A stretch of 64,000 bases of DNA from Hyphomicrobiales bacterium. GTDB taxonomy: Bacteria > Pseudomonadota > Alphaproteobacteria > Rhizobiales > JAJFHB01. The stretch spans positions 310,001 to 374,000 of the forward strand of contig JAJFHE010000033.1 in NCBI GenBank assembly GCA_021775755.1, written 5' to 3'. Of the stretch, positions 1 through 64,000 are shown one piece after another (the first letter of the stretch is position 1; every line of letters begins with the position of its first letter). The notes beneath the pieces are model-generated. The model did no database searches. It was not told the origin of the DNA and saw nothing but the letters and a program-made list of their open reading frames with translations. A program made the translations under genes and the position numbers.

Positions 1-743
1 AGTCGATCCGGCGAAGACACCTCTGCGATCAACCGATGCAGATTTACATGATCGTCCGGCATCGCGGCGCGAACGGTGCCACCGTCGAACGAGAGACCGT
101 CGGCATCGGAAAATATACGATTTGCCGCGAGATTTGCGTGCCTCAAATTGCCCGAAGCATCCATCAGGACAATTCCGTCCGCAAGCCTGTCCATCGCTTC
201 GCTCAGATCGCCGACGGTTTTCTGCATCGCCGTCAAGCGATCCCAGATACCGGCCGCGCGCTGCAGATGAGGCACGAGCGTTTTGATCGCCTTAAGCTCG
301 CCGTTCTGCATATGGCCTTGCCCGGCAGTGCGCTGCACGGAAAAACTGACGAGTTCGCGGGAATTGTGTTTCAGCGGTGCACCGGCGAAATACCGCATGC
401 CGTAGGATGACAGAAATTCCGCATAGAACGGATCATGGTCGAGTTCCGCTTCGTCCATGATGTCGTAGTCTGTGATGATGAGGCCCGGCAGCAGCGGGGT
501 TCTGAGCCGCGGATTGACCGCGTGAAACGCCTGCACATAGTCCGCATCCATGTCCGGCTCCGACGATGACGCGTAAGACCGCAACGAACCGGTTGTCTTG
601 TCGACAATCTCAAGTGTGCAGAAAACGCCGTTCAGAAGCGTGGCGAGATCCTCAAGCGGTTTAGACCACGGTACGTGGCCGCTCGCGGCGTCATAAACCG
701 CATCGACAGCCCCCAGGATGTCGTCCAACTGACCCATTGCCAT
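1..743 (-). CDS. LuxR-type one-component regulator, N-terminal part (cut by window edge)
   Basis: Only the first 247 residues are present; the gene continues past the left edge. The start is taken as ATG at 743, and a second ATG two codons on (737) is possible; neither has a strong ribosome-binding site. The visible part looks like the sensory half of LuxR-type regulators: an opening VDAVYDAASG stretch (residues 13-22), a helix LVPHLQRAAGIWDRL (156-170), and a PAS-like segment DGIVLMDASGNL (189-200). The C-terminal DNA-binding helix-turn-helix would lie outside the window, so the family call is inference from layout. It is divergent from the aminotransferase/UspA pair across about 200 bp and may regulate it; the ligand is unknown. 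Confidence 0.6.
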   Translation of the reverse strand, partial: MAMGQLDDILGAVDAVYDAASGHVPWSKPLEDLATLLNGVFCTLEIVDKTTGSLRSYASSSEPDMDADYVQAFHAVNPRLRTPLLPGLIITDYDIMDEAELDHDPFYAEFLSSYGMRYFAGAPLKHNSRELVSFSVQRTAGQGHMQNGELKAIKTLVPHLQRAAGIWDRLTAMQKTVGDLSEAMDRLADGIVLMDASGNLRHANLAANRIFSDADGLSFDGGTVRAAMPDDHVNLHRLIAEVSSPDR

Positions 744-942
744 TGAGTTTGCAGCAAAATCCCATTTAGAACAGCAAAAAAATCGTGCGTGGTCCAATGA
801 CCGAACGGCGTTTCCCGCAGCATCCGCGCGCCTGCGAGTTGCTACCGGAGGGGCTCGAGGGCAATGTAATCTCACGGCAAAACCAGTGCGGCGTGCGCCG
901 ACAAGCCACAACGCGACGCCGCATCCAGAAAGGACACTTCCA

Positions 943-2295
943 ATGGCCAAAGCCGCTTCCGCCTCGTCGAACTTCGCCGCCTCTGGCCTGCCCAAGATCG
1001 CTTGGGGGCGCGGCGCTTACGTCTACGACGCCACCGGCAAACAGTATATCGACGGCTCCGGCGGACCGGCAGCGTTTTGTCTCGGCCACGGCAATGAAGA
1101 GGTCAACGCCGCGATTACCGCGCAACTTGACCGCATCGCGCACGGCTACCGCTATCTCTTTACGAGCGACCCACTGGAAGAGATGACCGCGCGCATCACC
1201 AAACTGACGGACGAGCATTTTCCCAACGCGGTCTATGTCACCGGCGGTTCCGAAGCCGTCGAATCCTGTCTCAAGATTGCCTTGCAATACTGCACGGCCA
1301 CGGGCGCTAAATCGAAGCGCCGGTTCATCGCACGCCGCCGCTCCTGGCACGGCAACACTCTGGGCGCCCTGTCGGTTTCTGAGTTCACCGAGCGCCGCGC
1401 ACCCTTTGAAGGCGCTCTGCTCGACACCATTCACATCTCGCCCGCCAACACCTACCGCCCGCCAGAAAATCTGACGCAAGAAGACCTGGCGGGAGAAGGT
1501 CTCATCCGCTTCCTCGGCGACGAGTTCGAAAGCGCAATCGACGAAGCGGGCGCGGAAACGATCGCGGCATTCATTTTCGAGCCCGTTGTCGGTGCCGCCG
1601 GCGGTGTTGTTCCGGCGCCCGACGGCTACGCCAAACGCATGCGCGAGATTTGCGACCGGCATGGCATCTTGATGATTTCGGACGAGGTTATGTGCGGCTC
1701 GGGCCGTTGCGGCACCTGGCGCGCCCTGGAACACGATGGCGTGGTGCCGGACATTATGGCAGTCGCCAAAGGCCTTGCCGGCGGTTACCAGCCGCTTGGC
1801 GCGGCGCTCTATACCGACGCGGTGAAACAGGTCATCGATGACGTTCATGGCGGCCCTCTCACCGGACACACCTTCACCGGCCACACGACAGCCTGCGCCG
1901 CCGGTGTCGCGGTGCAGGAAATCATCTACCGGGATGGGCTTGTCGCACGGGTAAAGGCCCGCGGCGCGGAGTTTATCGAGCACTTGCGTGACAGGCTTTC
2001 AGCTATCGAGGCGGTTGGCGATGTGCGCGGCCGGGGTTACTTTATCGGTGTCGAATTCGTTGCCGACCGGGCAACCAAAGCGCCGTTTCCACAAGAACGC
2101 GGCATTCACACCGCCATCGGATCGCAAGCGCTTGAACGCGGTCTCATCTGTTACCCCTGCAGCGGCAACGTCGATGGCATCGCCGGCGACACCGCGATCC
2201 TCGCCCCGCCCTACAACGCGAGCAACGGGGAACTTGAGGAGATCGCCGACAAGTTTACCGCGGCAGTCCGGTCAGTTGTCGAAACCGCAAGCTAG
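943..2295 (+). CDS. Class III (PLP-dependent) aminotransferase
   Basis: A 450-residue fold-type I transaminase that moves an amino group between an omega-amine or amino acid and a keto acid; the substrate cannot be read from sequence. It shows the PLP-site aspartate in ISDEVMCG (D247) and the Schiff-base lysine in AVAKGLAGG (K276), plus YVTGGSEAVESCLK near residue 100, typical of the family. ATG 943 is chosen over an upstream ATG at 886 because AGAAAGGA lies eight bases before it. Length is normal. It is followed 93 bp later by a universal stress protein gene, and a divergent regulator lies upstream. With the Rieske oxygenase at 3824-5002 it could form an amine-catabolic locus; that link is inference. 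Confidence 0.9.
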   Translation: MAKAASASSNFAASGLPKIAWGRGAYVYDATGKQYIDGSGGPAAFCLGHGNEEVNAAITAQLDRIAHGYRYLFTSDPLEEMTARITKLTDEHFPNAVYVTGGSEAVESCLKIALQYCTATGAKSKRRFIARRRSWHGNTLGALSVSEFTERRAPFEGALLDTIHISPANTYRPPENLTQEDLAGEGLIRFLGDEFESAIDEAGAETIAAFIFEPVVGAAGGVVPAPDGYAKRMREICDRHGILMISDEVMCGSGRCGTWRALEHDGVVPDIMAVAKGLAGGYQPLGAALYTDAVKQVIDDVHGGPLTGHTFTGHTTACAAGVAVQEIIYRDGLVARVKARGAEFIEHLRDRLSAIEAVGDVRGRGYFIGVEFVADRATKAPFPQERGIHTAIGSQALERGLICYPCSGNVDGIAGDTAILAPPYNASNGELEEIADKFTAAVRSVVETAS

Positions 2296-2388
2296 ACCAC
2301 CGGCGAGTTTATCCGGGCACGAACTTGCATCTCATCCACCAGCGGTTACCCTTGAACCCTCGATTCCCGCTATGAAAGGACCGACGTA

Positions 2389-3222
2389 ATGGCGATCAAG
2401 ACATTCCTGGTTCCGGTTGAATTGGGCAATCACCTTGCGCCAACGCTTGAAACCGCACTGCTGATGGCAAAATCCTGCGATGGCCATGTCGCGGGCATAG
2501 GCCTGGGCATTTCCTATGTTGTGGTCGGGCCGATGGGGGGCATGGTCGTGACCACTCAGGAAATCGACGAGCAGACCCCGGTTGAAGATCTGCGCAAGGC
2601 ATTTGCCGATCACATGAACGGTGCGGGCGTGCCACGTGCCGAAACGCCGGGGCCGGGCCTTGGCTGGAACTGGAGCGGCGAAGGGGTGATAACGGACGCG
2701 GAACTGGGCAGCGTCAGCCGCATTTACGATGCGGCCATCATCGGAAGGCCAGATCCCGATCTCAACGGACCGCGCATTGCGACGGTGGAAAACATTCTGT
2801 TCGAGGGTGGGCGCCCTGTTCTCATCGCGCCGCCGAAGCCCCTGCCGCAAATCGGCAAATCAATCCTCATTGCGTGGAACTGCTCAACCGAATCGGCGCG
2901 CGCGGTGTCGTTCGCCATGCCGCTGATAGAGACCGCGGACAAGGTCACTGTTCTCACCGTGGAAGGGGGCACCGTGCCGGGCCCGTCGGGCGAAGAACTG
3001 TGCAACACCCTCAAGGCCCATGGCGTCCCGGCTGAGTGCAAGTCCATGGCGGCAAGCGCTGGAAGCGTCGGCGAAACCATTCTTTCCGAAGCCGCCTCCC
3101 AGGGCAGCGATCTCATCGTCAAGGGCGCCTACACCCACAGCCGCCTGCGTCAGATGATCTTCGGCGGCCCGACATCGCACCTGCTCTATCACGCCGAGGT
3201 ACCGGTGTTCATGGCGTGTTGA
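2389..3222 (+). CDS. Universal stress protein, tandem UspA domains
   Basis: A 277-residue cytoplasmic protein with the length of a double UspA protein. The second domain is clearest: it begins at ILIAWNCSTESARAVSFAMP (about residues 160-179) and ends with the nucleotide-binding-type stretch IVKGAYTHSRLRQMIFGGPT followed by HLLYHAEVPVFMAC. The first domain (about 1-145) is more diverged. GAAAGGA precedes ATG 2389. UspA proteins bind ATP or act as stress-linked adaptors, but no specific role can be assigned. It follows the aminotransferase on the same strand and is convergent with the LysE gene, whose end lies 7 bp away. Confidence 0.88.
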   Translation: MAIKTFLVPVELGNHLAPTLETALLMAKSCDGHVAGIGLGISYVVVGPMGGMVVTTQEIDEQTPVEDLRKAFADHMNGAGVPRAETPGPGLGWNWSGEGVITDAELGSVSRIYDAAIIGRPDPDLNGPRIATVENILFEGGRPVLIAPPKPLPQIGKSILIAWNCSTESARAVSFAMPLIETADKVTVLTVEGGTVPGPSGEELCNTLKAHGVPAECKSMAASAGSVGETILSEAASQGSDLIVKGAYTHSRLRQMIFGGPTSHLLYHAEVPVFMAC

Positions 3223-3229
3223 GTGAAGC

Positions 3230-3820
3230 TCAAATGCTCGAGTAAAGCGCCAGGGCGACCACGGCGAGCATCGATACCGCCATCGCGATGTTGACGGCCC
3301 GGCTCACCCCGGCGCCGAGCGCCAGGCGCTTCAGCGTGACGCCCAGAAAGAGCCACAACGTGTGGATCGGAAGCGAGATCGACGCGAAGACCGCCGCCTT
3401 GATCAGCCCTTCAACAAGTGCGCTGTCCGGGTAAAACGGAAATCCGCTGAACAGCGTCGTCATCACCGCATAGGCCTTGGGATTTATCACCGACAGCGCG
3501 ATCCCGTTCCAGAACCTGAGCGGCCGGTCGGCTTCGCGGATGGCAACGCCGCTCCCCGTCGTCGCTATGCGCCACGCCAGATAGAGCAGATAGAGCAACG
3601 ACCCCCCGAGCAGGATGTAACGCACTGGCGGGTAGGACAGCACAAAGGCTGCAAGCCCGCTCGCCACCGCCGCCATAACAATCAACGAGCCGAGCACCAC
3701 GCCGACCATGTAGCGAAGCCCGGCCGAGAACCCGAACGCAGACCCCGCACCCGCGGTTGTCAGGACACCGGGGCCGGGCGTGATCAGCAGGAAGAACGAG
3801 GCGAGGATGAAGGAGAGCAA
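3230..3820 (-). CDS. LysE/RhtB-family amino acid exporter
   Basis: A 196-residue inner-membrane protein with about six hydrophobic segments. The N-terminal signature LITPGPGVLTTAGAG and the later VINPKAYAVMTTLFSGFP are characteristic of LysE/RhtB translocators, which export amino acids or related metabolites. The reading frame starts with TTG at 3820, three bases after the TGA of the Rieske gene and in the same frame, so the two genes are separated only by TGA and one codon. Translational coupling is likely; there is no strong ribosome-binding site of its own. The substrate is unknown and may be a product or intermediate of the neighbouring oxygenase pathway. Confidence 0.87.
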   Translation of the reverse strand: MLSFILASFFLLITPGPGVLTTAGAGSAFGFSAGLRYMVGVVLGSLIVMAAVASGLAAFVLSYPPVRYILLGGSLLYLLYLAWRIATTGSGVAIREADRPLRFWNGIALSVINPKAYAVMTTLFSGFPFYPDSALVEGLIKAAVFASISLPIHTLWLFLGVTLKRLALGAGVSRAVNIAMAVSMLAVVALALYSSI

Positions 3821-3823
3821 GGC

Positions 3824-5002
3824 TCAACCGGCCTCATACGCGCCAAGGGCGGCCCAGTACCAGTCATAGAACTGCTTGATGTAGTGCTCTTCGGCCATCA
3901 GCACGCCGTGCGCATGGGCACGCGAATGCAGTCCCTGCTGGTTCATCTCGCAGGCCTCCGCATCCTGATCGAGAACAAGCGTTGGAAACGACGTCACGTT
4001 CTCAAGATCGAAATCGCGATGCTCCAGCGTGTCGGCGGGAAACAGCCACTCCGCGTGGAGTTCGGTAAGTTCCGGGCCGAGAGGGCGCACCCGCACCACC
4101 CGCACGTAATCGACATGGGCGACAATGAACACCGACGGCAGGCTTGTGACATAGGAATGGCCCGCGTGACGCTCGGCCTCCGAAAGGCCCGGGATCGTTG
4201 CACCGTGGACCAGTCCGTCCATCGACCAGGTCTGCGCGCCCCGGCGCAGACCGCCCTTGAGGGCAGGATCATCGCTGTCGGCGTGTGCCGCGAAATTCGG
4301 ATCGTCGCGCTCACCGGTGATCAACCGTCCGTAAATCGGCACAACATCGCAAAGCTCGGGATGTATGCCTGGACAATGCAGACACTCGCTGAAATTTTCC
4401 CAAAAGACCTTCCAGTTGCACCGCACGGTTTTCTCGTAGACGTGACCCGACACCAGATCTTCCAGCGGCCAGTTGTCGAGCCGGTCGGACCCCCTGTCCG
4501 CAACCGGGCCGGACGATGCGGCTTCATCGCCTGCAAGGTTGACGAACAAGAGCCCGCGCCATTCTTTCAAGGCGACCGGGTAAAGCGGATAATCTGCCCG
4601 GTCGAACCCTTCAATGGGACTGAGCGTCGGCGTGCGTTTGAGTTCGCCGTTCAGCGCATAGGACCAAGCATGATAGGGGCAGGTCAGAAGGTCCGATTTG
4701 AGCCGGCCCTGCGCTTGCCTGCACAATACCGAACCGCGGTGGCGGCAGGTGTTGTGGAACGCTCGCAGAACGCCGGTCTCATCGCGCAGGACCACAAGGT
4801 TCTGCGTGCCGATGGTGAAGGTGCGGTAGCTGCGCGGCCCCTCAAGATCGGCGGAGCGGCACAGATAAATCCAGTTATGGCTCCATATTGAACGAAGCTC
4901 GCGCGCGTAGTGATCGGCATCGAAATAAAAGTGGCTCGGAAGCGTTTTCTCAAGTGTTGTGAGGCCGTTATAGCCCTCCGCCGGCTTGACATGGCTGGTC
5001 AT
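3824..5002 (-). CDS. Rieske non-heme iron oxygenase, alpha subunit (quaternary-ammonium type)
   Basis: A 392-residue oxygenase large subunit. The Rieske [2Fe-2S] ligands are C86-x-H88 and C108-x2-H111 (CRHRG and CPYHAW). The mononuclear iron site is in ENFSECLHCPGIHPEL, with His209 and His214 as ligands; Glu206 sits where most Rieske oxygenases have a bridging Asp, as in glycine-betaine and carnitine-type enzymes. The start is ATG 5002, preceded by GGAGC; the frame is open further upstream but lacks family similarity there. It likely hydroxylates or demethylates a quaternary or N-methylated amine and would need a separate reductase, which is not seen nearby. A LysE exporter follows immediately. 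Confidence 0.88.
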   Translation of the reverse strand: MTSHVKPAEGYNGLTTLEKTLPSHFYFDADHYARELRSIWSHNWIYLCRSADLEGPRSYRTFTIGTQNLVVLRDETGVLRAFHNTCRHRGSVLCRQAQGRLKSDLLTCPYHAWSYALNGELKRTPTLSPIEGFDRADYPLYPVALKEWRGLLFVNLAGDEAASSGPVADRGSDRLDNWPLEDLVSGHVYEKTVRCNWKVFWENFSECLHCPGIHPELCDVVPIYGRLITGERDDPNFAAHADSDDPALKGGLRRGAQTWSMDGLVHGATIPGLSEAERHAGHSYVTSLPSVFIVAHVDYVRVVRVRPLGPELTELHAEWLFPADTLEHRDFDLENVTSFPTLVLDQDAEACEMNQQGLHSRAHAHGVLMAEEHYIKQFYDWYWAALGAYEAG

Positions 5003-5166
5003 GACGCACGCTCCATCAGTGTGGCGCACAGCATACGTCCCACTGCTTCGCCGGACAACACCGACAAGGCGTGTTGGCCTTTGTACGTGCACACCAAGTT
5101 GAAGCGGGCCATACAGAAGATCGGCGCCATTAACTTGTTCGCCCGCTGCTGCCGCACCCGAACCTC

Positions 5167-5967
5167 TCAGGGACGCAGAAGCGCTAAGACCCCTGACAGA
5201 ACGGTCCCTGGATTCACGAAAATATTTCTCAGGAACCGTTCGATATTTTCCAGCCACTCCCGGCCGAAATCGTAGCCGGGCGTGCGCGCCCGGTCGCGAT
5301 CCTCGCGTTCACGGGCTTCACGTTCGCGCGCTTCTCGCTCCCTCGCCTCGCGTTCACGGGCTTCACGTGCCTCACGCCGCTCCTGTTCCCGTGCAAGCCG
5401 TTCAGCGCGGCGCCGCTCCAGATCCGCATTTCTTTCATCTTCCTGTCCTGCGTATTCAATGGCCCGCTCAAGCTCGCTTTTTCGCATCCGCAGCGACGTG
5501 ACGGTGCGCCAGATATCGTCCGCCAGTCCCTCGTTACCAAACTGCTGCGCCGCTGCATGATCGACAATCAACCCCTCAAGCAAATTGTCGATAATCTCAA
5601 TTTTCCTCTCTCTCGAGACGCTTCGGCTGCCATCTCCCGGCCTGATACGATTGATGTATCGGGCCGCAAGGTCGGGACGCTGGCCGATCATGCGACGGAT
5701 GAGCCTGTCGTCCTCGCTGGTTCCGCCTTCGACGCGGAAGGTCGCCTGATCATACTGCTCCGCCTCTTCGGCATACCGCTCCATGTCCCGGCGGGTCACC
5801 TGACCCCGTGGAATGGTCACGGTTCCGCGCGTTACACCCCCGCCGCTCTCGGCGCCCCCACCCTGGGCATAAGCCGGGCTCGCTCCAATCGGCTGCATGG
5901 CTGAGAAACAGACCGACATCAAGGCGCCCAGACAGCGGACGAGCGCGGTACGCAGTAAGAGGTGCAT
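5167..5967 (-). CDS. Exported hypothetical protein with Arg/Glu-rich coiled coil
   Basis: A 266-residue protein of unknown function. It opens with a signal peptide ending near ASPAYA-Q (about residue 35), has a glycine-rich linker, a helical middle, and then a strongly charged stretch from about residue 175 to 230 built of repeated ERRR/AREREAR units, presumably a long single helix or coiled coil. The C-terminus (FGREWLENIERFLRNIF... VLSGVLALLRP) is amphipathic. The repetitive DNA coding for the charged stretch gives spurious reading frames on the other strand. Its neighbours, a Rieske oxygenase and a TlpA protein, do not suggest a role. Confidence 0.7.
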   Translation of the reverse strand: MHLLLRTALVRCLGALMSVCFSAMQPIGASPAYAQGGGAESGGGVTRGTVTIPRGQVTRRDMERYAEEAEQYDQATFRVEGGTSEDDRLIRRMIGQRPDLAARYINRIRPGDGSRSVSRERKIEIIDNLLEGLIVDHAAAQQFGNEGLADDIWRTVTSLRMRKSELERAIEYAGQEDERNADLERRRAERLAREQERREAREAREREAREREAREREAREREDRDRARTPGYDFGREWLENIERFLRNIFVNPGTVLSGVLALLRP

Positions 5968-6078
5968 CGTGGATCCCCCAAATATCAGAGCTACATGGGT
6001 TAAGCCGTCATCATCGCTCCAGAAAGCGCCAACCGCAACACGTGCCCCCCAGATCGGGACTTGTATTGACTTTGAGGC

Positions 6079-6705
6079 TTACTCTTCCGGCGGCAAAATT
6101 TCGCCGTTGATCGCCCCCTCAACGAGGCGCACCGCATCTTCCGAGGCCCACTCGGTCGGACCGATAAGCCGGCCGATAATGCGGCCTTCGCGATCGATCA
6201 GAAACGTTGCCGGCAGCCCCCGGGCGCGCAGCTCGAACATGGCACGCGAGGTGTCATCGATATAGAGCGCAAGATTCGACGCCCCGACCTCGTCGAGGAA
6301 CTTTTGCGACACTTCCGCGCCTTTGCGGTCGACGCTCAGCGCCACAACCTCGAAGTCATCGCCGCCAAGATCGGCCTGCAACTGGTCAAGCGCCGGCATT
6401 TCGCGCCGGCACGGCGCGCACCATGTCGCCCACAGATTGAGCAGCACGACGCGGCCGCGCCAGTCGGCCATCGTGCGCTCGGTGCCGCTGGCGTCTTCAA
6501 ACGTGAACCCTTCCGCAGGTTTCCACACGGGCTTGAAGACAAAAGCCGCCATATGGCCGATGGAAAACCGCTCTTTGTTGGCAACCGCGTTGCTAACCGA
6601 GGCCTGAATCCCGTATATGGCGGCAAGCCAGAACGCGGCCGCCGCGGCGAACACCGCGAGGCTATGCGTGATCCGAAGGTTGTTTGGTCTGTTCGCCACG
6701 AACAT
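6079..6705 (-). CDS. TlpA-family thiol:disulfide oxidoreductase
   Basis: A 208-residue periplasmic thioredoxin-fold protein anchored by one N-terminal membrane segment (about residues 11-36). The active-site motif is LWATWCAPCRREMP, and the cis-proline region is ARGLPATFLIDREG. TlpA/CcmG-like proteins keep cysteines reduced for cytochrome c or cytochrome oxidase assembly; which job this one does cannot be told from context. It is divergent from argH with 55 bp between starts, a common arrangement for this gene next to argH in Rhizobiales. The start ATG at 6705 precedes a short basic N-terminus typical of a signal anchor. Confidence 0.9.
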   Translation of the reverse strand: MFVANRPNNLRITHSLAVFAAAAAFWLAAIYGIQASVSNAVANKERFSIGHMAAFVFKPVWKPAEGFTFEDASGTERTMADWRGRVVLLNLWATWCAPCRREMPALDQLQADLGGDDFEVVALSVDRKGAEVSQKFLDEVGASNLALYIDDTSRAMFELRARGLPATFLIDREGRIIGRLIGPTEWASEDAVRLVEGAINGEILPPEE

Positions 6706-6760
6706 GTTCCGTTTCCGCGTCTACCTGACAGCCACTTTAGAACTGCGATGAGGCAGCATC

Positions 6761-8143
6761 ATGAGCAACAAAATGTGGGGCGGCCGGTTCGAGACCGGGC
6801 CCAGCGAGATCATGGAGGAAATCAATGCCTCCATCACCTTCGACCAACGCTTATATGCGCAGGATATTCGCGGCTCGCAAGCCCACTGCCGCATGCTCGT
6901 CGCAACCGGCATCATCAGTGCGGAGAATGGCGAGCGGATCCTTCACGGTCTAGACACGATCCTGTCAGAGATCGAGGCTGGTGATTTCACCTTCTCACGG
7001 GCGCTCGAAGACATTCACATGAATATCGAATCGCGCCTCGCCGAGCTCATCGGGCCGGATGCCGGACGGCTGCACACGGGCCGTTCGCGCAACGATCAGG
7101 TGGCCACCGACTTCAGGCTCTATGTGCGCGACACCGTGGATACCTTCGCACAGCAGATCGCGACCCTTCAGGCTGCGCTGGCGCGCAAGGCGGATGCCCA
7201 TGCGGACACGATCCTGCCCGGCTTCACGCACCTCCAGAACGCCCAGCCGGTCACCTTTGGCCACCATTGCCTCGCCTATGTTGAAATGCTCGAGCGCGAC
7301 CGCACCCGGTTTCTCGATGCCAGGGCGCGCATGAACGAATGCCCGCTCGGCGCGGCAGCCCTTGCCGGCACGTCGTTTCCAATTGACCGGGAGATGACGG
7401 CAAAGGAGCTCGGTTTCGACCGGCCGGCGCGAAATTCCCTCGATGCCGTGGCCGACCGCGACTTCGTGCTGGAAACGCTCGCCGCGGCGGCCATCACGTC
7501 GACGCATCTGTCGCGCCTTGCGGAGGAGATTGTTTTGTGGGCAACGGCGCAGTTCCGTTTCGTGTCGCTGTCCGACAAGTTCACGACCGGCTCCTCGATC
7601 ATGCCGCAAAAGCGCAACCCGGACGCCGCCGAACTGGTGCGCGGCAAGGTCGGCCGTGTGATCGGTGCGCTCAACAGCTTGATGACGGTCATGAAAGGTC
7701 TGCCCCTCACCTATTCCAAGGACATGCAGGAAGACAAGGAACTCACGTTCGACGCCTTCTCCACGCTTTCCCTTTGTCTGGCCGCCATGACCGGCATGGT
7801 CGACGACCTGGAGCCGAATGCCGACCGCATGCACGAAGCGGCAGCCGAGGGCTTTTCAACCGCAACCGACCTTGCCGACTGGCTGGTGCGCGAACTGGGT
7901 CTGCCGTTCCGCGAAGCGCACCATATTACCGGATCGCTGGTGGCGTTGGCGGAAGGCGGCGATGTCATGCTGGATGGGTTGACCCTTGAGCAGATGCAAT
8001 CGGTGGAGCTGCGCATCACGAAAGATGTCTTCGATGTGCTGAGCGTCGACAACTCCGTCGCATCGCGCAAGAGCCTCGGCGGCACCGCGCCAGACAACGT
8101 CCGCACCGAGGCGCGGCGCTGGCTCGATCTGCGTAAGGTCTAG
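6761..8143 (+). CDS. argH: Argininosuccinate lyase
   Basis: A 460-residue cytoplasmic enzyme that splits argininosuccinate into arginine and fumarate, the last step of arginine synthesis. It opens with the family-typical [18 protein letters not shown]. It carries [14 protein letters not shown] near residue 105 and the fumarase/aspartase superfamily signature [15 protein letters not shown] near residue 277, which holds the catalytic serine loop. Length matches the family. The start is ATG 6761 after GAGGCAG. The order argH, a methyltransferase, lptM, lysA reflects the conserved argH-lptM-lysA block, here with one gene inserted. Confidence 0.98.
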
Positions 8144-8162
8144 CGGCGGTACGGTGATCACC

Positions 8163-9047
8163 ATGAACCGCTACGAAAAACTGATGCAGCGCATCGGCGC
8201 TGGCAAACGGATCCTCATTGACGGCGCCACCGGCACTGAAATCGAGCGCCGCGGCGTACCACAACTGGACAATGCCTGGAACGGCGGCGGTGCCCTGAGC
8301 CATCCAGACATCCTCCAGGCGGTACACGAAGATTATGTTCGCGCGGGCGCCGAGATCGTCATTTCAAACACTTTTGCGACATCGCGGCACGCCTTGCGCG
8401 ATGCCGGTGTTGAAGACCGGTTCGAAGCACTCAACCGGCGCGGCGTCGAAATCGCCCGTGAAGCACGCGAGCGCCTGCGCAAACCCGATGTGCTCGTGGC
8501 CGGCGGCATTTCCTACTGGTCCTGGACGGGCAATCATCCACCCCTAAGCGCATTGCGCACCAGCATCGAGGAGCAGGCCGCGATCATGGCCAGCGCGGGA
8601 GCAGACCATTTGATGCTGGAAATGATGGTCGATATCGACCGGATGATGGTCACGCTCGAGGCGTCGCAGACCGCGCAATTGCCGGTTTGGGTCGGCATGT
8701 CCTGCGAGCCGGGCGAGAGCGGCGCCATGTGCCTTGAGAACGGCGATACCATGATTGATGCGCTCGCCGCAATCAGGGGCTTCGACATTCCGCTGCTCAG
8801 CATCATGCATACGCAGGTCGAATACATCGACGCCTGCCTCGACGTTGTTCAGAACCATTGGGACGGTCCGGTCGGGGTCTACGCACATTCTGCCAGGTGG
8901 ATCGGCCAGAAATGCGTCTTCGACACGATTGCGGCACCCGACTACGCCTTGCACTGCAAGCGCTGGCTGGAGCGCGGCGTTCAGGTCATCGGCGGATGCT
9001 GCGGCATGGGCGTCGGTCACATTGAGGCGCTGCGTGAAATCGTCTGA
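8163..9047 (+). CDS. Homocysteine S-methyltransferase-family protein
   Basis: A 294-residue protein of the Hcy-binding domain family, which moves a methyl group from a donor such as S-methylmethionine or a betaine to homocysteine. It has the N-terminal DGATGTEIERRG segment (about 18-29) and a C-terminal GGCCGMG motif, whose paired cysteines, together with an upstream cysteine, normally bind zinc. The start is ATG 8163; GTG 8154 in the same frame is an alternative, and neither has a strong ribosome-binding site. It begins 19 bp after argH and is probably co-transcribed with it. The methyl donor is not deducible. Confidence 0.88.
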   Translation: MNRYEKLMQRIGAGKRILIDGATGTEIERRGVPQLDNAWNGGGALSHPDILQAVHEDYVRAGAEIVISNTFATSRHALRDAGVEDRFEALNRRGVEIAREARERLRKPDVLVAGGISYWSWTGNHPPLSALRTSIEEQAAIMASAGADHLMLEMMVDIDRMMVTLEASQTAQLPVWVGMSCEPGESGAMCLENGDTMIDALAAIRGFDIPLLSIMHTQVEYIDACLDVVQNHWDGPVGVYAHSARWIGQKCVFDTIAAPDYALHCKRWLERGVQVIGGCCGMGVGHIEALREIV

Positions 9048-9063
9048 TGTGCCGCGCGACGCG

Positions 9064-9082
9064 GGCGCAACCCATTTGCGCC
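9064..9082 (+). terminator. Possible weak terminator hairpin
   Basis: A 7-bp perfect stem GGCGCAA/TTGCGCC with a five-base loop lies 17 bp after the methyltransferase stop, followed by a T-richer stretch (ATCATTTGCCTTT). The T-run is imperfect, so intrinsic termination is only a possibility; it may partly separate argH and the methyltransferase from lptM-lysA. Confidence 0.35.
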
Positions 9083-9161
9083 ATCATTTGCCTTTAGCGT
9101 GGAAATCGCGGCAAGATTGGGGTATGCATGTCGTATCATTTGAACTGAGGGAACCGGTCTC

Positions 9162-9368
9162 TTGCGTCTGGGTCGTTTAACTGTGCTTGTAATTGTCTGC
9201 GCCGCCGTTGGGCTTACCGCCTGCGGGCGCCGCGGCAAGCTTGAGCCGCCGCCGGAAACCGCCACGGTAGCGCCGGTGGGTGCGCCGGTTGCCGGTACAG
9301 TCGAAACCAAACCGGATGCCGAACCGCTGGAAGAACGCTCTTTCTTTCTGGACTGGCTTATAGACTAG
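9162..9368 (+). CDS. lptM: LptM-like small lipoprotein
   Basis: A 68-residue lipoprotein: a hydrophobic signal (LTVLVIVCAAVGL) ends in the lipobox LTAC, with the lipidated cysteine at about residue 21, followed by GRRGKLEPPPE, the hallmark CGxxGxLxxP of the LptM/YifL family. LptM assists maturation of the LptD-LptE lipopolysaccharide translocon. The start is TTG 9162, preceded by TGAGGGA at good spacing; no ATG is available in frame. It sits 21 bp before lysA, its conserved position in Proteobacteria. The tail beyond residue 35 is proline- and valine-rich and variable. Confidence 0.88.
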   Translation: MRLGRLTVLVIVCAAVGLTACGRRGKLEPPPETATVAPVGAPVAGTVETKPDAEPLEERSFFLDWLID

Positions 9369-9389
9369 CCGAACACCCTCTCGGAAATC

Positions 9390-10661
9390 ATGCATCACTT
9401 TAACTACCGCAACGACACGCTTCACGCGGAAGATGCCGACCTGCGCGCCATTGCCGAGCATGTCGGCACGCCGTTTTACTGTTATTCGACGGCCACGCTT
9501 GAACGCCACTACCGCGTTTTCACCGATGCCTTTCACGGCACCGATCACCTGATCTGCTACTCCATCAAGGCAAACTCCAACCAGGCGGTTCTGAAAACCC
9601 TGGCCGATCTCGGGGCGGGCATGGACATCGTCTCCGAGGGTGAACTCCGGCGCGCCCGTGCCGCCGGTGTTCCGGGCGAGCGGATCGTCTTTTCCGGCGT
9701 CGGCAAATCGGCGGGCGAAATGGCGGCGGCTCTGGCGGAAGAAATTCTGTGCTTCAACATCGAATCCGAATCAGAGCTTGAGCTCCTCAACAAGACGGCC
9801 GCAGAAACCGGTAAAACAGCCAGGGTGTCGGTACGGATCAATCCGGACGTCGATGCCCGCACCCACCGCAAGATCTCAACCGGCAAGGCGGAGGACAAAT
9901 TCGGCATCTCGTGGCTGAAAGCAAAGCAGGTTTATGCCCGTGCCGCGGCGCTCGATAACATTGCGGTGCACGGCATCGATATGCATATCGGCAGCCAGAT
10001 CACCGATCTTGAGCCCTTCGCGCAGGCCTTTCAGCTGATTGCCGATCTCGTGGCGGAACTGCGCGGCGAAGGTCATGCCATCGAGCATGTTGATCTGGGC
10101 GGTGGACTTGGCATTCCCTATCGCGGCACCAACGACGTGCCGCCTCATCCGGACGAGTACGCGGCTACCGTCAAACGCATCTTCGAACCGCTGGACTGCA
10201 AGCTGCGGTTTGAACCGGGCCGCATGATTGCCGGCAATGCCGGAATTCTCGTAACCCGGGTTCTGCATGTGAAAGAGGGGGACGACCGCAACTTCGCCAT
10301 TGTCGATGCCGCGATGAACGACCTCATCCGCCCGACCCTTTATGACGCCTATCACGAAATCCGTCCCGTTGCGGAACCGGCGGCTCGGACGCTAGCCAAA
10401 ACCTATGATGTGGTGGGTCCTGTCTGCGAGACCGGAGACTATCTCGCGCACGACTATCACCTGCCCGAACTGGCTCCCGGGGCGCTGCTTGCGATCATGT
10501 CCGCCGGTGCCTACGGAGCGGTGCAGTCAGGCACCTACAATTCGCGGCTGCTCATTCCCGAAGTGATGGTCAAGGGGGGTGAGTATTCCATCGTTCGCCC
10601 GCGCCTGACCTACGAGGATCTCATCGGCCTTGACCGGTACGCCGACTGGCAAACCGTCTGA
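9390..10661 (+). CDS. lysA: Diaminopimelate decarboxylase
   Basis: A 423-residue PLP enzyme that decarboxylates meso-diaminopimelate to lysine. The PLP lysine lies in CYSIKANSN (about residue 60), the glycine-rich phosphate-binding segment in DLGGGLGIPY (about 237), and the second active-site cysteine in GPVCETGDYLA (about 345). Length and order are standard for the family. ATG 9390 lies 21 bp after lptM on the same strand, consistent with one transcript. Confidence 0.97.
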   Translation: MHHFNYRNDTLHAEDADLRAIAEHVGTPFYCYSTATLERHYRVFTDAFHGTDHLICYSIKANSNQAVLKTLADLGAGMDIVSEGELRRARAAGVPGERIVFSGVGKSAGEMAAALAEEILCFNIESESELELLNKTAAETGKTARVSVRINPDVDARTHRKISTGKAEDKFGISWLKAKQVYARAAALDNIAVHGIDMHIGSQITDLEPFAQAFQLIADLVAELRGEGHAIEHVDLGGGLGIPYRGTNDVPPHPDEYAATVKRIFEPLDCKLRFEPGRMIAGNAGILVTRVLHVKEGDDRNFAIVDAAMNDLIRPTLYDAYHEIRPVAEPAARTLAKTYDVVGPVCETGDYLAHDYHLPELAPGALLAIMSAGAYGAVQSGTYNSRLLIPEVMVKGGEYSIVRPRLTYEDLIGLDRYADWQTV

Positions 10662-10683
10662 AATCTGCCGGAAAAGCAACATC

Positions 10684-10727
10684 GGCAACACAAACCGCAC
10701 ACGAAGTTGTAACGTGCGCGGCCGTTT
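10684..10727 (+). terminator. Possible terminator after lysA
   Basis: Between lysA and the next gene, CGCAC and GTGCG can pair around an approximately 13-base loop, and GGCCGTTTTTG follows. The stem is short and bulged, so this is a weak call; the downstream gene may still be reached by read-through. Confidence 0.3.
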
Positions 10728-10749
10728 TTGTGTGATAATCTGAACCGCA

Positions 10750-13215
10750 ATGATGCAGACACTGAAACGCAAGGTTCTTGTAGCCCGGCTCGCCTTGTTT
10801 TGGGAACGGCTGTGGCCGAAATGCTTCTATGGCCTGATGGTTGCCGGCGTGTTTGCGCTTGCCGGCCTGTCGGGCGTGCTCGAGCTGCTGCCGCAAGTCC
10901 TTCACATTGCAGTCCTCGCCGGCTTCGCCATTGCCCTCGCGGTCGCGCTTTATCCCGCGCGCCTCATCAGGTGGCCCTCGCACACCGAAGCCCTGCGCCA
11001 TCTGGAGGCAACGTCGGCGGTTCCCCATCGCCCGGCATCTTCCTACCAGGACACGTTGACGCTCTCAAAAGAAGATCCCTATGCGCAAAGTCTGTGGCGG
11101 CGGCATCGCGAACGCCTCATGCAGGCGTTGCGCAAATTGCGCCCGGCGTGGCCGAAATCCTATGTCCGCAACAAGGACCCCTATGCCCTGCGCGCGGCTC
11201 TTTTGCTTTGCCTTGCGATCGCCTTTGCGTGGTCCGGCTCGGACTGGAGCTCTCGTGTCACCAATGCCTTCGTACCCGGCAACCGCGCGAACGTTCCCGT
11301 ATGGCTCGATGCCTGGGTAAAGCCACCCGAATACACCTCCATGCCACCCATTTTCCTGAGTGGGCAGAATTCCATACAGTCGGTGACCGCGCGCGACCGG
11401 GTGCCGGTGCCCACAGGCAGCGAAATTGTTATCCGCCTGAGCGGTGCGGAAGCGCCAATTGTGTCGTTCGCTCCGATTGCCGCCGAAGGAGCGGCACCGT
11501 CGGAAGCAGCAACACCGCCGCTTGCCGCGCTTGACTCAGGTGTGCATGAGCTGCGCGCGGCCCTCAAGGAACCCGTCACCGTCACCGTTCAGAACGGCGC
11601 AGAGACGCTGGAGAGCTGGTCGTTCGATATTATCCCCGACGCCCCGCCGCGTATCGAGGTCGACGGCGAAGTCGAACGCACGGTCAATGGCGCTATGCGC
11701 TTTATCTACAAGGCGAGCGACGATTACGGCGTCTCGTCGGTGCGCGCCGATATTCAGCTGTCCGACGAACAGGAAGGCGGTATGGGTATTTCCTATCCCG
11801 GCCTCCTGCGTGTCGCGCCGCCGGACTTTCCCGTGCCCCTGCCGTCCATCAATCCGCGCTCGGCCGAACAGATGGTCTATCAGGACCTCACCGCGCATCC
11901 CTGGGCGGGCCTTGTCGTGGAAATGACGCTCGTTGCCGAGGACCAGGCAGGCAACGCCGCGCGCAGCGTGCCTTATGTGTTCGCTTTGCCGCAGCGAGAA
12001 TTCACCCAGCCGCTGGCCCGCGCCGTCATTGAGCAGCGCCGCCACCTGATCCGCGAACCGGACCTTGTCGGCAATGTCGTCCTGGCGCTTACCGCGCTTG
12101 GCTATTATCCGGACGACCTGTTTGCATCGAGCGGCATCTATCTCGGCATGCGCTTTGCCATAAACCGCATGCGCCGCGACGATGAAGGCTCCATCGATGA
12201 ATCGATCGACCTGTTGTGGGAACTTGCGCTGGCCATTGAGGATGGCGACCTCTCCGTCGCCGAACGCGAGCTTCGCGAAGCCCAGCGCGCGCTTCAAGAA
12301 GCGCTGGCGCGCGATGCCTCGCCCGAGGAAATCGCCCAGCTTGTAGAGAAGCTGCGCGATGCCATGCAGCGTTACGTGCGCGCCCTTGCCGAGCGTGCGC
12401 AGGACAGCCAACGGTCGGACAACCGGATCCCTGAAGATGCCACTCAGGTAAGCCCGCAGGACCTGGAGAAGATGCTCGACACGATCGAGAACCTTGCGCG
12501 CGCCGGTGCCAACGATGCCGCGCAGGACATGCTCTCCCAGCTGCAGAACATGCTGGAGAATATGCAGGCCGGACGTGACCAGCGCGGCTTGAGCGGCCGT
12601 GACGCGGAGATGGCGCGCCTGCTTGAGCAACTGGGTCAGTTGATGAGCGAGCAGCAGGATCTCATGGACGAAACCTTCCAGACGCCGCAGTCGAACGGCG
12701 CCGAGCCTGGCTCCAGGGGCGGCGCGCTTTCGGATATGGAAGAGCTTGCCGAATTGCAGGAAGGCCTCGCCATGTCACTGGAAGAGATGCTGAACTCCCT
12801 GCAGCGCCGCGGCGTTGACGGTCCGACCGCGCTTGATCAGGCCGGCGATGCGATGCGCGATGCCATCGAAGCATTGCGACGCGACGACCAGCGCGGCGCC
12901 GTCGGCAGTCAGGGCGAGGCGCTCGACCAGTTGCGCGAAGGCGCCCAGACCATGGCGCAGCAGATGATGCAGGGCAACGGCTCGCAGGGCGCGCTCGGGC
13001 GCCATGGCCGCGGCGACAACGACACCAACCGCGATCCGCTCGGCCGGCCGCTGCATTCCTCCGGGCCGGAACTTGGACTGTCGACGCGCGTGCCATCGGA
13101 AATCGAAATACAACGCGCACGCCAGATCCTGCGCGAACTGCAGAACCGCATCGGCGAACGCATGCGCCCGCGCATCGAACTCGACTATCTCAATCGTCTG
13201 CTGGAACGGTTTTAG
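10750..13215 (+). CDS. TIGR02302-family membrane protein (DUF4175)
   Basis: An 821-residue protein found almost only in Alphaproteobacteria next to lysA. Two hydrophobic segments lie near residues 30-72 and one near 147-165, followed by a large presumably periplasmic part with an Ig-like region (about 190-410). The C-terminal half is long, acidic and glutamine-rich, predicted coiled coil (about 480-690), then a Gly/Asn/Arg-rich linker and a conserved tail IQRARQILRELQNR. The molecular function is not established. The start ATGATG at 10750 is the first in frame. Its stop overlaps the stop of the convergent cpdR gene by 4 bp. Confidence 0.9.
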   Translation: MMQTLKRKVLVARLALFWERLWPKCFYGLMVAGVFALAGLSGVLELLPQVLHIAVLAGFAIALAVALYPARLIRWPSHTEALRHLEATSAVPHRPASSYQDTLTLSKEDPYAQSLWRRHRERLMQALRKLRPAWPKSYVRNKDPYALRAALLLCLAIAFAWSGSDWSSRVTNAFVPGNRANVPVWLDAWVKPPEYTSMPPIFLSGQNSIQSVTARDRVPVPTGSEIVIRLSGAEAPIVSFAPIAAEGAAPSEAATPPLAALDSGVHELRAALKEPVTVTVQNGAETLESWSFDIIPDAPPRIEVDGEVERTVNGAMRFIYKASDDYGVSSVRADIQLSDEQEGGMGISYPGLLRVAPPDFPVPLPSINPRSAEQMVYQDLTAHPWAGLVVEMTLVAEDQAGNAARSVPYVFALPQREFTQPLARAVIEQRRHLIREPDLVGNVVLALTALGYYPDDLFASSGIYLGMRFAINRMRRDDEGSIDESIDLLWELALAIEDGDLSVAERELREAQRALQEALARDASPEEIAQLVEKLRDAMQRYVRALAERAQDSQRSDNRIPEDATQVSPQDLEKMLDTIENLARAGANDAAQDMLSQLQNMLENMQAGRDQRGLSGRDAEMARLLEQLGQLMSEQQDLMDETFQTPQSNGAEPGSRGGALSDMEELAELQEGLAMSLEEMLNSLQRRGVDGPTALDQAGDAMRDAIEALRRDDQRGAVGSQGEALDQLREGAQTMAQQMMQGNGSQGALGRHGRGDNDTNRDPLGRPLHSSGPELGLSTRVPSEIEIQRARQILRELQNRIGERMRPRIELDYLNRLLERF

Positions 13216-13574
13216 ACCGTGAGCGCCTCGCTCACCGTCGCTGTCACTTCATCTAGCGTGAAGGGCTTGGTGATGACATCGTGGATCAGCGTTTCCAGCC
13301 CGTAGGCCCGCTCGCGCTGATCGGCGAAACCGGTCATCAAAATGATCGGCATGTCGGGTGCTTGGCTCGCCGCCTTGAGCGCCAGCGCAATGCCGTCCAT
13401 CACCGGCATTTTAATGTCCGCGAGCAGAAGGTCGTAGTCCTCCGCCCTCCCCATTGCCGCAACCGCTTCGGCGCCGTCATGGGCGACAACCACATCATGG
13501 CCTTGAAGCTCAAGCGCGCGGCGCACGAATTCGCGCACCGAGTGATCGTCCTCCGCCACAAGAATTCGCGCCAT
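13212..13574 (-). CDS. cpdR: Response regulator CpdR
   Basis: A 120-residue single-domain receiver without an output domain. Acidic pocket EDD (residues 8-10), phosphoacceptor aspartate in LLLADIKMPVMDG (about 52), Thr in ILMTGFADQRERA and Lys in VITKPFTL are all present. The MTGFADQRERAYGLETLIHDV signature (split here at about 81-101) is typical of CpdR, which in its unphosphorylated state directs ClpXP to substrates such as CtrA during the cell cycle (known from Caulobacter and Sinorhizobium). ATG 13574 is preferred over GTG 13577 because AAGAGG sits at better spacing. CtrA-type boxes occur about 1.3 kb away, before ftsE. Confidence 0.88.
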   Translation of the reverse strand: MARILVAEDDHSVREFVRRALELQGHDVVVAHDGAEAVAAMGRAEDYDLLLADIKMPVMDGIALALKAASQAPDMPIILMTGFADQRERAYGLETLIHDVITKPFTLDEVTATVSEALTV

Positions 13575-13619
13575 CACATTGGCCTCTTGTTTGCAGCGCC
13601 GCTCACGCGGACCCGAACG

Positions 13620-14156
13620 TCAATCATCGGCAATAACCACGCCGACGAACGGCAGTTCGCGATACGAGTGAGCCATGTCCATGCCGTAGCCGACCACGAA
13701 CAGGTCCGGACATTCAAAGCCGGTAAAATCGGCGTCGATCTGGGTTGCGCGCTTTTCAGGCTTGTTGAGCAACACACAGGTCAGCACCGGGTCGGCACCA
13801 CGTGCCGCCATCAAATCTTTTGCAAACGCAAGTGTGCGGCCTGATTCCAGAATGTCGTCGACGAGTATGACAGCACGCCCCGCAACATCGGTTTCCACAT
13901 CGCGCACGATCGTTACCTGGCCCGACGAAACCGTGCCGGCACGATAGCTCGACAGGCTCAGGAAATCGACCTCGATCCCAAGACCGGCGTGGTGCAGCGC
14001 GCGCAGAAGATCAGCGGCGAACACAAAGCTGCCTTTCAGGACCGGGATAACAAGCAGACGTTCAAATTTCGCCAGCGCAATCTCTTTTGCGATCTCGTCA
14101 ACCCGGACCGCGATGCGCTCGGCATCGAACAGGGTGTCTATGCGTTGATCTGCCAT
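13620..14156 (-). CDS. hpt: Hypoxanthine phosphoribosyltransferase
   Basis: A 178-residue purine-salvage enzyme that joins hypoxanthine (or guanine) to PRPP, giving IMP or GMP. The PRPP-binding signature is VILVDDILESGRTL (about residues 94-107), the flexible-loop SYRAGTVSSG lies at about 69-78, and the purine-contacting end is VVGYGMDMAHSYRELP. Length is typical. It lies between the zinc-ribbon gene and cpdR on the same strand, with short gaps of 14 and 45 bp, suggesting one operon. Confidence 0.94.
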   Translation of the reverse strand: MADQRIDTLFDAERIAVRVDEIAKEIALAKFERLLVIPVLKGSFVFAADLLRALHHAGLGIEVDFLSLSSYRAGTVSSGQVTIVRDVETDVAGRAVILVDDILESGRTLAFAKDLMAARGADPVLTCVLLNKPEKRATQIDADFTGFECPDLFVVGYGMDMAHSYRELPFVGVVIADD

Positions 14157-14170
14157 GCCGGAAAGCGTTC

Positions 14171-14851
14171 CTATTTGAGTTCGCCCGCAAAGCGGATCTG
14201 GATTTGCCGAGCCGCATCGGGCGGTGCGGCCAGCCGGGTCGAAAAGGTTACGCTTTCCCGCGGCCCAAGCGGCTCACGTCCAACCGCCATCGTCCAGTGG
14301 TAGACCTCATGGCGCGCCTCGTCAAACAGGCCGAACCGCAACCTCGGCACCTGCAGGACCTCCGATGTCGGGTTCATTACCGCACCCTGCACCGTGAGGA
14401 TGGGAACGCCATTTTCGAATTCGCGCTCGTAGTTGATTTGCACGAATTCAAGGCCGCGTATGTTGACCGGCATACCGGCCCTTGCATAAAGCCCCGCCGA
14501 TGCAGGAAACATGCGGACGATCTCGACCCGCGCCCAATAGGCGCCAAACGTGACGACAGCAAGCATGGCAGCAAGCGTCGCCCAGCCGCGCACGTTGATC
14601 TGCCGCTCCGCACGCTGGTTGGCGAACTGAACCGATGCGTTTCGCGATGCCGCGGCCAGCCGCGCCGCCTCGCGTTCTACATCATGCGGCGGCGCTGTGG
14701 TTTCCTCGCCGACCGATTCATCGTCGGGCGTTTTGGGGCCCTCGTGCCACACATTTGCGCAGCTGGAACACTTCACGCGCCGGCCATTCGGCAAAAACGA
14801 GGCTTCGGGAGCTTCGTAGCGTGTTGCGCAGTTTGGACAGGTGATTATCAT
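14171..14851 (-). CDS. Zinc-ribbon (MJ0042-type) membrane protein
   Basis: A 226-residue protein with an N-terminal zinc ribbon made by CPNC and CSSC (residues 4-7 and about 29-32), a charged linker, one membrane segment near residues 92-112, and a C-terminal extracytoplasmic domain of DUF3426 type with a conserved REFENGVPILTVQGAV. Proteins of this kind stand beside ftsEX in many Rhizobiales; function is unknown. It is divergent from ftsE, and the 139 bp between them carry two CtrA-type boxes that could serve either gene. Confidence 0.85.
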   Translation of the reverse strand: MIITCPNCATRYEAPEASFLPNGRRVKCSSCANVWHEGPKTPDDESVGEETTAPPHDVEREAARLAAASRNASVQFANQRAERQINVRGWATLAAMLAVVTFGAYWARVEIVRMFPASAGLYARAGMPVNIRGLEFVQINYEREFENGVPILTVQGAVMNPTSEVLQVPRLRFGLFDEARHEVYHWTMAVGREPLGPRESVTFSTRLAAPPDAARQIQIRFAGELK

Positions 14852-14909
14852 CGGCGCCTGCGGTACGTATGTGATTCGCCCAGCGCGCGCGGGACGAATC
14901 GCAAACCGG

Positions 14910-14955
14910 TTAACGAAATCTTAGATAAGCGCCACGTGAGTTAAAGGGTGGTTAA
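14910..14955 (+). promoter_or_regulatory. Two CtrA-type boxes upstream of ftsE
   Basis: A perfect TTAA-N7-TTAA lies at 14941-14955 and a one-mismatch copy TTAA-N7-TTAG at 14910-14924. TTAA-N7-TTAA is the established full CtrA recognition motif in Alphaproteobacteria. By base composition about 0.1 perfect copies would be expected in 64 kb, so this one, 36 bp before the ftsE start, is unlikely to be chance. A GANTC methylation site (GAATC) lies at 14896-14900. It could equally act on the divergent zinc-ribbon gene. No binding data are available here. Confidence 0.6.
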
Positions 14956-14990
14956 GGAATTGCCTCCTCTGCAACGGAGTATATCAACCA

Positions 14991-15650
14991 GTGGTTCGTT
15001 TTGAGAATGTCGGTTTGCGTTACGGTCAGGGGCCGGAAGTGCTGCGCGACGTCAGTTTTCACCTGAAACCGGGCTCGCTGCACTTTCTGACGGGCGCGTC
15101 CGGGGCGGGGAAAACATCGCTTTTGCGGCTGCTGTTTCTGGCGCTGCGGCCCACCCGCGGCTTTATCTCCCTGTTCGATCAGGATGTCGCAACTGTGCCG
15201 CGCACAGCGCTGCCCGCAATCCGCCGCCAGATCGGCGTCGTGTTTCAGGACTTCCGCCTGCTCGACCACATGACGACATTTGAGAATGTTGCGATGCCGC
15301 TGCGCGTGCGCCGCATGTCACGCGCGCAATACAGCCACGATGTCGAAGAACTGCTCGACTGGGTGGGTCTCGGCGACCGCATGAACGCGCTGCCCGCGGT
15401 TCTGTCCGGCGGCGAACAGCAACGTGCCGCCATTGCCCGCGCCGTCGTCGGCCAGCCCGACCTCTTGCTGGCCGATGAGCCGACCGGCAATGTCGACCCG
15501 GCTCTTGCCGCCCGGCTGATGCGGCTGTTCATTGAGCTGAACAAGCTCGGCACGACCATTTTGATCGCCACCCACGACGTTCAGCTTCTCGACCAGTTCG
15601 ACGCACCGCGCCTTGAACTCGGCAAAGGCGATCTGACGATACACTCATGA
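14991..15650 (+). CDS. ftsE: Cell division ATP-binding protein FtsE
   Basis: A 219-residue ABC ATPase that, with FtsX, links the divisome to periplasmic peptidoglycan hydrolases. Walker A is GASGAGKTS (about 36-44), the signature is LSGGEQQRAAIARA (about 137-150), and Walker B is LLLADEPTGNVDP. The start is GTG 14991; ACGGAG lies about 12 bases upstream, and the N-terminus VRFENVGLRYG aligns with the usual FtsE beginning. It overlaps ftsX by 4 bp (ATGA), showing translational coupling. The CtrA-type boxes upstream suggest cell-cycle control. Confidence 0.95.
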   Translation: MVRFENVGLRYGQGPEVLRDVSFHLKPGSLHFLTGASGAGKTSLLRLLFLALRPTRGFISLFDQDVATVPRTALPAIRRQIGVVFQDFRLLDHMTTFENVAMPLRVRRMSRAQYSHDVEELLDWVGLGDRMNALPAVLSGGEQQRAAIARAVVGQPDLLLADEPTGNVDPALAARLMRLFIELNKLGTTILIATHDVQLLDQFDAPRLELGKGDLTIHS

Positions 15651-16615
15651 TGGCACGCGCGCGCAAAAAGCCTCTTCTGGAGGGATCGGATACTCCCCCC
15701 ACCTCCACACGCGTCCGCCGCACGGCGCAGATCATGCCGGATTCCGGCGTCACCGGCCACACGCTCACCATTGTCATGACGATCATGTGCTACCTCGCCT
15801 GCCTGGCGCTTGGTGCCCTGATCCTCATCAACAACGCCATCGACACCTGGACGTCGGATATTTCGCGTCAAGTAACCGTTCAGGTGCGGCCGTTGCGCGG
15901 TGCGGACGTTGAGGCGGAAGTCCTCAAGGCGCAGGCGATACTGGAGGAAACGCCCGGCATTCTCTCCGTCGACGCGCTGTCGCTCTCCGATGCCGCGGAG
16001 CTTCTGGAACCCTGGCTGGGCGAAACCGGTCTTCTGGAAGAACTGCCGATACCGCGCCTCATAGAGGTCAGCATCGACCGGGGCGCGCCGCCCGATCTTG
16101 ATGCCCTGTCGGCGCGGCTTGAGGCGGAAGTTCTAGGCGCGACACTCGACACGCACCGCCGCTGGCAGGACCAGCTCGTGCGCATGGCCGGCACCTTGCG
16201 GCTCATCGGCTATAGCGTTCTCATTCTGATTTCCTTCACGACAATCGCCATCATCGTTTATGCGACACGCTCCGCCATGTTCTCAAACCGCCACATTGTC
16301 GAGGTGCTGCATCTCGTCGGCGCGGAAGACAGTTTCATCGCCGTCCAGGTGCAGCGGCACTTTCTGCGCCTCGGGCTGCGCGGCGGGCTGATCGGTGCAA
16401 TCGCCGGAGCTATCACTTTCACCGTGCTGAACGTGTTGAGCGAGTCCACTCCCGCCGGCGGCGTCGGCCAGGCAATCAACTCGTTCTCGTCCGGCGCCTA
16501 CGGGTTCTCGATCGTCAATTATCTGCTGCTCCTGCTGATCCCGCTCGTCGCAACGCTGATTTCACTGATCACGGCACGCCTCGCCATCATGCACATCCTC
16601 CACGACACGCTTTAG
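15647..16615 (+). CDS. ftsX: Cell division protein FtsX
   Basis: A 322-residue inner-membrane permease-like subunit with four membrane segments (about residues 38-62, 187-208, 240-262, 287-310). The extracytoplasmic loop between the first two contains the family-typical ETPGILSVDALS and acts on hydrolase activators in other bacteria. The C-terminal half has the FtsX/MacB fold signature NRHIVEVLHLVGAEDSFIA. An N-terminal basic tail (ARARKKPLLEG) precedes the first segment. The start ATG overlaps the ftsE stop. Confidence 0.95.
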   Translation: MMARARKKPLLEGSDTPPTSTRVRRTAQIMPDSGVTGHTLTIVMTIMCYLACLALGALILINNAIDTWTSDISRQVTVQVRPLRGADVEAEVLKAQAILEETPGILSVDALSLSDAAELLEPWLGETGLLEELPIPRLIEVSIDRGAPPDLDALSARLEAEVLGATLDTHRRWQDQLVRMAGTLRLIGYSVLILISFTTIAIIVYATRSAMFSNRHIVEVLHLVGAEDSFIAVQVQRHFLRLGLRGGLIGAIAGAITFTVLNVLSESTPAGGVGQAINSFSSGAYGFSIVNYLLLLLIPLVATLISLITARLAIMHILHDTL

Positions 16616-16624
16616 GTCATGACC

Positions 16625-17566
16625 TCATGAGGTGTGCGCATCAGGGGATCGCCGGTAGCTGCCCGGGCCGACACCAAACGCGGTTTTGAAGCGCCTTGAA
16701 AACGAGGGCACGGATTTGTAGCCGCAGCGCCGGGCAATTTCAGCCATATCGAGACCGGAATTCACCAGCAACGCTCTTGCTTTCATAAGCCTCCAGGTCG
16801 TCAGGTAGTCGATCGGCGGAACGCCAATGGCCCGCGTGAACTTTTGCGCAAACCGCCCGCGTGACATGCCAGCTGTCTGGGCGAGGTCCTTGACGGTCCA
16901 GGCGATGTGCGGCTCGGCATGCATGGCATGCAGCGCCCGTGACATGTGCGTGTCTGCAAGAGCCGCCATGAAGCCCGCATCCGCGCCACCGGCGGCAACG
17001 GTCATCCGTCGCACGGTTTGCATGAACACGATCTCCAGCAATCGGCTGAGGATACCCGTCATGCCCTGTCCCTTGAGGTCGCCTTCGAGGGCCATCAGAC
17101 GGATGCTCGTCAAGGCCCACGGTTCCGCCCCGAGATCGGCCGAGCGCACGACCACCAACGCCGGCAGGCTGGCGATGACGGGGTGATCGATCGCCTCGTC
17201 GAATTGGCAAAAACCGCACAAGAGACGGGTCGGCCCGTCGCCCTCGCCATAGGCAAGCACACCGCCGCTGAATTCTCCCTCCTGCATGACCTGCGATAAC
17301 GCAACGGATGGCGTTTCCGGGTTCTTTGACAGCACCTGCTCCGTACCGTCCGGCACAATGGCGAGATCGCCTTCCTCCAACCTGGCAGGCTCGGCGCCCG
17401 GCACCTGGACCCAGCACATTCCCCGCTGAAGAAGATGAAAGCGGATCAAACGGCGCTCACGCGGAATCTGAACCGCGAAATCGCCGCGAAAATCGGTTTC
17501 GAAGTAGAGCCTGCTTTGAAGCCGCAGGGTCGTAAAAACATCAGACAAGATATCAACATTATCCAT
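16625..17566 (-). CDS. AraC-family regulator with cupin sensor domain
   Basis: A 313-residue transcription regulator: an N-terminal cupin domain of AraC-regulator type (about residues 10-190) and two C-terminal helix-turn-helix motifs (about 215-305), with AGMSRGRFAQKFTRAIG and the AraC signature ARRCGYKSVPSFSRRFKTAFG near the end. It is divergent from a LysE-family exporter gene with 108 bp between the starts. Control of that exporter in response to a small metabolite is the natural inference. It is convergent with ftsX, 9 bp apart. Confidence 0.92.
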   Translation of the reverse strand: MDNVDILSDVFTTLRLQSRLYFETDFRGDFAVQIPRERRLIRFHLLQRGMCWVQVPGAEPARLEEGDLAIVPDGTEQVLSKNPETPSVALSQVMQEGEFSGGVLAYGEGDGPTRLLCGFCQFDEAIDHPVIASLPALVVVRSADLGAEPWALTSIRLMALEGDLKGQGMTGILSRLLEIVFMQTVRRMTVAAGGADAGFMAALADTHMSRALHAMHAEPHIAWTVKDLAQTAGMSRGRFAQKFTRAIGVPPIDYLTTWRLMKARALLVNSGLDMAEIARRCGYKSVPSFSRRFKTAFGVGPGSYRRSPDAHTS

Positions 17567-17674
17567 TCAGGCCAAACTTCGAGACGATTGAATAAGAAAT
17601 AAGGTGTTTTGAAGAATGACCAGGCAGACATGGAGTGTCAAGGTCCGGGACCTCCGTTCCTTGAAAGCACAACC

Positions 17675-18280
17675 ATGTCATATGAAACGGCGCTCGCTCT
17701 GGCGGGATTTGCCTTTGTCATGTCGATCTCGCCGGGCCCCGGCAATTTTCTGTTGCTGGCATCCGGTGCAAATTTCGGCTTCGCACGCTCGATCCCCCTG
17801 GTTCTCGGGATCAGTCTCGGCTTCCTGACGATGGTGTTCTGTGTCGGAATCGGTCTCGGCGGTATCCTCACGACTACGCCGCTCATCTACACGTTGCTGA
17901 AACTCGTCTGCGCCGCCTATGTCTCCTGGCTCGCCTGGAAGATCGCGCGCAGCCGGTCGCTGGGATCGGAAGGGGGTGAGAAGATCGAACGGCCATTCTC
18001 GTTCCTGCAAGCCGCCCTGTTTCAACTGGTGAACCCGAAAGCCTGGGCCGTCGCACTCATCGTGACGGTCTCCTATACCGACCCGCAGAACTACCTCCCA
18101 AGTCTGATCTTGATGATCATGCTGTTTGCCGCGGTCAATCTGCCATCGATCAGCGTCTGGGCGTTATCGGGTATGGCGCTGCGGCGCATGCTGGGGGAAG
18201 GCAACAGGATTGCGGTGTTCAACACCGCCATGGCTGTGCTGTTGGTGCTGTCGATGGCGGTCGTTCTTTTTCGACCCTAG
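17675..18280 (+). CDS. LysE/RhtB-family exporter
   Basis: A 201-residue inner-membrane translocator with six hydrophobic segments and the family signature VMSISPGPGNFLLLASGANFG (split at about residues 14-34), followed by FQLVNPKAWAVALIV. ATG 17675 is preferred to an in-frame ATG at 17609 because the intervening 22 residues (QGPGPPFLEST) are unlike the family. The divergent AraC gene probably regulates it. Its stop overlaps the convergent CBS-protein stop at CTAG. Confidence 0.9.
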   Translation: MSYETALALAGFAFVMSISPGPGNFLLLASGANFGFARSIPLVLGISLGFLTMVFCVGIGLGGILTTTPLIYTLLKLVCAAYVSWLAWKIARSRSLGSEGGEKIERPFSFLQAALFQLVNPKAWAVALIVTVSYTDPQNYLPSLILMIMLFAAVNLPSISVWALSGMALRRMLGEGNRIAVFNTAMAVLLVLSMAVVLFRP

Positions 18281-18969
18281 ACGCTCACTAGCGTCACGCT
18301 GAGATGCGTGTGGTCGACGATGTCTTTGACGCCGGCGACATTCTCCGCCGCAACGCGCATGGCCTCGCGCTGTGCCGCCGATCGCACAACTCCCCAGTAA
18401 TGCACAACGCCGTCGATCACCACCACGTTCATGTGTGCCAGGTCCGCCCATGCCTCGCCGTCGAGTGTTTCCATCAACCGCGTGCGAATGTCGCGATCGT
18501 CCGAAGACGGCGCGTGCATGAGCTTCTCGCGTTGGGCGGCAAGCGCCTGCAGCAGGTTTGCCCGGCTCACGATTCCGACGACTTTACCGTCGCGCACCAC
18601 CGGTACGCGTTTGATCTTCTTGCGCTCAAGCGTCTCGGCGATTTTGCCAAGCGGTGTATCGGGCGCAATCGTGACGACGTCCTCGGTCATGATTTCCCAG
18701 GCCTTGGCGCCTTGGGTCTTCACGAAATCTTCTGCCAGCGAAATGGAACCGCCAATTGCCGCAAGCCACCAGGAACTGTAATCGCGCGCACCGATTTCCG
18801 AGCGCCGGATCAGATCGCCTTCACTGACCAGTCCGGCGAGGCGGCCGTCCGCCCCGATGATGGGAACGGCGGAAATCCTGTTGTCGATCATGAGTTTGAC
18901 GAGATCGAGCACACCCGCGTCGGGCGTTGCCGTGATCACCGGCGTTGTCATGATGTCGTGTGCGTGCAT
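18277..18969 (-). CDS. CBS-pair plus BON domain protein
   Basis: A 230-residue cytoplasmic protein. Two CBS motifs (about residues 1-60 and 95-150) form a Bateman module that usually binds adenosyl nucleotides; each starts with an IMTTPVITATPD/IMTEDVVTIAPD segment. A BON-type domain (about 158-228, ending DIVDHTHLSVTL) follows. Such CBS-BON proteins are widespread in soil and marine Alphaproteobacteria with no settled role. ATG 18969 is preceded by GGAAGGAAG, better than an upstream GTG. It is 31 bp downstream of the HicA-like gene. Confidence 0.88.
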   Translation of the reverse strand: MHAHDIMTTPVITATPDAGVLDLVKLMIDNRISAVPIIGADGRLAGLVSEGDLIRRSEIGARDYSSWWLAAIGGSISLAEDFVKTQGAKAWEIMTEDVVTIAPDTPLGKIAETLERKKIKRVPVVRDGKVVGIVSRANLLQALAAQREKLMHAPSSDDRDIRTRLMETLDGEAWADLAHMNVVVIDGVVHYWGVVRSAAQREAMRVAAENVAGVKDIVDHTHLSVTLVSV

Positions 18970-19000
18970 GAGCGCTTCCTTCCGTTGCACACTTCAAGCG

Positions 19001-19267
19001 TCAGAGCGGATAGTCCTTCTGCGGGTCGACGCCCGCACCTTCAATGAACTTGCGCATGCGCCGAACCTGTGCCGGAGGCAGGGAATGTCCGCCGTGCGAA
19101 AACTCGGCGAAGTGGTCGTTGAGATGCACGCCCCACCTGCCGCCGTGGCGCTGTTCCAGTTCGCCGCCGAGTTCTTTCAGCACCGACTCGACATCCCTCA
19201 CGGATAGGTTGGCACTGGTTGGATGCGCAAACAGCGCATGAAGCACTTTGCGATGTTTATGGTTCAT
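19001..19267 (-). CDS. Orphan HicA-like small protein
   Basis: An 88-residue basic protein with a layout like the HicA/YcfA double-stranded-RNA-binding-like fold: KHRKVLHALFAHPTSANL, a DVESVLKELGGELEQRHGGR stretch, a WGVHLNDHFAEFSHGGHSLP core and a final helix VRRMRKFIEGAGVDP. The His-containing segment falls where HicA mRNA interferases keep their catalytic histidine. No HicB-like antitoxin gene adjoins it, so it may be a domesticated relative rather than a toxin. AGG eight bases upstream supports ATG 19267. Family call is moderate. Confidence 0.6.
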   Translation of the reverse strand: MNHKHRKVLHALFAHPTSANLSVRDVESVLKELGGELEQRHGGRWGVHLNDHFAEFSHGGHSLPPAQVRRMRKFIEGAGVDPQKDYPL

Positions 19268-19424
19268 TTCAGGACCTGTTTTTTGTGCAGCTCGCGGGTG
19301 TGCCGCAAGCGCGGTTTACATCCTTCGATGCTAACCAGCTGGCTCCAAAAAACATTGAGAGAGATCAAGACCGCAAAGGCGGGAGGCGTTTCGACACGCC
19401 GTACCGTTATACCAAGGGCAGCAA

Positions 19425-20528
19425 TTATTCGTGGCGATGCATCGCTGGAAGCAGCACTTCGGTCACGATGGCGCGGGGGACCTGCCATTGCGCCGGCTTG
19501 TTGTAGTTGCCCGCCGTGAGGACAACGACAATGTGCTCGCTCGGCACGACGATCAGCCGCTGGCCGCCAAGGCCGATGCCGGCAATCCACAATTTGCCCG
19601 TCGTCGACATGTCGCCGAGCCACCATTGATAGCCGTAGCTGTCATCGCCGGTGCTGGCGTGTTTCTCAAACGACGCGGCAAGCCAATGCGCGGGCACGAT
19701 CTGCCGGCCGCCGGCGCCACCGCCATCAACAATCATCTGGCCGATGCGCGCGAGGTCGCGCGGCCGCAAACGCACCCCAGATGCCGCCGCGGCCCGGCCA
19801 TTCAGGCCGCTCGTCCATTCGGCGCCATCGATGCCGAGCGGCTCGAACAGCTTCTCGTTTGCATATTCGAGGAGGCCGCGACCTGTGCCCTTTTCGATGA
19901 GATGGCCAAGCACCGCCGTCGTGCCGCCGCTATAGGTCCACTGTGTGCCGGGTTCGGTGACGAGCGGCCGCCCGAGCACGTAGCGGTAGCGGTCAGAGGC
20001 GTTCTCCATCGCGATCTCGCTATTCGCGAGGCTGTTGTAGGGAACATCCTCGTTCCAGGCGAGACCGGGTGTCATTGTCAGCATGTGGGCCACCGTGACG
20101 GCTCGGCGCCCGGCGTCCGCCGCAAGGTCGGCGTAGCCCGGAAAACTGTCGAGTACCGGCGCATCGAGCGGCGGCACAAGACCGTCGGCAAGCGCAATGC
20201 CGTAGAGCAGGCTCGTGATGCTTTTGGAAATGGAACGCAGGTCGTGCAAAGTGCCGGCATCAAAGTTGACATTGCCGATCGGCGAGCCCCAGCGCTCATC
20301 AGCTCCCGAGTAGTAGCGCTCAAGCACGAGCTTGCCGTAGCGCACGACGACGAGTGAATGCAGATTGGTGAAATCGCCGCGCTCGTAACGCGCATCGAGT
20401 GTCGCGGCAAGACCATCTTCGAAACCGGCGGCAACCGGGTCGATGGTCTCCCACGCCGCGGCCTTCAACGGAAGACAAACAGCGGCGAACACGATCACCG
20501 CGCATCGGAACCATATCTGCGGCACCAT
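19425..20528 (-). CDS. Serine hydrolase, class C beta-lactamase-like
   Basis: A 367-residue exported enzyme of the beta-lactamase/penicillin-binding fold. A signal peptide (about 1-25, ending LKAAAWE) precedes the catalytic SxxK motif in LRSISKSITSLLYG, and the second motif is the Y of WTYSGGTTAVLGHLIEK. Such proteins act as esterases or D-aminopeptidases more often than true beta-lactamases. The start is uncertain within a few codons: AGGAGGT lies four bases before ATG 20528 and seven before GTG 20525. It is transcribed divergently from plsC. Confidence 0.88.
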   Translation of the reverse strand: MVPQIWFRCAVIVFAAVCLPLKAAAWETIDPVAAGFEDGLAATLDARYERGDFTNLHSLVVVRYGKLVLERYYSGADERWGSPIGNVNFDAGTLHDLRSISKSITSLLYGIALADGLVPPLDAPVLDSFPGYADLAADAGRRAVTVAHMLTMTPGLAWNEDVPYNSLANSEIAMENASDRYRYVLGRPLVTEPGTQWTYSGGTTAVLGHLIEKGTGRGLLEYANEKLFEPLGIDGAEWTSGLNGRAAAASGVRLRPRDLARIGQMIVDGGGAGGRQIVPAHWLAASFEKHASTGDDSYGYQWWLGDMSTTGKLWIAGIGLGGQRLIVVPSEHIVVVLTAGNYNKPAQWQVPRAIVTEVLLPAMHRHE

Positions 20529-20656
20529 AATCACCTCCTGCGGGTCACCTAATATGGCGCTCGCGGACCCGGCTGACCTGCGCGTTTGAGCCCACCGCGA
20601 TTTTCCGCTAGACCAGCAGCAAGAAACGCCCGTCCAACCGCTCCGGAACCTGGCAC

Positions 20657-21358
20657 GTGCTCACTCTGCGCTCGCTCCTGTTCAACATCTTGTTCTACGC
20701 GAACCTCGCCGCGTGGCTGATTTTCGGATTCTTTTTCCTGGCGACGCCGCGCAAGTGGTCTGTGCGCGCGCTGCAGGCCTGGGGCAACTCGTCGAACTGG
20801 CTCATGAAGCACATTGCCGGCATCGACGTTGAATATCGCGGACTGGAAAACATTCCCGAAGGTCCCCTCCTCGTCGCCTCCAAGCATCAGTCCGCCTGGG
20901 ATACCTTCGGCATCATGTCGCTGTTCGACTATCCGACTATGGTCATGAAGCGCGAGCTCTTCCGCATTCCGGTGCACGGCTGGTTTTCCATGAAGTTCGG
21001 CATGCTTGGCGTCGACCGTGACGCCGGCCCCTCTGCCCTGCGCACATTGATCGACGATGCAAGGGCGGCGCTTGCCGACAACCGCCAGGTGATCATTTTT
21101 CCCGAGGGCACGCGCCGCGCACCGGGCGCCGAGCCCGACTACAAGTCCGGCATTGCCGCCCTCTACAAAGGCCTCAAGGTGCCGTGCCTGCCGATTGCCC
21201 TGAACTCCGGGCTCTACTGGCCGCGCCGTGAGTTTCTGCGCCACCCCGGCACCATCGTCGTCCAGATACTCGAGCCGATCCCGGCCGGACTCCCGGCCCG
21301 CGAGTTCGCAAAGCTTCTGGAAGAGCGTACGGAAGAGGCCTGCAACGCCCTCCTTTAG
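20657..21358 (+). CDS. plsC: 1-acyl-sn-glycerol-3-phosphate acyltransferase
   Basis: A 233-residue membrane-associated enzyme that adds the second acyl chain in phosphatidic acid synthesis. An N-terminal membrane segment (about 8-30) is followed by the acyltransferase motifs: KHQSAWDTFG (HX4D, about residue 76), then FPEGTRRAPG (about 155), and a late LPIALNSGLYW. The start is GTG 20657; the ATGs downstream would remove the membrane anchor. Length fits the family. Confidence 0.92.
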   Translation: MLTLRSLLFNILFYANLAAWLIFGFFFLATPRKWSVRALQAWGNSSNWLMKHIAGIDVEYRGLENIPEGPLLVASKHQSAWDTFGIMSLFDYPTMVMKRELFRIPVHGWFSMKFGMLGVDRDAGPSALRTLIDDARAALADNRQVIIFPEGTRRAPGAEPDYKSGIAALYKGLKVPCLPIALNSGLYWPRREFLRHPGTIVVQILEPIPAGLPAREFAKLLEERTEEACNALL

Positions 21359-21473
21359 ATCACGCTCTCGGCAGCCGGAGGATTTGATCCGCATCATTCA
21401 CGCCTGCCACCGCACCACGCTATACTTGCGTCTTCAGCGGGGTGAGACGCCAAACAAGCAGAGAGGCAGGCCC

Positions 21474-23282
21474 ATGCAGAGCGCGTCCAGTTATCTCCAC
21501 CGGTTTCCGGTTGCAGCGTTGGTATTTGCCGTTGCGCTCGCAGCGCTCTCATCGACGGGCGACGCAACAGAGCCGGTCAGCGCCGGCGGAACGGCTACGA
21601 TCCTCGCCATAAACGACGTCTACCGCCTGAACGGCGCCGACGATGGCGCAAGCGGCGGCATGCCCCGCGTCCGTGCCCTGCGCAAACGCCTGGAGCAGGA
21701 CGCCCCGGACCTTTTGTTCCTGCATGCCGGCGATTTCCTCGCACCGTCCTTTCTCGGCCGCCTCTACAAGGGCGAGCAGATGGTCGATCTGATGAACGTC
21801 ATGGACGGCTCTCCGACTAGGGGCACCATCGATGAGCGCATGTTCGCGGCGTTCGGTAATCATGAGTTCGACGACACCCACTGCACCAAACAGGGCCCGC
21901 TCGGTCGGCTCGTCGAGATGTCCGAGTTTCGCTGGATCGCCAGCAATCTCGACTTCTCCCGCTGCGAAGGCCTGAGCCATATCGCCGGCGCACCGAACCT
22001 CATCTCCTCGCGCATCGTCGAAAGCGGCGGCCTGCGCATCGGGCTGTACGGCCTCACCCTGGCTCGTTCCAAATATGCCGACATCGTCACCGACCCGCAG
22101 GAGGTTTCCTGCCGCGAGGTAAAAGCCCTGCGCGCCGAGGGCGCCGACGCGGTGGTCGCCCTCACTCATCTCACCTGGCAGACCGACCTGCAGCTTCTCG
22201 GCTTCGGCCCGGACGGCCGCGACCTGGCACCCGCCGACATGGCCTGCGCCGAACGACCCGACATCGTCATCGGTGGTCACGACCACATCAACATGGCCCT
22301 GCCGAGTCGCGGCCCCCGCCTCTTCAAGGCCGATGCGGATGCAGTCAGCGCCTGGGTCGTGCGGCTGACGAAATCCGCCGATGGCGGCGTCTCCATCGAT
22401 GCGGGGCTTGTCATGCTCACCGGCGACAGCCCGCGCGACCCGCTCGCCCAGCGTCTCGCCGATCAGTGGACCCTGCGCCATGATGAGCGCTTCTGCACCG
22501 CCGACTGTATCGGCCGCGAGGGCGACGATCTTTCAAGCTGCCGCAGCCTGATCGCCAACGGCGCGTGTCTTGCGCAGCGCATCGCCCGCACCAATGCGCC
22601 GATTGAAACGGAAGAGCTGATGAACCGCTCCTTCGAGACCGGTTTCGGCGACTGGGTCGCCGACGAGGTGCGCGCGGCGGGCGGTGCCGAGGTTGCCTTT
22701 CTCAACGCCGGCGGTATCCGCCTTAACTACAACCTGCCCGCCGGCACCATGATCACGCGCAAGCATCTGGAGGAAATGTTCCCCTTCGCCAATAAGCTTG
22801 CCGTACGCGAGGTGCAGGGTGCCGTCCTGTGGCACGCCATGACAAAGGCGCTGCAGGCCCGTGGCGAAGGCGCCTGGGGCCATGTCAGCGGCCTTGCCGC
22901 GCGCTTTGCCGTCGAGGACGGCGAGCAGGAGCTTGCCGAGCTGCTGGTGCGCCGCGCCGACGGCTCGCTGCTTGAGATCACGCCCGAGACGCAGGAAACC
23001 GTGTCGCTCGCCTCCGTCTCCTTCGTGCTGGCGAACGGCGACGGCCATGGCTTCGACCTCTGCCCCGAGATCGACGATGTGTGGGCCTGCAAGGACGAGA
23101 TAGAGGACGCCCCCAACTGGCCGCTCGAGGGCGATGGCACCGACCTCTCGGGCTTTGTGCGGCTTAAGCTGCTCGAACTCGGCGAAGACCCGGGCCTCGA
23201 CCTCGCCACCGACGGGCGGCTTTGTGATCCGACCGACAGCGGGTGTTTGATCGATGCCTGGCGGGACGGGGGTAAGAAATGA
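21474..23282 (+). CDS. Periplasmic 5'-nucleotidase/UshA-like metallophosphoesterase
   Basis: A 602-residue exported phosphatase. After a signal peptide (about 1-34) comes a calcineurin-like metallophosphoesterase domain (about 42-320) with the metal motifs AINDVYRLNG (usual DxH replaced by DVY), HAGDFLAPS, FGNHEFDD and VIGGHDHI, then a 5'-nucleotidase C-terminal domain (about 385-560) with NAGGIRLNYNLPAG. The missing His in the first motif may alter metal binding. ATG 21474 is preceded by GAGAGG; the frame is open further upstream but overlaps plsC. It ends in ATGA shared with the next small gene. Confidence 0.9.
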   Translation: MQSASSYLHRFPVAALVFAVALAALSSTGDATEPVSAGGTATILAINDVYRLNGADDGASGGMPRVRALRKRLEQDAPDLLFLHAGDFLAPSFLGRLYKGEQMVDLMNVMDGSPTRGTIDERMFAAFGNHEFDDTHCTKQGPLGRLVEMSEFRWIASNLDFSRCEGLSHIAGAPNLISSRIVESGGLRIGLYGLTLARSKYADIVTDPQEVSCREVKALRAEGADAVVALTHLTWQTDLQLLGFGPDGRDLAPADMACAERPDIVIGGHDHINMALPSRGPRLFKADADAVSAWVVRLTKSADGGVSIDAGLVMLTGDSPRDPLAQRLADQWTLRHDERFCTADCIGREGDDLSSCRSLIANGACLAQRIARTNAPIETEELMNRSFETGFGDWVADEVRAAGGAEVAFLNAGGIRLNYNLPAGTMITRKHLEEMFPFANKLAVREVQGAVLWHAMTKALQARGEGAWGHVSGLAARFAVEDGEQELAELLVRRADGSLLEITPETQETVSLASVSFVLANGDGHGFDLCPEIDDVWACKDEIEDAPNWPLEGDGTDLSGFVRLKLLELGEDPGLDLATDGRLCDPTDSGCLIDAWRDGGKK

Positions 23283-23473
23283 TAACCGAAATGTCAGCCG
23301 ACGACTTTAGTGCCTGGATCGTGCACATGGATATCTCAGGACTTGAAGCTGCAAGGCGGCTCGGTACGGCGAACGATACCATTACTAAATACAAAAGACG
23401 CGGAGCACCTAAGTATATTGCTCTTGCTTGTGCAGCCCTTGCGTTTGGGCTTCCAGAGTGGTCAAAAGTTTAG
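23279..23473 (+). CDS. Small helix-turn-helix protein
   Basis: A 64-residue protein whose core SGLEAARRLGTANDTITKYKRRG resembles the helix-turn-helix of small phage or XRE-like regulators, with a following IALACAALAFGLPEW tail common in such proteins in Rhizobiales. It overlaps the upstream stop (ATGA), and GGGGGTAAGA precedes the start. The DNA is visibly more AT-rich than its neighbours, which hints at later acquisition. Target unknown. Confidence 0.6.
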   Translation: MITEMSADDFSAWIVHMDISGLEAARRLGTANDTITKYKRRGAPKYIALACAALAFGLPEWSKV

Positions 23474-23521
23474 ACGAGCAGGCAACACCCGACCGAGGAA
23501 ATATGGCATGATGTCAGCAAC

Positions 23522-23743
23522 ATGGAACAGACATTCAAGCCAGTGAAAAACCTTGATGATGCAGCAATCATAACGCTGGTTAAGGCTTCACGAGACAGCA
23601 CGCTTCGGACCATTACTGACTACCGCAATGGCGACAAGTGGTATTGGCCCGCTGAGCTGGCCACCCATTCCGAGGGCGCTGCGATGTTGGGCGTACCGTA
23701 TGATCTGCCACCCGGCGCGGGCGCAATCATTACGCTCGACTAA
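23522..23743 (+). CDS. Hypothetical 73-residue protein
   Basis: A short protein without recognisable domains: acidic, soluble, with LVKASRDSTLRTITDYRNGDKW and a C-terminal YDLPPGAGAIITLD. It lies 48 bp after the small helix-turn-helix gene in the same AT-richer patch and may belong with it. No clear ribosome-binding site is seen before ATG 23522. It could be a non-coding stretch, but its codon use is not against translation. Confidence 0.4.
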   Translation: MEQTFKPVKNLDDAAIITLVKASRDSTLRTITDYRNGDKWYWPAELATHSEGAAMLGVPYDLPPGAGAIITLD

Positions 23744-24067
23744 TCCAACCGCAACCTTCATGCAACAAATGCCATAGCCATGTTCGTCAATCAGGCTGGC
23801 GGACTCTATGTCCTCGCCATAGTCGTTACGAGGACGGGTAACGCACCGCATTGTTCTGTTCCTGGGATAGTCGGGTAATCAGTGGAGACTACCCGGCGCC
23901 TTCGACGGAAACAGACGAACCCTTTTGCTCTCCCGCTCTGCAAAATCTCACAAAATACTTATCCCCGTTAACCGTATCTCCAACGAACATACCATGAACA
24001 TTGACCGCCCCCCGCTGCCGGGCGTATAGTTCGAGCCCCTTGCGGCAATTCCATTTGAGCGCGTGCC
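23744..24067 (+). promoter_or_regulatory. nrdJ upstream region with LexA-type box and promoter
   Basis: This 324-bp gene-free stretch holds a LexA-type direct repeat GAAC-N7-GAAC at 23985-23999, followed one base later by a -35 element TTGACC (24001-24006) and, after an 18-base spacer, a -10 element TATAGT (24025-24030). GAAC/GTTC-N7 repeats are the established LexA operator in Alphaproteobacteria. A short inverted repeat (CGGGTA near 23872 and TACCCG near 23891) lies further up. No B12-box sequence is seen, so a cobalamin riboswitch is not supported although the gene product needs B12. DNA-damage induction of nrdJ is inference. Confidence 0.5.
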
Positions 24068-26398
24068 ATGGCGGCTTCCGACCTGAACTCCAGAAGTGCG
24101 ATCTCGGACGAAATCTGGGACATGAAGTACCGCTTCAAGCGCGATGACGGCACGCCTGTCGACGCGACGATCGATGACAGCTGGCGCCGTGTTGCCGAGG
24201 CTCTTGCCGAGCCTGAAGCAAACGACGTTCGTGCGGAGTGGGCGGAGCGCTTCCATGAGGCGATGCGCGGCTACAGGTTCTTGCCCGCGGGCCGTATTCT
24301 CGCAGGTGCCGGCACCGGACGCCAGGTGACGCTCTTCAACTGCTTCGTCATGGGCGTCATCGCCGACGACCTCTCCGGCATCTTCGAGGGGCTTCGCGAT
24401 TCCGCCCTCACCATGCAGCAGGGCGGCGGCATCGGCTGCGATTTCTCAACGTTGCGCCCCAAGGGTGCGGCGGTCAGGGGCGTCGGCGCCGACGCGTCGG
24501 GGCCTTTGAGCTTCATGGATGTGTGGGACAGCATGTGCCGCACCATCATGTCGGCGGGCTCGCGGCGCGGCGCCATGATGGCGACAATGGCGTGTGACCA
24601 CCCGGACATCGAAGAGTTCGTCGACGCCAAGCGCGACCCGAACCGCCTGCGCATGTTCAACCTGTCGGTGCTCGTTTCCGACGCCTTCATGACAGCCGTC
24701 AACCGCGACGACGACTGGCCGTTGATGTTCGAGGGAAAATGCTATCGCACCGTCAGGGCGCGCGGCCTGTGGGACCGCATCATGCGCGCGACCTACGATT
24801 ATGCCGAGCCCGGCGTCATCTTCATCGACCGGGTCAACAACCAGAACAATCTGGGCTATTGCGAAACGATCCGCGCCACCAACCCCTGCGGCGAGCAGCC
24901 CCTGCCGCCCTTCGGCGCCTGCCTTCTGGGGTCGGTCAATCTGGCAAGCCTGGTGCGCAACCCCTTTACCGGAGATGCCCGCATCGACGGCGCCGAACTG
25001 GCCGACCTTGTCGCCACCGCGGTGCGCATGATGGACAATGTGGTGGAGGCGTCGAACTATCCACTCGAAGCGCAACGCGCCGAGGCCCGTGCCAAGCGGC
25101 GCATCGGACTTGGGATCACCGGTCTCGCCGACGCGCTCATCATGTGCGGCAAACGCTATGGCACCGAGCCGGCGGCTGAGCTGGCACGCGACTGGATGGC
25201 GGCGATCGAACATGCCGCCTATTGCGCAAGCGCCGCGCTGGCTGAGGAAAAGGGCGCCTTTCCGCTTTACGACGCTGGCGCCTATCTGGAGACGCCGCAC
25301 ATTCGCGCCCTCGACGATGCCCTGCGCGCCCGCATCGCCGAATACGGCATGCGCAACGCGCTCGTCACGTCGATTGCGCCGACGGGCACGATTTCGCTCT
25401 TTGCCGATAATGTCTCAAGCGGTATCGAGCCGGTGTTTTCTTATCAGTACAACCGCAAGGTCCTGCAGCCCGACGGCAGCCACAAGACAGATACGGTGAG
25501 CGATCACGCCTACCGCCTCTATGTCGGGAAGTTCGGTGCCGACGCGCCCCTCACCGATGCGTTCGTCACCGCGCAGGAGCTTGAACCGCGCCACCACATC
25601 GTCATGCAGGCGGCGCTTCAGCCGCATGTGGACAGTTCCATTTCAAAGACCGTCAACGTACCGGAGGAGATTTCGTTCGAGGCCTTCAAGGACGTCTACC
25701 GGCTCGCCTACGAGACCGGCCTCAAGGGCTGCACCACTTACCGGCCGAACGACATTACCGGCTCGGTGCTGAGCGTGGACAGTGATCAGACGCCCGTTGA
25801 AGGCCAGACCAGCCTGCCGCTAGAGGCACCGCCGCTGCCCGGCGAGGACGGCGGCGACGTCGTCTATATGAAGCAGCCGCTGGAGCGCGAGCGGGTGCTG
25901 CCGGGCTTCACCTACAAGCTCAAATGGCCGGATTCCGACCACGCCATCTACGTCACCTTGAACGATATCATTCAGGACAACCGCCGCCGGCCGTTCGAGA
26001 TCTTCATCAACTCCAAGAACATGGAGCACTATGCCTGGACCGTCGCCCTGACACGCATGATCTCAGCTGTCTTCCGCCGCGGCGGCGATGTCTCCTTCGT
26101 GGTCGAGGAACTGAAAGCGGTGTTCGATCCGCGTGGCGGCCAGTGGATGCAGGGCCGCTACGTGCCGAGCCTGCTTGCCGCCATCGGCGAGGTCATCGAG
26201 CGCCACATGATCGACACGGGCTTCCTCAGCCCCGGCGAAACGGAAGCGCATATCGTGGAAATGACCGGCACCGAACAGAAGCCATCCGAAGTGGCCCTCG
26301 TCGGCGCCAAGTTCTGCCCCAAGTGCAACTCCCCTTCGCTCATCTTCCAGGAAGGCTGCCACACCTGCCTCGCCTGCGGCTATTCGAAGTGCAGCTAG
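24068..26398 (+). CDS. nrdJ: B12-dependent (class II) ribonucleotide reductase
   Basis: A 776-residue cytoplasmic enzyme reducing ribonucleotides to deoxyribonucleotides with adenosylcobalamin as radical source, independent of oxygen. The active-site NPCGE triad is at residues 272-276 (Cys274), preceded by GGGIGCDFSTLRPKG near 122. A TSCPD domain lies at about 610-715, and the C-terminus has two Cys pairs (CPKC and CLACGYSKC) forming a zinc ribbon and the redox-active tail. This is the shorter NrdJ type. ATG 24068 has only a weak ribosome-binding site. It is monocistronic, with the LexA-type promoter upstream and repeats downstream. Confidence 0.95.
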   Translation: MAASDLNSRSAISDEIWDMKYRFKRDDGTPVDATIDDSWRRVAEALAEPEANDVRAEWAERFHEAMRGYRFLPAGRILAGAGTGRQVTLFNCFVMGVIADDLSGIFEGLRDSALTMQQGGGIGCDFSTLRPKGAAVRGVGADASGPLSFMDVWDSMCRTIMSAGSRRGAMMATMACDHPDIEEFVDAKRDPNRLRMFNLSVLVSDAFMTAVNRDDDWPLMFEGKCYRTVRARGLWDRIMRATYDYAEPGVIFIDRVNNQNNLGYCETIRATNPCGEQPLPPFGACLLGSVNLASLVRNPFTGDARIDGAELADLVATAVRMMDNVVEASNYPLEAQRAEARAKRRIGLGITGLADALIMCGKRYGTEPAAELARDWMAAIEHAAYCASAALAEEKGAFPLYDAGAYLETPHIRALDDALRARIAEYGMRNALVTSIAPTGTISLFADNVSSGIEPVFSYQYNRKVLQPDGSHKTDTVSDHAYRLYVGKFGADAPLTDAFVTAQELEPRHHIVMQAALQPHVDSSISKTVNVPEEISFEAFKDVYRLAYETGLKGCTTYRPNDITGSVLSVDSDQTPVEGQTSLPLEAPPLPGEDGGDVVYMKQPLERERVLPGFTYKLKWPDSDHAIYVTLNDIIQDNRRRPFEIFINSKNMEHYAWTVALTRMISAVFRRGGDVSFVVEELKAVFDPRGGQWMQGRYVPSLLAAIGEVIERHMIDTGFLSPGETEAHIVEMTGTEQKPSEVALVGAKFCPKCNSPSLIFQEGCHTCLACGYSKCS

Positions 26399-26427
26399 GC
26401 TGCAATTGGCTGGTTCGGTGCGGGGAA

Positions 26428-26450
26428 ATGCGCGGATCAAGCCCGCGCAT
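26428..26450. repeat. REP-like palindrome
   Basis: ATGCGCGG and CCGCGCAT form a perfect 8-bp inverted repeat around a seven-base loop, directly after nrdJ. The same sequence type (ATGCGCGGGCTTGACCCGCGCAT) recurs at 26998-27020 and, modified, near 26540 and 39485, so this is a dispersed family. As it follows the nrdJ stop by 29 bp it could stabilise or end the transcript. Confidence 0.6.
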
Positions 26451-26536
26451 GACGAAGGTGAATGGCGTTCAACCATCCACCCCTCGAAAACCGGGAAGAA
26501 AAAATACGAAATCATCCTGCGACGCACAGATTGAAT

Positions 26537-26914
26537 TGTCATCCGCGGGCTTGACCTGCGCATCTCCGGCCGCTCACTGAGCGATGACGTCAAAAAGATC
26601 CAACCAGTCCGGGTTTTCTTTTTCGATCAGCTCCACTTTCCATAGCCGGGGCCAGTGCTTGACATTTTTCTCTCGCTGGATCGCCTGAGACATTTCCTGA
26701 TGCTGTTCAAAATAAACAAGCCGCGCCAGATTGTAGCGCCGGGTAAAACCGTCACACCGGCCGCTGCGGTGCTCGTGCACGCGTCTCACAAGATCGCTCG
26801 TCACGCCGACATACAAAGTGCCGTCCTTGCGATTGCTCATGATGTAGGCACAGGGTGATTTCACACGTTCAGCGTGCGGACACCAGATGCCTGTGTCAAG
26901 CACGGGCATGACGA
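26537..26914. repeat. Repeat unit, copy 1 (contains the GIY-YIG gene)
   Basis: The unit starts with a REP-like palindrome (TCATCCGCGGGCTTGACC...), holds the GIY-YIG gene on the minus strand, and ends with a second palindrome, ATGCCTGTG/CACGGGCAT (26887-26909). The same order of sequences, with most of the gene missing, is found at 26997-27133. The paired ends suggest the unit moves or duplicates as a piece. Confidence 0.55.
26574..26864 (-). CDS. GIY-YIG nuclease-superfamily protein
   Basis: A 96-residue single-domain protein of the UPF0213-like GIY-YIG group. The motif pair is AYIM...GTLYVGVTSDL (about residues 5-24), followed by RRVHEHRSG with the conserved Arg and His, and a glutamate in YFEQHQEMSQAIQREKNVK. 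GTG 26864 is chosen because family members begin with KSPCxYI; the frame is open for 25 more codons upstream, but that part translates the flanking repeat palindrome. The biochemical role of this small family is not settled. It sits inside a repeat unit, see the duplicated copy. Confidence 0.8.
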   Translation of the reverse strand: MKSPCAYIMSNRKDGTLYVGVTSDLVRRVHEHRSGRCDGFTRRYNLARLVYFEQHQEMSQAIQREKNVKHWPRLWKVELIEKENPDWLDLFDVIAQ

Positions 26915-26996
26915 ATTTGGATAGCGCAGAGCCCTCCACTTTTGAGCCTCGGATCGTACAACTACGAAATCTCCCTGCACCTCACGCCTTTAATCG

Positions 26997-27133
26997 TCAT
27001 GCGCGGGCTTGACCCGCGCATCTCCCGCAGCTCACCGAGCGATGACGTCAAAAAGATCCAACCAGTCCGGGGTTTCCTTTTCACCCAGCGTGTGAACAGC
27101 AGATGCCCGTGTCAGGCACGGGCATGACAAATT
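26997..27133 (-). pseudogene. Vestigial second GIY-YIG repeat unit with internal deletion
   Basis: Between the intact GIY-YIG gene and the DMT gene, 367 bp hold no intact gene. Here 27032-27081 nearly repeats the 3' end of the GIY-YIG gene (coding for EKETPDWLDLFDVIAR against EKENPDWLDLFDVIAQ), but it joins directly to sequence matching the gene's upstream end (27090-27133, including the palindrome ATGCCCGTG/CACGGGCAT at 27103-27125). About 230 bp in between are missing relative to copy 1. It is a deletion remnant of the same unit. Confidence 0.65.
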
Positions 27134-27231
27134 TGATTGTTGGCGGGGACTGCGACGGCCTGAAGGTCCAGCGCCTTGCCACAAGACGGGCACTCCCGTT
27201 TGACGATTTAATGTGAAGGTGCAGCGTGCAG

Positions 27232-28116
27232 CTAGCTGCCTGCCGGCTTCCTGCTCACCAGTGCCACTCCCGCCAGAATGAGCGCTGCTCCGAGATACTC
27301 CCATGGATCGATTTCCTCGCCAACCAGAAGCACCCCGATTATCAAGGCAACCACGGGAGGGATGTAGGCGACGGATGAGGCGGACACGGCGCCCAGTTTT
27401 TCGATGATGTAGTAGTAGATGATAAACGCCAGTCCAGTTCCCAGTATGCCCAGCCCGACAACGAGGCCGGCGGCGATATAGGCGTCGCTCCAGATTTCGC
27501 TGATTCCCTGCAGGTCCGTGATCAGAAACAGAACGAGCAGGCTCAGTCCCAATTGATACGTGATCAGCGCGGAGAAGGGTATGTTGAGGGGTATGACGTA
27601 CTTTTTGGCGTAGACGAACGAGGCGCCAACGCCCAGCGAACCCATGACGTTATACAGGACGCCCTCAATGTTCGTGGCAGCGATGTCGCCGCTGAGCGGG
27701 CGGGCGATCAGGAGAACGCCAAGGAACCCAACTGCAATGCCCAATGCCCTGTAAGCGGTAGCCTTTTCATCATCGAGCAGCATCAGCGCAAGAAGAAAAG
27801 ACAGGATGGGCGTCAGCCCGCTCAAGGCGCCGGCAACACCTGACAGCAACAGGGATGAACCTTTGGCAAACCCATAGTAGTAGGCGATCGTGCCAACCGC
27901 GGCCATGACCGCGAAATGGCCAACGTGCTTGATGTGAGCCCGGCTGAATGCACTTTTGTAACAGGCGTAGAGGGCGACAGGCACCAGACCGAACAAGACT
28001 CTAAGCAAAACGATTTGCAGCGGAGAGATGAGCTCGGACGACGTTTTCATGTAGATGAAGCTGCTGCCCCAGATAATCCCGAGCAACCAGAACATCGCCA
28101 ATGGCAGTGCTTTCAA
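27232..28116 (-). CDS. EamA/DMT-superfamily transporter
   Basis: A 294-residue inner-membrane protein with ten predicted membrane segments in two EamA repeats. The first repeat opens with FWLLGIIWGSSFIYMK and the second with GVLYNVMGSLGVGASFVYAKK; the end VVALIIGVLLVGEEIDPWEYLGAALI is typical. Such proteins export metabolites. The start is TTG 28116, supported by GGAGGG six bases upstream; an in-frame GTG at 28152 would put this ribosome-binding site inside the gene. It lies 80 bp downstream of the PhyH-type dioxygenase gene on the same strand and could export its product. Confidence 0.87.
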   Translation of the reverse strand: MKALPLAMFWLLGIIWGSSFIYMKTSSELISPLQIVLLRVLFGLVPVALYACYKSAFSRAHIKHVGHFAVMAAVGTIAYYYGFAKGSSLLLSGVAGALSGLTPILSFLLALMLLDDEKATAYRALGIAVGFLGVLLIARPLSGDIAATNIEGVLYNVMGSLGVGASFVYAKKYVIPLNIPFSALITYQLGLSLLVLFLITDLQGISEIWSDAYIAAGLVVGLGILGTGLAFIIYYYIIEKLGAVSASSVAYIPPVVALIIGVLLVGEEIDPWEYLGAALILAGVALVSRKPAGS

Positions 28117-28196
28117 AGGGTGCCCTCCCAGACGGAGCTGCGCAGAACGCACGCCATTTATGAGTTCATGACTTAGAACGGTTCAGGTGAGCGCCC

Positions 28197-29090
28197 TCAA
28201 GCCACCTTCACGCCCGGCCCCTGCTTAAGACGCTCAGTTCCGGGGGCGAGCAGATCCCTGCTCGGCACACCCTCATTGTAGCCTTCGGAGATGACCTCCC
28301 AGGGATCGCGCATATCCTGCGCCCAGCCGAGAAACGGACGATGCACCGTGTAGCCGATGAGCCGCGCCAGCTCCTCCGGCAGGGTGCGCGCCACTTCCGG
28401 CGGTGTCGTCAGGTAAAAGTTCTGTTCCTGGCGCAGCCAGCCCAGGCAGTAGCCCGAGTACATGCCGATGCGCCAATCGTCGCCTGTGATATTGCGGCCG
28501 CCGCCGTGATAAGTGGAGCCGAGAAAAATGCAGACCGAGCCCTTCGGCATTTCCGCGTAGGCGACTTCGTCCTCTCTCGGCAAGCGTTCGTCGTCCCAGC
28601 GATGACTTCCCGGCACGACACGCGTTGCGCCGTTCTCGAAGGTGAAGTCGCTCAAGGCCCAGAACGCGGTGCATTCGCTTTCGCGCTCCAGCGGATGGGC
28701 TATCGGATAGAGCGCGTCGTCACGGTGCAGTTCCTGCGGTTCCTGGCCGGGACCGATGGATGTCAGCGACAAAGACGACATCTGATAGCACTCGCACCAC
28801 GGGCCCAGAACACCGTCCATGACGCCGAGCAGCGTCTTGTCGAGCAGCAGGTCGCCGACTTTGGCGGACTTGCCCAAAAGCCCGTGCACCCGCTTTGTGC
28901 GGGCGCCGACAAAGCTGCCCTCGCTGTTCGGGCGTTCTTCCAGATAGGGATCGAGCTCGCCCATCATGACCGCGACGGCTGCCTCGTCCACCAGCCCGCG
29001 CAAAATGACCGCGCCGTCTTCCTTAAGCACGTCAACGGCATCTTGCGCCGAATGCGGGGCGTCCAGATAGGTGACTTGCGGTTTGCTCAC
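28197..29090 (-). CDS. Phytanoyl-CoA dioxygenase-family (PhyH) protein
   Basis: A 297-residue Fe(II)/2-oxoglutarate-dependent dioxygenase. The iron ligands are His and Asp in QELHRDDALY (about residue 136) and the distal His in STYHGGGRNITGDDWRIGM (about 200), with an Arg nearby for 2-oxoglutarate. The superfamily includes ectoine hydroxylase, but this sequence is not an obvious EctD, and the substrate is unknown. GTG 29090 is chosen as AGGAGG lies seven bases upstream. A DMT exporter follows and an ectoine-synthase-like cupin gene lies about 500 bp upstream on the same strand, interrupted by an opposing small gene. Confidence 0.88.
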   Translation of the reverse strand: MSKPQVTYLDAPHSAQDAVDVLKEDGAVILRGLVDEAAVAVMMGELDPYLEERPNSEGSFVGARTKRVHGLLGKSAKVGDLLLDKTLLGVMDGVLGPWCECYQMSSLSLTSIGPGQEPQELHRDDALYPIAHPLERESECTAFWALSDFTFENGATRVVPGSHRWDDERLPREDEVAYAEMPKGSVCIFLGSTYHGGGRNITGDDWRIGMYSGYCLGWLRQEQNFYLTTPPEVARTLPEELARLIGYTVHRPFLGWAQDMRDPWEVISEGYNEGVPSRDLLAPGTERLKQGPGVKVA

Positions 29091-29161
29091 GGCCGTTCCT
29101 CCTGAAAATCTCCCAAGGCACACCCAGTGTCACATGATGTCAGGGTTTTGCAAAGTTCGCC

Positions 29162-29195
29162 TTGACAATGTGCCTGTTTTGTTCCATTTTTGTTC
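29162..29195 (+). promoter_or_regulatory. Promoter with LexA-type box
   Basis: A consensus -35 TTGACA (29162-29167) is followed at 17-18 bases by a weak -10 (CATTTT/ATTTTT, 29185-29191). A LexA-type direct repeat GTTC-N7-GTTC covers the -10 exactly (29181-29195); read on the other strand it is GAACAAAAATGGAAC, close to known alphaproteobacterial LexA operators. Transcription would begin at about the ATG at 29198, giving a nearly leaderless message. Regulation by LexA is inference. Confidence 0.5.
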
Positions 29196-29197
29196 TC

Positions 29198-29557
29198 ATG
29201 CTTGAGAACATTGAAACACGCCCGTCGCACGAGCCCGTCTCCGACCGTTTCCAGATCTGGAGCGGCAAGTCGGGGCGCCGATATGTGCACAACGTTTATG
29301 ACGCGGACCGCTGCCCGAAAGTCGACGATGCGATTTATCTCGCCGTCGGCAGGGCCCGTGACGGCAGCCGCCGGCCGCTTGCTATTGAAGGCGCCGCGGC
29401 ATTCGCGAGTGCGGTCCGGATGGACAACGGCCGCCGCGCCTGGCCCGGCAACGGGCGCGTCGACGAGGTGCATGTGCATCTTCTGGCGTCGACGCGCAAG
29501 TCGATTGAAAAAGTCATCGAAGACCTGCGCGCCGCGCACGATCTCTCAAAAGTCTGA
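29198..29557 (+). CDS. Conserved-looking small protein, possible SOS gene
   Basis: A 119-residue soluble protein of unknown function. It has no signal or membrane segment; the core RFQIWSGKSGRRYVHNVYD is followed by CPKVDDAIYLAVGRARDGSR and the C-terminal DEVHVHLLASTRKSIEKVIE, suggesting a small alpha/beta fold. The start ATG 29198 lies two bases past a LexA-type box and has no ribosome-binding site, so leaderless translation is likely; a TTG at 29162 would make the promoter coding. It points away from the PhyH gene and toward the cupin gene. No domain was recognised. Confidence 0.6.
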   Translation: MLENIETRPSHEPVSDRFQIWSGKSGRRYVHNVYDADRCPKVDDAIYLAVGRARDGSRRPLAIEGAAAFASAVRMDNGRRAWPGNGRVDEVHVHLLASTRKSIEKVIEDLRAAHDLSKV

Positions 29558-29593
29558 AGTCTTCCCGCTTGTCCGGGCGCGAACGCGCCTCAG

Positions 29594-30439
29594 TCAGGCG
29601 TCCGGCCCCCGTGGCACCAGCACCGGCCCCGGGGGCACCGGCCCGCTCGGCGCGAGGGCGCCGTCGGCGTCGTGCTGCTCATCACCCGCAAGCGGCGGGC
29701 AGAACACACTTAGAATATGCAGATTCGTCCCGGCGGTAAGCAGGTGCCGGTCTTCGGGGCCGACGCAGTAGAGACAATGCGGCGCAAGCTCCCAGACCTC
29801 GCCGGTCGTGCGGTCTTCGACCCGGCCGCTACCGGCGATAATGTAGTTGGCTTCCCAGTGGTGTTTGTACCAGAGTTCCGCCTCGGTCCCCGCGTCCAGG
29901 CGAACGTCCGACAAACTGAAACCCATCTGGTCGTGTGCGGTGATCATGCGGATGCTGCGCGCCTTGCCGTTTGCCACCACAATCTCGCGCCCCTCCTCAC
30001 GCAACTCGGCGGTGCGGCGCACGAACATACGCCCGTCATTGGGCGGCACCGGCCCACTCGCCGCATAGGCGCCGTCTTCGTCATGCGCTTCATCGCCGTG
30101 CAGCGCCGGGCAGAAAACGCTGATATGGCTTGCTTCGTCGGGCACGGCGAATGTGTGGCGGTCCTTCGGGCCGACCTGATAGGCCTCGCCCGGCCGCACG
30201 GTTACAAGATCTCCCGACGTCAGGTCCGCGATTTCGACCAGCCCTGAGAATATGTAGTTCGCTTCCCAGTGGTTCTTGTACCAAAGAGAACCGGGCTCCA
30301 GCGTCCGGGAGCGGTTGAGATGCAACGAGAACCCCATACCGTGTTCGGCGGTGAGATAGCGCGCCGATTGAACCAGCCCATCCCTTATCGACCGGACGCG
30401 GCCCGCCGCCTCGATATCGGCCAGTGTGTAAACGAACAT
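29594..30439 (-). CDS. Tandem ectoine-synthase-like cupin protein
   Basis: A 281-residue protein made of two copies of an EctC-like cupin (about 1-128 and 138-268). Each copy carries LWYKxHWEANY, a Y-x-VGP-x-DRH segment and a closing FCPxLxGDExHDxDGA, as in ectoine synthase. The metal ligands known for EctC (Glu57, Tyr85, His93) match Glu59, Tyr87, His95 in copy one and Glu196, Tyr224, His232 in copy two, with identical spacing. EctC closes N-gamma-acetyl-diaminobutyrate to ectoine; here no ectA or ectB is adjacent, so a different cyclisation is possible. ATG 30439 has CGGAGC upstream. Ectoine synthases are usually about 130 residues, single-domain. Confidence 0.82.
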   Translation of the reverse strand: MFVYTLADIEAAGRVRSIRDGLVQSARYLTAEHGMGFSLHLNRSRTLEPGSLWYKNHWEANYIFSGLVEIADLTSGDLVTVRPGEAYQVGPKDRHTFAVPDEASHISVFCPALHGDEAHDEDGAYAASGPVPPNDGRMFVRRTAELREEGREIVVANGKARSIRMITAHDQMGFSLSDVRLDAGTEAELWYKHHWEANYIIAGSGRVEDRTTGEVWELAPHCLYCVGPEDRHLLTAGTNLHILSVFCPPLAGDEQHDADGALAPSGPVPPGPVLVPRGPDA

Positions 30440-30547
30440 ATGCAAGCTCCGGGTTCACTTCATCTAAGACCCGTTCACTATGCAGCCGGGCTCAATTCAG
30501 GACAAGCGCGCATGGAGCGATCGCGCCGGTCCATTAAACCTCCCGCT

Positions 30548-31081
30548 CTAGCCGTACATTCGCGCCCGGACGCGCCGGTTGACCTCGGCCAGTTCGCGCG
30601 CATCGATCCCCACCTCGTGGAGATGGCAGACTGTGTTGTGGAGATATTCGGGGTTTTTGCCGGAACTGCCGCGTCCGTTGAGAACAAGCTCCGCCAGCGT
30701 GTCGATCGGAAGCCGTCCCGCATACTGCTCATGCGTGCGGTCGGCAATGTAGCAGACAGCTTCGACCTCGCCGCCCTCGCCTTCCAAAAGCTGAATGCGC
30801 CTGCGCGTCTCGAGGTAAACCGCCGTCGGCAGTTCGCGGGCGCGCAGATAGGCCATTACTTCCTTGCGCCGCGCCTGCGCCACGCGATAAGCCGTGCCGA
30901 CACAGGAGCCGCCGCGATCAAGGCCGAGCACCAGCCCGGGGCGCTCCTCCGTGCCACGGTGAACATAGGAGTAGATGCAAAGGCTGCGGTGAAGCCCGTG
31001 GATCCTCGCCCGCGACCGCGCCTCGAACTCAAACCCCGGCCGCCACATCAACGAACCGTACCCGAAGACCCACAGCGCCAT
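30548..31081 (-). CDS. chaC: Glutathione-specific gamma-glutamylcyclotransferase (ChaC-like)
   Basis: A 177-residue cytoplasmic enzyme that cleaves glutathione to 5-oxoproline and Cys-Gly. It shows the substrate-binding FGYGSLMWRPGF (residues 6-17), SYVHRGTEERPGLVLGL and a conserved acidic site near YLETRRR that would supply the catalytic glutamate. Length is slightly short of other ChaC proteins. It is divergent from the DUF2125 gene and lies 108 bp upstream of the cupin gene on the same strand. Confidence 0.9.
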   Translation of the reverse strand: MALWVFGYGSLMWRPGFEFEARSRARIHGLHRSLCIYSYVHRGTEERPGLVLGLDRGGSCVGTAYRVAQARRKEVMAYLRARELPTAVYLETRRRIQLLEGEGGEVEAVCYIADRTHEQYAGRLPIDTLAELVLNGRGSSGKNPEYLHNTVCHLHEVGIDARELAEVNRRVRARMYG

Positions 31082-31151
31082 CCTTGCTCCTCAGCATTGC
31101 TCCATTGTGTCGATCCAACCTGTACCCTCAACGCGGCAAAGCTGGTAGAAG

Positions 31152-32237
31152 ATGCACATGCAGAAGTCCCGTCCAGTCTGGCTGATCGCCTTACCGCTCG
31201 CGGCAGTGCTGGTCATTGCCGTCGGCTGGTCGCTCTTTTGGTACATCGCGGCGGAGAATGCAAAGCTCAGATTCGCGCAGGCGCAAACCGATGCCGAAAC
31301 CGCCGGCCGGGAAATCGACTGCCGCGACGCCAGCTGGGGCGGTTTTCCCTTCCGCATTTCCCTTGAGTGTTCCAGCGCCCGCTTCGGCCTCGCCGGAGAT
31401 GGCCGCGTCAAAACCATCGACACCGGCGCGTTATCCGCCGTGGCGCTGGCTTACCGGCCCTGGCACGTCATCGCCGAGATCGCCGGCCCGATCACGATTG
31501 CCGCGGAAGGGCCGAACACGGGCCATTTGAGCATTCAAACACCATCGGCGCCGGTACGCGTCAGCATCGTGTTGCAGGACTGGCGTCCCGATCAGGTTTC
31601 CGTGCTTGCCGAAGACATCAACGGCACAGTTGATCTGACACTCATCGGCGCACCGCAAACCGACGCTCTCGACTTCGCCGCCCAACGGGTGAATATTCAC
31701 GCCCGCGCCGCCGCCGCGCCGCAGGCCGGTGCGGTACCCATCGATATCGCCGCGCGCCTCGATGAAATCACCTCGCAGCCGGCAGCCCTCGCGCGTATTG
31801 GCGAGGAGACCCTGCGCATCGCCACACTGCAGTTCGACGCACATCTGACAGAGGCGCCGACCAGCAGCTTTGCAAGCTTCTCCGACGCCGCCCGACGCTG
31901 GCAGCAGAGCGATGGCAGGCTCACGGTCAATGTGCTGCGCTTCGACAGCAACATCATTTCAACCAGCTCGGCCGGTGAAATTCGCATCGACGAAGAAGGC
32001 CGCCTGAACGGCGACCTGACAACGGCGGTGCGCGGTTTCGACGCCTTTCTGGCCCGCCTGAGGGACGCAGGCATCGTCGGCAGCGAAGAGGCAGCGGCAG
32101 CGGAGACCATCATGATCGTGCTTGCCAAAGCGGTCGGCGATCCGGAGAACCCGGCGCTTGAAATCCGCACCGACCTGAAGAAGGGCCGCTTCTATTTCGG
32201 CCCCTTCAAGATCACGACGCTTGCACCTCTGTTTTAA
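31152..32237 (+). CDS. DUF2125 exported/anchored protein
   Basis: A 361-residue protein with one N-terminal membrane anchor (about 10-32) and a large extracytoplasmic domain of the DUF2125 family, almost confined to Alphaproteobacteria. The family hallmark is the early CRDASWGGFPFRISLECSSARF (split at about 57-78). No molecular function is known. ATG 31152 and 31158 are both possible. Its place before the arogenate dehydrogenase/hisC block is common in Rhizobiales. Confidence 0.88.
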   Translation: MHMQKSRPVWLIALPLAAVLVIAVGWSLFWYIAAENAKLRFAQAQTDAETAGREIDCRDASWGGFPFRISLECSSARFGLAGDGRVKTIDTGALSAVALAYRPWHVIAEIAGPITIAAEGPNTGHLSIQTPSAPVRVSIVLQDWRPDQVSVLAEDINGTVDLTLIGAPQTDALDFAAQRVNIHARAAAAPQAGAVPIDIAARLDEITSQPAALARIGEETLRIATLQFDAHLTEAPTSSFASFSDAARRWQQSDGRLTVNVLRFDSNIISTSSAGEIRIDEEGRLNGDLTTAVRGFDAFLARLRDAGIVGSEEAAAAETIMIVLAKAVGDPENPALEIRTDLKKGRFYFGPFKITTLAPLF

Positions 32238-32261
32238 CCGCCAGGGAGAGGCAGAAAGCCC

Positions 32262-32663
32262 ATGGTCGCCATAAAGACATCGATCAGCACACTCGCTGCA
32301 GCCCTGTTTGTGCTCATCGCCGCATCCGCATCGGCTCAGGAAGGCATCGAGCGCACCGAGCTTCGCCGCACCGACCTCACCGGCACGGACAACACGATCG
32401 TTGTCGTGACCGAGATCGTCGCCCAGCCCGGCGCCTTCATGCCGCGCCACATCCACCACGGCGATGAGTTCCTTTACATCCTTGAAGGCGGGTCGACCCA
32501 GGCTCCCGGAGAAGAGCCGAGCACCGTGCCCGCCGGCGCCACTATACATTTCCCGCGCGGCATGCCGCATGGCGGCTTCATCGTTGTCGGCGACGCTCCG
32601 CTTAAAGTGTTGACCGTGCACGTTGTCGATAAGGATAAGCCGATTGCCGAACCGGTCGAGTAA
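32262..32663 (+). CDS. Exported single-domain cupin protein
   Basis: A 133-residue protein with a signal peptide (about 1-25, ending ASASAQE) and one cupin barrel. The first metal motif is PRHIHHGDEFLYILEGG (three His and one Glu) and the second is FPRGMPHGGF. It probably binds a metal ion in the periplasm; the substrate is unknown. AGGGAGAGG precedes ATG 32262, 24 bp after DUF2125, so they may be co-transcribed. It is convergent with the dehydrogenase gene. Confidence 0.85.
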   Translation: MVAIKTSISTLAAALFVLIAASASAQEGIERTELRRTDLTGTDNTIVVVTEIVAQPGAFMPRHIHHGDEFLYILEGGSTQAPGEEPSTVPAGATIHFPRGMPHGGFIVVGDAPLKVLTVHVVDKDKPIAEPVE

Positions 32664-32666
32664 CGA

Positions 32667-33599
32667 TCAGGACGATCCCGTCGGATCGCCTCGGCGGCCG
32701 AAATCCGGTACCGCCTCGTCCTGACCCGCATCGATAATCGAACGGCGGATTTCGCGGGTCCGCGTGAACCAGTCGAAGAGCGCATCGCCCTCGCCACGGC
32801 GGATTGCCCGCTGCAATGCGGTCAGGTCCTCGTTGAACCGGCCGAGCATTTCCAGCACAGCTTCCTTGTTGGTCAGGAACACATCGCGCCACATCACCGG
32901 ATCGGAAGCGGCGATACGCGTGAAGTCGCGAAATCCGGCGGCGGAGTATTTGATCACCTCGGACTTTGTCACCTCTTCAAGGTCGGCGGCCGTGCCGACG
33001 ATATTGTAGGCGATGAGGTGCGGCAGGTGGCTCACCACGGCAAGCACCAGGTCGTGATGTTCCGCCGTCATGATGTCGACGCTGCTGCCACATGCCTTCC
33101 AGAAGGCTTCAAGTTTCGCTACCGCCGCCTGGTCGGCGCCTTTGAGCGGCGTCAGAATGCACCAGCGCCCGTCGAAGAGTTCCGCAAACCCCGACTCGGG
33201 CCCGCTTTGCTCGGTGCCCGCGACGGGATGGCCTGGAATGAAGTGAACGCCGTCCGGCACATGCGGTGTCACCTGCTCTATGATGTGACCCTTGACCGAG
33301 CCCACGTCCGTGAGGATGGCGCCTTCGGCAAGATGCGCTGAAATCTGCGCCGCCAGCGGCCCGAACGCGCCGACCGGCACACACAGAATGACAAGGTCAG
33401 CGCCGCGCACCGCCTCTTCGGGCGTTTCGTGGATGCTGTCGACAAGGCCGATATCGGCCGCCGTCTTGCGGGTTTCAGAGCTGCGAGCATGGCCCGCAAT
33501 GTGGCCTGCGAGCCCTTCGCGGCGCATCACATGGCTGATCGAGGAGGCAATCAGTCCGAGCCCGATCAGGGCAACCCGTTGGAACATTGGCGTCGACAT
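32667..33599 (-). CDS. tyrC: Prephenate/arogenate dehydrogenase
   Basis: A 310-residue NAD(P)-dependent enzyme of tyrosine synthesis, oxidising prephenate or arogenate. The Rossmann GLGLIASSI (GxGxxxS variant, about 12-20) is at the N-terminus, FIPGHPVAGTEQSGP (catalytic His) near 118, and HHDLVLAVVSHLPHLIAYNI near 180. The precise substrate cannot be told. It is the last of three genes (chorismate mutase, hisC, this one), 5 bp after hisC. Confidence 0.92.
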   Translation of the reverse strand: MSTPMFQRVALIGLGLIASSISHVMRREGLAGHIAGHARSSETRKTAADIGLVDSIHETPEEAVRGADLVILCVPVGAFGPLAAQISAHLAEGAILTDVGSVKGHIIEQVTPHVPDGVHFIPGHPVAGTEQSGPESGFAELFDGRWCILTPLKGADQAAVAKLEAFWKACGSSVDIMTAEHHDLVLAVVSHLPHLIAYNIVGTAADLEEVTKSEVIKYSAAGFRDFTRIAASDPVMWRDVFLTNKEAVLEMLGRFNEDLTALQRAIRRGEGDALFDWFTRTREIRRSIIDAGQDEAVPDFGRRGDPTGSS

Positions 33600-33604
33600 C
33601 TGTG

Positions 33605-34708
33605 TCAGCCCTTCCGGTCCAGGAATTCGCCAAGCGCGGCGACCATGCCCCGGTTCGCAGCCTCGCTGCCCACCGTCATTCGAAGCGCGTTGGGCAGACC
33701 GTAATTGTCGAGCCGGCGCAGGATGAAGCCACGCTCTACCAGAAACGCATCCGCCTCGCTCGCCCGCTTGCCGTCTTCATCGGGCAGGTGGACAAGCAGA
33801 AAGTTGCCGACGCTCGGTGTAACCTTCAGGCCAAGCCGTGCAAACTCGCCTTCAAGCCAGCCAAGCCAGTGTGAATTGTGCTCTACGGAGTTCTCCACAT
33901 GCGCCCGGTCGTTGATGGCGGCCACGCCCGCGGCAATCGCAGCGGCATTGACATTGAACGGCCCGCGAATTCGGTTCAGCACACCGACCACGTGTTCTGG
34001 CCCGTACATCCACCCCAGTCGAAGCGCCGCCAGACCGAATATTTTGGAGAACGTACGCATCATCACGACATTGTCGAACTGCGACACGAGCTCGATGCCC
34101 GCCTCATAGTCGTTGCGGCGCACATATTCCGCATAGGCCGCGTCCAGCACCAGCAGCACATCGGCTGCGAGCCCGGCATGCAGGCGGCGCACCTCGTCTA
34201 TCGGCACATAGGTGCCGGTCGGATTGTTCGGATTGGCGAGAAACACGACCCGTGTGCGCGGGCTGACGCAGGCGAGGATCGCATCGACGCTTGCGGTGAG
34301 ATCGTCTTCTTCAGCAACAACCGCGGTCGCACCGTTTGCGGCAATCGCAATCGGGTAAACGAGAAACCCGTGCGTCGTGTAGATCGCCTCATCGCCCGGG
34401 CCGAGATAGGCCTGTGCGACAAGCGACAGCAGTTCATCGGAGCCCGCCCCGCAGACGATCCGCTCAGCGCTTAAGCCATAGCGTTCCGCAATCGCGGCGC
34501 GCAGATCCGTGGCGCTGCCATCGGGATAGAACTCAAGCGTCTCCGAAACCTCACCGTATGCCAACTTGGCAGCATCGGACGGGCCAAGTGGCGTCTCATT
34601 CGACGACAGTTTGTGCAGGGTGACGCCTTCCGGCCCCTTGCTCTTGCCCGGCACATACATCGCTATGCCGAGAATGCCCGGTTGCGGCTGGGGATGTTGT
34701 TCACTCAC
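33605..34708 (-). CDS. hisC: Histidinol-phosphate aminotransferase
   Basis: A 367-residue PLP enzyme, class I/II fold, acting on histidinol phosphate and probably aromatic amino acids, as its company suggests. PLP contacts are visible in [23 protein letters not shown] and the lysine of [18 protein letters not shown] (about residue 229). The start is GTG 34708, overlapping the chorismate mutase stop (GTGA), so translation is coupled. In this clade the gene between chorismate mutase and arogenate dehydrogenase is often the second hisC copy. Confidence 0.92.
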
Positions 34709-35505
34709 GTCACGTCTCCAAGCTCGATTGGATTGGGAAAACCGCCGAGATGCCGCACGCCTTCCGCAAGGCGGGCATCGTCCGCGGCAACAAATTCTTT
34801 AAGCCTCAAAACCTGCCATTGCGCGCCCGCCGCCTCGCAGGCGCCGTGGGGTGTGGCAGTGCCCTCCACGCCGCCGGGAACCGCCGCGTCACCGCGCACG
34901 GCGATCAGCGTGGTGTCATCGCCCGACGCTTCAAACGGTGCCTTGCCGGCGACATAAGCCCGCTCGCCGTTGCCCGCCGCCCACACCGGCAGTTGCGCGA
35001 TGACGCGCACATCCGCGCCGCCGTGCTCGATCAGCGCCGCATAGGCATCCGGTGCGGCAGGCAACACGCCGATATCGGAATTGCCTTTGGCGACCGCATC
35101 GACCACATCGACGACCGTCGGCTGCTCGACAATAGGCGCCAGCGAACCGAAGCGCCGGCGTATCAGGTCGTGATAGGCAAGCGCCTTTGCACTTTCCGGC
35201 CGGTGCACCCGCAAAACGCTTTGCAGCTGCGTCGCCGCCGCCATGATTTCACACCAGATGCCGATCAGCGTCACCGGCGGAACACGCCCCTCGTTCTGGG
35301 TGAGCAGGCGCTTGAGAATACGCGCTTCGCGGGCCGGGCGCATGGCTGGCGCAGCGCCTGAACCCGCGTCGAGACCTTTCAGCGCCTTGACTTCCGCAAC
35401 GAGGGAAAACCGCTCGCCCAGCAAGCGCTCGATGTCATCGTCTAGCGCATCGATCCTGTCGCGCACGGCGGCCAGCCCGGCAGAGTTTTGAGTGTCGGTT
35501 ACCAT
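34705..35505 (-). CDS. Chorismate mutase-type protein with C-terminal prephenate-dehydratase-like part
   Basis: A 266-residue protein: an AroQ-type chorismate mutase domain at about 10-100 ([20 protein letters not shown], then VKALKG and [10 protein letters not shown]), and a second domain of about 165 residues resembling a diverged periplasmic-binding/prephenate-dehydratase fold but without the clear TRF motif of active dehydratases. It converts chorismate to prephenate for tyrosine synthesis. It heads the operon with hisC and the dehydrogenase, and its 5' leader has two hairpins. Confidence 0.85.
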
Positions 35506-35523
35506 CGCGGAATACTGTCCAAG

Positions 35524-35598
35524 ACGCCCGGCTTCAAGGGCGTTATCAAATTGCCTTACAACCTGCGGAAAGCCCGGCTATTCATACGGCCCGGGCTT
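35524..35598 (-). promoter_or_regulatory. Two hairpins in the leader of the chorismate mutase operon
   Basis: ACGCCC/GGGCGT (35524-35529 with 35538-35543) and AAGCCCGG/CCGGGCTT (35570-35577 with 35591-35598) form perfect stems 19-93 bp upstream of the chorismate mutase start. They could be attenuator parts, or structure in the divergent metX upstream region. No leader peptide rich in Tyr, Phe or His was found, and no T-run follows, so the function is open. Confidence 0.35.
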
Positions 35599-35617
35599 GT
35601 TAAAATCAAAGAAAACA

Positions 35618-35647
35618 TTGACATGGGGCAATGGCGCACCCTAGCTA
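35618..35647 (+). promoter_or_regulatory. Likely metX promoter
   Basis: A consensus -35 TTGACA (35618-35623) and -10-like TAGCTA (35642-35647) are 18 bases apart, about 115 bp before the metX start. The leader between contains a possible stem (GTGGCG/CGCCAC) but nothing matching SAM-II or SAH riboswitch cores. Confidence 0.45.
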
Positions 35648-35764
35648 TCTACGCTCTGCCGCCGCCGGAACCGAACCGGTGGCGTGCGAACCGCGGACCA
35701 TCAGCGCAACCGGACGGCGCCACGTACCCGGACAATTGGCGTGCTGCGTAACGGCACAGGATGA

Positions 35765-36937
35765 ATGAGCACAGCTAGGAAAAAACCTGAACCGGGCACC
35801 GAGATCAATCTCGATGATCTGCCGTGCAATTTCGCACGCTTTGGCAAGGATCAGCCGCTTGAGCTCGACTGCGGGCTGAAGCTGAAGCCTTTGACCATCG
35901 CTTATGAGACGGTGGGCACGCTCAATGCCGACAAATCGAACGCGATATTGATCTGCCATGCGCTAACCGGCGATCAGTTTGTCGCCTCAACGCACCCGAT
36001 CACCGGCAAAGGCGGCTGGTGGGAAATGGTTGTCGGCCCCGGCAAGCCGATCGATACGGACCGCTTCTTCGTTATCTGCTCGAATGTTCTGGGCGGCTGC
36101 ATGGGCACCACCGGACCTGCCTCGATCAATCCGGAGACCGGCGAGCCCTACGGGCTGAAGTTCCCTGTCATCACGGTCTCCGACATGGTGCGCGCCCAGG
36201 CGATGCTCGTCGATCATCTGGGCATTGAAAGCCTTCTGTGCGTAACCGGTGGATCCATGGGCGGCATGCAGGTGCTCGAGTGGCTCGCCAAATACCCCGA
36301 GCGCGTACACTCGGCGATCCCGATTGCCGCGGCCGCCAAACATTCCGCCCAGAATATTGCCTTTCACGAGGTTGGCCGCCAGGCGATCATGGCCGATCCG
36401 GAATGGCACGGCGGCGACTACGCCCGCCACCAGACGAGCCCCTCCGCGGGTCTTGCGGTAGCGCGCATGGCAGCCCACATCACCTATCTGTCGGAAGCGG
36501 CACTCCACACCAAGTTCGGCCGCAACCTGCAGGATCGCGAGCAGCTGACCTACGGTTTCGACGCGGATTTTCAGATTGAAAGCTATCTGCGCTATCAGGG
36601 CTCGACCTTCGTCGACCGCTTCGATGCCAACGCCTATCTCTACCTGACGCGGGCCATGGACTATTTCGACCTCGCCGCCGACTTCGGTGAAAATCTCGGG
36701 GCCGCGTTTCAGGCTGCCGACAGCCGGGTCTGTGTCGTTTCCTTTACCAGCGACTGGCTGTTCCCGACTTCTGAAAATCGTGACGTTGTGCGCGCCCTCA
36801 ACGCGGTTGCCGCCAATGTAAGCTTCGTTGAGATCGAATCCGATAAAGGCCACGACAGCTTCCTGCTCGACATGCCGGAAATGTTCGATGTGATGACCGG
36901 CTTTATCGACGCCGCCGCCAACCGTTGCGGCCTGTAA
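35765..36937 (+). CDS. metX: Homoserine O-acyltransferase
   Basis: A 390-residue alpha/beta-hydrolase-fold enzyme that activates homoserine, by acetyl or succinyl transfer, for methionine synthesis. The nucleophile is the Ser of [14 protein letters not shown] (about 159), and Asp and His of the triad are in TSDWLFP (about 325) and [10 protein letters not shown] (about 362). Whether acetyl- or succinyl-CoA is used is not decided by sequence here. ATG 35765 follows AGGATGA. metW follows within 20 bp. Confidence 0.94.
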
Positions 36938-36957
36938 CGCAAACCAGAGATTATTCA

Positions 36958-37587
36958 GTGGACGACCTCGCCTCTCCAATCCCGACCGGCAGCCGCGTCG
37001 ATTTTCTCGTCATCGCGGAGATGATCGAGGAAGGCGCGCGCGTACTCGATGTCGGGTGCAGCGACGGCGCCCTGTTGAAGCTGCTCACCGAAGAACGCAA
37101 TGTCGACGGACGGGGCATCGAAATATCCCAGTCCGGCGTCAACAGATGCGTCGCACGCGGTCTCTCGGTCGTTCAGGGCGATGGCGACACCGACCTCGCC
37201 TACTATCCCGACGGCGCTTTCGACTACGTCATCTTGAGCCAGACCGTGCAGGCCATGAAACAACCGGTGCCGACCCTGCACCAGGCATTGCGCATCGGCC
37301 GCCACGTCGTCGTTTCGTTCCCGAATTTCGGCTACTGGAAGATCCGTTTCCAGGTCGGTGTGCAAGGCCGAATGCCGATGACCGACACCTTGCCGGTCTA
37401 CTGGTACGAGACACCCAACATCCATTTCTGCACGGTCAGGGATTTCGTCGAAATGTGCACCGCGCAGAACATCGTCGTGCGCAAACAGATCGCGCTCAAT
37501 CATCACGGGCGGCGCGTCAAACTCGGCGGCGGCCTGCGCATCGCCAACCTGTTCGCCGAACAGGCGGTGCTGCTGCTGTCGCGGTAA
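36958..37587 (+). CDS. metW: Methionine biosynthesis protein MetW
   Basis: A 209-residue SAM-methyltransferase-like protein that, with MetX, is needed for homoserine acylation in many Proteobacteria. Motif I is VLDVGCSDGALL (about 29-40); IEISQSGVNRCVARGL and LPVYWYETPNIHFCTVRDF are typical. GTG 36958 is chosen (20 bp after metX); a TTG in frame at 36925 would overlap metX. metX and metW form the conserved operon. Confidence 0.93.
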   Translation: MDDLASPIPTGSRVDFLVIAEMIEEGARVLDVGCSDGALLKLLTEERNVDGRGIEISQSGVNRCVARGLSVVQGDGDTDLAYYPDGAFDYVILSQTVQAMKQPVPTLHQALRIGRHVVVSFPNFGYWKIRFQVGVQGRMPMTDTLPVYWYETPNIHFCTVRDFVEMCTAQNIVVRKQIALNHHGRRVKLGGGLRIANLFAEQAVLLLSR

Positions 37588-37596
37588 CATGCGCCA

Positions 37597-38019
37597 TCAC
37601 TCGTCCAAAGCCTGCATACCGTCTTCGCCGCCAAGCTTCGGCAGGTCGTCGTTGACCTCCGTCCATTCAGCGCGGGAGTCGTAATACCAGTGCGCCTCCG
37701 GGTCGCGGTCAATCGGACCATGCAGCGATGCCAGCGTAACGTCGATGAACTCCAGCTCGGTCTGGCAGAACAGCTGGCTCCCGCAAATACGGCAGAACTG
37801 GCGCGTGCCGTTTTCCGAACTTCGATAAACCGCGATGTCGCCGGCCCCTTGCGTGATCCGCAACCGCTCCGGCGGCACCGCCGTCCAGGTCACAAAACTC
37901 GCGCCGTGCGGCCTGCGGCACATGGAACAATGGCAGTGGCCGCAAAACACCGTCGGCAGTTCGATTTCAAACGCCACTGCCTCGCAGAAGCAGCTGCCCT
38001 TTACGATTGAATCCGTCAT
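37597..38019 (-). CDS. GFA/CENP-V-family zinc protein
   Basis: A 140-residue protein of the GFA domain family (glutathione-dependent formaldehyde-activating enzyme-like). Zinc-ligand cysteines are in GSCFCEAVAFE, CGHCHCSMCRRPHG and FCRICGSQLF. A role in formaldehyde handling is assumed from the family name and is poorly established. ATG 38019 is chosen because GGAG lies eight bases upstream. It is convergent with metW. Confidence 0.88.
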   Translation of the reverse strand: MTDSIVKGSCFCEAVAFEIELPTVFCGHCHCSMCRRPHGASFVTWTAVPPERLRITQGAGDIAVYRSSENGTRQFCRICGSQLFCQTELEFIDVTLASLHGPIDRDPEAHWYYDSRAEWTEVNDDLPKLGGEDGMQALDE

Positions 38020-38158
38020 GGACATTCTCCAGATTGCCGGCACCAAAGGCCGCAACAGGCTTACCGCACCGGCCGCCGACTGTCTGCACAGACTTCAAAT
38101 CGGCCGAAAACTCACTATATTAGCTGTCAGGTCCAATCGTAATCGAGAGGCCCAGGTT

Positions 38159-38383
38159 ATGCTATCCAGATCGAAACACCGCCGCGAATATGTCGCCGAC
38201 CGGATTGTCGCAAGCCTCAATGAGCCGGCCAACGACCCGCGCGAAGCCACCATCCCCGAACGTGCCACGACAGAAACAGGTCCCGGCCGCGCGCCCGTGC
38301 ATCAGGCGCTCGTCACATGGGGTCTCATCGCCGCTTTTGTGGCCGTCCCGGTGGCAATCTACCTCTACATGGTAAGCGCCTAG
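38159..38383 (+). CDS. Small single-pass membrane protein
   Basis: A 74-residue protein: a basic N-terminus (LSRSKHRREYVADRI), an acidic, proline-rich middle and one membrane segment at the C-terminus (LVTWGLIAAFVAVPVAIYLYM). GAGAGG lies nine bases upstream of ATG 38159. No family was recognised and the role is unknown. Confidence 0.6.
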   Translation: MLSRSKHRREYVADRIVASLNEPANDPREATIPERATTETGPGRAPVHQALVTWGLIAAFVAVPVAIYLYMVSA

Positions 38384-38434
38384 AGGCGTCCCGCGCCAAT
38401 ACATCCCGAAAACATCCCGGCGCATCTTCGCGAC

Positions 38435-38455
38435 ATCCCGGGACTGGCCCGGGAT
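38435..38455. repeat. REP-like palindrome
   Basis: ATCCCGGG and CCCGGGAT form an 8-bp perfect stem with a five-base loop (ACTGG), between the small membrane protein and the convergent methyltransferase gene; CATCCCGG-type half copies precede it at about 38403 and 38413. Such palindromes commonly sit between convergent genes and may act as bidirectional stops. Confidence 0.5.
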
Positions 38456-38553
38456 CCAGGGGCTGAACAGCACGGTCGTGCATGACCGGCCCAAACCCCG
38501 ATTCCTGAGGCCCGAATCTTGGGCCCCGGGGCGAACCGGAACGCTTGAGAAAT

Positions 38554-39315
38554 CTACCGGCGCGCGTGCCTGTCTTTGCGGCTTGAGGGCGCGACCGCAC
38601 CGGTATTCGGCGCCAGCACCGGACGCAGCCGCCCGCCGAACCTTTTCAGGCCTTTTTGCGGCACCGTCGCGTAGACCTGTTTCGTCGCCTCGACGATCAG
38701 CACACCGGCAAATCCCGGCCACAGCCACAGCCCGATACGCTCCCACGCGGCCGCCGAGCGGCGCAGGAACCCGCGGTTGATGGGCGGCATGAACAGCGCC
38801 GCCGACCAGCCGCTCGGGTCGAACATCGCATCGCGCAGAATATTGCGGAGCTGGCCGCGCGAAAACGGCCGCCCGTGGCCGAATGGCGTTGTGTCGCGCC
38901 GCGCCCAAAGCCCGCGCCGGTTCGGCACCACAATGATGACGCGCCCGCCCGGATCGAGCACCCGCCACACCTCGCGCAGCGTGTGCTGCAGGTGATTAGT
39001 GAACTCAAGCCCGTGCACGATAAGCGCCACATCGATGGAACTGTCCGGCAGCGGCAGTTCGTCCTCGTCGACCAGTGCCGTCAGATTGCCGCCCGTACGC
39101 GGCCAGCGCACAACGCCTTGCTGCGCCGGCATGAAGCCGTAAACGGCAAGCGCTTCGTCGCGCCAGCCGTCGAAATAAGGCGTCGCATAGCCAAGCCCCA
39201 TGACGCGCCGGCCCTTAAGGTTCTTCACGCGCACGCGAATGCGGTGCGACACCAGCTTGCGTGCCACCACGCCCAACGGGTCGGCATAGAATTCGCGGAG
39301 ATCGTAGACGTCCAT
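38554..39315 (-). CDS. SAM-dependent methyltransferase-like protein
   Basis: A 253-residue class I methyltransferase fold. The N-terminal part up to GRRVMGLGYATPYF (about 36-49) holds a variant SAM loop, GLGYATPY, in place of the usual GxGxG. DSSIDVALIVHGLEF and REVWRVLDPGGRVIIVVPNRRGLW give the later motifs. The C-terminus is basic. In Rhizobiales this gene usually neighbours gloB; here it is about 6.5 kb away. Substrate unknown. Confidence 0.88.
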   Translation of the reverse strand: MDVYDLREFYADPLGVVARKLVSHRIRVRVKNLKGRRVMGLGYATPYFDGWRDEALAVYGFMPAQQGVVRWPRTGGNLTALVDEDELPLPDSSIDVALIVHGLEFTNHLQHTLREVWRVLDPGGRVIIVVPNRRGLWARRDTTPFGHGRPFSRGQLRNILRDAMFDPSGWSAALFMPPINRGFLRRSAAAWERIGLWLWPGFAGVLIVEATKQVYATVPQKGLKRFGGRLRPVLAPNTGAVAPSSRKDRHARR

Positions 39316-39775
39316 GGGGTGCGCTGCAGGTTGCCGGGTTCGTTGAGGATTCGCACACGCAGTCTACCGCGAAGGAGCCGTTCGGAACAGGGTGGGATCA
39401 AGCGGCAACCCTCCTCACAAACATCTGATTTCCCTCCCTACCGCGCCCGTGCGACCTGTTCCCGCCGCGTTACACCAAAACGTCATGCGCGGGCTTGCCT
39501 GCCCCCGGCTTGATCGGGGGATCCGCGCATCTCCATCGGAACGCCTGAGCGGGTGCGGGAGATCACCGGGTCGAGCCCGGTGATGACGACTGAAGGGCCC
39601 GGTGATGACCAATTGAGTAGTAACGGGCAATGCCCAGACCGGCCCGGCGGGTCGCGTGCATCCGGCACCTCGCGCCGTCTCACACACCGGGAAGGCCGTT
39701 TGCGTTTGCGGGGGTTACGCGGGACGCTGGGGCGTACGTTCTGGCGGAAGATTGTTCCACTTTGGGGGGAACCAC
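39316..39775. repeat. Gene-free stretch with REP-like palindromes
   Basis: No gene is seen in these 460 bp. They contain two palindromic elements: a nested one at 39485-39530 (ATGCGCGG/CCGCGCAT outside, CCCCCG/CGGGGG inside) and ATCACCGGG/CCCGGTGAT at 39562-39584; GGGCCCGGTGATGACC follows. The first matches the palindromes around the GIY-YIG gene at 26-27 kb. The final 60 bp lead to the TauE start. Confidence 0.6.
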
Positions 39776-40648
39776 GTGCCGTTGACCGAGATTATTGCGT
39801 CGCTGACCGGCGACTACTGGTTCATATTCTTCATTGCCTTCTGCATCGCCACCACGGCGATGGCGTCGGGCATCGAGGGCGCGGCATTTTTCGCGCCGAT
39901 CTTTATTCTGTTTCTCGGCCTGCCGACGGATGTATCGATCGGCACCGGCCTGATTACGGAAGTGTTCGGCTTTACCTCCGGCCTTGCCGCCTACAGCTAC
40001 CGCAAGCAGATCGACTTCAAACTGGGGCGGGCGATCCTGCTGGCGACGGTTCCGCTGGCCATTGTCGGCACGGTTCTGTCGTTTGTCTCGCCGCCGCTCC
40101 TTTTGAAAGGCGTGCTGGCGGTCCTGTTGTTTCTGCTGGCGTTCGAAGTCCTGCGCTCGCTTTGGGAAAAGCGTCACGCGGACCCGGTGCCGGACGGAGA
40201 AAAAGACCGCGAGATCACCGACCGCTGGGGCCATGTGACCCGCTACAAAAGCCCTGACATCCGCCAGGGCCGCATCATCACCGCCATCGGCGCCATGTTC
40301 ATCGGGCTGGTGTCCATCGGCCAGGGCCCGTTCAACGCCTATTTTCTCGTCGAGAAAAGCCACATTCCCCCGAAGGTGGCGACCGCGACCGGCGTCTTCA
40401 TCGTCGTCGTCACGGCGCTCGTTGCCGCCATCGGCCACCTGATCCGGTTTCTCTATATCGGGCCGGAAGCCATCGTGCCCGTCGCCAATCTGGTGATCTT
40501 CACCGTGCCCGCCGTCATGATGGGCGGCGTCTTCGGCACCTGGGTCGGCAGCCGCATGCCGACGCTCTATCTGAAATACGCGTTTGTCGTAATCTTCGGA
40601 CTGGTTGCCGCCGGCATGCTCTATGAGGTCATTAGCAAATCGTTCTGA
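39776..40648 (+). CDS. TauE/SafE-family sulfite/anion exporter
   Basis: A 290-residue inner-membrane protein with about eight membrane segments. It opens with the hydrophobic YWFIFFIAFCIATTAMASGIEGAAFF region (split, about 12-37) and has the conserved internal repeat IGAMFIGLVSIGQGPF and later VPAVMMGGVFGTWVGSRMP. Members export sulfite, sulfoacetate or organic anions. GTG 39776 is chosen since GGGGGGAA lies six bases upstream; the frame is open to 39656, but that part is repeat-like. Confidence 0.88.
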   Translation: MPLTEIIASLTGDYWFIFFIAFCIATTAMASGIEGAAFFAPIFILFLGLPTDVSIGTGLITEVFGFTSGLAAYSYRKQIDFKLGRAILLATVPLAIVGTVLSFVSPPLLLKGVLAVLLFLLAFEVLRSLWEKRHADPVPDGEKDREITDRWGHVTRYKSPDIRQGRIITAIGAMFIGLVSIGQGPFNAYFLVEKSHIPPKVATATGVFIVVVTALVAAIGHLIRFLYIGPEAIVPVANLVIFTVPAVMMGGVFGTWVGSRMPTLYLKYAFVVIFGLVAAGMLYEVISKSF

Positions 40649-40669
40649 AGTGCCGGACAATAGGCGCGG

Positions 40670-41230
40670 CTACAACCCCTCGCGATGCCGCGACAGCCAT
40701 TTGCCAAACCGCTCCCGCAACTGCTTGCGCTGACCCTCGCTTGCACAGATGACATCGAAGCCGCCGTCATAGGGCGCGAACACGGCACCGCTTGCCGCAT
40801 TCACCCACACCGCGCGGTCCTCGTCATCGGCGATGGCGGCGAGCAGCGGGGCGAAGCTCTTGAACGCCCAGGGCAGGGTTTGCGCATAGAAGTCCCAGAC
40901 AACCCTGTCGCCGTCCGCGTCTTCTTCCTCATAGCGCAAGGCGCGGGCGAGCCTGGGCAGCTTGCCGTACTCAATCTGTACGGTGTCGCCGGACGTTTCA
41001 TAGGTGGTGTATACCAGCCAGCACGGATTGCCCTCACCGAGCACTGCGTTTCCAAGAGCGCGGGCGCGCGCTGCGATTTCGCGGTGTTCCGCTTCCGTGT
41101 CCGCATAACGCTTGGCCTCGGGGAGAGCATGAAATCTGGTCCACAGATCTGGCAGCGCCAGCCGCAGCATGTACCCGAGCGGCGGTAAGGCGCGATAGTG
41201 TGACGTCCAGAACGTTTTGAACTTGCTCAT
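40670..41230 (-). CDS. DUF3885-like protein
   Basis: A 186-residue protein. The start PPLGYMLRLALPDLWTRFHALPE (split about 14-36) and the end YDGGFDVI...RERFGKWLSRHREGL resemble DUF3885 proteins of Firmicutes and other bacteria, whose function is not known. ATG 41230 is the family-like start; the frame continues upstream without similarity. It is soluble, without signal or membrane segments. Convergent with the TauE gene. Confidence 0.68.
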   Translation of the reverse strand: MSKFKTFWTSHYRALPPLGYMLRLALPDLWTRFHALPEAKRYADTEAEHREIAARARALGNAVLGEGNPCWLVYTTYETSGDTVQIEYGKLPRLARALRYEEEDADGDRVVWDFYAQTLPWAFKSFAPLLAAIADDEDRAVWVNAASGAVFAPYDGGFDVICASEGQRKQLRERFGKWLSRHREGL

Positions 41231-41336
41231 ACTGCGCCCGCGCGTGTTTCCATGCCGGATTGCACCGCCATTATGAGCGGTATCATGCACTTCCCGCCCG
41301 CCGTTGTCATGGCCACCGAGCACCGAGGCGACGACA

Positions 41337-42506
41337 TTACTCCATCGATCTGAGCCTTACCATCGCGGCGATCCCGAAGGCCGGCCCAAACGCCAGCGCG
41401 ACGAACACCGCCGGCCAGCCGAAGGTCAAGGCAAACACCGGCGTAACCTGAACGGTGACGAAGGTGAGCGCGAAGCCGAGCGCGGTCTGAAATGTCATCA
41501 GGCTTCCCGCCTGCTCGGGCGGTGAGGCATCGGCGACAAGCGCTGAAAACTGCGCGCTGTCTGGAACGATGGCGGCGCCCCAGAGGACAACGACGGCGAA
41601 TGTGATCCACACCGGCCCGCCGAACGTCGCCGCCGCGGCAACCGCCGCCGACCCGCTGAGCGCCATGGCAATAATCGTCACCTCCGCCTTGCCGATCCTG
41701 TCGGCGACGCGGCCCGCCAGCGCACACGCGATACCGCCGGCACCGATGGCCGTGAAGGCGGTGATCTTGGCAAGGCGCTCCGCTTCGAGCTCCGGCAGCG
41801 TTGCTCCGTAGGAGGCCGCCGCCGCAACGGCAATCCACGCCCACATCGCATAGAGTTCCCACATGTGCCCGAGATATCCCGCATAGGCGAGCCGCACGCG
41901 GCGGTTCGTCCACGCCGCGGTAATGACGCGCGGATCGAACTTTGCCGCAACACCGTGATAGGGACCGAGCGATACCGCCAGGCACAGCACGCCCGCGGCT
42001 GCCGCGGCGATGGACGCAACCGCAACCGTGAACTTCCAGTCGGCACCGCCGGTGAGAGCAATGAGATGCGGTGCCGCCGAGCCGAGCGTCAGCGCACCGA
42101 CCAGCGCGCCGACCAGAAACCCGCGATCCTCGCGCCCCCATCCGACAACGATCTTCATGCCGACGGGATAGACGCCGGCAAGCAGAGCGCCGGTGGCGAC
42201 ACGTGCGGCGATCGCCGCGATGCCGCCGGGCACCGCAATCAGCAGAACCGCATTGACGAGGCCCGCGCCAATCGCGCAAGCGGCAAACACCCGGCGCGGA
42301 TCGAAACGGTCGGCCAGCCCGAGGATCGCCGATGTGAGCGCACCAATCACAAAGCCCGCCTGAACGCCGCTCGACAGGGCGGCCTGCCGGAAGGGCGAAA
42401 CCTCCACCTCGCGCAGCATGTCGGGAAGAATCGCGGCGGAAACGAACCACAAAGCCATCGCCGCCACCTCGGCAATCAGAAGCAACCCGATTGAGCGGAA
42501 CTTCAT
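41337..42506 (-). CDS. MFS transporter
   Basis: A 389-residue inner-membrane protein with twelve hydrophobic segments of the major facilitator fold. The first is SIGLLLIAEVAAMALWFVSA and the A-motif-like loop is LADRFDPRRVFA between segments two and three. No substrate can be inferred. ATG 42506 is the best start; an upstream in-frame TTG would place the regulatory palindrome at 42550-42568 next to the start. It is divergent from the serine-pathway fusion gene. Confidence 0.85.
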   Translation of the reverse strand: MKFRSIGLLLIAEVAAMALWFVSAAILPDMLREVEVSPFRQAALSSGVQAGFVIGALTSAILGLADRFDPRRVFAACAIGAGLVNAVLLIAVPGGIAAIAARVATGALLAGVYPVGMKIVVGWGREDRGFLVGALVGALTLGSAAPHLIALTGGADWKFTVAVASIAAAAAGVLCLAVSLGPYHGVAAKFDPRVITAAWTNRRVRLAYAGYLGHMWELYAMWAWIAVAAAASYGATLPELEAERLAKITAFTAIGAGGIACALAGRVADRIGKAEVTIIAMALSGSAAVAAAATFGGPVWITFAVVVLWGAAIVPDSAQFSALVADASPPEQAGSLMTFQTALGFALTFVTVQVTPVFALTFGWPAVFVALAFGPAFGIAAMVRLRSME

Positions 42507-42835
42507 CTGCCGGCGCCGATCGGGATCGTTTTGCAGGGGCGTATGGTCATGAAGCACAATGTGCTTCAATTCTTAACGGCGCAACGGTCGGGACCCCTCA
42601 TCCCACAATGCGGAATCGCCCGCCATTTTCCCGCGCCTCCTCTGTTAAACCCCGTCCCATACGCGCCAGGAGACGCATATGGGGCCAATTGCGCCGCATT
42701 TGCCAAACCTCCCGGCCGTTCAGGGGAATATTTTGCGCGCTTAATCGTTGGGCGAACGGGCCATCGCGGCCTGTGACGCTCGGAGTCCGGGAGGGCGCGA
42801 CAATGCTTGAGCGAGTTGGCGAGGGGACCGAAGCC
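42507..42835. promoter_or_regulatory. Divergent regulatory region with a perfect 19-bp palindrome
   Basis: This 329-bp gene-free stretch separates the MFS gene from the serine-pathway fusion. At 42550-42568 lies TGAAGCACAATGTGCTTCA, a perfect palindrome with 9-bp arms around one base, 44 bp upstream of the MFS start and 268 bp before the fusion gene. Size and symmetry fit an operator for a dimeric regulator (MarR-, TetR- or GntR-like), but no regulator gene adjoins. No other clear signal was seen in the rest. Confidence 0.5.
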
Positions 42836-45811
42836 ATGACGAACATCGACGACCTGAAGGCGCAGCGCGAAGCATCTCTTGCCGCAACGGCCGGGGGAGT
42901 TCCTGCAAGGACATCCAATCCGTTTTTCGGCGTTGGCCCGATCACCGATCTCACCACCGATGAGGTGGATGCGCGCCTGACCCGCCTTGAGTTCGATGCG
43001 TGGCTGGAAGCCAACTACCGCAAGGTCAATGACAAGGGCGAAAGCATCGGGCCGTTCACAACGGCCGAGATCGGACGCTCCATGCACCGCGGCTACCCGG
43101 CCGACAAAATCCTTCTCGACATGATGCGCGAGATCCACCGTTATTTCGGCTTCCCCAAGGCCAACAAAATGGCGGTCGGGCTTGGCGGCGGCCACAGCGG
43201 CTTCACGGTCGGCGTCCTGCATCTCGTCAATGCGAACGATGCAAGCCAGCACGCCTTCGTCGACACGCCAACGCCGGAATCCGAAGCCGCGCAGGTCGGC
43301 GGCTTTTTCCGCCAGTCCTGGGGCGCGCAGCTCATCGAGATGCAGCGCTTTGCCGCAAACGGCGACGAGGCACGCATTCACTTCGCCGACGACGAAGGAA
43401 CAATCCCGGACGCCGATGCGTTGGAAGCGATGGGCGTCAAACTGTTCGTAGGCGTTGGTCACGAAACCACCGGCGCCACCACGTATACGGATGGCGACAT
43501 CGAGAACCTGATTGCCTGGATCGACCGCGACCCGGAAAACCATCACGCGGTTATCGACGGCACGTCGATGCTCGGCGCGATGCCATGGTCAAGCGATCTC
43601 ATCGCACAGTTCACGGCCAAATGCTGCATGTTCATGCCGTTCCAGAAGGCCATTGGCGGCATTTCTGGCTACTTCGTCATGACCATGACACCGCAGGCGC
43701 TTGAGCTGATCGAAGCCAACCAGAAGAACCCGTCCTGGGCGATCCCGCGCCAGCTCAAGATGGCGGTGCCGCTCGATGCCAAGCGCCCCTTGAGCGGCGG
43801 CAGCAGCACAGCACTGGGGCCGATATACGATCCGGCCGAAGAGCGCATGCTGGGTGGTATTGTCAACACCTACTCAACGCTTGCATTTGCGGAGACAACT
43901 TTCGGATTGCTGCGGGTTGAGCGCAAGATCGGCTCCGTCGACGAGATGAACAAGCGCTCCGTGACAAACCGCCAGGCGATCAACGACTGGGTCGCGGCCA
44001 ATCCGCTGTTCGAACTGGGCGTCGCCAAAGAGGACCGCCGCGGCGCCGCGGTGACACTGCTCAGGGTCAATGACGCCGGCATATCCGATGCCGACCTGCA
44101 TGCACGCGTCATTGCCCGCTCCAAGCAGGTCCTGGCGTATGAGGGCGTAACCCATCCCAATGGCGATTATGAGAGCGGCCTCGATGTTGCGCGCTACGTG
44201 AACGCGTTTCCGGGAACGCCGGGCGACTATCGTGCCTGGATCGGCGGCATCAGGCCGGTCGATGACATCACAGCCCTGCTCAACAATCTCCAATACGCTT
44301 ACCACCGGGCCAAAATCATCGTCCTGGAAGAGGTGCTTGCCGAACTTGGGGAAACCTTCCCGTCGCAATCTGCCGCCTCTGACGGGCCAGGGCGCAAGGA
44401 CGATCCGGCGCGCGCCTACAAAGTGCTCATCGCCGATCTTGTCGGACTGCGTTTCGACGCCGCCGGCGAGCCCGACCACTCCGAAATACGCACCTATATT
44501 GAAGACGGCGGCGGTGTGTTCCACGAAGGTCCGATCGGCGATGAAAGTGCGCTTGAAGCGGGCCGGATCCACTTTTTCTATCAGCCGGACCTCAGCACAC
44601 GCGAAGAGCTTCTGCCGCAGACCGACGGCGGCCAGTACGATGCCGTCATCGCCGCGGCGACGTTCCTTCCCGAAGAATCGGTCTTTGCCGAGGGCGGTGT
44701 GCGCATCGGCGCCGGCACCGGCAACATGGGCTCTGCCTCCTGGGGCGGCGGCAATGGCGACGGCGGTTCCGCGCCGTTGATGAACACGCCGAGCTTCAAC
44801 AGCCGTGCCACTGCGCAAATGGCCATGAAGGCCTTGTTGAAAGTCCTGCCCGATCTGCCCGTCGACACGTTGCACCAGCGCGTCATCGATTGTGCATTCG
44901 ATACCGGCAAGAACCTGCGGGAGTTTCCAACCGAAAAGCTCGAGGGCAAAAAGATGGCGGTTATCGGCTTCGGCAATATCGGCCGCGAAGTCGCCAAACT
45001 TGCAAAGGCCTTCGGTATGCGCGTTGCCGTGCATGCCCGGTCCCGTCACAAAGACTGGGTTGAATCGGAAGGCTTCACCTTCGCCGCAACCGCAGAAGAC
45101 GCCGCAACAGGCGCCGATGTGATCAGCCCGCATACGGGGCTCGGCGCCCTGGACCCGGCAACCGGCACTTTCGCAAATGCCGGCGTTGTCGGTCAGAGCG
45201 TCATCGATGCGCTCAACGATGGCGCGGTTGTTGTCAATTACGACCGCGGCGAGGTTGTTGACTGTGCGGCGCTGGATGCAGCGCTCGCCAGCGGCAAAGT
45301 GCGTTATGCCTGCATCGATGCCGACATCTTCATCGATCAGGCGTCGGGAGAAATTTCCGGCCCGATGAAGCCCTATCTTGAAATCGAACCGGGCCACCGC
45401 GGCAAGCTTGAGCTGCTGCCGCACGCTGCCGCCGATACGGAACACCTCTCCCGTGTCGAAGGTGCCAAACAGGCGGTCGATCAAATCGTCTCGGCCATCC
45501 GTTACAAGCGTGTCGTGAACCTGAAGGGCGATCTGCCGGAGGCTTACGAGAACGCCGGTGCCCGCACCGTGGACGGCGTCGGCCGGGTAACCTCGGGCCG
45601 CCTCGCCGAAACGGCCGGCAATGACGATGCCATCGCACATCTGCGCCAGACCGCGGAGCGCATGGCGGCTATCTGGGGCGCCATTTCGGCGATCAACGAT
45701 CCTGACCGACGCGCCGACCTGCTGGCACGTTACGGTGACGATCTCATCCTCAACTCAAACCGCTACGCGGCGTTGATGGAAGAGCACGGGCTGAAGGGGC
45801 CATTCAATTAG
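42836..45811 (+). CDS. Phosphoserine-aminotransferase-like / D-3-phosphoglycerate-dehydrogenase-like fusion
   Basis: A 991-residue two-domain protein. The first 500 or so residues are a class V aminotransferase of SerC type, with the PLP lysine in PFQKAIGG (Lys271). The rest is a D-2-hydroxyacid dehydrogenase of SerA type: substrate domain about 550-700, Rossmann GFGNIG (711-716), RG of NYDRGEVVD (Arg804), His863 in LLPHAA, and no clear ACT domain. Together they would do two successive steps of serine synthesis. Start ATG 42836 has GAGGGGA upstream; ATG 42803 is equally possible. Separate proteins are the usual state; this is a natural fusion with no frameshift. Confidence 0.85.
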   Translation: MTNIDDLKAQREASLAATAGGVPARTSNPFFGVGPITDLTTDEVDARLTRLEFDAWLEANYRKVNDKGESIGPFTTAEIGRSMHRGYPADKILLDMMREIHRYFGFPKANKMAVGLGGGHSGFTVGVLHLVNANDASQHAFVDTPTPESEAAQVGGFFRQSWGAQLIEMQRFAANGDEARIHFADDEGTIPDADALEAMGVKLFVGVGHETTGATTYTDGDIENLIAWIDRDPENHHAVIDGTSMLGAMPWSSDLIAQFTAKCCMFMPFQKAIGGISGYFVMTMTPQALELIEANQKNPSWAIPRQLKMAVPLDAKRPLSGGSSTALGPIYDPAEERMLGGIVNTYSTLAFAETTFGLLRVERKIGSVDEMNKRSVTNRQAINDWVAANPLFELGVAKEDRRGAAVTLLRVNDAGISDADLHARVIARSKQVLAYEGVTHPNGDYESGLDVARYVNAFPGTPGDYRAWIGGIRPVDDITALLNNLQYAYHRAKIIVLEEVLAELGETFPSQSAASDGPGRKDDPARAYKVLIADLVGLRFDAAGEPDHSEIRTYIEDGGGVFHEGPIGDESALEAGRIHFFYQPDLSTREELLPQTDGGQYDAVIAAATFLPEESVFAEGGVRIGAGTGNMGSASWGGGNGDGGSAPLMNTPSFNSRATAQMAMKALLKVLPDLPVDTLHQRVIDCAFDTGKNLREFPTEKLEGKKMAVIGFGNIGREVAKLAKAFGMRVAVHARSRHKDWVESEGFTFAATAEDAATGADVISPHTGLGALDPATGTFANAGVVGQSVIDALNDGAVVVNYDRGEVVDCAALDAALASGKVRYACIDADIFIDQASGEISGPMKPYLEIEPGHRGKLELLPHAAADTEHLSRVEGAKQAVDQIVSAIRYKRVVNLKGDLPEAYENAGARTVDGVGRVTSGRLAETAGNDDAIAHLRQTAERMAAIWGAISAINDPDRRADLLARYGDDLILNSNRYAALMEEHGLKGPFN

Positions 45812-45893
45812 GCAACCCTTTTCACTTGACGCGCGATGGCGTGTATAAAGCGCTCCTCAACGGGAAAATCCCAGCTCAGGAGCACTTGCCATC

Positions 45894-46664
45894 ATGTCCG
45901 TTCTGGAAATCCACCAGTTCCCCTGCCTCAGCGACAATTACGGCGTTCTAATTCACGACGCCGAACAGAATCTGACCGCATCGATCGACACGCCCGAGGT
46001 GGGGCCGATAGAGCGCGCGCTTAGCGAAAAAGGCTGGACGCTCACGCACATCCTGAACACCCACCACCATGGCGATCACACCGACGGCAATGTCGAGCTG
46101 AAGCGGAAGACCGGCTGCACTATCGTCGGCCCGCGGCCGGAGGCAAGCAAGATTCCGGGCATCGATATCGAAGTGGGCGATGGCGAAGTTTACGAGTTTG
46201 GCGGCCACGCCGCGCAGGTTATCGAAACCCCCGGCCACACGCTCGGCCACATTGCCTATTATTTCGCTCAGGATGAGGTTGTGTTCGTCGGCGACACGCT
46301 GTTCGCGCTGGGGTGCGGGCGCGTGTTTGAAGGCACCTACGAACAGATGTGGGATTCCCTGCAGAAACTGATGGCCCTGCCGCCGGAAACGACCGTTTAC
46401 TGCGGCCACGAATACACCCAGGCCAATGCCAACTTCGCCCTCACCATAGAGCCCGACAACGCAGATCTCGTGGCGCGTGCGAGCGATATCGCCGACAAGC
46501 GTTCACGCGGTGAGCCAACTGTGCCGACCACTCTTGAGCTCGAACTGCGCACCAACCCGTTCCTGCGCGCCGCAAGCCCCGGCGTTCAGAAGGAACTGCG
46601 TATGGACCAGGCCATGCTTGGCGAGGTGTTCGCCGAAGTTCGCCGCCGCAAGGACAACGCGTGA
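45894..46664 (+). CDS. gloB: Hydroxyacylglutathione hydrolase (glyoxalase II)
   Basis: A 256-residue cytoplasmic metallo-beta-lactamase-fold enzyme that hydrolyses S-lactoylglutathione to lactate and glutathione. Metal motif THHHGDHTDGN (residues 57-67), HTLGHIAY, GDTLFALGCGRVFEGT and CGHEYTQANANFA are all present, as in GloB. AGGAG lies eleven bases before ATG 45894. It is convergent with phbB. Confidence 0.95.
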   Translation: MSVLEIHQFPCLSDNYGVLIHDAEQNLTASIDTPEVGPIERALSEKGWTLTHILNTHHHGDHTDGNVELKRKTGCTIVGPRPEASKIPGIDIEVGDGEVYEFGGHAAQVIETPGHTLGHIAYYFAQDEVVFVGDTLFALGCGRVFEGTYEQMWDSLQKLMALPPETTVYCGHEYTQANANFALTIEPDNADLVARASDIADKRSRGEPTVPTTLELELRTNPFLRAASPGVQKELRMDQAMLGEVFAEVRRRKDNA

Positions 46665-46694
46665 CGCAAACCCTAAGAGCAGTCATGCGTCGAG

Positions 46695-46733
46695 CCCGGC
46701 GCCTGGCAATCGGCCCGCTCACTCGGCGCCGGG
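46695..46733. terminator. Inverted repeat between convergent gloB and phbB
   Basis: CCCGGCGCC (46695-46703) and GGCGCCGGG (46725-46733) form a perfect 9-bp stem with a 21-base loop in the 164 bp between the gloB and phbB stops. There is no T-run on either side, so it would be an atypical (Rho-assisted or stabilising) element. Confidence 0.35.
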
Positions 46734-46828
46734 ACACTGGTGTGGTGCACCGTGTCGGCGGGCCTTGAATTCGCAGGCTTAGCTGGCGCCGCCGAACTGG
46801 CGACCGCGAGGCTGATACGAGCCCCGCG

Positions 46829-47554
46829 TCAACCTGACATGTACTGACCGCCGTTGATGGAAAGCACCGAACCGGTAACAAAACCGGCTTCGTCGCGCGC
46901 CAGATAGACAACCGCATCGGCGATCTCGTCCGCCTCGCCAAGCCGTCCCACCGGGATGCCGGCAACAATGCTTTCCAGCACCTTTTCCGGCACCGCGGCA
47001 ACCATTTCGGTATTGATGTAGCCGGGACAGATGCAGTTGACCGTAATGCCCTTGCGGGCACCTTCCTGAGCCATCGCCTTGGTAAAGCCGATGACGCCGG
47101 CCTTGGCGGCGGAGTAGTTCGACTGACCCATCTGACCCTTCTGGCCGTTGATCGATGAAATGTTGACGATGCGCCCGAAATTGCGCTCGCGCATGCCCTC
47201 GATCACCGGGCGCGTCATATTGAAGAGGCTGTCGAGGTTGGTCCGGATGACCGCCGACCATTGCTCTTCGCTCATGCGGTGCAGTACGCCATCGCGGGTA
47301 ATGCCGGCGTTGTTGACCACAATTTCGACAGGACCAAGATCCGCCTCGATTTGAGCCAGCCCGTCGGAGCACGACTGGAAACTCGAAACGTCCCATTTGT
47401 AGACCGCAATTCCGGTCTCTTTCTTGAACGCGGCAGCCGCCTCGTCATTGCCCGCATAGTTTGCCGCAACCGTAAAACCGGCCGCCTGCAAACCCTTGGA
47501 GATCGCCGCGCCAATACCGCGCGTGCCACCTGTAACCACTGCTGTTCTTGCCAT
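46829..47554 (-). CDS. phbB: Acetoacetyl-CoA reductase
   Basis: A 241-residue short-chain dehydrogenase that reduces acetoacetyl-CoA to (R)-3-hydroxybutyryl-CoA with NADPH, for polyhydroxybutyrate. Cofactor motif TGGTRGIGAAI, NNAGITRDG, catalytic Ser in NISSINGQKG and YSAAKAG (YxxxK) are clear, and the C-terminal GGQYMSG is diagnostic of PhbB. ATG 47554 with GAAGGG upstream gives the usual length. It follows phbA, with a hairpin between them. Confidence 0.95.
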   Translation of the reverse strand: MARTAVVTGGTRGIGAAISKGLQAAGFTVAANYAGNDEAAAAFKKETGIAVYKWDVSSFQSCSDGLAQIEADLGPVEIVVNNAGITRDGVLHRMSEEQWSAVIRTNLDSLFNMTRPVIEGMRERNFGRIVNISSINGQKGQMGQSNYSAAKAGVIGFTKAMAQEGARKGITVNCICPGYINTEMVAAVPEKVLESIVAGIPVGRLGEADEIADAVVYLARDEAGFVTGSVLSINGGQYMSG

Positions 47555-47621
47555 AACCATCCCTTCAAGCGCCGCGAACCTCGTCGCTGCACCTCCCAAA
47601 CATCAAATTGTGTGTTGCGCG

Positions 47622-47654
47622 CCGGGTCAATTGTCCCTTCGGACAATAACCCGG
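47622..47654 (-). promoter_or_regulatory. Intercistronic hairpin between phbA and phbB
   Basis: CCGGGT and ATTGTCC pair with GGACAAT and ACCCGG, giving a nearly perfect 13-bp stem with a CTTC loop and a small internal bulge. It stands in the 144-bp gap between the phbA stop and phbB start. It may protect or separate the two messages; there is no T-run for a classical terminator. Confidence 0.45.
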
Positions 47655-47698
47655 AAAACCCCTGAACTCAGTCGCGCCTGACCTGGCCGAAGCCGAAA

Positions 47699-48886
47699 TC
47701 AGTCGCGTTCGACGCACATGGCGATGCCCATGCCACCGCCGATGCAAAGCGTCGCGAGACCTTTTTTGGCGTCACGTCGCTTCATTTCATGGAGCAGCGT
47801 CACCAGCACCCTCGCGCCCGACGCGCCGATCGGGTGACCGAGCGCGATCGCGCCACCGTTCACATTGACGTTGTCGGTATTCCAGCCCATGTCCTTGTTG
47901 ACGGCGGTGGCCTGTGCGGCGAACGCCTCGTTGGCTTCAACCAGATCGAGATCGTCAACGCTCCAGCCAGCCTTCTCAAGTGCCTTTTTCGACGCCGGGA
48001 TGGGACCGGTTCCCATGATTGCAGGATCGACACCAGCCTGCGCCCACGATACCACGCGTGCCAGCGGTTCAATGCCGCGCTTTTCAGCTTCTGCCGCGCT
48101 CATGAGCACGACCGCTGCCGCACCGTCATTGATACCGGAAGCGTTTGCTGCCGTAACCGACCCGTCCTTGGCAAAGGCCGGGCGCAGCTTCTGCATGCCC
48201 TCCATCGTGGCACCGTGGCGGATATACTCGTCGTCTTCGACGACAATGTCGCCCTTGCGGGTCGAAATCGTAACAGGCGTAATTTCTTCCTTGAACTTGC
48301 CGGCCTTCTGCGCAGCTTCAGCCTTGTTCTGCGAGGCAACCGCAAATTCGTCCTGAACCTCACGTGTAATCTGCCACTGCTGCGCAACATTCTCTGCCGT
48401 GTTGCCCATGTGATAGCCGTTGAAGGCATCCCACAGACCGTCCTTGATCATCGTGTCGGTGACTTCGTAATTGCCCATCTTCTGGCCGTTGCGCATATGC
48501 GAACAATGCGGCGCCTGGCTCATGCTTTCCTGGCCGCCGGCCACCACGACATCGGCGTCGCCATTGCGGATCTGCTGAAACCCGAGCGCCACCGCGCGCA
48601 GGCCCGAGCCGCACAGCTGATTGACGCCCCAGGCCGGGCTTTCTACCGGAATACCGGAATTGATTGATGCCTGCCGGGCCGGGTTTTGCCCCTGGCCTGC
48701 CGTCAGGATCTGACCCATAATGACTTCGTCGACGTCTGACGGATCGATCTTCGCGCGGTCCATGGCCGCCTCGATGGCAACCTTGCCGAGGTCATGCGCC
48801 GGAACCGTGCTCAGCGCACCGTTGAAAGTCCCAACCGGCGTGCGTGCCGCTGCGGCAATGACGATATCGCCTTGTGAATTTGACAT
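47699..48886 (-). CDS. phbA: Acetyl-CoA acetyltransferase (beta-ketothiolase)
   Basis: A 395-residue thiolase that joins two acetyl-CoA into acetoacetyl-CoA, the first step to polyhydroxybutyrate. Catalytic cysteine in [11 protein letters not shown] (about residue 90), His in [17 protein letters not shown] (about 350) and Cys in [14 protein letters not shown] (about 380) are present. ATG 48886 starts the family-typical [12 protein letters not shown]. It heads the phbA-phbB operon and is divergent from phaR. Confidence 0.96.
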
Positions 48887-49243
48887 GTGCTTTGCTCCCT
48901 AAACAAATGCTGCGCCAGCGAACTGCGGCGCACTGCCGATCAAGCCGGCACGCGTGACCCTTGAAACCCTGAACCGAACCATACATGACCGGGCCACGGT
49001 CCTGCACTCCCCGGTAACATAGTCACGACCTCATTATTGTGCAACTGCTAAATGTCATGTTGCGATGCACAATAAGTCGTATATCGCCACCCTTGCGGCG
49101 AGTGTTCGCGGCAAGCGTCCTGAAAAATATTTACGCCAATTCGATTCCGCACTTGCGTTCATCATCTCGCACACGCAAAAATGTCTTCAAACACGGCCCC
49201 GCATAGCAATGCCGGGCTCGGTCCTGAACGAAAGGGAACCTCT
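48887..49243. promoter_or_regulatory. phbA-phaR divergent region with inverted repeat
   Basis: In this 357-bp gene-free stretch, TTATTGTGCA (49034-49043) and TGCACAATAA (49066-49075) are a perfect 10-bp inverted repeat 22 bases apart; TGC/GCA-rich words (GCAACTGC, TTGCGATGCAC) fill it. PhaR repressors bind TGC-rich dyads in other Alphaproteobacteria, so this is a candidate PhaR operator controlling phbAB and phaR together. The rest, down to the phaR start, shows no clear signal. Confidence 0.5.
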
Positions 49244-49855
49244 GTGGCCACGAAACAGGACAACGATCGCGAGCCGATCACCATCAAGAAATACGCAAAC
49301 CGGCGTCTCTACAACACGGCGACAAGCACCTACGTCACGCTTGAGGACCTTGCCATCATGGTGAAGGAAGGCCAGGAGTTTCTGGTCTACGATGCAAAGT
49401 CCGGCGAAGACATCACGCGCTCGGTCCTCACGCAGATCATTTTCGAAGAAGAAAGCAAGGGCCAGAACCTCCTGCCGGTAGGGTTCCTGCGCCAGCTGAT
49501 CAGCTTCTACGGCGACAGCATGCAGGGCCTCGTGCCAAGCTATCTCGAAGTAAGCCTTGAGACCCTGACACGTGAACAGGAACGGCTGCGCCAGCAGATG
49601 AACGATGCCTGGGGGGCAGCGCCGTTCAAGGCCATGGAAGAGCACGCGAAATCAAATCTCGCAGTTTTTGAAAAAGCACTGTCCATGTTTTCGCCGTTTG
49701 GAGCCGGCGAAGACGAGGCGCAACAGGCAACACCATCGGCACCCGAGGCTGCGGACAAGGACGACACGTCCAGCAAGGGTGACGAACTCGGCCTGCTGCG
49801 CAACCAGCTTGAGGCCATGCAAAAGCAACTGGACAAGCTGTCGAAGGGATCGTGA
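49244..49855 (+). CDS. phaR: Polyhydroxyalkanoate synthesis repressor PhaR
   Basis: A 203-residue DNA- and polymer-binding repressor. The N-terminal PHB-accumulation regulator domain is unmistakable: ITIKKYANRRLYNT, TYVTLEDLA, FLVYDAKSGEDITRSVLTQII. Then come the shorter binding domain and a charged tail ending in a coiled coil (LLRNQLEAMQKQLDKL). GTG 49244 with AAGGGA upstream is preferred to ATG 49181, whose extra residues are unlike the family. It is divergent from phbA. Confidence 0.95.
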   Translation: MATKQDNDREPITIKKYANRRLYNTATSTYVTLEDLAIMVKEGQEFLVYDAKSGEDITRSVLTQIIFEEESKGQNLLPVGFLRQLISFYGDSMQGLVPSYLEVSLETLTREQERLRQQMNDAWGAAPFKAMEEHAKSNLAVFEKALSMFSPFGAGEDEAQQATPSAPEAADKDDTSSKGDELGLLRNQLEAMQKQLDKLSKGS

Positions 49856-49876
49856 GAAGCGCGAGGTTTTAATTTT

Positions 49877-51703
49877 CTAGAGCGCGGCGAACTTCGAATC
49901 CTTGTCGGGCTGTTCTGAGGCCCAGGGCGCGTCCATTGCCGCTGCGCCGTACAGGAAACCCTGCAGGTAGTCGACCCCGAAGCTTCTCAGAAGTTCGGCG
50001 TCCTGCCGGTCCTGAACCCACTCCGCCACGGTTTCCAGCTTGAAGTTCTTCGCCAGATCGATAAGCGTACGCACGAAGAACTGATTGTCCTTGTTCTTGC
50101 ACAGCTGGTCGCAGAAGCTTCCGTCGAGCTTCACCATATCGACATCCAGCATCTTAAGGTTTCGGAACGACGTGTAGCCCGCGCCGAAATCGTCGATCGC
50201 CACTTTGCAGCCTAGATCGCGAAGCTTGCTGATAAAACGCGTGCTCTCCTCAAGATCCTGCAGTGCCACGGTTTCGGTAATTTCCACCGTAAGCCGCTCG
50301 GCAATCGGGCGGTGCAGGCCCAAATGTGCGGTCAGATTGGCGAGCCAGCGCGGATCGTTTGCGGTCATGCCGGAAATGTTCAGCGACAGTCGCGCCGCGG
50401 GATGGTCGGCCAGCGCATCCAGCGCGAGTTCAAGCACGCGGTGATCGATAAGTCTGACCAGACCGAGTTGCTCCGCGACGGGAATGAAGTGGCCTGCGGA
50501 AACGATTTCGTTGTCGGGCTTGACCAGACGCAACAGACATTCATAGAGCGCCGGCTGTTCCGACTGGGCATCGACGATCGGCTGAAACGCGATTGCAAGG
50601 CGCCGGTTGTTGAGTGCGGAAATGATCTCGTCGGCGAACATGATGTTGCGCTTACGCATCGATTCGCGTTTGCCGGAGTGCTTGTAGGCCACATAGCTGT
50701 CGCGATGTTTGGACTTGGCCTGATCGAGCGCTTCCTCTGCGCGCACCATCGCCTCGTCGCAGCCGCGCGCATCCGCCGGAAGCGCCAGCGAGCCGATCGA
50801 CACCGTTGCCGACACCGGCCCCGCCGCCGTTTCGATGACCGTGTCGCGCACAGAGCGCAGCAAACGGTCGGCGGCAACCTTCACATCCTGCTCGCTGCAA
50901 TTGGAGAGGATGAGCCCGAACTTGTTACCTGCATACCGGCCGATCGAATCGCCCGTCCGCAAAGCCGAGCGCAGTCGCTTGCTCACAGCCGCGATCACCT
51001 GATCCGCAACATCGAACCCATAGGCATCATTGACCATTGCGAGATTATCGACCGCTGCCAGCACGAATGCACATGGCATGCGGTGCTGCTGAGCGCATTC
51101 GATCGATTCAGCGAGGCTCTCCGCCAGCCGCCCGCGGTTCATCAGACCCGTCAGAGTATCGTAATGGCTTAAATAATTGAGCTCTTGCTCACGATTGTGA
51201 CGGTCTTCGATATTGCTCAGTACGCCGTAGACGCTTGCCGGCTTGCCGTCCCGTCCGGCAAACCAGCGGCCCGTGTCTTCCACCCAAATTGGCTCGCATG
51301 CATTACGGCCCTTGGGAAAAATGCGGTACTGTATTGTGAAGGGAACTCCCTCGCCCTCATCGACGCTGCCCGAACCCGTTACCGTCTCGTATCGGCTTAC
51401 GATGTTTTCCGGACAGGTGATGAACGCGTAGCCGCGCCCGCTGCCAAGCGCCTCTGTGTCGGGAATACCAAGCGCAGTGGTGGCATTCCCGCTCCAGCGC
51501 AGGACATCGGTTTCTATGGTCCATTCGTAGAAAACCTGATGAACCGCCTGCACCGCCTGGCGCAGCCATCCATCGCTTCCCGCTGCCTTAACCCGCGCAT
51601 CGAGCGGCAGATTCTTACTGATTTCAACGGTGTCATAACCGTCTCGCGTTTTCGGTGTTCCGGTCCCCACCGGTTCACTCGACAAGGTCAACTCCTCGCC
51701 CAC
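49877..51703 (-). CDS. PAS-GGDEF-EAL protein, probable c-di-GMP phosphodiesterase
   Basis: A 608-residue cytoplasmic signalling protein. A PAS-like sensor (about 50-170) is followed by a degenerate GGDEF domain (about 175-335; signature replaced by AGNKF, so cyclase activity is unlikely) and an EAL domain (about 355-590). The EAL metal/catalytic set looks intact: YECLLRL (E kept, EAL changed to ECL), LNISG, EITET, IDDFGAGYTSF, VKLDGSF, ETVAEW and LQGFLYG. So hydrolysis of c-di-GMP is predicted. GTG 51703 has AGGAGG eight bases upstream. Confidence 0.9.
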   Translation of the reverse strand: MGEELTLSSEPVGTGTPKTRDGYDTVEISKNLPLDARVKAAGSDGWLRQAVQAVHQVFYEWTIETDVLRWSGNATTALGIPDTEALGSGRGYAFITCPENIVSRYETVTGSGSVDEGEGVPFTIQYRIFPKGRNACEPIWVEDTGRWFAGRDGKPASVYGVLSNIEDRHNREQELNYLSHYDTLTGLMNRGRLAESLAESIECAQQHRMPCAFVLAAVDNLAMVNDAYGFDVADQVIAAVSKRLRSALRTGDSIGRYAGNKFGLILSNCSEQDVKVAADRLLRSVRDTVIETAAGPVSATVSIGSLALPADARGCDEAMVRAEEALDQAKSKHRDSYVAYKHSGKRESMRKRNIMFADEIISALNNRRLAIAFQPIVDAQSEQPALYECLLRLVKPDNEIVSAGHFIPVAEQLGLVRLIDHRVLELALDALADHPAARLSLNISGMTANDPRWLANLTAHLGLHRPIAERLTVEITETVALQDLEESTRFISKLRDLGCKVAIDDFGAGYTSFRNLKMLDVDMVKLDGSFCDQLCKNKDNQFFVRTLIDLAKNFKLETVAEWVQDRQDAELLRSFGVDYLQGFLYGAAAMDAPWASEQPDKDSKFAAL

Positions 51704-51982
51704 GACCCACGCCTCCTGCGATCTATTCTACTGTTTTCGTTATATTCTCCGCCCCCGTTCTGGCCGGCGGAGCCTTCCCAACCAAGTCGCAACTCTACGT
51801 TTCAAGTCTTAAAAAAACGCCTAAAAGAAACCCCGATCAGCCAGAAACAGGCACTTTCGAGATCAATTCGACGCGACCGAGGGGGAAATTGGGCATAGGG
51901 TTAACAAAAACATCCAGCCATTGGCAGGTTCATTGCAACGGTACCTCTGCAGGGTTCATTTTGGCACATAAGGCATCGCAGC

Positions 51983-52351
51983 ATGCGTATCGACCGCAGC
52001 ACAACTCGCAGGATCGCACCGGTCAGAAAAGCCGGTCGCGCCGCTGCACGCGACAGCGCCGAGCAAAACACGGGGGCCGGCGGTGCTGCTAAAGTGGATG
52101 GGAACACAGGAACCGGCCAGGCTCTAGCCATCTGCGGCGCCCCAAGAGTAGTGGAGCCGAACAGCGGTCAACACGGCGACCGCCTTGCCCTTGCAAGCGT
52201 GGTAACGGCTCAGATCCTGGCGGAGCGGCTGGCTACAAAATCTGAAAAACGCAAGGCACGCATGTTTCCCGAGGCCGCTCTTGCCGCCTATGCGGAAACC
52301 GTCTCACGCACCGAGCACGCCAGACAGCCGGTCACTTCCCGGCGCATTTGA
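51983..52351 (+). CDS. Hypothetical basic protein
   Basis: A 122-residue protein of unknown function: a basic N-terminus (RIDRSTTRRIAPVRKAGRAAAR), a Gly/Thr-rich low-complexity part, and a helical C-terminal half (LALASVVTAQILAERLATKSEKRK then ARMFPEAALAAYAETVSR). No signal, no membrane segment, no domain recognised. It is convergent with the GGT gene, 8 bp apart. The helical end supports a real gene, the start is less certain. Confidence 0.55.
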   Translation: MRIDRSTTRRIAPVRKAGRAAARDSAEQNTGAGGAAKVDGNTGTGQALAICGAPRVVEPNSGQHGDRLALASVVTAQILAERLATKSEKRKARMFPEAALAAYAETVSRTEHARQPVTSRRI

Positions 52352-52359
52352 GTAGTGCT

Positions 52360-53946
52360 TCAGTAACCAAGCGCAAGCCCGTCCTTGCGCGGGTCCGAAC
52401 CGCCCGAGAGTGTACCGTTCTCCCAGTCGATGACGATACCCTGGCCGCCGCCAAACGGTGCTGATACCCGTTCCATTTTATGGCCAATGTCGCGCAACGC
52501 CGCCATCATCGTGTCATCTATGCCCTCCTCCGCACCGACCACGCCGTGTTCGGGGAACAGGCGCGGCGCGTCGAGAGCTTCCTGAATGTCCATCCCGTAG
52601 TCCACCATGTTCAACGTGACCTGAGCATGTCCCATGGGCTGATACGAGCCACCCATAACGCCGAACGGCATGGCGACCCGGCCGTTCTCGCGCACCATCG
52701 CCGGGATAATCGTATGCATCGGCCGTTTGCGAGGGCCGATGCAGTTGGCGTGACCGGGCTCGGCAACGAAGCAGGAACCTCGGTTCTGCAGCATGATGCC
52801 GGTTACCGGGTCGGCGACGCCGGAGCCGAAGGAATGGTAAATCGAGTTGATAAAGGAGACCGCCGTGCGATCCTTGTCGACAACCGTCAGATAGATCGTA
52901 TCGGAATATTTCGGCCCGAGAACTTGTGGAATATCTTCGATCGCACGATTTGGAGCAATGCGGGCCGCAAGCCCGTCCGCCAGCTTGTCCGACAACAGGT
53001 GGTCCACCGGCACATCGGCCAGTCCCGGATCCGCCACATGGCGATCGCGCAGTTCATAGGCAAGCCGCGCGGCCTCGATCTGGTAATGCTGGCGCAGCAC
53101 GCTGTCAGGCGCCAGCCCCCCCATATCGAGACGTTCCAGGATATTGAGCATGATAAGCGCGGTTATGCCCTGGCCATTGGGCGGTATCTCAAGGACTTCC
53201 CGGCCCCGATAGGTCGACGATATCGGCGTGACGTAGTCGGCGCGCGTCGCGGCAAAGTCCTCAACGCTCAAGAGACTGCCCTTCGCCGACAGGCAGGCGA
53301 CGATCGATTCGGCAACTTCGCCATGATAAAATGCGTCCCGGCCACCGTCCGCAATCTTGCGCAAGGTATTTGCAAGCGCCGGGCAGGCGAATTTGTCGCC
53401 GACACGCGGTGCCCTGCCGGCAGCCAGATAGTGCAGACTTGCCCCTTCGTCGCGTTTGAGCATGTCGACACTTTTTTCCCAGTCGTGCGCGACGCGCGGC
53501 GTAACCGCGACCCCTTCCTCAGCCATCTTGATGACCGGTGCCAGCGCCTCCGCCAGCGTGATCGTGCCGTGATCGCGCAACAGCCGGTCCCACGCATCGA
53601 CTGCGCCCGGCACGGTGATCGCGTGGATGCTGTCTTCGGCAATTTCGTCAAGGCCACTGCCGGCGAGCCAGTCTTCGTCCGCCGCCTTTGCCGATCTTCC
53701 CGACCCGTTTATGCCGCTGACTGTGCCGTCCGCGCGGCCGACAAGCGCAAAACAATCGCCACCAATGCCGGTCATGTGCGGTTCTGTAATCAGGAGCGTG
53801 GCACTTGCCGTCACCGCCGCGTCGACGGCATTGCCACCGCTGCGCAGCATATCGAGGCCGGTAAGCGCTGCCATAGGTGACGACGTTGCACACATGCCAT
53901 TGACACCAAAGGCGGCCGAGCGGCCCGGAAGCTGGAAGTTGCGCAT
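52360..53946 (-). CDS. Gamma-glutamyltransferase-family enzyme
   Basis: A 528-residue Ntn-hydrolase of the GGT family, made as one chain and self-cleaved before a nucleophilic threonine. That Thr is in KYSDTIYLTVVDKD (about 348); the region after it, FINSIYHSFGSGV and later MLQNRGSCF, matches GGT, and the N-terminal part has SGGNAVDAAVTAS and MTGIGGDCFALV. No signal peptide is seen, so the enzyme may be cytoplasmic, unlike E. coli Ggt; this sub-group often acts on non-glutathione substrates. It is divergent from glcG. Confidence 0.9.
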   Translation of the reverse strand: MRNFQLPGRSAAFGVNGMCATSSPMAALTGLDMLRSGGNAVDAAVTASATLLITEPHMTGIGGDCFALVGRADGTVSGINGSGRSAKAADEDWLAGSGLDEIAEDSIHAITVPGAVDAWDRLLRDHGTITLAEALAPVIKMAEEGVAVTPRVAHDWEKSVDMLKRDEGASLHYLAAGRAPRVGDKFACPALANTLRKIADGGRDAFYHGEVAESIVACLSAKGSLLSVEDFAATRADYVTPISSTYRGREVLEIPPNGQGITALIMLNILERLDMGGLAPDSVLRQHYQIEAARLAYELRDRHVADPGLADVPVDHLLSDKLADGLAARIAPNRAIEDIPQVLGPKYSDTIYLTVVDKDRTAVSFINSIYHSFGSGVADPVTGIMLQNRGSCFVAEPGHANCIGPRKRPMHTIIPAMVRENGRVAMPFGVMGGSYQPMGHAQVTLNMVDYGMDIQEALDAPRLFPEHGVVGAEEGIDDTMMAALRDIGHKMERVSAPFGGGQGIVIDWENGTLSGGSDPRKDGLALGY

Positions 53947-54090
53947 GAAGATGTGCTCCTCAGGATACGGAAAAACCCCACACCGTTCTGCTGGCGCATG
54001 GATTGCGGCAAAGATTTATGAGAAAACATGCCCGTCCGCAATCGCGTGTCCCGCCACGTGGCCAAACAGTGATCTAACGAGAGACAAGCC

Positions 54091-54522
54091 ATGAGCCTCA
54101 TCAGACTGACGAAAGCCAATGCCATCATCCGCGTCGCGTTGAAAAAAGGCGAAGAACTGGGCCTCAATCCGCTCGCTGTCGCCGTTCTCGATGCGGGCGG
54201 CCATCTCAAGGCCTTCCAGGCTCATGACGGCACCAGCATCCTGCGTCCGCAGATTGCGCACGGCAAAGCCTATGGTGCGCTCGCCATGGGCATGGGATCG
54301 CGCGCCATCAACCGGGCGGCTGACGAGCGCCCAAACTTTCTGACAGCGGTGAACGCGCTTGCGGACGGGGCATTGGTCCCGGTTCCGGGCGGCGTTCTTG
54401 TGCGCTCGCGGTCCGGAGAGATCATCGGCGCGGTCGGGGTCACCGGAGACACTTCCGACAACGACGAGGCGTGCGCCAGGGCGGGCATTGAAGCAGCCGG
54501 GTTCACGGCCGACTGCGGGTGA
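54091..54522 (+). CDS. GlcG/HbpS-family protein
   Basis: A 143-residue protein of the GlcG/HbpS (PF03928) fold: VALKKGEELGLNPLAVAVLDAGG, then GTSILRPQIAHGKAYGAL and VPVPGGVLVRSRSGEIIGAVGVTGD. Family members bind heme or cobalamin or assist dehydrogenases; here the role is unknown. It overlaps the following gene's upstream GTG by 4 bp (GTGA), so they are coupled. Confidence 0.88.
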   Translation: MSLIRLTKANAIIRVALKKGEELGLNPLAVAVLDAGGHLKAFQAHDGTSILRPQIAHGKAYGALAMGMGSRAINRAADERPNFLTAVNALADGALVPVPGGVLVRSRSGEIIGAVGVTGDTSDNDEACARAGIEAAGFTADCG

Positions 54523-54524
54523 TT

Positions 54525-55706
54525 ATGAACCCGCGCTCCATCGCCGCTATCCTTGCCGGTCTCGGCCTCGCCGTGGTGGCGGCGATGGTTATCGCGGCCC
54601 TTTGGCTGCCGGTCAATCTTCCCTGGCGCGGCATGCTGTTCGGCGCGGGCCTTGGCAGTTCGCAAGACCCGCTCCTGCGCGGCCGCATCGAACTGCCGGA
54701 AGGGTTTTCCATAAACATCTTTGCGTCCGGTGTCGTCAATGCCCGCTTCATGCAACTGACCGGAGCCGGCGATCTCATCGTTGCATCGCGCGATGCCGGC
54801 GAAATCGTTCTCGTGCGCCGCGACAACGATGGCGATGGCCGCAGCGACGGTAATGTGACGCTGGCTTCGGACCTTTCATCGCCGCACGGCGTCTGGCTCG
54901 AAGGCGGCATTCTTTTTGTCGGCGAGGAACATCGGATCATCCGCTTTGACTTCGATGCCGCAACGCCCGCACTTACCGGCAAAACCGTTGTACTCGATGA
55001 GCTCCCCGCTCCCGGCCAGCACTATACGCGCACCGTCAAACGCGGCCCCGACGGCTATCTCTATGTGACTATCGGATCGACCTGCAACGCGTGCGAGGAA
55101 GAACACCCCTGGTACGCAGCAATGATCCGCTTCCGGGAAGGAGAGCCTGGCGAGCTCTTCGCCTCGGGCCTGCGCAACACGGTCGGTTTCGACTGGCAGC
55201 CCGGCACCGGAGACCTTTACGGGGTCGACAATGGCCGCGACTGGCTCGGCGACGTGACGCCGCCCGACGAACTCAACCGCATCGAGCGGGGTAAATTCTA
55301 CGGCTGGCCGTATTTCAACGGTGCCAATATTCCAGACCCCGACAACGGCGAGCTGCCGGGTGCGCAGGCGCAGCCATCGACCCCGGCCGCGCATGATTTT
55401 GCGGCCCACGTCGCGCCGCTCTCCATCACTTTCTTGCGTCATCAAAATTCGACATTACTGAACGGCGCCGCTCTCGTTGCCCAGCACGGCTCCTGGAACA
55501 GCACCGTCAAGGTCGGCTACCAGATCGTGCGCCTCACTTGGGGAGAGGAGGGAAAAATCTCCGAGACCCCATTCATCACCGGGTTTGAGCGCGATGACGA
55601 TGTCATCGGCCGACCGGTCGATATCGTTGAAGCCCGCGATGGCGCGATATATATTTCCGACGATTTCGCCGATGTCATCTACCGCGTTGTCTACGAAGAG
55701 CCATGA
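54525..55706 (+). CDS. PQQ-dependent sugar dehydrogenase-like protein
   Basis: A 393-residue exported protein with an N-terminal signal/anchor (about 8-28) and a six-bladed beta-propeller of the soluble glucose/sorbosone dehydrogenase type. Propeller and cofactor segments include GPDGYLYVTIGSTCNAC, FASGLRNTVGFDWQPGTGDLYGVDNGRDWLGD and GRPVDIVEARDGAIYISDD. Oxidation of an aldose or other alcohol with PQQ is expected in the periplasm. GTG 54519 is an alternative start. It lies between glcG and an aminotransferase gene in one operon. Confidence 0.88.
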   Translation: MNPRSIAAILAGLGLAVVAAMVIAALWLPVNLPWRGMLFGAGLGSSQDPLLRGRIELPEGFSINIFASGVVNARFMQLTGAGDLIVASRDAGEIVLVRRDNDGDGRSDGNVTLASDLSSPHGVWLEGGILFVGEEHRIIRFDFDAATPALTGKTVVLDELPAPGQHYTRTVKRGPDGYLYVTIGSTCNACEEEHPWYAAMIRFREGEPGELFASGLRNTVGFDWQPGTGDLYGVDNGRDWLGDVTPPDELNRIERGKFYGWPYFNGANIPDPDNGELPGAQAQPSTPAAHDFAAHVAPLSITFLRHQNSTLLNGAALVAQHGSWNSTVKVGYQIVRLTWGEEGKISETPFITGFERDDDVIGRPVDIVEARDGAIYISDDFADVIYRVVYEEP

Positions 55707-55710
55707 GCCG

Positions 55711-57081
55711 ATGAGTGTCGACATGAAACCCTATGGAATTCGCTCAGACCGCCTTGCGGATATCCGCGTGCGCGAGGACGAGGCGTTCGGCAGGCGAACC
55801 ACGGCTTCCCGAACCCTGCATGAGCGCGCAAAACGTGTCATGCCGCACGGCGTGCCCATGCAATGGATGGCAGGGCTCTACCGCCATCCCCCGATCATGG
55901 TCGCCGACGGCGACGGCGCCTGGTTCGGGGATGTCGACGGCAACCGCTATCTCGACATGAACCTATCCGACTATGCCGGCTCGCTGGGCTTCAACTGCGG
56001 GCCCGTTGCTGACGCCATCGCGGCGCGGGCGCGCAGTGGCCTGTCATTCCTGTTGCCCGACGAAGATGCAATCGCGGCAAGTGAGTTGCTGGCCGAACGC
56101 ACCGGCCTGCCCTATTGGCAGTTCTCAGGTGCCGCTTCAAGCGCCAACATGGAGGCGATACGGATTGCCCGGCTGGCGAGCGGGCGCGAGCGCATTCTCA
56201 TGTTTCATGGCCGCTATCACGGCCACATCGGCGAAACGCTCGTGAGCGATGCGGATGACGCACAACCGGTGCGCGCCATGGGACTGCACTCTTCTGACGG
56301 GAGCGCCGCCCACTGCATCGCCTTCAACGACCTGCCGGAACTGGAACGCCAATTGCGCACGGGTGAATTTGCCTGCGTCATCGCCGAGCCGATGCTGACC
56401 AACTGCAACCTCGTGTTTCCCGATGACGGCTTCTGGCAGGACGCCCGCCGGCTCATCCACGATGCCGGATGCCTGCTCATTGCCGATGAGGCACACACCC
56501 ATAATTTCGCCTATGGCGGCCTGACCGCACACTGGGAACTTGATCCCGATATAATGATCATCGGCAAGGGAATGGGCACGGGCGTGCCCTTTGCCGTCTA
56601 CGGCATGAGCGGCGATATCGGGCATGTCGTGGAGCGCCACCTCGATGTCGACGTCGCAGCACCTGTCGGCGTCGCGCTTGGCGGCACCACCTTTGGCAAC
56701 GCCCTTGCAACCGCGACCGCCCGGGCAGCACTGGAACATTGCCTGCGGCGGGAGGATTACGACCGCACCGCTCTGCTGGGCAGCAAACTTGAATCCGGCC
56801 TTGAGAAGATCTTCACCGGCCATGGACTTGACTGGATGGCGCCACGAATTGGCGGCCGCGCGGGCTGGCATCTGTCCTCAAAGTCGCCACGCACCGCCGA
56901 GGACGCGCTCGCTTCGCTTGACCCGGACTTCGTCGACACCCGCCGCATCTACATGGCCAACCGGGGCATCTGGGAAGCGATATCGTCGGCCGGCCCGTCC
57001 GTGTCCTTCGCCCACGCAGACGCTGAAATCGATCACTATCTTGAGGTCGCGGCGGCTTTTGTGGACGATTGTTTGGGTTGA
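55711..57081 (+). CDS. Class III aminotransferase (glutamate-1-semialdehyde-aminomutase-like)
   Basis: A 456-residue PLP enzyme. The PLP Asp is in LIADEAHTHNF (Asp259) and the Schiff-base lysine in IGKGMGTGVP (Lys286); QFSGAASSANMEAIRIAR and LMFHGRYHGHI are family-typical. Conserved features are closer to GSA-aminomutase-like transaminases than to the enzyme at 943-2295, but HemL function is unlikely in this setting. ATG 55711 lies 4 bp after the PQQ gene. Its 3' end overlaps an opposing gene by 46 bp. Confidence 0.9.
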   Translation: MSVDMKPYGIRSDRLADIRVREDEAFGRRTTASRTLHERAKRVMPHGVPMQWMAGLYRHPPIMVADGDGAWFGDVDGNRYLDMNLSDYAGSLGFNCGPVADAIAARARSGLSFLLPDEDAIAASELLAERTGLPYWQFSGAASSANMEAIRIARLASGRERILMFHGRYHGHIGETLVSDADDAQPVRAMGLHSSDGSAAHCIAFNDLPELERQLRTGEFACVIAEPMLTNCNLVFPDDGFWQDARRLIHDAGCLLIADEAHTHNFAYGGLTAHWELDPDIMIIGKGMGTGVPFAVYGMSGDIGHVVERHLDVDVAAPVGVALGGTTFGNALATATARAALEHCLRREDYDRTALLGSKLESGLEKIFTGHGLDWMAPRIGGRAGWHLSSKSPRTAEDALASLDPDFVDTRRIYMANRGIWEAISSAGPSVSFAHADAEIDHYLEVAAAFVDDCLG

Positions 57082-57605
57082 ATGTTCACCATTCCCTTTG
57101 TCGAAACAATCAGAGTGAACCCTAGGCGCGACCGGACTTCCCTGTTGGTGAAGTAAACGTGCTCACCATTGTAGGTTTCCGCATAGCCCTGCCCCGAGAC
57201 AGTGCGTTCCGAACGCTGCAGCTTCGCCTCAACGTGAATGAAGGTGCGTACAATACCGGCGAGCAGGAGAAATCGAATGATCCGGTCCGGTGGCCAGGAA
57301 GCGCTGAACTTCGAGCGCACTTCACCAATCGTTCGAGGGCTCTTAAGGCTCGTGGCGTCGACGACCTCGAGATCGCCAAAGCACCGCTCATTGACGAAGG
57401 CCTCCGTGCGGGCGTGGTTCTGCCAAACAACCGGCTCATCGTGAAAGGACGTATCCGACCAGGGTTCGATCGGATGGACATGGTCGCCTGACGAATATGG
57501 GCAAGCGGTCAGGCGATCGATTGCCGCGGTGTCGTGTACGGTCAACCCGTTCCAGAAGGCGGTTTCACCATCGATCAAAAGCGACTCTGGCAAAGGCGAT
57601 TTCAA
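57036..57605 (-). CDS. Unrecognised protein overlapping the aminotransferase 3' end
   Basis: A 189-residue reading frame starting with TTG 57605, seven bases after a strong AGGAG, which is why I accept it. The sequence (LIDGETAFWNGLTVHDTAA, EPWSDTSFHDEPVVW, ERCFGDLEVVDATSLKS) looks like a soluble protein with Trp, His and acidic residues, but no family was recognised. It lies 74 bp downstream of the FAD/GcvT gene on the same strand, and its last 46 bp run antisense to the end of the aminotransferase gene. Confidence 0.45.
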   Translation of the reverse strand: MKSPLPESLLIDGETAFWNGLTVHDTAAIDRLTACPYSSGDHVHPIEPWSDTSFHDEPVVWQNHARTEAFVNERCFGDLEVVDATSLKSPRTIGEVRSKFSASWPPDRIIRFLLLAGIVRTFIHVEAKLQRSERTVSGQGYAETYNGEHVYFTNREVRSRLGFTLIVSTKGMVNIQPKQSSTKAAATSR

Positions 57606-57678
57606 ATATCCTCTCCTTGTCCGTCGCCGATCTTCGCAAGAGTTGGAGCTTCCGGCAATCCCTGAGCTGTTCAGTCCG

Positions 57679-60240
57679 TCAGCTGCGAGGTTTGAGGTTC
57701 TCCGGATCGTAGAGCGGCTTGTAGCCGATCCCCTCGACCCGCACCGGATAGTGCTCGCCGAAATACTCGACCAGCAACTCACGGCCTTCCTCGCAGTACT
57801 CCCGGGGCAGATAGCCGAGCGCGATATTCTTGCCGATCGTCGGGCCGAATGCGATGGATGTCGTATAGGAAAGGCGGCCGAGCGAGTCGACCAGGGTTTC
57901 CTTGCTTTGCGGATCGAGGATCGGCAGCGTGCCCACCGGATAACGGGCAACGCCTTGCTTGTCCACATTGGCCGTCATCACCAGCGTGCACAGCATGGCC
58001 GGCTGATGTTCGCGTACGCGGTACTCGAGGTGTTTCGCCTTGCCGCGGAACTCGGCCTCTTTGACTATCGGACGGGCGAGATCGGCCTCATAGAGATTGT
58101 ACTCAGTCAGAAGATCGGCGTTCTGGAGCCGCAGGCTCTTTTCCATTCGCCGCGTATTGGCATAGGTCTCGACGCCGAACGGCATGACATCAAGCGCCCT
58201 CAAAGCGTCCCACACCGCAAGTCCGTCTTCAAACTTCATGTGCAGTTCCCAGCCCTGCTCCCCCACATAGGAGATGCGGAATGCGGTCACGGACTTTCCA
58301 GCGATCTCGATTTGCCGGATCGCCGCAAACGGGAAATTCTCGTGCGCGAGGCTTTGCGGATCGGCTGCGACCAGTTCCAGTGTTGTACGGGCATTCGGCC
58401 CCCAAAGGCCGATGGTGGTGAACTCCTCCGACACGTCCTCGATCGAAACGTCATAGCCGCGATCTTCCGCCACCCGCTTCATGTACAAAAAGTCGCGGTT
58501 GCCTGCATCGGCGCCGTCAACGAAGCGGTAGCGGTCGTCCATGCGGAATACGGTGAAATCCGCACGCACCATGCCTTCGTCATCGAGGAAATGAGTGTAG
58601 ATGCCCTTGCCGACAGTGTTCTCCCCGCCGACCTTCGCGGCACAGAGATGTTCCATCAACAATTCCTGGTCGGGACCGGTGATGTCGTACATGGCGAAGT
58701 GCGACAGGTTCACCATGCCGACATTCCCGCTCATTTCCAGATGCTCGGCATTCGACACACGCCAGAAGTGGCGGTTGTCCCACTCGTTTTCGCGCACCGG
58801 CACCTGATTCCCGTATTTCTCCAGCAGGTGCTCATTCGACGCGTAGCCATGCGCGCGTTCCCAGCCACCCAGTTCCATGAAATGGCCGCCGAGTTCGACC
58901 TCACGATCGTAGAACGGGCTGCGCCGCACGCCGCGCCCGCCGGCAAACGGTTCGCGCGGGTGAACTGCCGGATTGTAAATTTTCATCGCCGTTTCAGTGC
59001 AGCGCTCTTCGATGTACTTTTCTGAAGTCTGATGGCGATAGAAACGGGCATAATCGATCGAATTGTGATCGATCTCCGTGCGCCCGTCGGTCATCCAGTC
59101 GACCAGCAGCTTGGCCATGCCGGGCGCGTCCTTGACCCAGATCGCCACCCCGTACCAGAGCCCGCGCACCTTCTGCGACTCGCCGATCGACGGTCCGCCA
59201 TCCGTGGTGACCTGAAGCAGCCCGTTGAAGGAATGGGACTCGTTGAAGCCCAGTTCGCCGAGGATCGGTGTAAGTTCCATGGCGCGCTCGAGCGGCGTCA
59301 TGATCTGTTCCACATCGAGGTCGCGCTGGGAGGGAGAAAGCCGTGCCAGGTCCTTCTCCAGAATGTCGCGCGGATGGCACAGCCGCGGTTCGCTCTCCTC
59401 GTAGTAGCCCCATTCGATCTGACCGCCTTCCGGCGTTGTCGGATCGCCGGTATCGCGCATATAGGCCGAGTTGCCCTGGTCGCGCATTAGCGGCCAGCCG
59501 ATGTCCTTGCCGGTGCCTTCGAATTCAGTGTAGGGCCCGAAGAATGTCAGTGGATGGTCAACCGGCATAACCGGCAGATCCTCACCCGCCATTGCCGCGA
59601 TGAGGCGGCCCCATAGCCCGGCACAGACGATCACGTAGTCTGCTTCGATTGTGCCACGATGGGTGACCACGCCCCTGATACGCCCGTTTTCGATAACAAG
59701 ATCGGTCGCCGGCGTGTTGGGGAAGCTCTTGAGCTTTCCGGTTCGCTCTGCCTCGTCAACCAGCTTGCCCGCCACGGTCTGGGAGCGCGGCGTGACCAGC
59801 CCCGCATCGGGATCCCACATGGCGCCCTGGATCAGGTCCTCTTCGAGCAGCGGAAACTTCTCCTTGGCTTCTTTGGCGCTGATCATCGAAACGCGGGTGC
59901 CGAACGCTTTGCCGGAAGCAACCTTGCGCTCAAGCTCCGCCAGACGCTCGTCATCGCCGACGCGCGCCACCTCCATACCGCCAACCCGGGCGTAATTGCC
60001 CATCTTCTCAAAGAAGTCGATGGAATAGAGAGTTGTCCAGCAGGTCAGGAAATCGTGGGCGGTTGTGTAGCAGAAATCCGACGCATGCGATGTAGAGCCG
60101 ACATCCGTCGGTACCGCGGACGTGTCGATCCCCACAATGTCGTCCCAGCCGCGCGCGATCAGGTGATGGGCCACCGACGCTCCGACAATACCGCCCAGAC
60201 CGACGATGACCACTTTAGCTTTCGCGGGAAATTCTGCCAT
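57679..60240 (-). CDS. FAD-dependent amine dehydrogenase fused to GcvT (sarcosine/dimethylglycine dehydrogenase-like)
   Basis: An 853-residue cytoplasmic flavoenzyme. The N-terminal DAO domain (about 8-395) has the FAD motif VVIVGLGGIVGASVAHHL and GSTSHASD, where related enzymes bind FAD through a His; then an FAO_M-type linker (about 400-450) and a C-terminal aminomethyltransferase (GcvT) domain (about 460-850) that passes the one-carbon unit to tetrahydrofolate (FGVETYANTRRMEKSLR, EAEFRGK). It demethylates an N-methylated amino acid; whether sarcosine, dimethylglycine or another is not clear. ATG 60240 is first in frame. Confidence 0.9.
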   Translation of the reverse strand: MAEFPAKAKVVIVGLGGIVGASVAHHLIARGWDDIVGIDTSAVPTDVGSTSHASDFCYTTAHDFLTCWTTLYSIDFFEKMGNYARVGGMEVARVGDDERLAELERKVASGKAFGTRVSMISAKEAKEKFPLLEEDLIQGAMWDPDAGLVTPRSQTVAGKLVDEAERTGKLKSFPNTPATDLVIENGRIRGVVTHRGTIEADYVIVCAGLWGRLIAAMAGEDLPVMPVDHPLTFFGPYTEFEGTGKDIGWPLMRDQGNSAYMRDTGDPTTPEGGQIEWGYYEESEPRLCHPRDILEKDLARLSPSQRDLDVEQIMTPLERAMELTPILGELGFNESHSFNGLLQVTTDGGPSIGESQKVRGLWYGVAIWVKDAPGMAKLLVDWMTDGRTEIDHNSIDYARFYRHQTSEKYIEERCTETAMKIYNPAVHPREPFAGGRGVRRSPFYDREVELGGHFMELGGWERAHGYASNEHLLEKYGNQVPVRENEWDNRHFWRVSNAEHLEMSGNVGMVNLSHFAMYDITGPDQELLMEHLCAAKVGGENTVGKGIYTHFLDDEGMVRADFTVFRMDDRYRFVDGADAGNRDFLYMKRVAEDRGYDVSIEDVSEEFTTIGLWGPNARTTLELVAADPQSLAHENFPFAAIRQIEIAGKSVTAFRISYVGEQGWELHMKFEDGLAVWDALRALDVMPFGVETYANTRRMEKSLRLQNADLLTEYNLYEADLARPIVKEAEFRGKAKHLEYRVREHQPAMLCTLVMTANVDKQGVARYPVGTLPILDPQSKETLVDSLGRLSYTTSIAFGPTIGKNIALGYLPREYCEEGRELLVEYFGEHYPVRVEGIGYKPLYDPENLKPRS

Positions 60241-60521
60241 GACTTGCTCCGGCTGAAAATGCAGGTCTAGAGCCGGTTTATCATCTATCGTCAGCTTTTT
60301 CGATGTTCTGCGAGCGACGGACGATATGTCGAACCCGACGTCAGATCGTCAGGTTCAGGCAGCGCGAGTTTGCACCGGCCCTTTGTGACGAAACGGGAGC
60401 TCCATCCGACGCCCCGTCACACAACAACCGGTGACAGCGGCAAGTGTATATCCGAACCGCAATTGCGCCGAATCAGGCAACCCCCGAGACAATCCCGGTT
60501 ACGAGCGCCGCATCCAGCATG

Positions 60522-60926
60522 TCACAGGAAGCTGTCCTGATGGCCGACGGCAAAGTCGCGCCGCGCTGACCGGATGCTCACCGAATAGCCGGCGACCACG
60601 TCAACGAAACAGATGACGACGATGAGAAAGAAGGTCGAGGTTGCCGCCTCTGCAACCAGAATGAACTCCACGAGCGCCGCCACGAACACCAGGGTCGACA
60701 GCATGTGATCGAGAATTGTGCCGGCGCCCGTGCGTGTTGCCTTCAGAACTTCAAAAAACAGCAGGACCAGCGCAAACAGCAATATCAGGTCCGAAACAGT
60801 GAATGTCCAAGCCGTGCCCGAAACCATGGAGAGGGTGAAGATCTCGTTGCGCAAACCGACATCCGTCAAAAAGACGAGACCGTTATAGGCAAGCAGAGCA
60901 AGAATGAGCAAAGGGAAGTACAACAT
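60522..60926 (-). CDS. Four-helix membrane protein, hypothetical
   Basis: A 134-residue inner-membrane protein with four predicted membrane segments (about 1-22, 42-60, 76-98, 98-118) and a charged C-terminus (SIRSARRDFAVGHQDSFL). Similar small proteins are common in Rhizobiales next to rpmF, without known function. The 281 bp upstream of the neighbouring FAD enzyme (60241-60521) hold only a TGTGACG/CGTCACA inverted repeat at 60384 and 60415. Confidence 0.78.
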   Translation of the reverse strand: MLYFPLLILALLAYNGLVFLTDVGLRNEIFTLSMVSGTAWTFTVSDLILLFALVLLFFEVLKATRTGAGTILDHMLSTLVFVAALVEFILVAEAATSTFFLIVVICFVDVVAGYSVSIRSARRDFAVGHQDSFL

Positions 60927-61003
60927 AACCGGGAACTCCGTAAATGGCGGGCGGGCGCGACCGCTCCACTATACACCGCCAATGCGGCGGCAACAGCCGC
61001 CGC

Positions 61004-61032
61004 AAAAAAAACAGGCCGGCATGGCCGGCCTG
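61004..61032 (-). terminator. Rho-independent terminator of rpmF
   Basis: Read on the minus strand, CAGGCCGGC and GCCGGCCTG form a perfect 9-bp GC-rich stem around CAT, followed by a run of eight T (61011-61004). It starts 30 bp after the rpmF stop and is the clearest intrinsic terminator in the window. Confidence 0.9.
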
Positions 61033-61061
61033 CAAATCCCTGTCGGATCGTTCTGGCAGCT

Positions 61062-61247
61062 CTAGAATTCTTCCTTGGGCTCCAGGATCTGCCGGCCACG
61101 GTAGATGCCGGTTTTCAGATCGACATGGTGCGGGCGATGCAGCTCGCCGGTCTCTTTGTTCTCAACATAGGTCACCTGTTCAGACGCGTGGCCCGAACGG
61201 CGATGCCCGCGTTTGGAACGGGTGACCTTTTTCATCGGCACAGCCAT
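61062..61247 (-). CDS. rpmF: 50S ribosomal protein L32
   Basis: A 61-residue ribosomal protein with the L32 start [20 protein letters not shown] and the C-terminal [20 protein letters not shown]. The zinc-binding cysteines found in some L32 are absent, as usual in Alphaproteobacteria. It lies 131 bp downstream of mtgA on the same strand, the normal arrangement in this class, and is followed by a strong terminator. Confidence 0.97.
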
Positions 61248-61378
61248 GGCTGCAACTCCTTCAATCTGTTCGGCGCGCGCGCAATCGCGCTGGCCCCGTG
61301 AAAATTCTCAAATAGCCTGATTAGCGCGGCCTTATACCGGGTTGTGCCGGAAATATCCAGCAGAGTTTTCGCGCATCA

Positions 61379-62122
61379 CTACGGCGCCCGCAGGCACGCA
61401 ATGTAGGGGCCAATGGTGGCCATGCGGCGGCGGATCGAGCGCGCCACCCGCAGTGTCGTCCGTCCGGGCTTGCCGGCGCGCCGCGCGATCGGATTGGGAA
61501 GCGTTGCTGCAAGCAGCGAGGCCTGCTCGCGCGTGAGCTTGTCGGCGCCGCGCCCGAAATGATGGCGGCTCGCAGCTTCCGCGCCGTAAACGCCCGGCGC
61601 CCACTCCACGATATTGAGGTAAATCTCCAGAATACGGCGCTTCGGCACGATCAGATCGAACCAGTAGGCCAGCGGAATTTCCAGGCCTTTGCGCAAATAG
61701 CTTTGCGCTGGCCATAAAAAGAGATTCTTGACCGTCTGCATGGTGATCGTGCTGGCGCCACGGGTGGGCCGCTCATCGTCTTCGCGCGCCGCATCGAGTA
61801 CTTTTTCAAGTTCCACCCAGTCGACGCCGTTGTGGGAGCAAAATCGCGCGTCTTCCGATGTTACCGCGGCTTCCACCAGATGCGTCGACATCTCGGAAAG
61901 ATCGCGCCACATCATCTCGCGGCCCGCCCCGCCAGCCGACCGCAGCAGCATGTACGCAGAGACCGGCGGGTTCAAAACGGCGAAGGCCAAGCTCAATATA
62001 AACGGTAGCGCCAGGACGGCGGCGCATGCAACCAGCGCATAGCGCACCAGCTGCCAGCGCCTTGAAGCGCGCGGCGCATCTGCGTGATGTTCGCTCACGC
62101 CGTCATTGTAGTCCGAGTACAT
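61379..62122 (-). CDS. mtgA: Monofunctional peptidoglycan glycosyltransferase
   Basis: A 247-residue inner-membrane enzyme that polymerises lipid II into glycan strands. One membrane anchor (about 26-50) is followed by the family-51 glycosyltransferase domain with EAAVTSEDARFCSHNGVDW (catalytic Glu), RGASTITMQTVKNLFLW and ILEIYLNIVEWAPGVYGAE, and the late EQASLLAATLPNP. ATG 62122 starts a short acidic cytoplasmic tail. Position before rpmF is conserved. Confidence 0.95.
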   Translation of the reverse strand: MYSDYNDGVSEHHADAPRASRRWQLVRYALVACAAVLALPFILSLAFAVLNPPVSAYMLLRSAGGAGREMMWRDLSEMSTHLVEAAVTSEDARFCSHNGVDWVELEKVLDAAREDDERPTRGASTITMQTVKNLFLWPAQSYLRKGLEIPLAYWFDLIVPKRRILEIYLNIVEWAPGVYGAEAASRHHFGRGADKLTREQASLLAATLPNPIARRAGKPGRTTLRVARSIRRRMATIGPYIACLRAP

Positions 62123-62282
62123 GCCGATTGCATGGCATAGACCCGTGGCACATCACAAGCTTCACTTTGCGTGTTGATGAACGACGCGCAAGTGCATAAA
62201 ACCGCATGGCTGCCGCCGGCATGACCGGCCGATCTGAAGACCGGCAGCGAACCGAGACGCCATTGCGGAGCAAACCCGGGCC

Positions 62283-63170
62283 ATGAGTTTAAAATCTAAA
62301 CTGAGTGCAACCGCCGAAGATATCGACACGCTGCTTTCAGGCATTTTATCGACCGAAACTGCCGCAGCTCCAAATGTCGTGGAAGCGATGCGTTACTCCG
62401 CGATCGCCCAGGGAAAGCGCGTACGTCCGTTCTTCGTGTGCGAAAGCGCTGCCCTCTTCGATGTACCGCGCGCACGGGCACTGAGAGCCGGCGCCGCGAT
62501 CGAATGCATTCACTGCTATTCTCTCGTACACGATGACCTGCCGGCGATGGACGATGATGATCTGCGCCGCGGCAGGCCCACAACCCACATCGCCTTCGGT
62601 GAAGCGCGCGCCATCCTCGCAGGCGACGGGCTCTTGACCATCGCATTCGAGATTGCCTGTGCCGAGGCAACGCACCCCGACCCGGCGGTCCGCTGCACAC
62701 TCGTTACAGCGCTTGCCCAGGCCGCGGGCACCGAAGGCATGGTCGGCGGACAAATGCTGGATCTTGAAGCGGAAGAGCAGGAATCCCACGACCTCGACCA
62801 GATCGTCACACTCCAGGGCCTGAAAACCGGCGCATTGTTCCGTTTCTCCTGTGAAGCGGGCGCCATTCTCGCCGCAGCCCCTGCGTCGGACAGGCAGGCC
62901 CTCTCGACATTTGCGGACCGGACCGGACTTGCCTTTCAGGTTGCCGACGATCTGCTCGATGCCGAAAGCACGGCGGAAGAACTCGGCAAGCGCACGCAGA
63001 AAGACGCCGCAGCCGGCAAGGCAACGTTTATCGATCTCCTCGGTCTTGAGGGCGCGCGGGCGCGGGCGAACGAACTCGTAACCGAAGCCTGCGACGCATT
63101 GGCACCGTTCGGCGACAAGGCTGAAACCCTGCGCGAGGCCGCGCGTTTCATGGTGGAGCGTAAGAACTGA
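62283..63170 (+). CDS. ispA: Farnesyl diphosphate synthase (polyprenyl synthase)
   Basis: A 295-residue soluble prenyltransferase building geranyl and farnesyl diphosphate from IPP and DMAPP. First Asp-rich motif VHDDLPAMDDDDLRRGRPT (about residues 80-98), the second FQVADDLLDAES (about 218-229), and RYSAIAQGKRVRPF are typical of the short-chain IspA group. It opens directly on the PPOX gene with no gap (TGA then ATG). Confidence 0.93.
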   Translation: MSLKSKLSATAEDIDTLLSGILSTETAAAPNVVEAMRYSAIAQGKRVRPFFVCESAALFDVPRARALRAGAAIECIHCYSLVHDDLPAMDDDDLRRGRPTTHIAFGEARAILAGDGLLTIAFEIACAEATHPDPAVRCTLVTALAQAAGTEGMVGGQMLDLEAEEQESHDLDQIVTLQGLKTGALFRFSCEAGAILAAAPASDRQALSTFADRTGLAFQVADDLLDAESTAEELGKRTQKDAAAGKATFIDLLGLEGARARANELVTEACDALAPFGDKAETLREAARFMVERKN

Positions 63171-63782
63171 ATGGCAAAGATTTCATGCGTTGAGAGCCTG
63201 AGAGAGCTTTACAAGGCACCTGTTGAGCGGGCGCAGCGCAAGGTACTGGATCACATCGACGAGCACTGTGCGCGTTTCATCTCGCTCTCTCCATTCTGCA
63301 TTCTCGGCACACAGGGAGCCGCTGGCGACGCCGACGTTTCACCGCGCGGCGATGGGCCGGGCTTTATCGCGGTACTGGACAGCAAGCACATTGCGCTGCC
63401 CGACCGGCCGGGCAACAACCGGCTCGACAGCCTTGAGAACATTCTTGCAAACCCGACCGTGGGTCTTTTGTTCCTGATCCCCGGCGTCCAGGAAACGTTG
63501 CGCATCAACGGGATCGCGGCGATCCACGACGATGATGATTTGCGGGGTCATTTCGAGGTTTCCGGGAGACAACCGGCCACTGTCATGAAAATTGAGGTGC
63601 GCGAGGCCTATCTCCACTGCGCAAAATCGATCATGCGCTCGCATCTTTGGGACGCCGATGCGCGGCTCGACCGTTCCGAGCTGCCGAGCATGAACAAAAT
63701 GATCCAGGATCAGGTCGGCTCGAACGACCCGCCCGAATCCCAGGAAGAAATGATCGAGCGCTACAAAGCGGTGCTCTACTAA
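63171..63782 (+). CDS. PPOX-type FMN-binding protein
   Basis: A 203-residue split-barrel flavoprotein of the pyridoxamine-5'-phosphate-oxidase-like superfamily, MSMEG_1061-like group. The FMN-binding region holds RFISLSPFCILGTQGA, DVSPRGDGPGFIAVLD and DRPGNNRLDSLENILANPTVGLLFLIPG. It may reduce a small ligand, but the substrate is unknown. It follows ispA by zero bases and is translationally coupled. Confidence 0.88.
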   Translation: MAKISCVESLRELYKAPVERAQRKVLDHIDEHCARFISLSPFCILGTQGAAGDADVSPRGDGPGFIAVLDSKHIALPDRPGNNRLDSLENILANPTVGLLFLIPGVQETLRINGIAAIHDDDDLRGHFEVSGRQPATVMKIEVREAYLHCAKSIMRSHLWDADARLDRSELPSMNKMIQDQVGSNDPPESQEEMIERYKAVLY

Positions 63783-63802
63783 AACATGAGGCCTGACAGG
63801 CA

Positions 63803-64000
63803 ATGGCCTTTCTTGGCCGGAGAGTTGGCGTGGTCATCCCCGCCCTGGATGAGGAAGCCGCCATCGGCAGCGTCCTTGCCGCAATTCCGGACTGGGTCGA
63901 CCAGATCGTGGTTGCGGACAACGGGTCGTGCGACCGCACACACGAAATCGCGTCGTCTCTTGGTGCCACTGTCGTGATCGAGCCGGAGCGCGGCTATGGA
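63803..64000 (+). CDS. Family 2 glycosyltransferase (start only)
   Basis: Only the first 66 residues are in the window. The start reads VGVVIPALDEEAAIGSVLAA (residues 8-27), IVVADNGSCDRTHEIA (about 35-50), and EPERGYG, which matches the nucleotide-binding half of GT2 enzymes such as dolichyl-phosphate-mannose synthase-like proteins. ATG 63803 is assumed. It lies 20 bp after the PPOX gene on the same strand. Confidence 0.8.
   Translation, partial: MAFLGRRVGVVIPALDEEAAIGSVLAAIPDWVDQIVVADNGSCDRTHEIASSLGATVVIEPERGYG

Follow-up and report, generated by a model that had tools for sequence, protein, structure and literature searches.

The window analysed here, a stretch of 64,000 nucleotides of DNA from a Hyphomicrobiales genome (G000; G-numbers denote searched genomes and L-numbers loci), contains on its minus strand a gene at 29594..30439, with an ATG at 30439 and the end of the stop codon at 29594, which encodes a 281-aa tandem EctC-type bicupin, named EctC2. 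The Pfam family Ectoine_synth (PF06339) matches the protein in two stretches along the chain with 215.1 bits (cut-off 27), which agrees with the initial annotation of two EctC-like cupin domains in a single chain, and the NCBIfam ectoine synthase model PRK13290 reaches 221.6 bits (cut-off 128). Domain 1 (30029..30439, minus strand; residues 1-137) carries Glu59, Tyr87 and His95, and domain 2 (29594..30028, minus strand; residues 138-281) carries Glu196, Tyr224 and His232, and the alignment places both sets at the EctC metal positions, as had been proposed. When aligned with each other, the two domains have the same residue at 61 of 137 positions. In each of them the ligands are spaced 28 then 8 residues apart; this had been called the exact spacing of known EctC, a description that fits one of the two solved enzymes, namely S. 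alaskensis EctC (Glu-57/Tyr-85/His-93, 28 then 8; PMC4795551) but not that of P. lautus (Glu-57/Tyr-84/His-92, 27 then 8). At the positions of Trp-21 and Thr-40, the residues contacting the known EctC substrate, domain 1 has Val and Asn and domain 2 has Ala and Val.

Structure prediction, which had been suggested as a check, yielded an AlphaFold model of EctC2 with a mean pLDDT of 94.9 and a pTM of 0.92 that is confident except for the C-terminal tail (residues 278-281 under 50), and a fold search with this model led to bicupins in the PDB. EctC structures were absent among the 50 matches listed in the fold searches, an absence that carries no evidential weight; by sequence, the strong PDB relatives of EctC2 are EctC structures. 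Scans for promoters and terminators found nothing above chance.

The neighbouring genes named in the initial annotation were all recovered with Pfam. An EamA/DMT-type exporter (27232..28152, minus strand; PF00892, 111 bits) follows EctC2 at a distance of 1.4 kb downstream and reads the same way, the PhyH gene and an opposing ORF lying in between. Over 292 residues it shares 71% identity with the product of a gene that stands about 35 bp from a tandem ectC, also in the same direction, in L026, which gives the proposed exporter link more support than was available before and makes EamA the best-supported partner of EctC2 in the window, as judged from sequence comparison. Among 14 searched genomes, close copies were found only in G675 (the L026 place) and, as a broken copy away from its tandem gene, in G037; other full-length EamA matches reach at most 31% identity, also in the window's family, and no close copy was found in its relatives G038, G079 and G114. 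In G037, the tandem ectC (L086 7812-8624) and the close EamA relative (L115 8203-8853) are on different contigs and both broken by in-frame stops, reflecting either decay or assembly error.

The PhyH-superfamily Fe/2OG dioxygenase (28197..29123, minus strand; PF05721, 98.1 bits) has an HRD motif at residue 133, and its true start may be a GTG at 29090. No NCBIfam model matched it at E 0.001, hence not the EctD model TIGR02408 either, and a hydroxyectoine route with this protein as EctD was therefore ruled out. In the PDB it comes closest to natural-product hydroxylases such as DhiD, and it belongs to a larger subfamily. The nearest copies in the searched genomes, in G555 and G631, are 53% identical; these two were inspected among several copies of 49-53% identity, and no tandem-protein match was found within the 18 kb fetched around each. 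The PhyH protein encoded close to the L054 tandem gene shares 39% identity with that of the window. With its nearest copies standing among other genes and no NCBIfam match, the suggested link of PhyH to EctC2 has lost ground, and PhyH is a possible but weakly linked partner.

Between EctC2 and PhyH lies the opposing gene that had been noted at 29198 (29198..29557, plus strand), an ORF with coding-like third-position GC; no Pfam match was found at E 0.001, and no relative in the other fetched loci searched. On the other side, 108 bp upstream of EctC2 and in the same direction, is a ChaC-type gamma-glutamylcyclotransferase (30548..31081, minus strand; PF04752, 150.4 bits). ChaC was not found near the other tandem genes searched, and any link to EctC2 would be tentative. 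A gamma-glutamyl theme was considered and dropped, as it comprised single cases only (ChaC in the window, a type III glutamine-synthetase model in L040 and an amidotransferase in L084). Further genes of the window include a small GIY-YIG gene (26574-26939; 49.6 bits), an ORF at 27032-27304 that repeats the C-terminal stretch of the GIY-YIG gene and is perhaps a decayed copy, and, two genes beyond ChaC, a small Cupin_2 protein (32262-32663; 49 bits) whose start resembles a secretion signal by eye.

The reported lack of ectA and ectB extends from the window to its genome, in which EctA was not found and all EctB-model matches were below the cut-off (best 165.9 bits vs 552.2). Moreover, among 13 genomes holding the tandem gene, a fragment of it or something closely related (as in G458, which carries a close single-domain relative), none had EctA above the cut-off, whereas all five control genomes, in which EctC has EctB upstream, did; weak sub-cut-off EctA matches occur among the 13, and likewise in 7 of 14 control genomes. 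Relatives that are ordinary EctC duplicates inside ectoine operons, which the initial annotation had named as the finding that would speak against it, were looked for and not found. The window genome has a further, single-domain EctC on another contig (C14:8319-8699). This solitary EctC, in L004 (7130-10566; G000:C14), has on one side a gene that by eye resembles radical-SAM genes and on the other a DmdA-like GcvT gene (382.2 bits vs a cut-off of 410).

The active-site residues were compared in an alignment of 38 tandem proteins (76 domains), 20 single EctCs from the window's order and the solitary EctC of the window genome; one single EctC (L071) was mis-cut and left out, giving 19 usable singles. 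Upstream EctB genes scored above the cut-off for five of the single EctCs (574-623 bits vs 552.2), and the ORF upstream of a sixth (L067) had no NCBIfam match at 1e-10; EctC2 shows 32-39% identity per domain to these five EctCs. In 33 of the 38 tandem proteins, both domains carry a full metal triad. The exceptions are three array paralogues (L031, L048 and L050), whose triads read KYY (domain 1) and EFH (domain 2), and two further proteins with a changed Tyr in the domain 2 triad; the KYY/EFH paralogue, one per array, is possibly a structural or differently working subunit. His-55, Gly-64 and Phe-107 are invariant in the sample, Tyr-52 is missing once, and the C-terminal lid residues are kept in the tandem proteins. 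On the other hand, Trp-21 and Thr-40 occur in none of the 38 domains 1 and none of the 38 domains 2, as against 19 of 19 usable single EctCs, and a Trp anywhere at positions 15-29 was found in 0/38 domains 1 and 1/38 domains 2. This residue table implies that the metal site is conserved, whereas recognition of ADABA is not. Two other positions were not used as evidence: the change of Cys-105 to Ser, because Ser is common in orphan EctCs, and position 38, because it varies among single EctCs.

In S. alaskensis EctC, the W21A and T40A variants are described as retaining 26% and 12% activity, respectively, at normal iron content (about 89%; PMC4795551). Trp-21 is reported to be kept in 437 cluster EctCs and also in 145 orphan EctCs, where it is in some cases displaced by two residues; the iron-, substrate- and product-binding residues of these orphans are mostly conserved (PMC6344544), so that the tandem proteins differ from the orphan set. 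Tandem proteins are not alone in having lost Trp-21 and Thr-40: in the alignment, the window genome's solitary EctC (L001) carries Ala and Ile there and yet is grouped on the single-domain side of the tree.

In a single scan of genome contigs, based on match spans and ORF calls, both EctC domains were present at 41 of 49 loci; the remaining eight (L053, L055, L056 and L058-L062) are single-domain, partial or at contig ends. According to their records, the carriers belong to Alphaproteobacteria, Gammaproteobacteria, other Proteobacteria and Candidatus Binatia/Binatota, and are mostly metagenome-assembled genomes; at least two are named strains, Dongia deserti SYSU D60009 (L017) and Taklimakanibacter lacteus SYSU D60012. 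In the window's class, at least 7 of 385 whole genomes (G000, G409, G675, G600, G511, G555 and G631) match most of both domains, a lower bound because at most six candidates were scored per genome. Among the four genomes of the window's family, complete tandem matches were found in G000 and G038 (two in the latter), a domain-2 piece in G079, and single-domain matches only in G114, which is 61% complete. A tblastn search of plasmid records matched 118 of them, all below 60% identity, and both query domains fell on one gene-sized stretch in the 15 matches listed. The closest relative of EctC2 is L014 (73% identical), which is on the same contig as L083.

A tree was built, with few columns, from the 76 tandem domains together with 20 rows of single-domain proteins, of which two are identical, and all tandem domains were placed on one side of a 100/98 branch, opposite the single-domain EctCs. 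Domains 1 and 2 do not form two clean clades, their labels requiring 4 and 3 changes. A recent local duplication was ruled out, since the tandem form is common to relatives in many genomes and the domains group by family; a single ancient fusion may lie behind the tandem form. EctC2 thus belongs to a distinct family of tandem EctC-type proteins. No description of tandem EctC was found in the literature, mainly open-access, on fused, bicupin or orphan EctC or on EctC paired with Rieske or aminomethyltransferase genes, and fused EctC is not mentioned in the passages of PMC5924519 and PMC6344544 that discuss solitary EctC. A second kind of two-domain EctC protein was noticed in L088 (7119-7949; G145), with similar frames in L089 (G172) and G194:C11, in which the N-terminal half has neither the Tyr nor the His ligand and the C-terminal half has Phe for Tyr-85 and keeps Thr-40. 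In L088 the gene is followed by others for a Lys/Orn monooxygenase, an IucA/IucC synthetase, a WelO5-type Fe/2OG protein and an MFS protein, and the place looks like a siderophore locus.

Pfam analysis of 119 hand-picked neighbours of the tandem genes gave Rieske (10), Ring_hydroxyl_A (10), DAO (8), GCV_T (7), TauD (6), AstE (6), PhyH (4) and EamA (3). The tandem loci were put by eye into 28 syntenic groups, which are not independent, and neighbour distances were taken from iterative seed searches; a rough density control covered PhyH, GCV_T and Ring_hydroxyl_A (250, 262 and 263 matches, respectively, in about 54.9 Mb of 12 genomes). In 11 of the 28 groups, at least one gene of the Rieske, GcvT and PhyH types stands no more than 3 kb away, compared with 10.5% expected (rough P about 7e-5), and none of the three was found within that distance in the other 17. 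Taken separately, Rieske genes occur within 1.5 kb in 6/28 groups (rough P 4e-5) and GcvT genes within 0.6 kb in 4/28 (rough P 7e-4). Co-occurrence of tandem EctC with PhyH, which had been suggested as a check, was seen within 3 kb in only 4/28 groups (rough P 0.016). Rieske and GcvT-type neighbours are thus more frequent than the rough genome-density control predicts, with the caveat that catabolic genes cluster in general and that the window itself has only PhyH of the three.

Side-by-side tandem genes were found at several loci: two in L027, four each in L016, L020 and L048, five each in L023 and L050, and six in L031, with some copies partial and some contigs ending inside the array. The L031 and L048 arrays adjoin AstE-like genes, a small cupin and a GcvT-type gene; the L050 array adjoins AstE-like genes, a small cupin and a Rieske gene. 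In Dongia deserti, oxidase-GcvT fusions flank the tandem gene on both sides. On the whole, the company of the relatives looks degradative rather than solute-making, and the combination of demethylases and deacylases suggests, as far as neighbours can indicate, N-methylated or N-acylated amino compounds as substrates. In L084 (4759-9345; G038:C336), the surroundings of a tandem ectC include an M24 gene resembling DoeA (211.3 bits vs a cut-off of 575), a PhyH gene that matches EctD weakly (35.9 bits vs 336.5), a gene of the glutamine-amidotransferase type and what looks by eye like an amino-acid ABC transporter.

Based on these sequence comparisons, EctC2 is probably not an ectoine synthase, and the tandem proteins seem, on balance, to form a family of their own, bicupins that derive from EctC without being ectoine producers. 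A different enzyme, which databases would mislabel as ectoine synthase, is favoured because residues that grip the precursor are lost and many relatives have neighbours that look degradative for methylated amino compounds. What stands of the earlier interpretation is a tandem protein with two intact metal sites, outside an ect operon and in genomes without EctA; its PhyH link is weak.

Each barrel would bind a divalent metal, probably Fe2+, which, together with the conserved Tyr-52, His-55, Glu-57 and the C-terminal lid, might polarise an amide or amidine carbon in the way known from EctC. Either the substrate or the attacking group would differ, because the residues positioning the alpha-amino nucleophile of N-gamma-ADABA are gone; water could open a ring or amide, for instance, or another amine could close a ring, and a small N-methylated or N-acylated amino compound would be an example of a substrate. 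EctC is described as having side activities, namely minor hydrolysis of ectoine and its analogues and formation of ADPC from glutamine (PMC4795551), and such a site can therefore work in both directions. The tandem chain may stand in for the EctC homodimer, while in the window EamA would probably move the substrate or product and PhyH may modify either. Only tentatively, then, can it be proposed that these two-metal bicupins open or close a ring or amide during the breakdown of N-methylated and N-acylated amino compounds, alongside Rieske/GcvT demethylases and AstE-like deacylases, in which case the arrays of up to six paralogues would imply a multi-step pathway or a multi-subunit complex.

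It is unlikely that EctC2 instead belongs to a biosynthetic route whose product is an amino-acid-like solute or signal, cyclic and perhaps hydroxylated, which EctC2 would make, PhyH hydroxylate and EamA export. Besides the EamA copy adjoining the tandem gene in L026, this route is supported by Fe/2OG genes beside other tandem genes: a PhyH gene in L084, TauD types in L028, L032, L041, L045, L047 and L054, and, on the contig of the closest relative (L083), a convergent HalD-type gene about 300 bp away (PF23169, 46.6 bits) with an HxD motif. Such a motif would mark a hydroxylase rather than a halogenase. However, the window PhyH is not EctD, its nearest copies in other genomes stand away from tandem genes, an opposing ORF separates the parts, and the most recurrent partners of the family are of degradative types.

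Less likely still is a lyase acting on onium compounds in the manner of the cupin DMSP lyases, with Tyr as the base, next to DmdA-/GcvT-type demethylases that would act on these substrates too. In the PDB, the family profile finds the DMSP lyase DddK (E 0.0044, 19.5 bits) next after EctC, and some GcvT neighbours are of the DmdA kind; this match is weak, though, and may show only the cupin fold, and the ligand set is that of EctC. It also appears very improbable that EctC2 is a true tandem ectoine synthase using N-gamma-ADABA from other organisms, as proposed for the orphan EctC of Pseudomonas syringae, for which an uptake precedent is described in PMC5924519. The curated ectoine synthase models are passed and the metal sites are intact, but the residue table, with Trp-21 and Thr-40 absent family-wide, and the missing EctA led to a low rank for any ectoine synthase, canonical or orphan. 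A protein that binds a metal or ligand but is devoid of catalysis, as the three array paralogues with ligands lost in both domains might suggest, is the least probable of all, given that both triads, Tyr-52, His-55 and the lid residues are kept in EctC2 and most of its relatives.

EctC has been treated as the diagnostic enzyme of ectoine producers (PMC5924519). The tandem family passes the curated cut-offs for ectoine synthase without the two substrate residues and the pathway, and automatic annotation would therefore call non-producers producers. In addition, the question of orphan EctC function gains a tractable form, with a residue signature, recurrent partner genes and named-strain carriers. 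If the catabolic reading is true, it would point to a degradation route for methylated amino compounds with a ring or amide chemistry not known before.

Several known systems resemble EctC2 in part. DddK (5tfz) is a single cupin, whereas the tandem proteins have two barrels, and its weak profile match may reflect chance or a fold-level likeness. Two barrels per chain are found in the bicupins YxaG quercetinase (1y3t), (S)-ureidoglycine aminohydrolase (4e2q), YlbA (1rc6), DR1152 (1sfn) and EF2996 (1sef), to which EctC2 is similar with Z of 19.9-22.5 and 9-12% identity, a likeness of fold only. The orphan EctCs described in PMC5924519 and PMC6344544 are likewise EctC relatives outside ect clusters; their substrate residues are mostly conserved according to PMC6344544, whereas those of the tandem proteins are not and the chain is double. 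Compared with EctC itself (PF06339, PRK13290; 5bxx, 5onm, 5onn, 5ono), a single domain of about 130 residues, EctC2 has two barrels in 281 aa, lacks Trp-21, Thr-40 and an accompanying ectAB, and shows the identity per domain given above, while sharing the cupin barrel, the Glu/Tyr/His ligands, Tyr-52, His-55, Phe-107 and the C-terminal lid.
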